IMG/VR virus record: IMGVR_UViG_3300042892_003753 | Coordinates: 1-23,525 of that record | DNA length: 23,525 nt | Strand: one strand, 5' to 3' | DNA from: a virus | Part shown: piece after piece, positions 1 through 23,525 of the stretch | How positions within the stretch are numbered: the stretch's first letter is position 1 | How the letters are laid out: each line of letters opens with the position of its first letter | Position numbers and translations under genes: made by a program | Notes under the pieces: generated by a model | What the model saw: the letters and a program-made list of their open reading frames with translations, nothing else | The model's database searches: none | What the model was told of the DNA's origin: nothing

Positions 1-2
1 GT

Positions 3-95
3 GCCATGTACGCACACACATGCGAGGCGTGTGGGGATACAGGTATTATTATTTTTGATGAGGGCACCACACGCATAGACCCTTGCAAGTGCTAA
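3..95 (+). CDS. Tiny Cys-rich protein, or C-terminal end of a longer gene
   Basis: The frame is already open at the left edge and stops at 93-95. If the ATG at 6 is the start, the product is 29 aa. It contains CEACGDTG (a CxxCxxxG half zinc finger like those of the DnaJ central domain) and a terminal CKC, so four Cys could bind one metal. Very small Cys-pair proteins of this type are common in actinophages. The upstream sequence is missing, so I cannot tell a complete mini-protein from the tail of a longer one. Function unknown. Confidence 0.5.
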   Translation, partial: AMYAHTCEACGDTGIIIFDEGTTRIDPCKC

Positions 96-130
96 AAGGG
101 TACTAGTACTAATTAAAAAGCTGGTACCAG

Positions 131-430
131 ATGGATCTAAGTGGTGGGCATACATATGGTGTGCTCACTATTTTTTTCTATTTATTTTTTTATATATACG
201 TATCATACACAAATAGAAAATATTCAGATTTTGTCAAAATGAAAAAATTTTCAGATTTCAGGGTATATAATAGATATATGACAAATATACCATTATTACC
301 AGAGTATCCAGAACCACCTTCCCTGAGTGTAAAAATATTTTCAGAGACGGTTTGTAAAGATTGTGAATCAAAACCCATGGTTAATACTGACAACATGGGT
401 AGAGACACATCAATGTATAATCAAGGGTAG
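131..430 (+). CDS. Small single-pass membrane protein, hypothetical
   Basis: A 99-aa product with a strongly hydrophobic, aromatic segment at about residues 9-27 (VLTIFFYLFFYIYVSY), then a basic stretch rich in Lys and Arg and a polar tail containing CKDC. This predicts one N-terminal membrane helix with a short soluble tail. I do not recognise the family. It lies downstream of the Cys-rich mini-gene and converges with the minus-strand oxygenase gene, overlapping its 3' end by 10 bases. No clear Shine-Dalgarno precedes the ATG; a 10-base palindrome (CTGGTACCAG, 121-130) abuts it. The membrane segment is the main reason to treat it as real; a small accessory or lysis-related membrane protein is possible. 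Confidence 0.5.
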   Translation: MDLSGGHTYGVLTIFFYLFFYIYVSYTNRKYSDFVKMKKFSDFRVYNRYMTNIPLLPEYPEPPSLSVKIFSETVCKDCESKPMVNTDNMGRDTSMYNQG

Positions 431-1011
431 TTAGATCCATCATGCAGCTCAACGTCTGCAAATATTTCTGGATTTAAAATAACTGGGTTTTCTACTGTTC
501 CTCTAATAAAGGCTGTTGAAAAATATCTAATATTTGAACCAATAACCTTTTTAGGACCATGTAAGATATTTCCTCCATGCATAACTAACGATCTAGCTTT
601 TGGCTTGTAAACAATTTCAAGATCAGGGTATTCAATCTCGCCACCATCATAGTTATCATTATAATATATAACAATTCCATAACGAATATATTCTGATAAA
701 TGCTTTAACCAATAGTCTCTATGCTGTTGCATAGGTTCATGCTCTAAACATCTCTGTAATGCAGCATCTGGAATATACTCTGAGCTAATATATAGGTTTC
801 TTATATTGCTATTTATTTCTTCAAAAACTTTTGGTTTTTCACCATGGTATTGTTTTCCATAAAAAAATTCTTCTTTATCTTTTTCAGATAACGAGATCCA
901 CCAAGCATCTTCTTCTAGCAAATTGCAAAAGTCTAACACTTCTTTTTGTTGCTCTAATGTAACAAAATTTTCAATCTCGTATATGTCTGGAGAAAGACGA
1001 TTAACTTTCAA
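421..1011 (-). CDS. 2OG-Fe(II) oxygenase 1 (prolyl 4-hydroxylase-like)
   Basis: A 196-aa protein of the 2-oxoglutarate/Fe(II)-dependent dioxygenase superfamily, P4H-like branch. These enzymes use O2 and 2-oxoglutarate to hydroxylate a substrate, giving succinate and CO2. The metal triad is visible as H97-R-D99 (QQHRDYW) and distal H151 (ILHGP), with R162 as the likely 2OG-carboxylate ligand. Between them lies the family's typical block YYNDNYDGGEIEYP followed by YKPKARSLVMH. The start is TTG (CAA on the plus strand at 1009-1011), supported by an AGAGG ribosome site about 10 bases upstream inside the preceding gene, which it overlaps by 11 bases. It is the last gene of a four-gene minus-strand operon and lies apart from the seven related enzymes at 6765-13347. 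Substrate unknown. Confidence 0.9.
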   Translation of the reverse strand: MKVNRLSPDIYEIENFVTLEQQKEVLDFCNLLEEDAWWISLSEKDKEEFFYGKQYHGEKPKVFEEINSNIRNLYISSEYIPDAALQRCLEHEPMQQHRDYWLKHLSEYIRYGIVIYYNDNYDGGEIEYPDLEIVYKPKARSLVMHGGNILHGPKKVIGSNIRYFSTAFIRGTVENPVILNPEIFADVELHDGSNYP

Positions 1012-1201
1012 TTACGTTTGCCTCTTTTAACTTATCATACATATTTGAAAGCATAAAATTAAGGGATGCTTGGCTTTGCTCTATGCTTCTTTCAATATCT
1101 TCTGGATTCATTCCATTTTGCAAACAAAGGCTTCTGTTGTCTTCATTAAGGCTGTTTAGCATAAGTACAACAGTTTCTGTTTTTTTTTGTTCTTCAGTCA
1201 T
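1001..1201 (-). CDS. Small helical protein, hypothetical
   Basis: A 66-aa acidic, Glu/Asn/Ser-rich product that looks wholly alpha-helical, with hydrophobic residues at heptad-like spacing and no signal peptide or membrane segment. I do not recognise it. It sits between the zinc-ribbon gene (4-base gap) and oxygenase 1 (11-base overlap), so it is probably translationally coupled to both. The ATG is preceded by GGTGAT, a weak ribosome site. The tight packing supports it as a real gene. A small adaptor or chaperone role for the operon is possible, but nothing in the sequence shows it. Confidence 0.7.
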   Translation of the reverse strand: MTEEQKKTETVVLMLNSLNEDNRSLCLQNGMNPEDIERSIEQSQASLNFMLSNMYDKLKEANVIES

Positions 1202-1205
1202 TTTA

Positions 1206-1403
1206 TCACCACTTTCCTATAGGACATTTTGCTTTTTCTAATTTAGTTTTTAACTTCATAAAGCATCCACACTTTTTACAAGTTTCAGTATTTTTACGAA
1301 ACCATTCACACGATCTACATATTTCCAAACGGTACTGTTCAAGCTCTTCTGGACTTCTAGGAGATCCATTAATAAGATCCCAAGGCTTTACATCATCACT
1401 CAC
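1206..1403 (-). CDS. Cys-rich zinc-ribbon-like small protein (paralogue A)
   Basis: A 65-aa protein with six Cys in the pattern CxxC-x9-CxxCxC-x12-C (C29, C32, C42, C45, C47, C60), predicted to bind zinc as a small ribbon. It ends KCPIGKW. The same spacing and neighbouring residues (ICRSCE, CKKCGC, KTKLE, CPI.KW) recur in the 86-aa protein at 6502-6762, so the two are clear paralogues. Both lie just upstream of, or close to, a 2OG-Fe(II) oxygenase gene. The start is GTG, overlapping the stop of the nuclease-like gene by four bases (GTGA), with GGAG a few bases upstream. Such proteins are frequent in environmental phages; their function is not known to me. A role in protein-protein or nucleic-acid contacts is only inferred. 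Confidence 0.85.
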   Translation of the reverse strand: MSDDVKPWDLINGSPRSPEELEQYRLEICRSCEWFRKNTETCKKCGCFMKLKTKLEKAKCPIGKW

Positions 1404-2029
1404 AATATCTCCAATTTGGACGGTATATCAATAATATCACAAGATACAGTAGTCCATAACTGATGAGACATAGTAGGACGTATAGTAGCAGACATACCTG
1501 GTATCTCCATTACATATTTGTAGCCTTTTCCATGCTTAGATTCTTTTCTTGACCAATGCTCAAAACCATAATCCAATTTGGATGCTTCAAATACAAATAG
1601 ATAATAGGTCTTAGTCTCAATTTTGGACGGTATATGAGACCAATCCTGGTCTGCTTTGGCTAAACACACATAGTAATCAGCATGTGTAGTAGAAACACTC
1701 TCAACCATTTTCTCTAATGTTTCGTGTTTGCCTAGCCTAGATCCAGATATAACCAATGTGCACCTTTCTGGGTCATATCTTCCTGACTTGACGGATATAC
1801 TCTCGCCTGACTCCAAAGTCATGTCTATACTGACGCTATGGCTTCTATCAGGCTTCCAGTCATTTGGCATACCGTTTTGATTTAGGGTATCTGATACAAG
1901 TTCTTCTAAATACTCACTTGTACAAGGTAATCTATATACCGAATGATGGATTGCCAGCTTTTCTAGCAAACCACCAATTAGAATATTTTTGAGTTTATTA
2001 CGCATAATAGAATCCATTGTATCAGACAT
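1400..2029 (-). CDS. Putative PD-(D/E)XK nuclease, type II restriction-endonuclease-like
   Basis: A 209-aa protein. Residues about 60-100 show a beta-strand with an acidic residue (SIDMTL), a turn, then ISVKSGRYD, and about 12 residues later LVISGSRLGKHETLEK. The acidic residue followed by a second strand carrying (S)VK suits the D...(D/E)xK core of PD-(D/E)XK nucleases, and an ISxKSG...ISGSR layout is common in type II restriction enzymes. The first acidic position of the (D/E)xK pair is Ser here, a known variation in the superfamily but a reason for caution. The C-terminal half is rich in aromatic and basic residues, suitable for DNA contact. No methyltransferase gene is in the window, so if active it would be an orphan nuclease, perhaps for host DNA degradation or phage competition. 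It is the first gene of the minus-strand operon. Confidence 0.45.
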   Translation of the reverse strand: MSDTMDSIMRNKLKNILIGGLLEKLAIHHSVYRLPCTSEYLEELVSDTLNQNGMPNDWKPDRSHSVSIDMTLESGESISVKSGRYDPERCTLVISGSRLGKHETLEKMVESVSTTHADYYVCLAKADQDWSHIPSKIETKTYYLFVFEASKLDYGFEHWSRKESKHGKGYKYVMEIPGMSATIRPTMSHQLWTTVSCDIIDIPSKLEIL

Positions 2030-2094
2030 GCTTGGATGGTGTCAATCCATATGTGTCTAAGGGATGGTTTGTATAACCTCTATTTCGGCGACGA

Positions 2095-2119
2095 TTTAAG
2101 TGCCCCGCCCGAACTTAAA
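2095..2119. repeat. Stem-loop with GC-rich loop
   Basis: Inverted repeat TTTAAGT / ACTTAAA (7 bp, perfect) around an 11-base loop that is almost all C and G (GCCCCGCCCGA) in an otherwise very AT-rich region. No T-run follows on either strand, so it does not look like a standard terminator. It could be an operator between the divergent transcripts or part of a 5' leader. Compare the C-rich loop of the stem-loop at 3828-3873. Confidence 0.45.
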
Positions 2120-2140
2120 AGATAATTTAGTTTAGAATAA

Positions 2141-2149
2141 TGGTATAAT
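2141..2149 (+). promoter_or_regulatory. Extended -10 promoter, leaderless start at 2156
   Basis: TGGTATAAT with no recognisable -35. Six bases separate the box from the ATG at 2156, so +1 should fall on or next to the start codon, giving a leaderless mRNA. No Shine-Dalgarno is present, which agrees. Confidence 0.75.
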
Positions 2150-2155
2150 CTTTGC

Positions 2156-2437
2156 ATGACATTACATTCCCTAACCACACTAAGCAGCTCAACTGCTACA
2201 CTTCTAACTCCAAACGGAACTCACAGCGGATTGGACATTACTGTTCAAAATGTTGATGCATCAGCATATGTATATGTTGGTGGAGAAGGTGTTACTTCAA
2301 CTAATTATGGATTTCGCTTAGCACCAGCTGCAGCACTTTCTATTGAGCTGCCAGGAAAAGATGCACTCTATGCAATAACAAGTATTAATGGTTCCAAGAT
2401 TGCAGTACTCAAGACAAACCTAGAGTCAGGTAACTAA
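2156..2437 (+). CDS. Small beta-rich phage structural protein, hypothetical
   Basis: A 93-aa protein rich in Thr, Ser, Ala and Leu with alternating beta-strand pattern (LDITVQNVDASAYVYVGG, FRLAPAAALSIELPG), suggesting one small beta-sandwich domain. No signal peptide or membrane helix. I do not recognise a named family, but proteins of this size and composition often sit with tail or capsid-decoration genes. The start follows from the -10 box six bases upstream (leaderless). The collagen-like fibre gene follows two bases after its stop, so the two are likely co-transcribed. Role in the virion is inferred from position and composition only. Confidence 0.75.
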   Translation: MTLHSLTTLSSSTATLLTPNGTHSGLDITVQNVDASAYVYVGGEGVTSTNYGFRLAPAAALSIELPGKDALYAITSINGSKIAVLKTNLESGN

Positions 2438-2439
2438 TA

Positions 2440-3285
2440 ATGGCACGGTTTACTAGTGCAGGCGGTGGAGGCGGAGAGCCAGGAGCACCAGGCGCTGATG
2501 GAGCGGATGCTCTTTGGAGCTTTGAAGGTGAATGGGCAAACGGAATTGACTATGCTGCTGGATCTGTAGTTGAATATCAAGGATCTAGTTATTATCATCC
2601 TACTGGCCAATTTTCATCATACTCTCCACCAACAAATGGGTGGCTTTTAGTATCTTCTAAAGGTGAAGACGGTGCAGATGGTTCTGCTGCAGATACTGGA
2701 CAAATTACATTTTTAGGCGTATACATTATAGGTTCTGGAGCGGGATCTGGTGATGGATATGGAAATGGAACTATTAAATTACTTCCAGACGGAGACCTAA
2801 TTGCACAGCAATATCATGAAGATCAATACCTAATTATTGATCCCACTGCACCCAACCATATTCATATTCGTGCAGGTGGGGAACAAGATGCTTCTGCAGC
2901 AGAACTAATATTTGGTGGAGAAAGAACTAAGGTTCAAGTATCTGATACTGAAAGATTAGTATTGGTAAGCACAAGACCGCCTGGAGAAGAAGTATCTGAA
3001 AACCAATGGATATTTGGATCTGATGGATTATTAACTGGCCCAGCACCAGACAGTTTAATAAAAGTTAATGGACTTTATGGTAAAGATGCAGATCCTTTAT
3101 TTTTACTTGCTCCTGACACTGTTGTTATATCTGGAGATGGTGGAGAATTCTTAGATGATCCAACTGTTGCTGATAATCAAATTGCAACTATTGGTGATTT
3201 ACCAACGGGAGCAACAGGAACATTTACTTCTCAAGACAACAAAACAGTAACAGTAACTAATGGAATTATTACAAGCATAGTTTAA
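2440..3285 (+). CDS. Collagen-like/carbohydrate-binding minor tail or fibre protein
   Basis: A 281-aa structural protein. Residues 8-12 are a glycine run, followed by four Gly-X-Y triplets (G12 to about D23) with Pro at two Y positions (P14, P17). Residues about 26-72 resemble the CBM5/12 chitin-binding fold: WSFEGEW...Y..GSVVEYQGSSYY..., then a Trp-Leu (GWLLVS). A second short Gly/Asp segment (KGEDGADGSA) follows, and the rest is beta-rich with GDG turns, as in phage fibres and tip proteins. It would bind cell-surface glycan. The gene begins two bases after the preceding stop, without a clear ribosome site. The collagen-like prolines make it a possible substrate for the oxygenases encoded nearby (inference). 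Confidence 0.75.
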   Translation: MARFTSAGGGGGEPGAPGADGADALWSFEGEWANGIDYAAGSVVEYQGSSYYHPTGQFSSYSPPTNGWLLVSSKGEDGADGSAADTGQITFLGVYIIGSGAGSGDGYGNGTIKLLPDGDLIAQQYHEDQYLIIDPTAPNHIHIRAGGEQDASAAELIFGGERTKVQVSDTERLVLVSTRPPGEEVSENQWIFGSDGLLTGPAPDSLIKVNGLYGKDADPLFLLAPDTVVISGDGGEFLDDPTVADNQIATIGDLPTGATGTFTSQDNKTVTVTNGIITSIV

Positions 3286-3299
3286 TCAATCTTAAATAA

Positions 3300-3308
3300 T
3301 GATATAAT
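3300..3308 (+). promoter_or_regulatory. Extended -10 promoter, near-leaderless start at 3318
   Basis: TGATATAAT. Nine bases separate it from the ATG at 3318, so +1 is predicted within two or three bases of the start codon. No Shine-Dalgarno is visible. Confidence 0.65.
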
Positions 3309-3317
3309 AATCTTATT

Positions 3318-3584
3318 ATGACAATTCAAGACTGGGCTTCGCTAATTGTAGCAATTCTTACAATTGTCTCATCTATAGCTTTTTCAATCAAGTGGCTTGT
3401 TAAACACTATCTAAGCGAACTTAAGCCCAATGGAGGCTCAAGCGTAAAGGATCAAATAAATAGACTTGAAAGTGCTTTAGAGGATCAAAGAATTCATTCT
3501 ATTGAATCTAGAAATCGTCAAGAGTCCAAGATTGATGAAATGTATAAAATTTTAATTGAGCATATTGCTAAGACTAACAAATAA
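3318..3584 (+). CDS. Single-pass membrane protein with coiled coil, candidate holin
   Basis: An 88-aa protein with one hydrophobic helix at about residues 7-28 (ASLIVAILTIVSSIAFSIKWLV), a basic junction, and a charged C-terminal half (about residues 42-85) with heptad-like hydrophobics that predicts a coiled coil. This layout matches small one-helix holin or holin-like proteins of actinophages, which permeabilise the membrane so that a lysin can reach peptidoglycan. The phage lysin candidate lies far away at 14019-14591 on the other strand, so the context does not confirm the role. It has its own promoter immediately upstream and is followed by 314 bases without a gene. An alternative is a membrane anchor for another phage process. 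Confidence 0.6.
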   Translation: MTIQDWASLIVAILTIVSSIAFSIKWLVKHYLSELKPNGGSSVKDQINRLESALEDQRIHSIESRNRQESKIDEMYKILIEHIAKTNK

Positions 3585-3810
3585 TCTAATTTTCCTATTT
3601 TCCTTATATATAATATATTAACTATCTTTTAAAAACCTATATTAGATATACTTCTTTTCTTTATATATTTTAAGTATACACTACCGTTTTGAGTGATTCA
3701 ACTTAAAGTTCAAAAAAAGTTTATAACAATTCTGTAACAATTTCAAATACCCTGGCCTTATAACTTTTTGTTATATTATATGTCCACTTTGTCTATATTT
3801 ATATAAACAA

Positions 3811-3819
3811 TGTTATAAT
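3811..3819 (+). promoter_or_regulatory. Extended -10 promoter firing into a 5'-terminal stem-loop
   Basis: TGTTATAAT. Predicted +1 at about 3826, two bases before the 13-bp stem-loop. The transcript would therefore begin with the hairpin. Confidence 0.6.
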
Positions 3820-3827
3820 TTAAGTCT

Positions 3828-3873
3828 GCTAGTACTCAGGTTCTAACCCACCCCACTGCGCCTGAGTACTAGC
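3828..3873 (+). ncRNA. Perfect 13-bp stem-loop with C-rich 20-base loop: candidate small RNA, leader or terminator
   Basis: GCTAGTACTCAGG (3828-3840) pairs perfectly with CCTGAGTACTAGC (3861-3873) around a 20-base loop containing ACCCACCCCACT. CTTTATTTT follows directly. With the promoter at 3811-3819 this could be a short, self-contained structured RNA of roughly 50-60 bases, or the 5' leader of the gene at 3899. It could also simply be the terminator of the holin-like gene, although a 20-base loop is long for a terminator and the T-tract is interrupted. Confidence 0.45.
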
Positions 3874-3882
3874 TTTATTTTA

Positions 3883-3891
3883 TGGTATAAT
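3883..3891 (+). promoter_or_regulatory. Extended -10 promoter, leaderless start at 3899
   Basis: TGGTATAAT with seven bases to the ATG at 3899, so +1 should coincide with the start codon. This argues against the out-of-frame ATG at 3894, only two bases after the box. Confidence 0.7.
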
Positions 3892-3898
3892 CAATGAT

Positions 3899-4315
3899 AT
3901 GTGTACACCTACAATGGAAAAATTTGGAGCAACGCCAGCAAATATTCAGTGGGCCGTTGTTCGTGGAGATTATGCTTCTTTTACTGTTTCTTTTCTTGAA
4001 AATGATGAAGTTACAGAGTTTGATACAGACGGATGGCAATTTTCTGCTACCGCATATGATCCAACAACAGATGTACTTGACGAACTAGATGTTTTAGTTG
4101 ATGGTTCAGTAATTACTGTAAGCGCTCCAGCACTTATAACTGAAAATTGGGGAATAAAGTACAGGTCGGTAGTAGCAGAATTGCTATTTGACCTACAGGC
4201 ATTAATACCAGATGGCAATTCTACAATTACTTGGACTCCAGTAATAGGCACAATTTGTGTACTTGGAGATGTTTCTCCAGGCACTGCAAGAAGTACTATT
4301 GGTGGTTTGTCTTAA
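3899..4315 (+). CDS. BppU-like N-terminal-domain baseplate/fibre protein (paralogue A)
   Basis: A 138-aa beta-rich protein related to the 136-aa protein at 14734-15144. Both share an N-terminal pattern of W..V.GD.ASF.V...., then .D.W.....(Y/F)(D/K).PTT, and both end with a hydrophobic strand leading into I.(V/L)L.DV. The pattern suits the N-terminal domain of BppU-type baseplate upper proteins, which attach receptor-binding fibres to the tail tip; this assignment is by pattern only. The start is set by the leaderless promoter. A 27-aa reading frame begins on the base after its stop, and a collagen-like fibre follows, so the order adaptor, small protein, fibre resembles that at 14734-15833. 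Confidence 0.65.
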   Translation: MCTPTMEKFGATPANIQWAVVRGDYASFTVSFLENDEVTEFDTDGWQFSATAYDPTTDVLDELDVLVDGSVITVSAPALITENWGIKYRSVVAELLFDLQALIPDGNSTITWTPVIGTICVLGDVSPGTARSTIGGLS

Positions 4316-4399
4316 ATGATAATTAAAATTAAGGACACCAATCCAAAACTTCCACCATTGATAAAAGTTAATGGGACTGTTTTCAAAGTAAAGAAATAA
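4316..4399 (+). CDS. 27-aa basic mini-protein, hypothetical
   Basis: A 27-aa frame starting on the base directly after the preceding stop (TAA then ATG) and ending three bases before the next ATG. The product is basic, with nine Lys, no Cys and a Leu-Pro-Pro-Leu core (IKIKDTNPKLPPLIKVNGTV), reading as two short beta-strands. It occupies the same slot as the 73-aa protein at 15144-15365, after the paralogous BppU-like gene, but I see no clear similarity between the two. Its exact fit between two structural genes suggests it is translated; its role is unknown. Confidence 0.45.
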   Translation: MIIKIKDTNPKLPPLIKVNGTVFKVKK

Positions 4400-4402
4400 C
4401 CA

Positions 4403-5131
4403 ATGGCCATATCAAAAAATATGGATGCTCCAAAAACCAGATATTCTGAAGCAGTAAAATCAACCAAAAGCATAGAGGCTAACAATACTGAGTATATAGC
4501 CGTGCCAGGAATACAGGGAGAAAAGGGTGAGGTAGGCCCACCAGGACCACAAGGACCTCAAGGCCCAAGAGGAGAGCGTGGCATTCCTGGAAAAGATGGT
4601 AAAGAAGGACCAAAAGGTGATCCTGGTAAGGGCGGTGGAGAGGGTTACGAAAGTCCATCAGGTCAATATCCAGGATGGGCATATTATCAAAACAAAAATA
4701 AAAAACCATTATTTTTAGGCCCTGAGAGAGGTAATGATGGTTGGGTAGATATTTTGATGGATGATGATGCAGATAATAATATTTTAAGATTTCTTCCAAA
4801 AAATTCAGTGTCACTTTGGAATTCAGTGACACAAAGAATTAACTTAAAGGGTTTAAAGGCAGGATCTATTATAACAATTCGTTATGATATTACTTTAAGC
4901 ACATTTAACAATAATACAGAGGTTTGGTTTAGGACAGTTACCCCAGACCTTTCATATGGGCCTACGACTTTGGTTGGCAACTTAAAATATCAGTTTGAAT
5001 ACGACCTATCCCTAGAACATACATTTTTTGTAGAAAATGAAAAAATGAAAACCCTAGGTGCATACTCACAGATCCTTACTGATAATGAGTCTTCAATGAT
5101 TGTTAAGTCTATGTATATAAATATTCTTTAA
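4403..5131 (+). CDS. Collagen-like tail-fibre protein
   Basis: A 242-aa protein. Residues 36-77 form 14 consecutive Gly-X-Y triplets (for example GPPGPQGPQGPRG), enough for a short collagen triple helix, so the protein is probably a trimeric fibre. Pro occupies the Y position at P47, P62 and P74, the X-Pro-Gly context that collagen prolyl 4-hydroxylases modify; Lys is at Y at K41 and K71. The N-terminal 35 residues would be the attachment part. The C-terminal 160 residues are beta-rich and likely form the receptor-binding head (SIITIRYDITLSTF..., YQFEYDLSLEHTFFV). It follows the BppU-like adaptor gene. Phage collagen-like fibres are well known; presence alongside eight P4H-like enzymes is not. 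Confidence 0.85.
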   Translation: MAISKNMDAPKTRYSEAVKSTKSIEANNTEYIAVPGIQGEKGEVGPPGPQGPQGPRGERGIPGKDGKEGPKGDPGKGGGEGYESPSGQYPGWAYYQNKNKKPLFLGPERGNDGWVDILMDDDADNNILRFLPKNSVSLWNSVTQRINLKGLKAGSIITIRYDITLSTFNNNTEVWFRTVTPDLSYGPTTLVGNLKYQFEYDLSLEHTFFVENEKMKTLGAYSQILTDNESSMIVKSMYINIL

Positions 5132-5185
5132 AATAAAAATGTAAAATTAATATAATGGTCTGTATGTTTAAAATGTCTTATTTTG

Positions 5186-5194
5186 TGGTATAAT
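5186..5194 (+). promoter_or_regulatory. Extended -10 promoter, leaderless start at 5202
   Basis: TGGTATAAT. An ATG lies one base after the box (5196), too close to be transcribed, and a second in-frame ATG seven bases after it (5202) matches the predicted +1. The second is therefore the likely start. A further TATAAT (5151-5156) upstream lacks the TG extension. Confidence 0.7.
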
Positions 5195-5201
5195 TATGAA
5201 C

Positions 5202-6041
5202 ATGAGCGCCCAGAAACCTAATTCCATTGATTCTTCAACAAAGTCAGCGCCACTTGCACCTACAATAGGAACAGCAACAAATGTTGGAACTGGTCGTGCC
5301 TATAATAATGGTTCTGCAACAATTACATTTACTGCACCTACATTTGATGGAAAACTACCAATCACTTCTTATACTGTAACATCTAGCGCTGGTGGATTTA
5401 CAGCATCTGGTGCTTCATCTCCATTAACTGTAACAGGTCTTGCTTCTGGTACAGCATATACATTTACAGTAACTGCTACTAATGCAGTTGGCACAAGCCC
5501 TGCCTCTGCTGCATCTAATAGTATTACTGCAACTACTGTTCCACAGGCTCCTACCATTGGTACCGCTACTGGTGGCGCATCTGGTGTTGTGTCAGTACCT
5601 TTTACCACTAATGCAACTGGTGGTTCTGCAATTACTGGATATACTGCAACATCTTCGTCTGCTCGCACAGCTACAGGAGCTTCTACTCCAATTGCATTTA
5701 CAGAAATTTCTGCTGGAACTTATACTTATACAGTTAGAGCAACAAATGCAAATGGTAACTCTGAAGTATCTGCTGCAAGTAATTCTGTAGTGTCAACATT
5801 TGGTCCGTTCTTCCCACCATTCTTTCCTCCATTCTTTCCGCCATTCTTCCCGTTCTTCCCATTCTTCCCACCGTTCTTCCCACCGTTCTTCCCATTCTTC
5901 CCACCGTTCTTCCCACCATTCTTCCCACCATTCTTCCCACCATTCTTCCCACCATTTTTTGGCGGTGGCAATAACAATTGTTCGCCTGGAAGAGCTAATT
6001 GCAGCGGCGATGGTGGCACTTGTGGAGACTGCTTCGCTTAA
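5202..6041 (+). CDS. FnIII-like fibre protein with Phe/Pro repeat and Cys-rich tail
   Basis: A 279-aa surface or fibre protein. Residues about 17-111 and 112-200 are two fibronectin type III-like domains, each starting (A/Q)APTIGTAT and carrying Y.(V/A)T.S and YT(F/Y)TV.ATNA.G.S signatures. Residues 202-253 are an uninterrupted tract of FFPP and FFP units. Residues 254-279 hold a Gly/Asn linker and four Cys (C260, C267, C274, C277). FnIII domains on phage tails commonly bind carbohydrate. The Phe/Pro tract is highly unusual: hydrophobic, Pro-rich and probably an extended rod or membrane-interacting segment. I chose the ATG at 5202 over 5196 because the promoter leaves no room to transcribe the first. 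The tract is a possible substrate of the nearby prolyl-hydroxylase-like enzymes (inference). Confidence 0.8.
   Translation: MSAQKPNSIDSSTKSAPLAPTIGTATNVGTGRAYNNGSATITFTAPTFDGKLPITSYTVTSSAGGFTASGASSPLTVTGLASGTAYTFTVTATNAVGTSPASAASNSITATTVPQAPTIGTATGGASGVVSVPFTTNATGGSAITGYTATSSSARTATGASTPIAFTEISAGTYTYTVRATNANGNSEVSAASNSVVSTFGPFFPPFFPPFFPPFFPFFPFFPPFFPPFFPFFPPFFPPFFPPFFPPFFPPFFGGGNNNCSPGRANCSGDGGTCGDCFA
5805..5960 (+). repeat. 156-base TTCTTCCC(A/G)CC(A/G) repeat encoding (FFPP)n
   Basis: Fifty-two codons, nearly all TTC and CCA/CCG, in 12-base (FFPP) units interrupted three times by 9-base (FFP) units. The right-hand copies are almost identical in DNA, while the left ones vary at third positions, so the array looks recently expanded at its right end. 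Slippage in units of 9 or 12 bases keeps frame and would change tract length. Confidence 0.9.
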
Positions 6042-6046
6042 GAATA

Positions 6047-6055
6047 TGATACAAT
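6047..6055 (+). promoter_or_regulatory. Extended -10 promoter of the oxygenase operon
   Basis: TGATACAAT, one base off the consensus of the others. Predicted +1 is about 6062, leaving a short leader with an AAGGAG ribosome site before the GTG at 6078. This is the only promoter I see ahead of the long operon 6078-14016, apart from the internal one at 9635. Confidence 0.55.
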
Positions 6056-6077
6056 TAAGTAATAAAAAGGAGAGATC

Positions 6078-6500
6078 GTGTACGCATGTTTAGTAAAAGA
6101 TACTGAAAACGTTTGGGAAGTATTTGGAAAATACGAACTACCAGAAAATATTAAAAACAGAGTAGAGGCTGCTCGCACCAGCGGGTATCCAATTGTTGGA
6201 ATGATTACTACCATGTATCAAGATTCTGCAAGAGTAGGATCTACATTTGACGGAACATACTTTTCTGGTGGAAATTTTCCAGAATGGATGGACGGACTAG
6301 ATTGGTTGGCAAATTCAACCTATTCATTTTTATGCAATAATGTTATTATTTTTCAACTTATTCAGTCAAACAATACAGCAAAACAAGAAAAGTATCAGGC
6401 TGCATTTTTAGGAGAAACCACTCTTGTTCCAGTTCCAATAGGTGATCAAATATCTTTGGGAGACATTTGGGACGGTACCACCTTTATGCCAAGGGCATAG
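6078..6500 (+). CDS. Conserved-looking phage protein of unknown function
   Basis: A 140-aa soluble protein starting with GTG, preceded by AAGGAG at good spacing. It has an amphipathic N-terminal half (ELPENIKNRVEAARTSGYPIVG), a Gly/aromatic centre with TFDGTYFSGGNFPEWMDGLDW, and a C-terminus ending LGDIWDGTTFMPRA. The phrases STFDGTYF and IWDGTTF recall the short WDG repeats of phage tail-assembly or fibre-tip proteins, so it may be a small tail accessory protein. No catalytic motif seen. It heads the operon that carries the second zinc-ribbon paralogue and seven oxygenases, with one base between its stop and the next start. Confidence 0.7.
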   Translation: MYACLVKDTENVWEVFGKYELPENIKNRVEAARTSGYPIVGMITTMYQDSARVGSTFDGTYFSGGNFPEWMDGLDWLANSTYSFLCNNVIIFQLIQSNNTAKQEKYQAAFLGETTLVPVPIGDQISLGDIWDGTTFMPRA

Positions 6501-6501
6501 T

Positions 6502-6762
6502 ATGTCTGCTTGGAAAGAATGGAAAAAGTCTCTTGGAGACTCAAGGCCCTGGCACCTCCTTGATCATGATAAAGTAATAGAAGATCAGTCTATTATTAAT
6601 AACAGAATGAGTATATGTAGGTCTTGTGAGTTTTTTATTCCAATGACTCAACAATGCAAAAAATGTGGTTGTGTTATGACAATAAAGACAAAGTTAGAAA
6701 ATGCTGGATGTCCAATAAATAAGTGGCCAAGAGAAGACATTAAAAAAAATAATGAGGAGTAA
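6502..6762 (+). CDS. Cys-rich zinc-ribbon-like small protein (paralogue B)
   Basis: An 86-aa paralogue of the protein at 1206-1403. Cys spacing is identical: CxxC-x9-CxxCxC-x12-C (C39, C42, C52, C55, C57, C70), with shared ICRSCE, CKKCGC, IKTKLE and CPINKW. Relative to its paralogue it has a longer N-terminus (WKEWKKSLGDSRPWHLLDHDK) and a charged C-terminal extension. I chose the ATG at 6502 rather than an earlier in-frame ATG at 6442 inside the preceding gene, because AAGGG lies just upstream of 6502 and the extra 20 residues are unlike the family. Two bases separate it from the oxygenase gene at 6765. Zinc binding is predicted; function unknown. Confidence 0.85.
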   Translation: MSAWKEWKKSLGDSRPWHLLDHDKVIEDQSIINNRMSICRSCEFFIPMTQQCKKCGCVMTIKTKLENAGCPINKWPREDIKKNNEE

Positions 6763-6764
6763 AT

Positions 6765-7478
6765 ATGAATCAGTATGATGAAAACTCAAACTATTGGTTT
6801 ACAAAAGATCGTTCAGAAACAGCCACAATTAGGCTTAAACCACGACAAGTAACAAAAGATATCGTTGTTGAAAACCTAGGACTAGGCCTGCATGTATATC
6901 ATGACACATTTTCTTTAAATGATGCAAATAGATATATAAATACCATTGAGTCAAACTTGGGCGGTAATGGAAAGTATAACTGGTCAGAAGCAAAGGTAAC
7001 AAACTCGGATGTTCCAATTAAAAAAGCCAGAGACTGTGTAGATTTTAAGTACAAGCAAGAAAATCTTGGACCACGCAATAGCGATAATGCTGAACTTCTA
7101 GATTTGCACCAAGAGATATATGAAAAACTAAAAATGTGCATAGATGATTACGCTCAGTATTGGGGTATCAACGTTGTCTACTATGAAGCTTTTAACTTTG
7201 TCAAGTATGAAGGGGCTGGTACTCACTTTAACATACATGCTGATCATGGACCAGCCTATAATTGCACGGTATCTGCTGTTATCTATATTAACGATGATTA
7301 TGTTGGCGGGGACTTAAAGTTTCCAAGACTTGATAATTTAGTTTACAAGCCAAGAGTTGGAGACATTGCAGTCTTCCCATCAAACTACATTTATGAGCAT
7401 GCATCTCTTCCAATGGAGTCAGGAACAAAATACTGTGTCGTCATCATGACAGACATAAATGAAATTGGTCATAAGTAA
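6765..7478 (+). CDS. 2OG-Fe(II) oxygenase 2
   Basis: A 237-aa 2-oxoglutarate/Fe(II) dioxygenase. The metal triad reads H158-A-D160 (NIHADHG) and H212 (IYEHAS), with K222 ten residues on as the likely 2OG ligand. The core block YINDDYVGGDLKFP...VYKPRVGDIAVFPSN is typical of P4H-like enzymes. It is closest to oxygenase 3 (8263-8919): both share a (K/Y)(A/R)RDC.DFK motif before the core, HxDHG, YNCTVS and VFPSN/IFPSN, so they are probably a duplicated pair. GAGGAG lies just before the ATG. Its last base overlaps the start of the DUF6065-like gene (TAATG), implying coupled translation. Substrate unknown. Confidence 0.92.
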   Translation: MNQYDENSNYWFTKDRSETATIRLKPRQVTKDIVVENLGLGLHVYHDTFSLNDANRYINTIESNLGGNGKYNWSEAKVTNSDVPIKKARDCVDFKYKQENLGPRNSDNAELLDLHQEIYEKLKMCIDDYAQYWGINVVYYEAFNFVKYEGAGTHFNIHADHGPAYNCTVSAVIYINDDYVGGDLKFPRLDNLVYKPRVGDIAVFPSNYIYEHASLPMESGTKYCVVIMTDINEIGHK

Positions 7479-8254
7479 TGAGTATAAAAAATAATGTAGC
7501 TATTTTTAGGTCGTTTAGATCATGGCTAAATAAAGATAGCTCATCAGTTCCTGCACCAACACAAAAAGAAATTCCTCAATGGTATAAGGATGCAGATAGG
7601 TTTGCAAAAATGCCAAATGGAGAATACTATCAAGCAAATAAAATGGTTTGTCCAGTTGCTAAAAAAGGAACAACTGATGATTATGGAAAGATTCCAACTT
7701 GGAAGGCTTGTCCAGCTATCATGGATGGATTCTCAACAGGCTATGTTTTAAAAACACCTTGTGATATTGAGTTTGTAAAAAATTCATATGGTTCTCTTGA
7801 TGTTAAGATATCAGATCAAAGGTATCAAGATTTTTGTGGAAAGCGTTCATCTATGCCACAGTTTGAACATCCAAAAGGTTTCTATAAAGATCATTTTGCT
7901 TGGTATCCAGATTGGGCCATAGAGTTACCAGAAGGATATAGTGGATTATTTATGACACCCATGAATAGGTTTGATCTTCCTTTTATTAATACAACAGGGA
8001 TAGTTGATAACGACAAGGTGCATCTTCTTGGAACTTTTCCATTTTTTATTGCAGAAGGATGGGAAGGTGTAATTCCAGCAGGAACTCCATACGTACAGAT
8101 TCTTCCTTTTAAAAGAGAAGACTGGTCCCATGAGATTAAGTTTCAACAGGAACAAGAAATTTATGATAAAATGGTAAAGAACGCAAATTTTTATCGCCAA
8201 CCTGACGGCGGAGTTTATAAAAACAAAGTCTGGTCTAGAAGAGAATATAAATAG
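7478..8254 (+). CDS. DUF6065-like protein A, function unknown
   Basis: A 258-aa soluble protein. The N-terminal third has IPQWYKDADRF and three Cys in VCPVAKK...WKACPAI; the middle has GYVLKTPCDIEF, where family members have a GW/GY..(P)..D(I/L)...; the C-terminal third has GTFPFFIAEGW.GVIPAGTPYVQILPFKRE, which reads like the end of a cupin-type beta-barrel. I associate this with the DUF6065-type phage and bacterial family, found in gene sets with 2OG-Fe(II) oxygenases; no function is established that I know of. The protein at 8919-9647 has the same overall order but is diverged. It lies between oxygenases 2 and 3 with overlapping start, so it is likely a partner of theirs. Confidence 0.6.
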   Translation: MSIKNNVAIFRSFRSWLNKDSSSVPAPTQKEIPQWYKDADRFAKMPNGEYYQANKMVCPVAKKGTTDDYGKIPTWKACPAIMDGFSTGYVLKTPCDIEFVKNSYGSLDVKISDQRYQDFCGKRSSMPQFEHPKGFYKDHFAWYPDWAIELPEGYSGLFMTPMNRFDLPFINTTGIVDNDKVHLLGTFPFFIAEGWEGVIPAGTPYVQILPFKREDWSHEIKFQQEQEIYDKMVKNANFYRQPDGGVYKNKVWSRREYK

Positions 8255-8262
8255 GGGGATTT

Positions 8263-8919
8263 ATGACAACTTGGACAAAGAAAGAAAACCTTGGAAACGG
8301 TATAACTGTATATAGGGATGTAATTAAAAAAGATATCAATGTGATCAGTAGACTTGAGTCTAACCTAAAGCCAGAGGGAGATAAAACTGGATATAGTTGG
8401 CTACCAGCATATGTTGGGTACCAACAGTTAATGCCAGAATATAGAGATTGTAATGACTTTAAGTTTAAAAAGACAGATATAGAGAATGACAAGAGTCATT
8501 CAGGCTTAGAGCTTCAGTCTTTGTGGCAAGACGTATACGATGCATGTTTCCCAGCCGTAGAAGACTACAGAAGAGACTATAACATCATGGATTTAAAGTA
8601 TTGGGAAGCTATGAACTTTATTAAGTATGGCCCAGGTCAGCACTTCCAAGAACACCATGACCATGGATTTTCATATAACTGTACAGTATCATTAGTAGCA
8701 TATCCAAATGATGACTATGAAGGCGGAGAGCTATATTTTAGATTACAAGATCTAAAGATTAAACCTCAAGCTGGAGATCTTTACATATTTCCATCAAACT
8801 TTATGTATCCACATCAAGCAATGCCAGTAAACTCTGGAATCAAATATTCTATTGTTACAATGTTAGACTATAACAAAAAGTTTCATACTCCAGAAATGTA
8901 TGTTGCTGACAACGACTAA
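8263..8919 (+). CDS. 2OG-Fe(II) oxygenase 3
   Basis: A 218-aa dioxygenase, near paralogue of oxygenase 2. Triad H131-H-D133 (EHHDHG) and H184 (YPHQAM), with K194 as likely 2OG ligand. Core block YPNDDYEGGELYFR...IKPQAGDLYIFPSN is intact. It shares RDC.DFKFK and YNCTVS with oxygenase 2 but lacks the first 25 residues. The start ATG follows a G-rich ribosome site (AGGGGG). Its stop overlaps the ATG of the second DUF6065-like gene (TAATG). The repeated gene order oxygenase then DUF6065-like, twice in a row, suggests that a two-gene unit was duplicated. Confidence 0.92.
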   Translation: MTTWTKKENLGNGITVYRDVIKKDINVISRLESNLKPEGDKTGYSWLPAYVGYQQLMPEYRDCNDFKFKKTDIENDKSHSGLELQSLWQDVYDACFPAVEDYRRDYNIMDLKYWEAMNFIKYGPGQHFQEHHDHGFSYNCTVSLVAYPNDDYEGGELYFRLQDLKIKPQAGDLYIFPSNFMYPHQAMPVNSGIKYSIVTMLDYNKKFHTPEMYVADND

Positions 8920-9647
8920 TGTTAAATATATCTGTTGAAAAAATAAATGGTTCTTCCTTTACAATTTCCCCAATGTCAATAAAAAGAGACTGGATGGATG
9001 CAACATCAGAGGGTCATGCCTATAGATGTTTTCCAGTAACACAATCAAATGTAATTGGCTGGAGCCTTTCTTGTTTAGAAGATATTGAGTTTATTTGGGA
9101 TGGAATAAATGATCAAACCCAAGACCATATTGAAATAATTAAAGCACCAAAAGGTTCATATGGCGGAAGAGGTCAATCATCCATAAGTCTTAATACTGGA
9201 TTAATATTCAAAACCTCTGACGATATAAGTATATTTACTATTAATCCAGTAAACTATTTTAACAATGATTTTGAAACCATGTCTAATTTAATCAGCACGT
9301 CATTTTACGATAATCCATTGCCACTTGCAATAAAAGCAAAAAAAGCAGGAGAGCAAGTAATAATTAAATCTAAAACTCCATTAGCAACCATAGTGCCAAT
9401 TTCTCTATCATTACTTAATAACTCTTCTATTGAAATATATGATTATAAAGATCAAGATAGAAAAAGACTAGAGGCTAATATTTCTTATGGCAACGCAGCA
9501 CAGGAGGTAAACTCTTCTGGGGCATGGACAGATTGGTATAGAGATGCAGTAAACGAAAAAGGAGAGTCTTTGGGCAAACATGAAGTAAAAGCTTTAAGGC
9601 TTTTTGTTATTGATAGCACGTCTAGCAAAGGAAATGGTATAATCTAA
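8919..9647 (+). CDS. DUF6065-like protein B, function unknown
   Basis: A 242-aa soluble protein. It carries YRCFPVTQSNVIGWSL.CLEDIEFIWDG, the Cys/Pro then GW...(P/L)xDi.(F/W).WdG signature I associate with DUF6065-like proteins, then an FKTSDDISIFTINPVNYF segment and a late strand pair ending KTPLATIVPISL, equivalent to GTPYVQILPFK in the protein at 7478. The C-terminal 70 residues are charged and probably helical. It is diverged from paralogue A and may have a different partner or substrate. Translation is coupled to oxygenase 3 by the overlapping TAATG. The last codons contain the promoter of the next gene. Confidence 0.6.
   Translation: MLNISVEKINGSSFTISPMSIKRDWMDATSEGHAYRCFPVTQSNVIGWSLSCLEDIEFIWDGINDQTQDHIEIIKAPKGSYGGRGQSSISLNTGLIFKTSDDISIFTINPVNYFNNDFETMSNLISTSFYDNPLPLAIKAKKAGEQVIIKSKTPLATIVPISLSLLNNSSIEIYDYKDQDRKRLEANISYGNAAQEVNSSGAWTDWYRDAVNEKGESLGKHEVKALRLFVIDSTSSKGNGII
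9635..9643 (+). promoter_or_regulatory. Internal extended -10 promoter, leaderless start at 9650
   Basis: TGGTATAAT inside the end of the upstream gene, six bases before the ATG at 9650. It would let oxygenases 4-8 and the SDR be expressed separately from the first half of the operon. Confidence 0.65.
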
Positions 9648-9649
9648 TT

Positions 9650-10324
9650 ATGGATAATATAGAAGCTTCTGTTGTAATAAGAAAACCATCAAAGACCCCT
9701 TCTGGCTGGTTTGGTGATGGAAAAGAAATGATTGTTGAACTAGAAAATTTTATGACTCAAGAAGAAATAGAGTTTTTAGAAAAAGCTGCAAAGTCTTTAA
9801 CCATCTGGGACGTAACAGAAAGCCATGTTAATGAAAACGGTACAGTAGTATATGATTCAGATTACTGGAAAGATAGAGTAGCAACAAGTCAAAGTTTAAA
9901 CAAAAACAATCCAAAAATAGCTCCAATTGTTTCAGGACTATTTGAAAGATTAAAGCCGATTGTTGAAGAGTTTTACAAGGTAGAAGTTATGCCTACAGGA
10001 CCTACAATTGTTAGATGGCTACCAGGACAGTTGCAAAATCCACATGCAGACAAAGAACTTCATGAAGGGCCAGATGCAGGACTTCCAAATGATTTTCCAA
10101 ACTACGATCTTTCAAGTCTATTTTATTTAAACGAAGACTACGAAGGCGGAGAACTTTACTTTCCATTGCAAGGAATTAAATTTAAGCCTAAAAAAGGTGC
10201 TGCATATTTTTTTCCAGGGGATAAAAACTATATTCACGGAGTAACAGAAATTAAAAGTGGTATTAGATATACCTGCCCATTCTTCTGGGAAATTACAGAA
10301 CATACTGGAGACAGGAAGCCATAA
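9650..10324 (+). CDS. 2OG-Fe(II) oxygenase 4
   Basis: A 224-aa dioxygenase. Triad H132-A-D134 (NPHADKE) and H196 (YIHGV), with R206 as the 2OG ligand; core YLNEDYEGGELYFP...FKPKKGAAYFFPGD. It is the family member closest to textbook P4H-like phage enzymes (LHGV.EI.SG.RY ending). The N-terminal 110 residues include an LENFMTQEEIEFLEKAA segment, the usual helix that opens P4H-like domains. All six Arg codons are AGA or AGG. The start is defined by the internal leaderless promoter. The next gene starts on the base after its stop. Confidence 0.92.
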   Translation: MDNIEASVVIRKPSKTPSGWFGDGKEMIVELENFMTQEEIEFLEKAAKSLTIWDVTESHVNENGTVVYDSDYWKDRVATSQSLNKNNPKIAPIVSGLFERLKPIVEEFYKVEVMPTGPTIVRWLPGQLQNPHADKELHEGPDAGLPNDFPNYDLSSLFYLNEDYEGGELYFPLQGIKFKPKKGAAYFFPGDKNYIHGVTEIKSGIRYTCPFFWEITEHTGDRKP

Positions 10325-11197
10325 ATGAGAACATCAAACCTTGAAGCAATAGAAATATATCCAAACATTCTTGTTTACAAAAACATGTTTAAAGATATTT
10401 CAAAGTCTTACAAGGTTTTAACAGACTCTTTAGTAGAGTCAGAGGATAGGCTTTTTAGTCCTTGGACACAGTGGTCTATTTTTGGAGATTATTTAAATCC
10501 AATAATTCCTAATTTTTCTATGTCAGATAAATTTGGAAGTATAAAAGATATAGAAACAACAACAGAGACTCAAGAAAATCAAAAAAACTTTGCTGTAGAG
10601 ATGATGGAAAAGTTTCATTTAGTTACAGAAGATTATATCAAAAGACATAATATTAATATAGATTTAAATGAAACATCTGTAGATGAGTTTGGTAACACCG
10701 TACCTACCTGGAGATGGACAGGAGGAACAATAGGTAAGTATCATGTAAGCAGCCAAGATGAAAAAATTGGAATGAGATATCATTCAGACTATATAAGAGA
10801 ACAAGGCTATGCTCCAGGATATAAGTTTGTTGTAACATGTACAATATATTTTAATGATAACTATGAAGGTGGAGAAGTAGACTTTGTAATGGGCGATAAG
10901 CTTGTAAAATACAAGCCAGAAGCAGGAGATCTTTTAGTCTTCCCATCAGGACACCCAGACTACTTGACAGAAGATGGAATGCCATACTTGCATGCAGTTA
11001 TGCCATCATACAATAATAATAAGTTTTTATCAAGAATGTATTGGCAGAAATATCAAAAAGGAACAGATGAGTGGTATGAAAAAGAAAAAGAGTTTGGAAA
11101 AAAGATTTGGGCTTCCATGCAACCAGAACTAGAAAAAGAATTTAGAGACAAGCATCCACAAAGATCTGTAATAGAAAATGGAGTAAGAATACAGTGA
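10325..11197 (+). CDS. 2OG-Fe(II) oxygenase 5 (long form)
   Basis: A 290-aa dioxygenase, the longest of the eight. Triad H153-S-D155 (RYHSDY) and H223 (YLHAVMP), with K233 as likely 2OG ligand; core YFNDNYEGGEVDF...KYKPEAGDLLVFPSG. Extra length comes from an N-terminal region of about 140 residues with an inserted polar segment, and from a C-terminal helical tail of about 50 residues (DEWYEKEKEFGKKIWASM). Such additions often shape substrate choice. All ten Arg codons are AGA or AGG. The final bases overlap the GTG start of the next gene (GTGA). Substrate unknown. Confidence 0.9.
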   Translation: MRTSNLEAIEIYPNILVYKNMFKDISKSYKVLTDSLVESEDRLFSPWTQWSIFGDYLNPIIPNFSMSDKFGSIKDIETTTETQENQKNFAVEMMEKFHLVTEDYIKRHNINIDLNETSVDEFGNTVPTWRWTGGTIGKYHVSSQDEKIGMRYHSDYIREQGYAPGYKFVVTCTIYFNDNYEGGEVDFVMGDKLVKYKPEAGDLLVFPSGHPDYLTEDGMPYLHAVMPSYNNNKFLSRMYWQKYQKGTDEWYEKEKEFGKKIWASMQPELEKEFRDKHPQRSVIENGVRIQ

Positions 11198-11949
11198 ATC
11201 TAAAAAACAAAAAAAGATTAACAAAAGACATCGTTGTTTATGAAAACTTTATAAGCAAAGAAGATTGCAAAAAGATGATTCAAGCCCTAGATGCTCAAGC
11301 AGACAGCGGAGCAATCTCTTGGATGCCTATATCATTTTATGAATCATACTCTTCAGTTTTGCCACAAGACAACGATCAAGAAGTTATTGATGCTGGATTA
11401 AACCCAACCATATTTTCAGACATTGAAAATGCAATGCCAGAAGCAATTGCATCAGTACATGGGCTTGACCCAAAAACAATTTCAAAAATTGGATACCATA
11501 CGCAAAAATGGGAGCCAGGAGCATATGCAAGAGTTCACTCAGATAATACTGACGAGCATGGTAACTCTGGAGCATTTACAAGAAGCAGATACGCTGGATT
11601 CTTATACCTGAACGATGACTTTCAAGGTGGTCTTCTTAGATTCCCAGATCAAGACATAGAGATTAAACCACAGGTAGGAATGCTTGCTGTTTTTGACGGG
11701 GGATTTAACAACATGCACGAAGTATCCCTAATAGAAAGTGGAGTAAGATATACAATCGGATCTTTCTGGGATGACAGAGAAGAGTCAGATTACCCACAGG
11801 AGTTAAGAGACGCTTGGGCTGCAGAAATGAAAGCCACTAGAGCACAACAAGAAATTGAAAGAGCAGAATGGCAGGAGTTGCTTAAGCAGGGTTGGAAGTT
11901 AGACGCCAACGGTAATAAATACAAGTTAGAAGACATTGCAAATGATTGA
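11194..11949 (+). CDS. 2OG-Fe(II) oxygenase 6
   Basis: A 251-aa dioxygenase with GTG start overlapping the previous stop by four bases. Triad H115-S-D117 (ARVHSDN) and H175 (NMHEVS), with R185 as the 2OG ligand. Core YLNDDFQGGLLRFP...IKPQVGMLAVFDGG: the usual (F)PSG/FPG ending is replaced by FDGG, a variation near the active-site rim. The N-terminus KRLTKDIVVYENFISKEDC is the common opening of P4H-like enzymes. A C-terminal extension of about 55 residues is charged and helical (ATRAQQEIERAEWQELLKQ). Its stop codon lies within the next gene. Confidence 0.9.
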   Translation: MNLKNKKRLTKDIVVYENFISKEDCKKMIQALDAQADSGAISWMPISFYESYSSVLPQDNDQEVIDAGLNPTIFSDIENAMPEAIASVHGLDPKTISKIGYHTQKWEPGAYARVHSDNTDEHGNSGAFTRSRYAGFLYLNDDFQGGLLRFPDQDIEIKPQVGMLAVFDGGFNNMHEVSLIESGVRYTIGSFWDDREESDYPQELRDAWAAEMKATRAQQEIERAEWQELLKQGWKLDANGNKYKLEDIAND

Positions 11950-12601
11950 GACTTTTAAAAAACATTTAATAGATAGTGGGTATGAAGTTAAAGATATTAC
12001 TCCAGAACTATTCTCTGTTGAAAACTTTTTATCAGAAGACCAAATATCTACCTTTTGGGATATTATTAATAGTACGTCCCAAGAAGATTGGGAAGTAGAG
12101 TACCACGCAAACTTAAAGTGGTTTTGCATGGAAAAATTTGGTAGAGATGATGTAGACAATTTAGTTGCTGAAGGTAAGTTTGAAATTACTCAAAATTGGA
12201 AAGATAAAAACTTTAATATATCAAGTCATGAGATATACAGGCCATTATATGATGACATAAACTCAATGGTAATAGAGTCTGATCCAGAGTTGGTTTTAAG
12301 TGGTTTTGCAACAATTCAAAGAATGCAAGCAGGAGTAGAGTTAAAATCTCACACTGATCAAAAAACAGACCCATCTATAAAGTACGCTACGATTGTGTAT
12401 ATTAATGATGACTACGCAGATGGCGAACTATTTTTTCCAAACCTTGACATCCAGTTAAAGCCTAAGCCAGGAACTATGTTATTTTTTCCAGGTAATGAGC
12501 AATATGAGCATGGAGTTAAGCACGTAGGAAAGGGTCCAATAAGATATGTTCTTGTTGGGTTTATTAAAGAAAAAAACTTTTATGAAAAAAATAAGTACTA
12601 A
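11942..12601 (+). CDS. 2OG-Fe(II) oxygenase 7
   Basis: A 219-aa dioxygenase. Triad H137-T-D139 (KSHTDQ) and H190 (YEHGVK), with R201 (GPIRYVL) as the 2OG ligand; core YINDDYADGELFFP...LKPKPGTMLFFPGN. The GG of the other members' (E/D)GGEL block is DG here. I chose the ATG at 11942 over an in-frame TTG six bases upstream. It overlaps the previous gene by eight bases, so translation is coupled. N-terminal residues 20-60 include PELFSVENFLSEDQISTFW, the usual opening helix. Substrate unknown. Confidence 0.9.
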   Translation: MIETFKKHLIDSGYEVKDITPELFSVENFLSEDQISTFWDIINSTSQEDWEVEYHANLKWFCMEKFGRDDVDNLVAEGKFEITQNWKDKNFNISSHEIYRPLYDDINSMVIESDPELVLSGFATIQRMQAGVELKSHTDQKTDPSIKYATIVYINDDYADGELFFPNLDIQLKPKPGTMLFFPGNEQYEHGVKHVGKGPIRYVLVGFIKEKNFYEKNKY

Positions 12602-12612
12602 GGGAGAAGCAA

Positions 12613-13347
12613 ATGAATAAAGAAATACTAGATCCAAAAGCATACTACTATACGGATGCTATTGAAGACTTTGATACCTTTAAAAGGGTTTGGAAAGAGC
12701 TAGATACCCTTGAGCAATATACAGAGTCAGGCGTAAATGTTTGGAACCCTTGGACTGCTTCTAATGATAAAAATTTTATTTACGGAGAAACAAAAACATT
12801 TGATATTAATGCGATAAATAGGCTTAGTGGAGAAGTAGCTGAAAAAAATAAATATATTTACGATGCTATTATGACTACAATGTATAACGTTTGCAAAGAC
12901 TACGCTTCTTCTTTAGGTGATTTTGACGAGCCAAGACTTTTCCCAACATTTAATATAAAAAAGTACAATACTGGAGTTGGCATGGGAGCACATTTTGACC
13001 AGCTAGATGGGGATAAGACATTAAGATACTCATTGGTTATGTACTTAAATGATGACTGTGAAGGCGGAGAAATTTCTTTTCAGTTAAAAGACTATGATGG
13101 CGGATGGACAAGTGCAGATGGCTTCTCTAAAGGATCAGCACCAGCTGTAGATTTAGATTATGATATATCTGTTGCTAATGGTGCAATTGATTTTGGATTA
13201 AAACCAAAAGCAAATAGTGTAATTATATTTCCAGCATTTCCTCCATATTTTCACACGGCACATGTAGTAAAGTCTGGATTTAAGTATATGATTCCTGGTC
13301 ACTGGATACACAATGAAATGAATCTTAATCGCAACGAAAGCATGTAA
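12613..13347 (+). CDS. 2OG-Fe(II) oxygenase 8 (insert-bearing)
   Basis: A 244-aa dioxygenase. Triad H127-F-D129 (GAHFDQ) and H214 (YFHTAH), with K224 ten residues on; H217 is an alternative third ligand but its spacing to the basic residue is worse. After the core YLNDDCEGGEISFQ there is an insert of about 30 residues (roughly 161-192, Gly/Ser/Asp-rich) before LKPKANSVIIFPAFPPYF, seen in none of the other seven. The GGGAGA ribosome site before the ATG is good. Its stop is followed directly by the SDR start, which suggests the two act in sequence or are co-regulated. Confidence 0.9.
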   Translation: MNKEILDPKAYYYTDAIEDFDTFKRVWKELDTLEQYTESGVNVWNPWTASNDKNFIYGETKTFDINAINRLSGEVAEKNKYIYDAIMTTMYNVCKDYASSLGDFDEPRLFPTFNIKKYNTGVGMGAHFDQLDGDKTLRYSLVMYLNDDCEGGEISFQLKDYDGGWTSADGFSKGSAPAVDLDYDISVANGAIDFGLKPKANSVIIFPAFPPYFHTAHVVKSGFKYMIPGHWIHNEMNLNRNESM

Positions 13348-14016
13348 ATGAAAACGGCAATCGTTACTGGATCTAGCAAGGGTGTTGGGTATGCAACAGT
13401 AAAACTGCTATCTGAAAGTGGATACAGGGTCATAGCAGTCTCTAGAGACTTATCAAGGGTATCTCAGATAGAGTCTGACAATGTTGAAACATATCAACTA
13501 GATATAACTGATTCAAAACAAATAAAAGAATTCTTTGAAAAATATAAAGACATAACCCTAGATCTTTTAGTTAATAATGCTGGTGGTGGATCTAGCCCAA
13601 CAATGCTTATCAATGAAACAATGGAAAATTTTAGAATTGCCTACGAAATAAATGTTTCTGGCCCAATGTATCTTTCTCAGCTTTTTGTTCCATGTATGCA
13701 AAGGTCTGACTCACCAACCATTATATTTGTTAGTTCGTTAGGTGGAAAAGTTCCATATCGTAGTGGAGGAAACTATACAAACGCTAAAAGAGGCATGATG
13801 GCCCTAGTTGATACTATGCGATTAGAGTTTCCTGCATACGGTATTAAGGTTACTGAGATATGCCCTGGAACTATTGATACACTAATAGAAAAGCGTGAAA
13901 TAGCACTAACTGCTGAAGATCTTGCAGAGTCTATTAGATGGGTATCAGAGTTGCCAAGTCATTTTAATATTAATCATATTGAAATGAACCATATAAGCAG
14001 CAGTAAGTTTGCCTAG
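13348..14016 (+). CDS. Short-chain dehydrogenase/reductase (SDR)
   Basis: A 222-aa classical-type SDR, an NAD(P)(H)-dependent oxidoreductase. The cofactor motif TGSSKGVG is at residues 7-14, D52 in LDIT contacts the adenine ring, NNAG is at 76-79, N102 is the structural Asn, and the catalytic S130, Y143 and K147 are all present (YTNAK), followed by CPGTIDT. Arg33 after the second strand (VSRD) favours NADP(H). The length is a little short (family about 250), losing part of the C-terminal substrate lid. It begins directly after oxygenase 8 and closes the operon. It could oxidise a hydroxyl group introduced by an oxygenase or act on a sugar nucleotide; the substrate is not evident. Confidence 0.9.
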   Translation: MKTAIVTGSSKGVGYATVKLLSESGYRVIAVSRDLSRVSQIESDNVETYQLDITDSKQIKEFFEKYKDITLDLLVNNAGGGSSPTMLINETMENFRIAYEINVSGPMYLSQLFVPCMQRSDSPTIIFVSSLGGKVPYRSGGNYTNAKRGMMALVDTMRLEFPAYGIKVTEICPGTIDTLIEKREIALTAEDLAESIRWVSELPSHFNINHIEMNHISSSKFA

Positions 14017-14017
14017 A

Positions 14018-14036
14018 ACTAGGAAGGAAACCTAGT
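14018..14036. other. Short hairpin between convergent genes
   Basis: ACTAGG and CCTAGT (6 bp) around AAGGAAA, at the convergence of the SDR and lysin genes and overlapping the last lysin codons. No T-run on either side, so termination is uncertain. Confidence 0.3.
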
Positions 14037-14591
14037 CATCCAAACCTTAGTCTTTGGCGTAATTCCATGCCAAGCAGACCAGTTTTTTCCACCGTTACTC
14101 ATATGATAGGCAACCTGTGCATTAATAACAGGATTTAACAATTCACTGTTAAAGTTAATGCCAAACTTTGCCTTGCGATCATTCTTTAGCATTCCAATCA
14201 TATTTATCTGGAATATACCGTAAGAGTTGTCGCCAGTTTTTTCATTGCCATTAAAGGCCAGTGGTCGCCCATTAGACTCTTTCTTAGCAACAGCCCAAGC
14301 CTTCACAAGTCCATCACCACGAAAACCAACGGCATATAGTAACTCTTTTAACTGACGATCTGTAAGGCTAACAGCATCTTGATACTTATGTAGAACGTTT
14401 AGGTCCTTTTTTACTGCTACCAGACTTTTAGGCTTAGAAACCAAAAAAACCGCCTTGGCGGTTGAAGGTTCAGACAGCGCTGGTTTACTCAGATTATTTT
14501 CAGTACTTAAAGCATTAGCTGCATTACTTAATGGTGCAATAAGCCCCAGTGCAGCAAGGATTCCAATCCAAATCTTTTTATCTCTTCTCAT
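14019..14591 (-). CDS. Secreted SLT-type lytic transglycosylase / phage lysin
   Basis: A 190-aa peptidoglycan-cleaving enzyme. A signal peptide (MRRDKK, hydrophobic core IWIGILAALGLIA, cleavage near ANA, about residue 27) is followed by a linker to about residue 75 and a lysozyme-like SLT domain. The catalytic Glu is probably E105 (AVAKKESNG), followed by SYGIFQIN (123-130), the canonical SYGLFQI motif, and NPVINAQVAYHMSNGG..WSAW. SLT enzymes cleave the MurNAc-GlcNAc bond and form 1,6-anhydro ends. With its own promoter, ribosome site (AGGAGG) and opposite orientation, it is controlled apart from its neighbours. It may be the endolysin, exported by the host Sec system; a virion-entry role is less likely given the signal peptide. 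Confidence 0.88.
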   Translation of the reverse strand: MRRDKKIWIGILAALGLIAPLSNAANALSTENNLSKPALSEPSTAKAVFLVSKPKSLVAVKKDLNVLHKYQDAVSLTDRQLKELLYAVGFRGDGLVKAWAVAKKESNGRPLAFNGNEKTGDNSYGIFQINMIGMLKNDRKAKFGINFNSELLNPVINAQVAYHMSNGGKNWSAWHGITPKTKVWMTRFPS

Positions 14592-14617
14592 AATAATAAC
14601 CTCCTAGAGACTAAAGA

Positions 14618-14635
14618 TGCTACCCGTTGGTAGCA
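14618..14635 (-). promoter_or_regulatory. 5'-terminal stem-loop of the lysin mRNA
   Basis: On the minus strand GCTACC and GGTAGC pair perfectly (7 bp with the flanking A-T) around the tetraloop AACG. The predicted +1 (about 14636) lies one base upstream, so the mRNA starts with this hairpin, followed by a single-stranded leader with AGGAGG. A stabilising 5' cap-like element or translation-control element is plausible. Confidence 0.55.
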
Positions 14636-14642
14636 CTATCTA

Positions 14643-14651
14643 AGTATAGCA
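14643..14651 (-). promoter_or_regulatory. Extended -10 promoter of the lysin gene
   Basis: TGCTATACT on the minus strand, with +1 predicted about 45 bases before the ATG at 14591. Back-to-back with the plus-strand promoter at 14719-14727. Confidence 0.6.
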
Positions 14652-14718
14652 TCAAAATTACCCCAAAAGCAAGTTTTGATGATATTTATTTAAATTATTT
14701 TAAATTGCTATTTGATCG

Positions 14719-14727
14719 TGGTATAAT
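14719..14727 (+). promoter_or_regulatory. Extended -10 promoter, leaderless start at 14734
   Basis: TGGTATAAT with six bases to the ATG at 14734 and no Shine-Dalgarno. Confidence 0.75.
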
Positions 14728-14733
14728 ATAAAA

Positions 14734-15144
14734 ATGGCTACATACAGAGGACAATCATCTACCTATGACATTGGTGAAAAACCACCATTTGTTAATTGGA
14801 CAATCGTAAAAGGAGATACAGCATCTTTTAAGGTTTACCTAACAGATGATGCAAAAGAACCTTTAACTATTGATGACTGGGACATTGAAGTAGAGTTTAA
14901 AAGACCTACCACTCCAGTTGATCCTCAAATAATTACAGATACCGCAAGCCTAATTTTTACAATTACACCAGAACAAGACCTAGATGATGCTGATGGTGAG
15001 TTTAAGGTTAATATAACTGCAGCACAATCCGCAGAACTAAGAACAAATGATATTTTTGATATTGAATTACGTCTTCCACAGAACACACTTGTTTGGACAG
15101 TTGCTCAAGGGAAGATTATTCTCCTTGAGGATGTTACAAACTAA
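14734..15144 (+). CDS. BppU-like N-terminal-domain baseplate/fibre protein (paralogue B)
   Basis: A 136-aa beta-rich protein, paralogue of the one at 3899-4315. It opens with a short polar tail and then PPFVNWTIVKGDTASFKVYLTDD, the strand pattern of BppU-type adaptor domains, followed by W.IEVEFKRPTT and a C-terminal VWTVAQGKIILLEDVTN. It is likely an attachment or adaptor component of the tail fibre assembly encoded downstream. The start is fixed by the leaderless promoter. The last base of its stop is the first base of the next ATG (TAATG), so the two are coupled. Assignment to BppU is by pattern only. Confidence 0.65.
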   Translation: MATYRGQSSTYDIGEKPPFVNWTIVKGDTASFKVYLTDDAKEPLTIDDWDIEVEFKRPTTPVDPQIITDTASLIFTITPEQDLDDADGEFKVNITAAQSAELRTNDIFDIELRLPQNTLVWTVAQGKIILLEDVTN

Positions 15145-15365
15145 TGGCAAAAGTTGTTATAAATAACAATACCCCAGTTTTTACAAAGGTTATTGAAAGA
15201 GTTTCTTTTCCAAATGTAGAAATTACTCAAAAAAATAATGGGGTAGCCATAGACTCAGTGCTTCCATTTAGAATAAGATTTACAGCAATACAGATACCAA
15301 CATCTATTGGCAATATACCAGCCATTCCTTTGCAGATTATTGGTTTCTCTAACTATATACTTTAA
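15144..15365 (+). CDS. Small structural protein, hypothetical
   Basis: A 73-aa beta-rich basic protein coupled to the BppU-like gene by overlapping TAATG. It has a polar N-terminus (KVVINNNTPVFTKVIERV) and a hydrophobic second half ending IPLQIIGFSNYIL; no signal peptide, Cys or membrane helix of full length. It occupies the same relative position as the 27-aa frame at 4316-4399. Probably a minor tail accessory protein; I do not recognise a family. Confidence 0.65.
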   Translation: MAKVVINNNTPVFTKVIERVSFPNVEITQKNNGVAIDSVLPFRIRFTAIQIPTSIGNIPAIPLQIIGFSNYIL

Positions 15366-15371
15366 TATCTA

Positions 15372-15380
15372 TGATATAAT
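15372..15380 (+). promoter_or_regulatory. Extended -10 promoter, leaderless start at 15387
   Basis: TGATATAAT just after the preceding stop, six bases before the ATG at 15387; no Shine-Dalgarno. Confidence 0.7.
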
Positions 15381-15386
15381 TCGTAT

Positions 15387-15833
15387 ATGGCTAAATTATC
15401 AATTTCAAGCATCAAGGGTCTTTTTCAAACTGGAGACCGTCCAAGTCAAACAAACTATGAAGATTTGATTGACAGCACCTCTGCAAGATCAACAGACCTT
15501 GGTTCAGAGGGAAATAATGAGACTACAATCAACGGTATTGAGAACTCAACAATTTTTGATAACTTTTTAGCAAGTGAGTGGAGATCAGTGAAATATTTGA
15601 TCTCAATTAAAAAAGTTTCTGGTGGCGATAATAAATATTACGCTACAGAATTAACTATAGTCCCTGATGCTACAGATGTAAGCGTTAGTGAATATGGAAC
15701 AGTAGACAATGATGGGAATATTGGCACCATCTCCGTGTCTAGAGCAGGAAATACAGTTTCACTAACTGTAATTCCAGTGGGTGGATTGACCCCTATAACC
15801 TTGCGCTATTTGCGTATTGGTTTGAAGGCTTAA
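15387..15833 (+). CDS. Tail protein with shared C-terminal beta module
   Basis: A 148-aa structural protein. The N-terminal 50 residues (SSIKGLFQTGDRPSQTNYEDLID) resemble the attachment region seen at the start of many phage fibre proteins. Residues about 55-148 form a beta module also found at the C-terminus of the 642-aa fibre at 15850: both show F.AS....KY.I..KK......Y/I..E, then EY..V...G.(I/L)GT and a final strand ending in R/K-x-(G/Y)-L/I-(K/E)A. The same type of module occurs in many marine phage structural proteins. The start is fixed by the leaderless promoter. It may compete with or partner the large fibre. Receptor binding or fibre trimerisation are plausible. Confidence 0.7.
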   Translation: MAKLSISSIKGLFQTGDRPSQTNYEDLIDSTSARSTDLGSEGNNETTINGIENSTIFDNFLASEWRSVKYLISIKKVSGGDNKYYATELTIVPDATDVSVSEYGTVDNDGNIGTISVSRAGNTVSLTVIPVGGLTPITLRYLRIGLKA

Positions 15834-15849
15834 CCTAAAGGAGATAAAA

Positions 15850-17778
15850 ATGGCAACAGTAACAAAAGATTTTAGAGTAAAAGCAGGACTGGTGGTTGAG
15901 GGATCAACCGCCACTGTTAATGGAAAGAATATTATCACAGCAGGTGTCGTTGACGCTAAAGGTGATTTGATTGTTGGTAGTGCAGACGATGCAGTAGCAC
16001 GTTTAGGCATTGGTACAAACGGTCAAGTACTTACAGCAAACTCAGGTGCAACATACGGAGTTGAGTGGGCAGCACCAGCAGCTGTTGGTGTTTTTGCTTC
16101 TTCAATTACATTTGAAGGTGCTACAGCAGATGATTACGAAACAACTATTGAGGTAACTGATCCAACAGCAGACCGTACAATCACATTCCCAGATGCAACT
16201 GGTACAGTAGCACTTACTTCAGATATTACATCAGCAGTCAATGCAGTTTCAACAACTGATATTGAAGAAGGAACTAACCTTTACTTCACAGATGAAAGAG
16301 CACAGGACGCAGTAGGTAATGCAGTTGGAACTGGTCTTACATATACAGACGAAACAGGTGCAATTTCTGTAACTGCAAATACCTATGATGCATATGGTGC
16401 TGCAGCAGCAGCACAGACTGCAGCAGAGTCAACTGCTTCAGGTTATGTAACAACACACGCTAACCTTACAGAAGCACATGGTGCCACTGGTGCGGTAGTT
16501 GGAACAACTAACACACAAACTCTTACAAATAAGACACTTACTTCACCAAAGATTAATGAGGATGTTGCACTTACTGCTACAGCTACAGAGCTTAACGTTC
16601 TTGACGGAATCACAGCCTCTACTGCTGAACTTAATATCCTTGATGGAGTAACATCTACAGCCGCTGAACTTAATATTCTTGACGGTGTAACTGCAACAGC
16701 AGCAGAGATTAACCTTCTTGATGGAGTGACTGCTACTACAACTGAACTTAACTATGTAGACGGAGTAACTTCAGGAATTCAAGGTCAGATTGATCTTAAG
16801 GCACCTTTAGATTCACCATCTCTAACTGGTACACCATTGGCTCCAACAGCAACACCAGGAACAAATAGTACTCAGATTGCAACAACAGCATATGCTGATG
16901 CAGCAGTGGCAGCACTTGTAGACGGTGCACCAGCACTTCTTAATACTCTTAATGAGTTGGCAGCAGCAATTAACGATGATGCCTCATTTGCTACAACACT
17001 TACTACATCAGTAGGAGAAAAGGTTTCTAAGTCTGGCGATACAATGACTGGACTTCTTGTCCTTTCAGCAGATCCATCAGCAAACCTTGGTGCAGCAACA
17101 AAGCAGTACGTTGACACAGCAGAAACAGATGCAAACACTACAGCTTCAGGATATGTTTCAACACACTCAGGCCTTACAACTGGTGTTCATGGAGTAACTG
17201 GAAATGTTGTTGGAACAACAGACACTCAAACACTTACCAACAAGACAATTGATGGTGCAAGCAACACACTTACAGTACGAATTGGAAACGATGTTTCTGG
17301 TCTTGGAACTGGCGTAGCAACATTCCTTGCAACACCATCTTCTGCAAACCTTGCAGCAGCGCTCACTGATGAATCAGGATCTTCAACAGTAGCATTTACC
17401 ACTAGCCCAACTTTTGTTACACCAACACTTGGTGCAGCAGCAGCAACAAGCATTGCTCTACCAGATGCCCTTCTTGGCTCTGCTCTAGCAACTGCTGGAA
17501 CTTCAGCAACAACAATTGATACATTCTCAGCATCAACATATACTGCTGCTAAGTATGTAATTCAAATGAAAAAGGGTACTGACATTGAAGTAATTGAAAT
17601 GTTGGTAGCAATAGACGGATCAAACAATGTTTATGTAACAGAGTACGCTGATGTACAAAGTAATGGTGAACTAGGAACAACAAATGCCGTTTATGACAAT
17701 GGAAATGTTCTTCTTCAGGTTACTGCAGCATCAGCAGATACAGCTGTTAAGGTAAACAAGACATATATTGAAGCATAA
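15850..17778 (+). CDS. Large tail-fibre protein with LDGVT repeats
   Basis: A 642-aa fibre. Order: N-terminal MATVTKDFRVKAGLVV (shared with the gene at 17798); an FEGAT..(D/N)(D/Y)E.T..(V/I)TDPTADRTIT(F/L)PDATGT module at about 88-118 (shared with the fibre at 18304); five 13-aa ELN(I/V/L)LDGVTATAA repeats at about 247-308; QTLTNKT strands; an AAINDDASFATTLTTSVGEK stretch; and a C-terminal beta module shared with the protein at 15387. Strongly Ala/Thr-rich, as expected for a trimeric rod with beta-helical shaft. AAAGGAG precedes the ATG, so this gene is leadered, in contrast to its neighbours. It likely makes the shaft and tip of a host-recognition fibre. Confidence 0.85.
   Translation: MATVTKDFRVKAGLVVEGSTATVNGKNIITAGVVDAKGDLIVGSADDAVARLGIGTNGQVLTANSGATYGVEWAAPAAVGVFASSITFEGATADDYETTIEVTDPTADRTITFPDATGTVALTSDITSAVNAVSTTDIEEGTNLYFTDERAQDAVGNAVGTGLTYTDETGAISVTANTYDAYGAAAAAQTAAESTASGYVTTHANLTEAHGATGAVVGTTNTQTLTNKTLTSPKINEDVALTATATELNVLDGITASTAELNILDGVTSTAAELNILDGVTATAAEINLLDGVTATTTELNYVDGVTSGIQGQIDLKAPLDSPSLTGTPLAPTATPGTNSTQIATTAYADAAVAALVDGAPALLNTLNELAAAINDDASFATTLTTSVGEKVSKSGDTMTGLLVLSADPSANLGAATKQYVDTAETDANTTASGYVSTHSGLTTGVHGVTGNVVGTTDTQTLTNKTIDGASNTLTVRIGNDVSGLGTGVATFLATPSSANLAAALTDESGSSTVAFTTSPTFVTPTLGAAAATSIALPDALLGSALATAGTSATTIDTFSASTYTAAKYVIQMKKGTDIEVIEMLVAIDGSNNVYVTEYADVQSNGELGTTNAVYDNGNVLLQVTAASADTAVKVNKTYIEA
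16588..16773 (+). repeat. Five 39-base repeats encoding ELNxLDGVTxxxA
   Basis: Units start at 16588, 16627, 16666, 16705 and 16744; the last is cut to 10 codons. Protein units are highly conserved while third positions differ, so selection acts on the protein. This 13-mer is a recurring shaft repeat of phage fibres. Confidence 0.85.
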
Positions 17779-17797
17779 TTAAGAAAAGAGGATAGAA

Positions 17798-18259
17798 GTG
17801 GCAACTGTAAATAAAGATTTTAAAGTAAAGCATGGTTTAGATGTAAACCAAGGCGGTACTTTTGGAGGAACTGTTACAGTTGCTACTCCTACCGAAAACA
17901 CACATGCAACAACAAAGTTGTATGTAGACAGCAAGGGAGCAATTGCTGCACCAGCATCAACAGCCCCAGCAACACCAGTAAATGGACAGTTGTGGTTTGA
18001 TACAGTATCACGTCATATCTCTGTATATTCTACTGATCAGGCTGACTGGATTATGATTGCAACATTTTCAGATACCGCTGATCTAAGACAACATATTCAC
18101 GATACTGCAATTGACGGAACTGGACTTATTGTTTCAATATTCCAAGATGCAGGTTTCTACGATTCAATATTTACATCAACTGAAATTGCAGGATTCTATG
18201 ATTCAGACTACTGGAATAACAGTTACGATGGCGGAAGCCCATTAGATAATTTCAGTTAA
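17798..18259 (+). CDS. Short tail-fibre-related protein
   Basis: A 153-aa protein starting at GTG with AGAGGA upstream. Its first 16 residues (MATVNKDFKVKHGLDV) match the start of the 642-aa fibre, so both probably dock to the same partner. It continues with ATPTENTHATTKLYVDSKG, a fibre linker; GQLWFDTVSRHISVYST..WI, a strand pair common at fibre tips; and a C-terminal segment with two similar FYDS motifs (GFYDSIF and GFYDSDYW) and NNSYDGGSPLDNF. It looks like a short fibre variant with its own tip. Located between the two large fibre genes and probably co-transcribed with the first. Confidence 0.75.
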   Translation: MATVNKDFKVKHGLDVNQGGTFGGTVTVATPTENTHATTKLYVDSKGAIAAPASTAPATPVNGQLWFDTVSRHISVYSTDQADWIMIATFSDTADLRQHIHDTAIDGTGLIVSIFQDAGFYDSIFTSTEIAGFYDSDYWNNSYDGGSPLDNFS

Positions 18260-18264
18260 TTATC

Positions 18265-18273
18265 TGATATAAT
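18265..18273 (+). promoter_or_regulatory. Extended -10 promoter, leadered
   Basis: TGATATAAT with predicted +1 near 18280 and a GAGGAG ribosome site (18291-18296) before the ATG at 18304. Unlike most promoters here it makes a leadered mRNA. Confidence 0.65.
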
Positions 18274-18303
18274 ACTATAAGACACCTAAAGAGGAGACTA
18301 TAA

Positions 18304-20271
18304 ATGGCAACAAGAATGCAACAGCGCAGAGGTACTGCTGCACAATGGATTTCAACAAATTCTGGAAATGGCCCAATCCTCAACCCAGGTGAAATCGGAT
18401 ATGAGACCGATACAAATAAATTTAAAATTGGTGATGGAACAAATCACTGGGTAAACCTTGATTACTTCATTGATGCTAGTTCAACAGTAAATCCTGCTTT
18501 TGGTTCAAGCATTACATTTGAGGGTGCAACTGCAAATGACTTTGAGACTACCGTTGCAATAACAGACCCAACTGCTGACCGCACAATTACCCTTCCTGAC
18601 GCGACTACAACGCTTGTAGGTAGAGACACAACAGACACCCTTACCAATAAAACTCTTACTACCCCAACTATTAATGGTCCAGAAATTACTGCTACTGGTG
18701 GAGTTCCACGTATTCATGGTATTTATCTCCCAGAACCACATAATATTACATTTGAAGGCTCAACAACAGATGAGTTTGAAACAGTTTTAACAGTTGCAAA
18801 CCCAACAGCAGACCGAACAATTACTCTTCCAGATGCTAGCGGAACAGTAGTCGTAGCAGACGGTAGCGGAAACCTCACAGTTTCAGGAAACTTAACTGTA
18901 AGTGGTACAACTACTACTATTAACAGTACAACAATTAATGCTACAACAGGAATGGTGTTTGAGGGTGCAACTGCAAATGACTTTGAGACTACTCTTACAA
19001 TAACTGACCCAACAGCAGATAGAACACTAACTCTTCCAGATTCAACAGGAACAATTGCTACACAGGAACATGTAACCAATGAAATAGGGACACATAGCTC
19101 AGACACAACTTCTGTTCATGGAATTGCAAACACAGAAGACCTTGCTACAAAGACCTACGCTGATACAGCAGTTTCTACTCACTCTTCAGACACAACTGAT
19201 GTTCATGGAATAGCAGATACTTCAGCACTTGCTACAAAGACCTATGCAGACACGGCTGTAAGCACACATAGCTCAGATACAACTTCTGTGCATGGAATTA
19301 CAGATACTAGCCTTCTTGTAACAACAACTGGAACTCAAACTCTTACAAATAAAACAATTACAACTCCATCTGGATTAGTTAAATCAGATGTAGGGCTAGG
19401 TAACGTAGATAACACAGCAGACGCAAGCAAACCTGTATCAACAGCGCAACAGACCGCTCTTGATTTAAAAGCCAACCTTTCAGGCCCTACATTTACAGGA
19501 ACAGTTTCTGGTATCACATCAACAATGGTTGGTCTTGGAAACGTAGATAATACAGCAGATACAGCAAAGCCAGTATCTACAGCACAGGCCACAGCAATTG
19601 CAACCGCTAAATCAGAAGTAATTACTGAAATTCTTGGAGCAGGAGTTCCAGAAGCATTAAATACACTTGATGAACTTGCTGCAGCACTTGGTGATGACGC
19701 AAACTTTGCTTCATCTGTAACAACCAGCCTTGGACTAAAAGCTCCACTTGCCTCACCAACATTTACTGGTACAGTAACAATCCCAACTGGTGCAGCATTA
19801 GGAACTCCAGCATCTGCAACATTAACAAATGCAACGGGATTGCCAGTCGCAACTGGAATTGCAAACCTTGGAACAGGTGTAGCAACATTTCTTGCTACTC
19901 CATCATCTGCAAACTGGGCAGCAGTAATTACTGATGAAATTGGAACAGGTAATGTTCAACTTTCAGATATTGCAACTAATGCTCAAATAGCATCTTATAC
20001 TTTAGTTCTTGCAGATAAAGGCAAACTTGTTGAAATAAGCAACGCATCTGCAAATACTGTAACAGTTCCACCAAACTCATCTGTTGCATTTCCAGTAGGA
20101 TCACAAATTACAGTTTTGCAAACAGGAGCAGGTCAAACAACAATTGCAGCTGGAGTAGGTGTAACAGTTAATTCAACACCTGGATTAAAGTTACGTGCCC
20201 AGTGGTCATCAGTAACATTAATTAAGCGTCTTACAGATACATGGGTTGTAGTCGGAGACTTAACAGCATAG
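18304..20271 (+). CDS. Large tail-fibre protein with Mtd-like N-terminus
   Basis: A 655-aa fibre. Residues 1-60 (MQQRRGTAAQWISTN...LNPGEIGYETDTNKFKIGDGTNHW) match the N-terminal domain of Mtd-type and many other phage fibres, used for attachment to the baseplate. Then come three FEG(A/S)T..(N/D)(D/E)FET modules, three 29-aa THSSDTT(S/D)VHGI..T repeats (starts at 19090, 19177, 19264), two VGLGNVDNTAD..KPVSTAQ repeats, a TFTGTV stretch, and a C-terminal beta module ending WVVVGDLTA. The repeats build a trimeric shaft; the C-terminus is the probable tip. No reverse transcriptase or variable-region cassette is in the window, so Mtd-type diversification is not supported. Confidence 0.87.
   Translation: MATRMQQRRGTAAQWISTNSGNGPILNPGEIGYETDTNKFKIGDGTNHWVNLDYFIDASSTVNPAFGSSITFEGATANDFETTVAITDPTADRTITLPDATTTLVGRDTTDTLTNKTLTTPTINGPEITATGGVPRIHGIYLPEPHNITFEGSTTDEFETVLTVANPTADRTITLPDASGTVVVADGSGNLTVSGNLTVSGTTTTINSTTINATTGMVFEGATANDFETTLTITDPTADRTLTLPDSTGTIATQEHVTNEIGTHSSDTTSVHGIANTEDLATKTYADTAVSTHSSDTTDVHGIADTSALATKTYADTAVSTHSSDTTSVHGITDTSLLVTTTGTQTLTNKTITTPSGLVKSDVGLGNVDNTADASKPVSTAQQTALDLKANLSGPTFTGTVSGITSTMVGLGNVDNTADTAKPVSTAQATAIATAKSEVITEILGAGVPEALNTLDELAAALGDDANFASSVTTSLGLKAPLASPTFTGTVTIPTGAALGTPASATLTNATGLPVATGIANLGTGVATFLATPSSANWAAVITDEIGTGNVQLSDIATNAQIASYTLVLADKGKLVEISNASANTVTVPPNSSVAFPVGSQITVLQTGAGQTTIAAGVGVTVNSTPGLKLRAQWSSVTLIKRLTDTWVVVGDLTA
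18517..18551 (+). repeat. 35-base exact direct repeat, copy 1
   Basis: Identical to 18958-18992, within the FEGATANDFETT module of the same fibre gene. Exact identity over 35 bases suggests recent duplication or gene conversion between modules. A diverged third copy lies near 18751. Confidence 0.8.
18958..18992 (+). repeat. 35-base exact direct repeat, copy 2
   Basis: Second exact copy of 18517-18551, 441 bases downstream and in the same reading frame. Recombination between the copies would delete 147 codons in frame. Confidence 0.8.
19090..19350 (+). repeat. Three 87-base repeats encoding THSSDTTxVHGI units
   Basis: Units begin at 19090, 19177 and 19264, exactly 87 bases apart. The first two also share the following ATKTYADTAVS. 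Shaft repeats of the fibre. Confidence 0.75.
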
Positions 20272-20284
20272 TACTTATAAAACA

Positions 20285-20302
20285 ATAGAGTGCTAACTCT
20301 AT
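20285..20302 (+). other. Short hairpin after the fibre gene
   Basis: ATAGAGT and ACTCTAT (7 bp) with a GCTA loop, just upstream of the stronger terminator. It may protect the 3' end of the transcript. Confidence 0.4.
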
Positions 20303-20313
20303 ACTAAAGATTT

Positions 20314-20344
20314 ACACGTTCTTTATGAGCGTGTTTTTCTTTTT
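20314..20344 (+). terminator. Rho-independent terminator of the tail-fibre transcript
   Basis: ACACGTTC pairs with GAGCGTGT (8 bp, one G-U) around TTTAT, followed by TTTTTCTTTTT. The clearest terminator in the window. It insulates the tail-fibre cluster from the RNR gene. Confidence 0.8.
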
Positions 20345-20350
20345 AAAGTA

Positions 20351-20359
20351 TGTTATACT
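20351..20359 (+). promoter_or_regulatory. Extended -10 promoter of the RNR gene
   Basis: TGTTATACT; +1 predicted at about 20366, one base before a stem-loop, giving a leader of about 54 bases with AAAGG before the ATG at 20420. Confidence 0.65.
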
Positions 20360-20366
20360 TAGGTAC

Positions 20367-20387
20367 TACTTCAGAAAACATGAAGTA
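20367..20387 (+). promoter_or_regulatory. 5'-terminal stem-loop of the RNR mRNA
   Basis: TACTTCA and TGAAGTA (7 bp, perfect) around a 7-base A-rich loop, beginning one base after predicted +1. Too small for a cobalamin riboswitch. Most likely a transcript-stabilising hairpin. Confidence 0.55.
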
Positions 20388-20419
20388 CTCATCTAATTTT
20401 ACTTTGAAAGGTATATAAA

Positions 20420-22453
20420 ATGTCAGAAAGCGTATTTTCTTTTCGTCTATCAGAAGAATTTGTAAATAAATATCAATTAACTCCAGCACCATTTGGATTC
20501 TCAGATGCAGGATCTAACTCGTTAGGAGAAATAACATTTATTCGTACATATTCTCGTGTTAAGGAAGATGGGACTAAAGAACGCTGGCATGAAGTTTGCC
20601 GTCGTGTAATTGAGGGTATGTATTCAGTTCAAAAGAATCATGCTAAAGATAACCGTCTACCATGGAATGATAATAAAGCACAGAAGTCTGCACAAGAAGC
20701 TTTTCAAAGAATGTTTGAATTAAAGTGGACACCACCAGGCCGTGGTCTTTGGGCATTTGGTACACCTATGACTATGGAGAAGCGTAACTCTGCTTCCCTT
20801 CAAAATTGTGCAATGGTTTCAACTAGAGACCTTGATCGCAATGATCCTGGTGCATTATTTGCTTGGGTAATGGATGCATTAATGTTAGGCATTGGAGTTG
20901 GATTTGATACTCTTGGACAAGATAAGCAAATGTCTATTTATGCACCTACAGAGCCAGCATCAACTTATGATATTCCTGATACCCGTGAAGGCTGGGTAGA
21001 ATCAGTTCGTCTTTTGATTAACTCATTCCTTCGTCAAAATCAACCAATTCAATTATTTAACTATGACCTTATCCGTCCACTAGGAGCACCCATTAAGGGC
21101 TTTGGAGGGGTAGCCAGCGGTCCAGCACCACTTATTGATCTACATACACGCATTCGCAATGTAGTAGGTTCTAGAGCAGGTCAAGCACTTGATAGTCGTG
21201 CAATTGTGGATATTGTTAACCTTATTGGAACATGTGTTGTTTCTGGAAATGTTCGTCGTTCTGCAACTCTTGCTCTTGGAACTCCAGAAGATGATGGATT
21301 TATTAATCTTAAGAATCCAGAAGTGTTTCCAGAAAGAAACTCATATGATCCAGAAAAGCCAGGCTGGGCATGGATGTCAAATAATTCCATTGCTGCTGAG
21401 GTTGGAACAAAATATGAAGACTATGTAGATTTAATTGCAGATAATGGAGAGCCAGGATTTATTTGGCTTGGAGTTGCAAGAGATTATGGTCGCCTTGCAG
21501 ATGCACCAGACTATAAGGATTCCCGTATTATGGGATTCAATCCTTGTGCGGAGCAGCCATTAGAGTCATACGAATTATGTACACTTGTAGAAGTGCATTT
21601 AAATCGTCATGAATCTAAGGAGGACTTCCTCAAGACATTGAAGTTTGCATATCTTTATGGAAAGACTGTAACTCTTATGCCAACACATTGGCCAATAACA
21701 AACGGTATTATGCAACGTAACCGTCGTATTGGTACATCTTTAACAGGTATTGCTGCATTTGCTGACCAATATGGTTTGCCAACAACACGTGAATGGATGG
21801 ATGAGGGTTATAACACAATTCGTAAATATGATCATCAGTATTCAGAATGGCTATGTGTTCGTGAGTCAGTTCGTGTAACTACCGTCAAACCATCAGGTTC
21901 AGTGTCACTACTTTCTGGTGCAACTCCTGGAGTTCACTGGGGTCCTGGAGGAGAATTTTATTTGCGTGCTATTCGTTTTGGTGATCAAGACCCAATGCTT
22001 CATCTTTTCAAAGCTGCGGGGTATAAGATTGAAAAAGACCTTGTATCAGCAAATACATCAGTAGTATATTTCCCTGTAGCATCTGGACATAAGCGTGCTG
22101 AAAAGCAGGTTAGCCTATTTGAAAAGATTGGTTTGGCAGCAACTGCTCAGAAGTACTGGTCAGACAATGGTGTTTCTGTAACATTATCTTTTGATAAGGA
22201 AACAGAAAAGCAGTTTGTTGCTCCAGCACTTAATATGTATGAAGGTCAACTGAAGGCGGTTTCATTCCTTCCAATGGGAAATAAAACTTATCCACAGCAA
22301 CCATATACAGAAATCTCACGAGAAGAATACAACTCATACGTAGGAACAATTGGAAAGATTGATTGGTCTGCTATTTATGATGGCGTAGAAAACCTTGAGG
22401 CTGAGGGTGAAGCGTATTGCTCAACTGATGCTTGTGAGATCAAGTTATACTAA
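20420..22453 (+). CDS. nrdJ: Class II (adenosylcobalamin-dependent) ribonucleotide reductase, monomeric RTPR type
   Basis: A 677-aa enzyme reducing ribonucleotides, probably triphosphates, to deoxyribonucleotides for phage DNA synthesis; cytoplasmic. The active site NPCAEQPLE gives N374, the thiyl-radical C376 and E378. The redox pair is C130 (LQNCAM) and C387 (YELCTL). The C-terminal relay pair C667 and C672 (CSTDAC) regenerates the disulfide. VKPSGSVSLLSGATPGVHW is a signature of this branch. It is somewhat shorter than the Lactobacillus enzyme (about 740). Adenosylcobalamin must come from the host. Arg codons are mostly CGT, with only about five AGA, unlike the oxygenase operon. It stands alone between a terminator and the next promoter. 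Confidence 0.95.
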   Translation: MSESVFSFRLSEEFVNKYQLTPAPFGFSDAGSNSLGEITFIRTYSRVKEDGTKERWHEVCRRVIEGMYSVQKNHAKDNRLPWNDNKAQKSAQEAFQRMFELKWTPPGRGLWAFGTPMTMEKRNSASLQNCAMVSTRDLDRNDPGALFAWVMDALMLGIGVGFDTLGQDKQMSIYAPTEPASTYDIPDTREGWVESVRLLINSFLRQNQPIQLFNYDLIRPLGAPIKGFGGVASGPAPLIDLHTRIRNVVGSRAGQALDSRAIVDIVNLIGTCVVSGNVRRSATLALGTPEDDGFINLKNPEVFPERNSYDPEKPGWAWMSNNSIAAEVGTKYEDYVDLIADNGEPGFIWLGVARDYGRLADAPDYKDSRIMGFNPCAEQPLESYELCTLVEVHLNRHESKEDFLKTLKFAYLYGKTVTLMPTHWPITNGIMQRNRRIGTSLTGIAAFADQYGLPTTREWMDEGYNTIRKYDHQYSEWLCVRESVRVTTVKPSGSVSLLSGATPGVHWGPGGEFYLRAIRFGDQDPMLHLFKAAGYKIEKDLVSANTSVVYFPVASGHKRAEKQVSLFEKIGLAATAQKYWSDNGVSVTLSFDKETEKQFVAPALNMYEGQLKAVSFLPMGNKTYPQQPYTEISREEYNSYVGTIGKIDWSAIYDGVENLEAEGEAYCSTDACEIKLY

Positions 22454-22484
22454 TGGTTACAACTGGTTCACTTTAACATGATTA

Positions 22485-22493
22485 TGGTATACT
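22485..22493 (+). promoter_or_regulatory. Extended -10 promoter, leaderless start at 22501
   Basis: TGGTATACT. An ATG lies one base after the box (22495), too close to be transcribed; the in-frame ATG seven bases after it (22501) matches +1. Confidence 0.65.
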
Positions 22494-22500
22494 TATGGTT

Positions 22501-22911
22501 ATGAGTAATACAACTAATCCATTAATTAATCAAAAGACTGGTTTACCAATTGTTGGAAATGTACGCAAAAAGGTCATTGAAAAGAACTATGACTGGGGCT
22601 TGTATGTTTACAAAAAAGCAAATGGTCGCTGGTTTACTGACGGTAATGGTAATGTTTTAAATATTGAGTCTATGCGTAATGATATCTCTAAGATGACTGA
22701 GCTAAAGAATGCAGCAAAGCACTATGGCGATGCAGGAGATGGAGAAGCAATATTTGTTCCTGGGCTAACACGTATTTCAGAAGAAGAACATTCAGAACAA
22801 CTTGATCGTATGGTCAGTGGTTTAATACCTTCTAAAAATGACCTAGGTGCTTGGAAAGCTGCAAAAGATACACTTGAGACACATGGAAGAGAAGCGTACG
22901 AAAATGGCTAA
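22501..22911 (+). CDS. Conserved-looking phage protein upstream of portal, unknown function
   Basis: A 136-aa soluble protein. It opens with a polar, flexible segment (NTTNPLINQKTGLPIVGNVR), then KNYDWGLYVYKKANGRWFTDGNGNVLNIESMRND, which reads as a beta hairpin with a GNGN turn, and a helical, acidic second half with EEEHSEQLDRMVSGLIPS. No catalytic motif seen. Position directly before the portal, with an eight-base overlap, suggests a role in head assembly or packaging; I do not recognise a family. I chose 22501 over 22495 because of the promoter spacing. Confidence 0.7.
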   Translation: MSNTTNPLINQKTGLPIVGNVRKKVIEKNYDWGLYVYKKANGRWFTDGNGNVLNIESMRNDISKMTELKNAAKHYGDAGDGEAIFVPGLTRISEEEHSEQLDRMVSGLIPSKNDLGAWKAAKDTLETHGREAYENG

Positions 22912-23525
22912 TGAAGAATATCAGTATATCTCTGCAAGTTTAAATACACAAGAAGAAACGGTAAACTCTTTTAAAGAGCAAGACCCTTTTAATAAATCTT
23001 GGGACATGCTTAAAGACTTTTCTGGACTAGAACAAAACTTTCGTCGTAGAACAGCAAGAAACCTTAACAAGTTTGCAGATGTAAACAATGCAGCATATCT
23101 AGATTCTGCAAATGTTACACCATCAGGTGTGGATGCTTCATCAAAGCAGATCAATCCTGGAACGGTATACAGAAATGGTTATGGACTATTTGATGTAATT
23201 ACTCCTCCATATAATCTATATGAACTTGCAAATTTTTATGATACATCTTTTGCTAACCACGCTGCTATTGATGCAAAGGTTGCAAATATTGTTGGTCTTG
23301 GATATTCATTTGAAGCAACAGACCGCACCATGCTTTCTTTTGAGGGTAAGGAACAAAGCGCTACAGATAAAGCACGGAAGCGTATGGAAAGAATGAAACT
23401 TGAAATGCGTGACTGGCTAGAAAACCTTAATGATGATGATTCATTTACAAAGACAATGGAAAAGGTTTACACAGACGTTGAGTCTACTGGAAATGGATAC
23501 CTTGAAATAGGTCGTACAGTAAATG
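22904..23525 (+). CDS. Phage portal protein, N-terminal part (cut by window end)
   Basis: At least 207 codons open to the right edge. After a polar N-terminal region of about 75 residues, the segment YGLFDVITPPYNLYELANFY then FANHAAIDAKVANIVGLGYSFE matches the start of the PBSX/HK97-like portal domain, followed by a helical stretch with many Met, Glu and Lys and VYTDVESTGNGYLEIGR, typical of the portal core. Portal proteins form the dodecameric ring through which DNA enters the capsid. The ATG at 22904 overlaps the previous gene by eight bases, implying coupling. The C-terminal part is outside the window. Confidence 0.85.
   Translation, partial: MANEEYQYISASLNTQEETVNSFKEQDPFNKSWDMLKDFSGLEQNFRRRTARNLNKFADVNNAAYLDSANVTPSGVDASSKQINPGTVYRNGYGLFDVITPPYNLYELANFYDTSFANHAAIDAKVANIVGLGYSFEATDRTMLSFEGKEQSATDKARKRMERMKLEMRDWLENLNDDDSFTKTMEKVYTDVESTGNGYLEIGRTVN

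Follow-up and report, generated by a model that had tools for sequence, protein, structure and literature searches.

A phage protein with a Phe/Pro-only tract, and its linked array of prolyl-hydroxylase-like oxygenases, as a candidate hydroxylation cassette

The window, by which we mean the whole stretch of DNA that was analysed, is a 23.5-kb viral contig (23,525 nucleotides) of a lake phage. It encodes a 279-residue protein (P0001; ORF 5202-6041, plus strand, with an alternative in-frame ATG at 5196 as a possible earlier start) in which a tract built only of Phe and Pro (F/P tract) follows two FnIII-type domains. The gene is followed by seven 2OG-Fe(II) oxygenases in a run extending from 6765 to 13347. 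The features of the locus are as follows.

421..1011, minus strand: divergent eighth oxygenase-like protein with the H-x-D...H residues (by alignment)
4403..5131, plus strand: collagen-like (Gly-X-Y) tail-type protein, adjoining the F/P gene upstream (Pfam Collagen E 4e-6, just under cut-off; PHROG tail fibre E 2e-15)
5202..6041, plus strand: F/P-tract protein with two FnIII domains, F/P tract and Cys tail
5253..5798, plus strand: two FnIII-type beta-sandwich domains, about residues 18-199 (Pfam fn3; AlphaFold2 strands, pLDDT about 80-96)
5805..5960, plus strand: F/P tract, 52 residues, in DNA units of 12 bp and 9 bp
5961..6038, plus strand: tail GGGNNNCSPGRANCSGDGGTCGDCFA with four Cys, swapped for others in near relatives
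6442..6762, plus strand: small Cys-rich DUF6171 protein, lying after the F/P gene and before the array (Pfam E 2e-6)
6765..7478, plus strand: 2OG-Fe(II) oxygenase 1, P4H-like (PF13640; first PDB match P4H, E 2e-6)
8263..8919, plus strand: 2OG-Fe(II) oxygenase 2, P4H-like (PF13640; first PDB match P4H, E 1e-8)
8919..9647, plus strand: DUF6065 protein inside the array (Pfam E 4e-24)
9650..10324, plus strand: 2OG-Fe(II) oxygenase 3, P3H/P4H-like (PF13640; first PDB match prolyl 3-hydroxylase 1, E 5e-10)
10325..11197, plus strand: 2OG-Fe(II) oxygenase 4, P4H-like (PF13640; first PDB match P4H, E 2e-4)
11194..11949, plus strand: 2OG-Fe(II) oxygenase 5, P3H/P4H-like (PF13640; P3H1 E 2e-12; AlphaFold2 pLDDT 90)
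11936..12601, plus strand: 2OG-Fe(II) oxygenase 6, P3H/P4H-like (PF13640; P3H1 E 3e-5)
12613..13347, plus strand: 2OG-Fe(II) oxygenase 7 (PF13640; PKHD hydroxylase E 4e-5, then chlorella-virus P4H E 1e-4)

The first-pass annotation described FnIII domains, 52 residues of Phe and Pro alone, and four Cys residues, and these particulars are exact: residues 202-253 form an unbroken run of 28 Phe and 24 Pro, and the Cys residues lie at positions 260, 267, 274 and 277. Phe and Pro together make up 9% of the residues outside the tract; at that frequency the probability of 52 in succession is about 10^-54, and chance is excluded as the source. The tract contains no Gly, fails the Gly-X-Y test and is thus not collagen-like. 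As for the FnIII content, Pfam fn3 (PF00041) matches residues 35-106 (E 2e-12); the same profile gave no match to the second domain, but AlphaFold2 yields two beta-sandwich-like sets of strands overall, with high pLDDT. The tract itself was modelled without secondary structure (pLDDT about 60). A tail location of the protein is plausible, since it matches the phrog_6977 minor tail protein (E 3e-8) and its neighbours are tail-fibre genes. The tract had also been called extremely hydrophobic, a label that may not suit the mature protein, should its prolines be hydroxylated.

In IMG/VR, at least 384 relatives of the FnIII part exist, and the same FnIII-F/P architecture is seen again in hundreds of viral contigs. 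The C-termini of these relatives swap freely among F/P tracts, Gly-rich, (GAF)n and Pro-rich repeats, Cys-rich tips, ..FK ends and Hint-like domains. The four-Cys tail of the window protein is one among many tail types. Unrelated tips occur on N-terminal parts that are at least 85% identical, and in one pair of loci (L003 and L371) the tips differ behind a 240-bp flank that is 99.6% identical. The name 'Hint' for the long C-termini of relatives rests on a weak Hint_2 match below the cut-off (E 7e-4; 20.5 bits against 28.4; 28 residues). The long relatives resemble actinobacterial siphoviruses, with a 2985-residue tape-measure-like protein and a WhiB-like protein; Gp23 (PF07068), sought as a mark of a T4-like lineage, matched 0 of 49, but the controls gave no match either, so that this result says little about lineage.

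The first annotation had suggested a search for (FFPP)n proteins in phages and Actinobacteria. Each of two tract patterns was found in at least 120 stretches of viral contigs, and 84,980 GTDB genomes gave 12, mostly spurious, not real tract proteins, or phage-like; for this reason we conclude that the F/P tract is no isolated oddity but a module of wide distribution, enriched in viruses. Among 50,697 phage records, tblastn with the protein and blastn with the tract found nothing, although low-complexity masking limits the sensitivity of these searches, and the string FFPPFFPPFF was not found in the open-access literature searched. Tandem repeats are poorly handled by short-read assembly, and one could therefore suspect an assembly or annotation artefact. 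This suspicion is refuted by the recurrence of the architecture across many samples and hundreds of contigs, by synonymous codon variation and by the open frames, and we give it practically no credence.

Since the tract is succeeded by tips rich in Cys, by ..FK ends or by Hint-like domains, it may be a stalk bearing an exchangeable end. In addition, two unrelated proteins of one phage, G032 (L297:15370-18777 and L300:3740-4705, both on the minus strand), have a C-terminal motif in common (GPYFPYFTIPGAE and NPYFPYFTLPGVQ), and two proteins of another, G035, end in RGY after F/P stretches; the common tail in each pair may be a docking or recognition signal. One could envision, alternatively, that the tract is an unmodified hydrophobic anchor or self-assembly segment for membrane insertion or docking of tail proteins. 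The very high Phe content, the like endings of these unrelated protein pairs and the ..FK-COOH termini of many tracts would fit such a role. However, a continuous FFPP repeat would hardly fold into a transmembrane helix, given its Pro content, the polar, Cys-rich or Hint-like tips past the tract fit a stalk better, and an anchor leaves the oxygenase array unexplained. We think that an anchor function is very improbable.

Tandem Repeats Finder (TRF) resolved the tract DNA into a 12-bp unit, TTCTTCCCACCA, present in 13.2 copies with an 85% match. The units at the right end, which the first reading had called nearly identical, are identical (TTC TTC CCA CCA repeated), and the left units carry synonymous changes. 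Near-identical alleles were paired by a 240-bp upstream flank at least 93% identical. Tract length differed in 14 of 34 such pairs with the same tail, always in frame, with length series such as 82/94/106/118, 119/132/145, 63/76 and 89/104 residues. Tract length is therefore not fixed among near-identical alleles, and the in-frame variation that the annotation predicted is supported; its attribution to slippage is less firm, for assembly collapse of the repeats or recombination may also account for it. Neighbouring FFPP units differ on average by 1.5 of 12 nucleotides, and just 19% are identical, so that most tracts are not freshly slipped. The tract might still be regarded chiefly as a slippage-prone surface rod of variable length in which modification has no role. 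Whole-unit, in-frame differences in 14 of 34 pairs and the near-identical units at the right end are in keeping with this idea; against it, most units carry synonymous differences, the length differences could stem from assembly or recombination, and neither the linkage to oxygenases nor the loss of these enzymes beside Pro-free repeats, both described below, is explained. We regard it as quite unlikely.

The array lies beyond the coordinates of the first annotation, which did not mention it. All seven array proteins pass the PF13640 cut-off of 27 bits, with 33-54 bits, and the iron-binding triad H-x-D...H (H158, D160, H212) is invariant in 8 of 8 aligned proteins; Pfam gave no match to the divergent protein at 421..1011. 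Profiles built from orthologues of six of the seven oxygenases had a prolyl 3- or 4-hydroxylase as the first PDB match, and that of the seventh had a PKHD-type hydroxylase first and the chlorella-virus P4H second. The model of the protein encoded at 11194-11949 (pLDDT 90) was closest in fold to algal P4H with (Ser-Pro)5 (Z 19.3), followed by P3H1 (Z 18.8) and the lysyl hydroxylase LH3 (Z 16.7). These comparisons argue that the array members are prolyl 3-/4-hydroxylase-like enzymes, at identities to known prolyl hydroxylases of only about 15-22%. The nearly equal closeness of LH3 in the predicted fold is a counterpoint to this assignment. The fold neighbours of 11194-11949 also include bacterial P4Hs that modify EF-Tu.

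Other genes accompany the oxygenases. A 258-residue protein without a Pfam match (7478-8254) is, like the DUF6065 protein at 8919-9647, a regular member of the arrays, and DUF6171 look-alikes lie near oxygenases in L099, L136 and G014. Glutathione-peroxidase-like proteins occur within several arrays (L229:8181-9119, Pfam GSHPx E 1e-6; by eye also L251:6713-7369, L251 10838-11452 and G016 26692-27465) and are possibly a redox partner. Past the array, on the strand opposite the tail genes, the window carries a transglycosylase-like protein with a signal-peptide-like start (14019-14591, minus strand; SLT_3, E 1e-17), a look-alike of which is present in G032.

The association between the F/P gene and the oxygenases was counted in loci that had not been picked by an oxygenase, scoring same-strand oxygenases in the 2.5 kb downstream of the gene. 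Such an enzyme was present at 99 of 109 genes with terminal or Hint-type tracts, that is, at 85/93 terminal-tract genes and 14/16 tract-plus-Hint genes. Short internal tracts, located between domains, mostly lack the array (3 of 12 have it) and were treated as a separate class that is not counted as support. In the reverse test, an F/P gene was found upstream of orthologues of the oxygenase at 9650-10324 in 40 of the 42 loci with room for it, and the two exceptions are loci that end near the expected slot. A divergent oxygenase of another lineage (59-100% identity) had an F/P gene upstream in 65 of 68 loci; in one of the three exceptions (L505) the slot is occupied by a short F/P tract, and the remaining two have the same offsets. 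The link persists across seven unrelated N-terminal types and 19 clusters of first oxygenases (60% identity). PF13640 matches were present in 86 of 95 F/P contigs (mostly >16 kb), usually 6-13 in each, and in 5 of 25 FnIII relatives without a tract. The F/P gene and the oxygenases are thus tightly linked in both directions. A collagen-like protein was also considered as the sole partner of the array and was ruled out, given that such a gene is present in only 24 of 151 F/P loci.

A second aromatic repeat class was seen in FnIII proteins with (GAF)n or (FSPFGVFG)n repeats (L020, L033, L061, L069 and L525-L589), in most of which Hint-like domains come next. The (GAF)n proteins share the FnIII-repeat-Hint architecture of their F/P kin, with a repeat that lacks Pro, and they serve as a natural control. 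Among loci with at least 2.5 kb downstream, no oxygenase followed the FnIII + (GAF)n + Hint gene in any of 33, and one followed a Gly-rich FnIII gene in 1 of 33. Oxygenase-selected loci were left out of the final contrast between F/P and GAF loci, for which Fisher's test gave p of about 1e-17 with ancestry uncorrected. The FnIII tree contains four changes between GAF and F/P, two of them on well-supported branches; because there are just four swaps, this p value overstates the evidence and a phylogenetic sign test is without power. Two comparisons serve to counter confounding by lineage. Backbone homologues of at least 50% identity are common to the F/P phages and 53 of 65 GAF loci. In two syntenic pairs (L536/G072 and L573/G093), a conserved fibre gene and a conserved ribonucleotide reductase gene flank the region, and between them lies either the GAF gene with one other gene or the F/P gene with 13 genes, nine of which are oxygenases. 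The F/P side of both swaps carries an array of 8-9 kb, and F/P gene and array come and go together. In L536 and L573, a look-alike of the window's 7478-8254 protein is the sole gene between GAF-Hint and the reductase gene. The array is lost when the repeat is without Pro. Elsewhere on the GAF contigs, PF13640 matches are not wholly absent (25 of 44, mostly in 0-1 copies), and some phages carry several, up to six; such enzymes can therefore have other roles.

One interpretation of these results is that the F/P gene and the oxygenases are both passengers of a single tail-gene module, with the enzymes acting on collagen-like tail proteins, glycans or host proteins such as EF-Tu, and that the tract is a plain rod. 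The collagen-like gene directly upstream in the window, also present in G032, the EF-Tu-modifying P4Hs among the fold neighbours, and the oxygenases in some GAF phages and in cyanophages without a detected F/P relative are consistent with this. However, few F/P loci have a collagen-like gene at all, the array accompanies F/P tracts on unrelated N-terminal domains, and it tracks Pro in the repeat despite a common backbone and FnIII-Hint architecture. We consider the passenger explanation unlikely, although it deserves to be weighed.

Because the row of oxygenases follows the F/P gene in hundreds of related phages and is missing without Pro, the phage probably hydroxylates its own rod. We therefore favour, at a probability of roughly 60%, the reading that the tract provides the substrate in a phage prolyl-hydroxylation cassette. 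The F/P-tract protein would be an adhesin or fibre subunit associated with the tail, with its FnIII domains at the end nearer the virion, its F/P rod extended and its tip exchangeable. The rod prolines would be hydroxylated in the infected cell by the six to ten P3H/P4H-like 2OG-Fe(II) enzymes encoded directly downstream as part of one cassette. Such a modification, itself a prediction, would be expected to stiffen and solubilise an otherwise insoluble rod, as hydroxyproline does in collagen and in the extensins of plants, and the repeat DNA would permit changes of rod length and swaps of the tip. The collagen-like protein at 4403..5131 may be a second substrate. There are two counterpoints: seven enzymes are many for one simple repeat, and the collagen-like neighbour would be an equally good substrate for prolyl hydroxylases in the window.

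Parts of this arrangement have precedents. The vCPH of Chlorella virus PBCV-1 (PDB 5C5T), which acts on Pro-rich or collagen-like peptides, likewise has a virus-encoded P4H fold and is among the PDB matches of several window oxygenases; it is, however, one enzyme of a giant algal virus, whereas the phage has an array of seven tied to an F/P repeat and not to collagen. Collagen P3H1 and P4H, with LH3, are the best sequence or fold matches of array members, and in the collagen system, as proposed here, several enzymes act on one repetitive protein. At the identities given above, the phage array differs from it in having no ER and no CRTAP/PPIB, and FFPP is not Gly-X-Y. Extensins are, like the F/P rod, Pro-rich rods with aromatic residues, and algal P4H (PDB 3GZE) is the closest fold match; the tract has no Ser-Hyp glycosylation motif, the window array showed no glycosyltransferase, and the likeness is one of analogy only. 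Collagen-like tail proteins of E. coli prophages are also repetitive, Pro-containing rods, but they form Gly-X-Y triple helices and have no F/P repeat (PMC3368898). In lake phage DSL-LC01 (OQ999401.1 101148-107690, L591), collagen-like genes adjoin those for a glycosyltransferase and a tryptophan halogenase; this group may be a further cassette by which repetitive tail proteins are modified. Our search of the open-access literature found no phage in which an array of hydroxylases goes with an F/P repeat.

Viral P4HA auxiliary genes are reported to be abundant in aquatic viromes, where their use 'remains cryptic' (PMC9301287). Those genes are described as single metabolic genes without a substrate, whereas the window presents a clustered array together with a candidate substrate. 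It is possible, and we propose it tentatively as having a little less than an even chance, that the F/P tail protein and its line of six to ten P3H/P4H enzymes constitute a transferable cassette of aquatic phages, which would produce a dense pattern of FFPP hydroxylation, in which the repeat would be the junction for tip swaps and rod-length changes among near-identical phages, and which would be a reason for the abundance of P4H in viromes. If the hydroxylation reading is true, bacteriophages would have a means of heavily hydroxylating the prolines of a structural protein, and the product would be a protein rod of a new type. The linked candidate substrate and the Pro-free control in the same backbone make the use of P4H directly testable by mass spectrometry.
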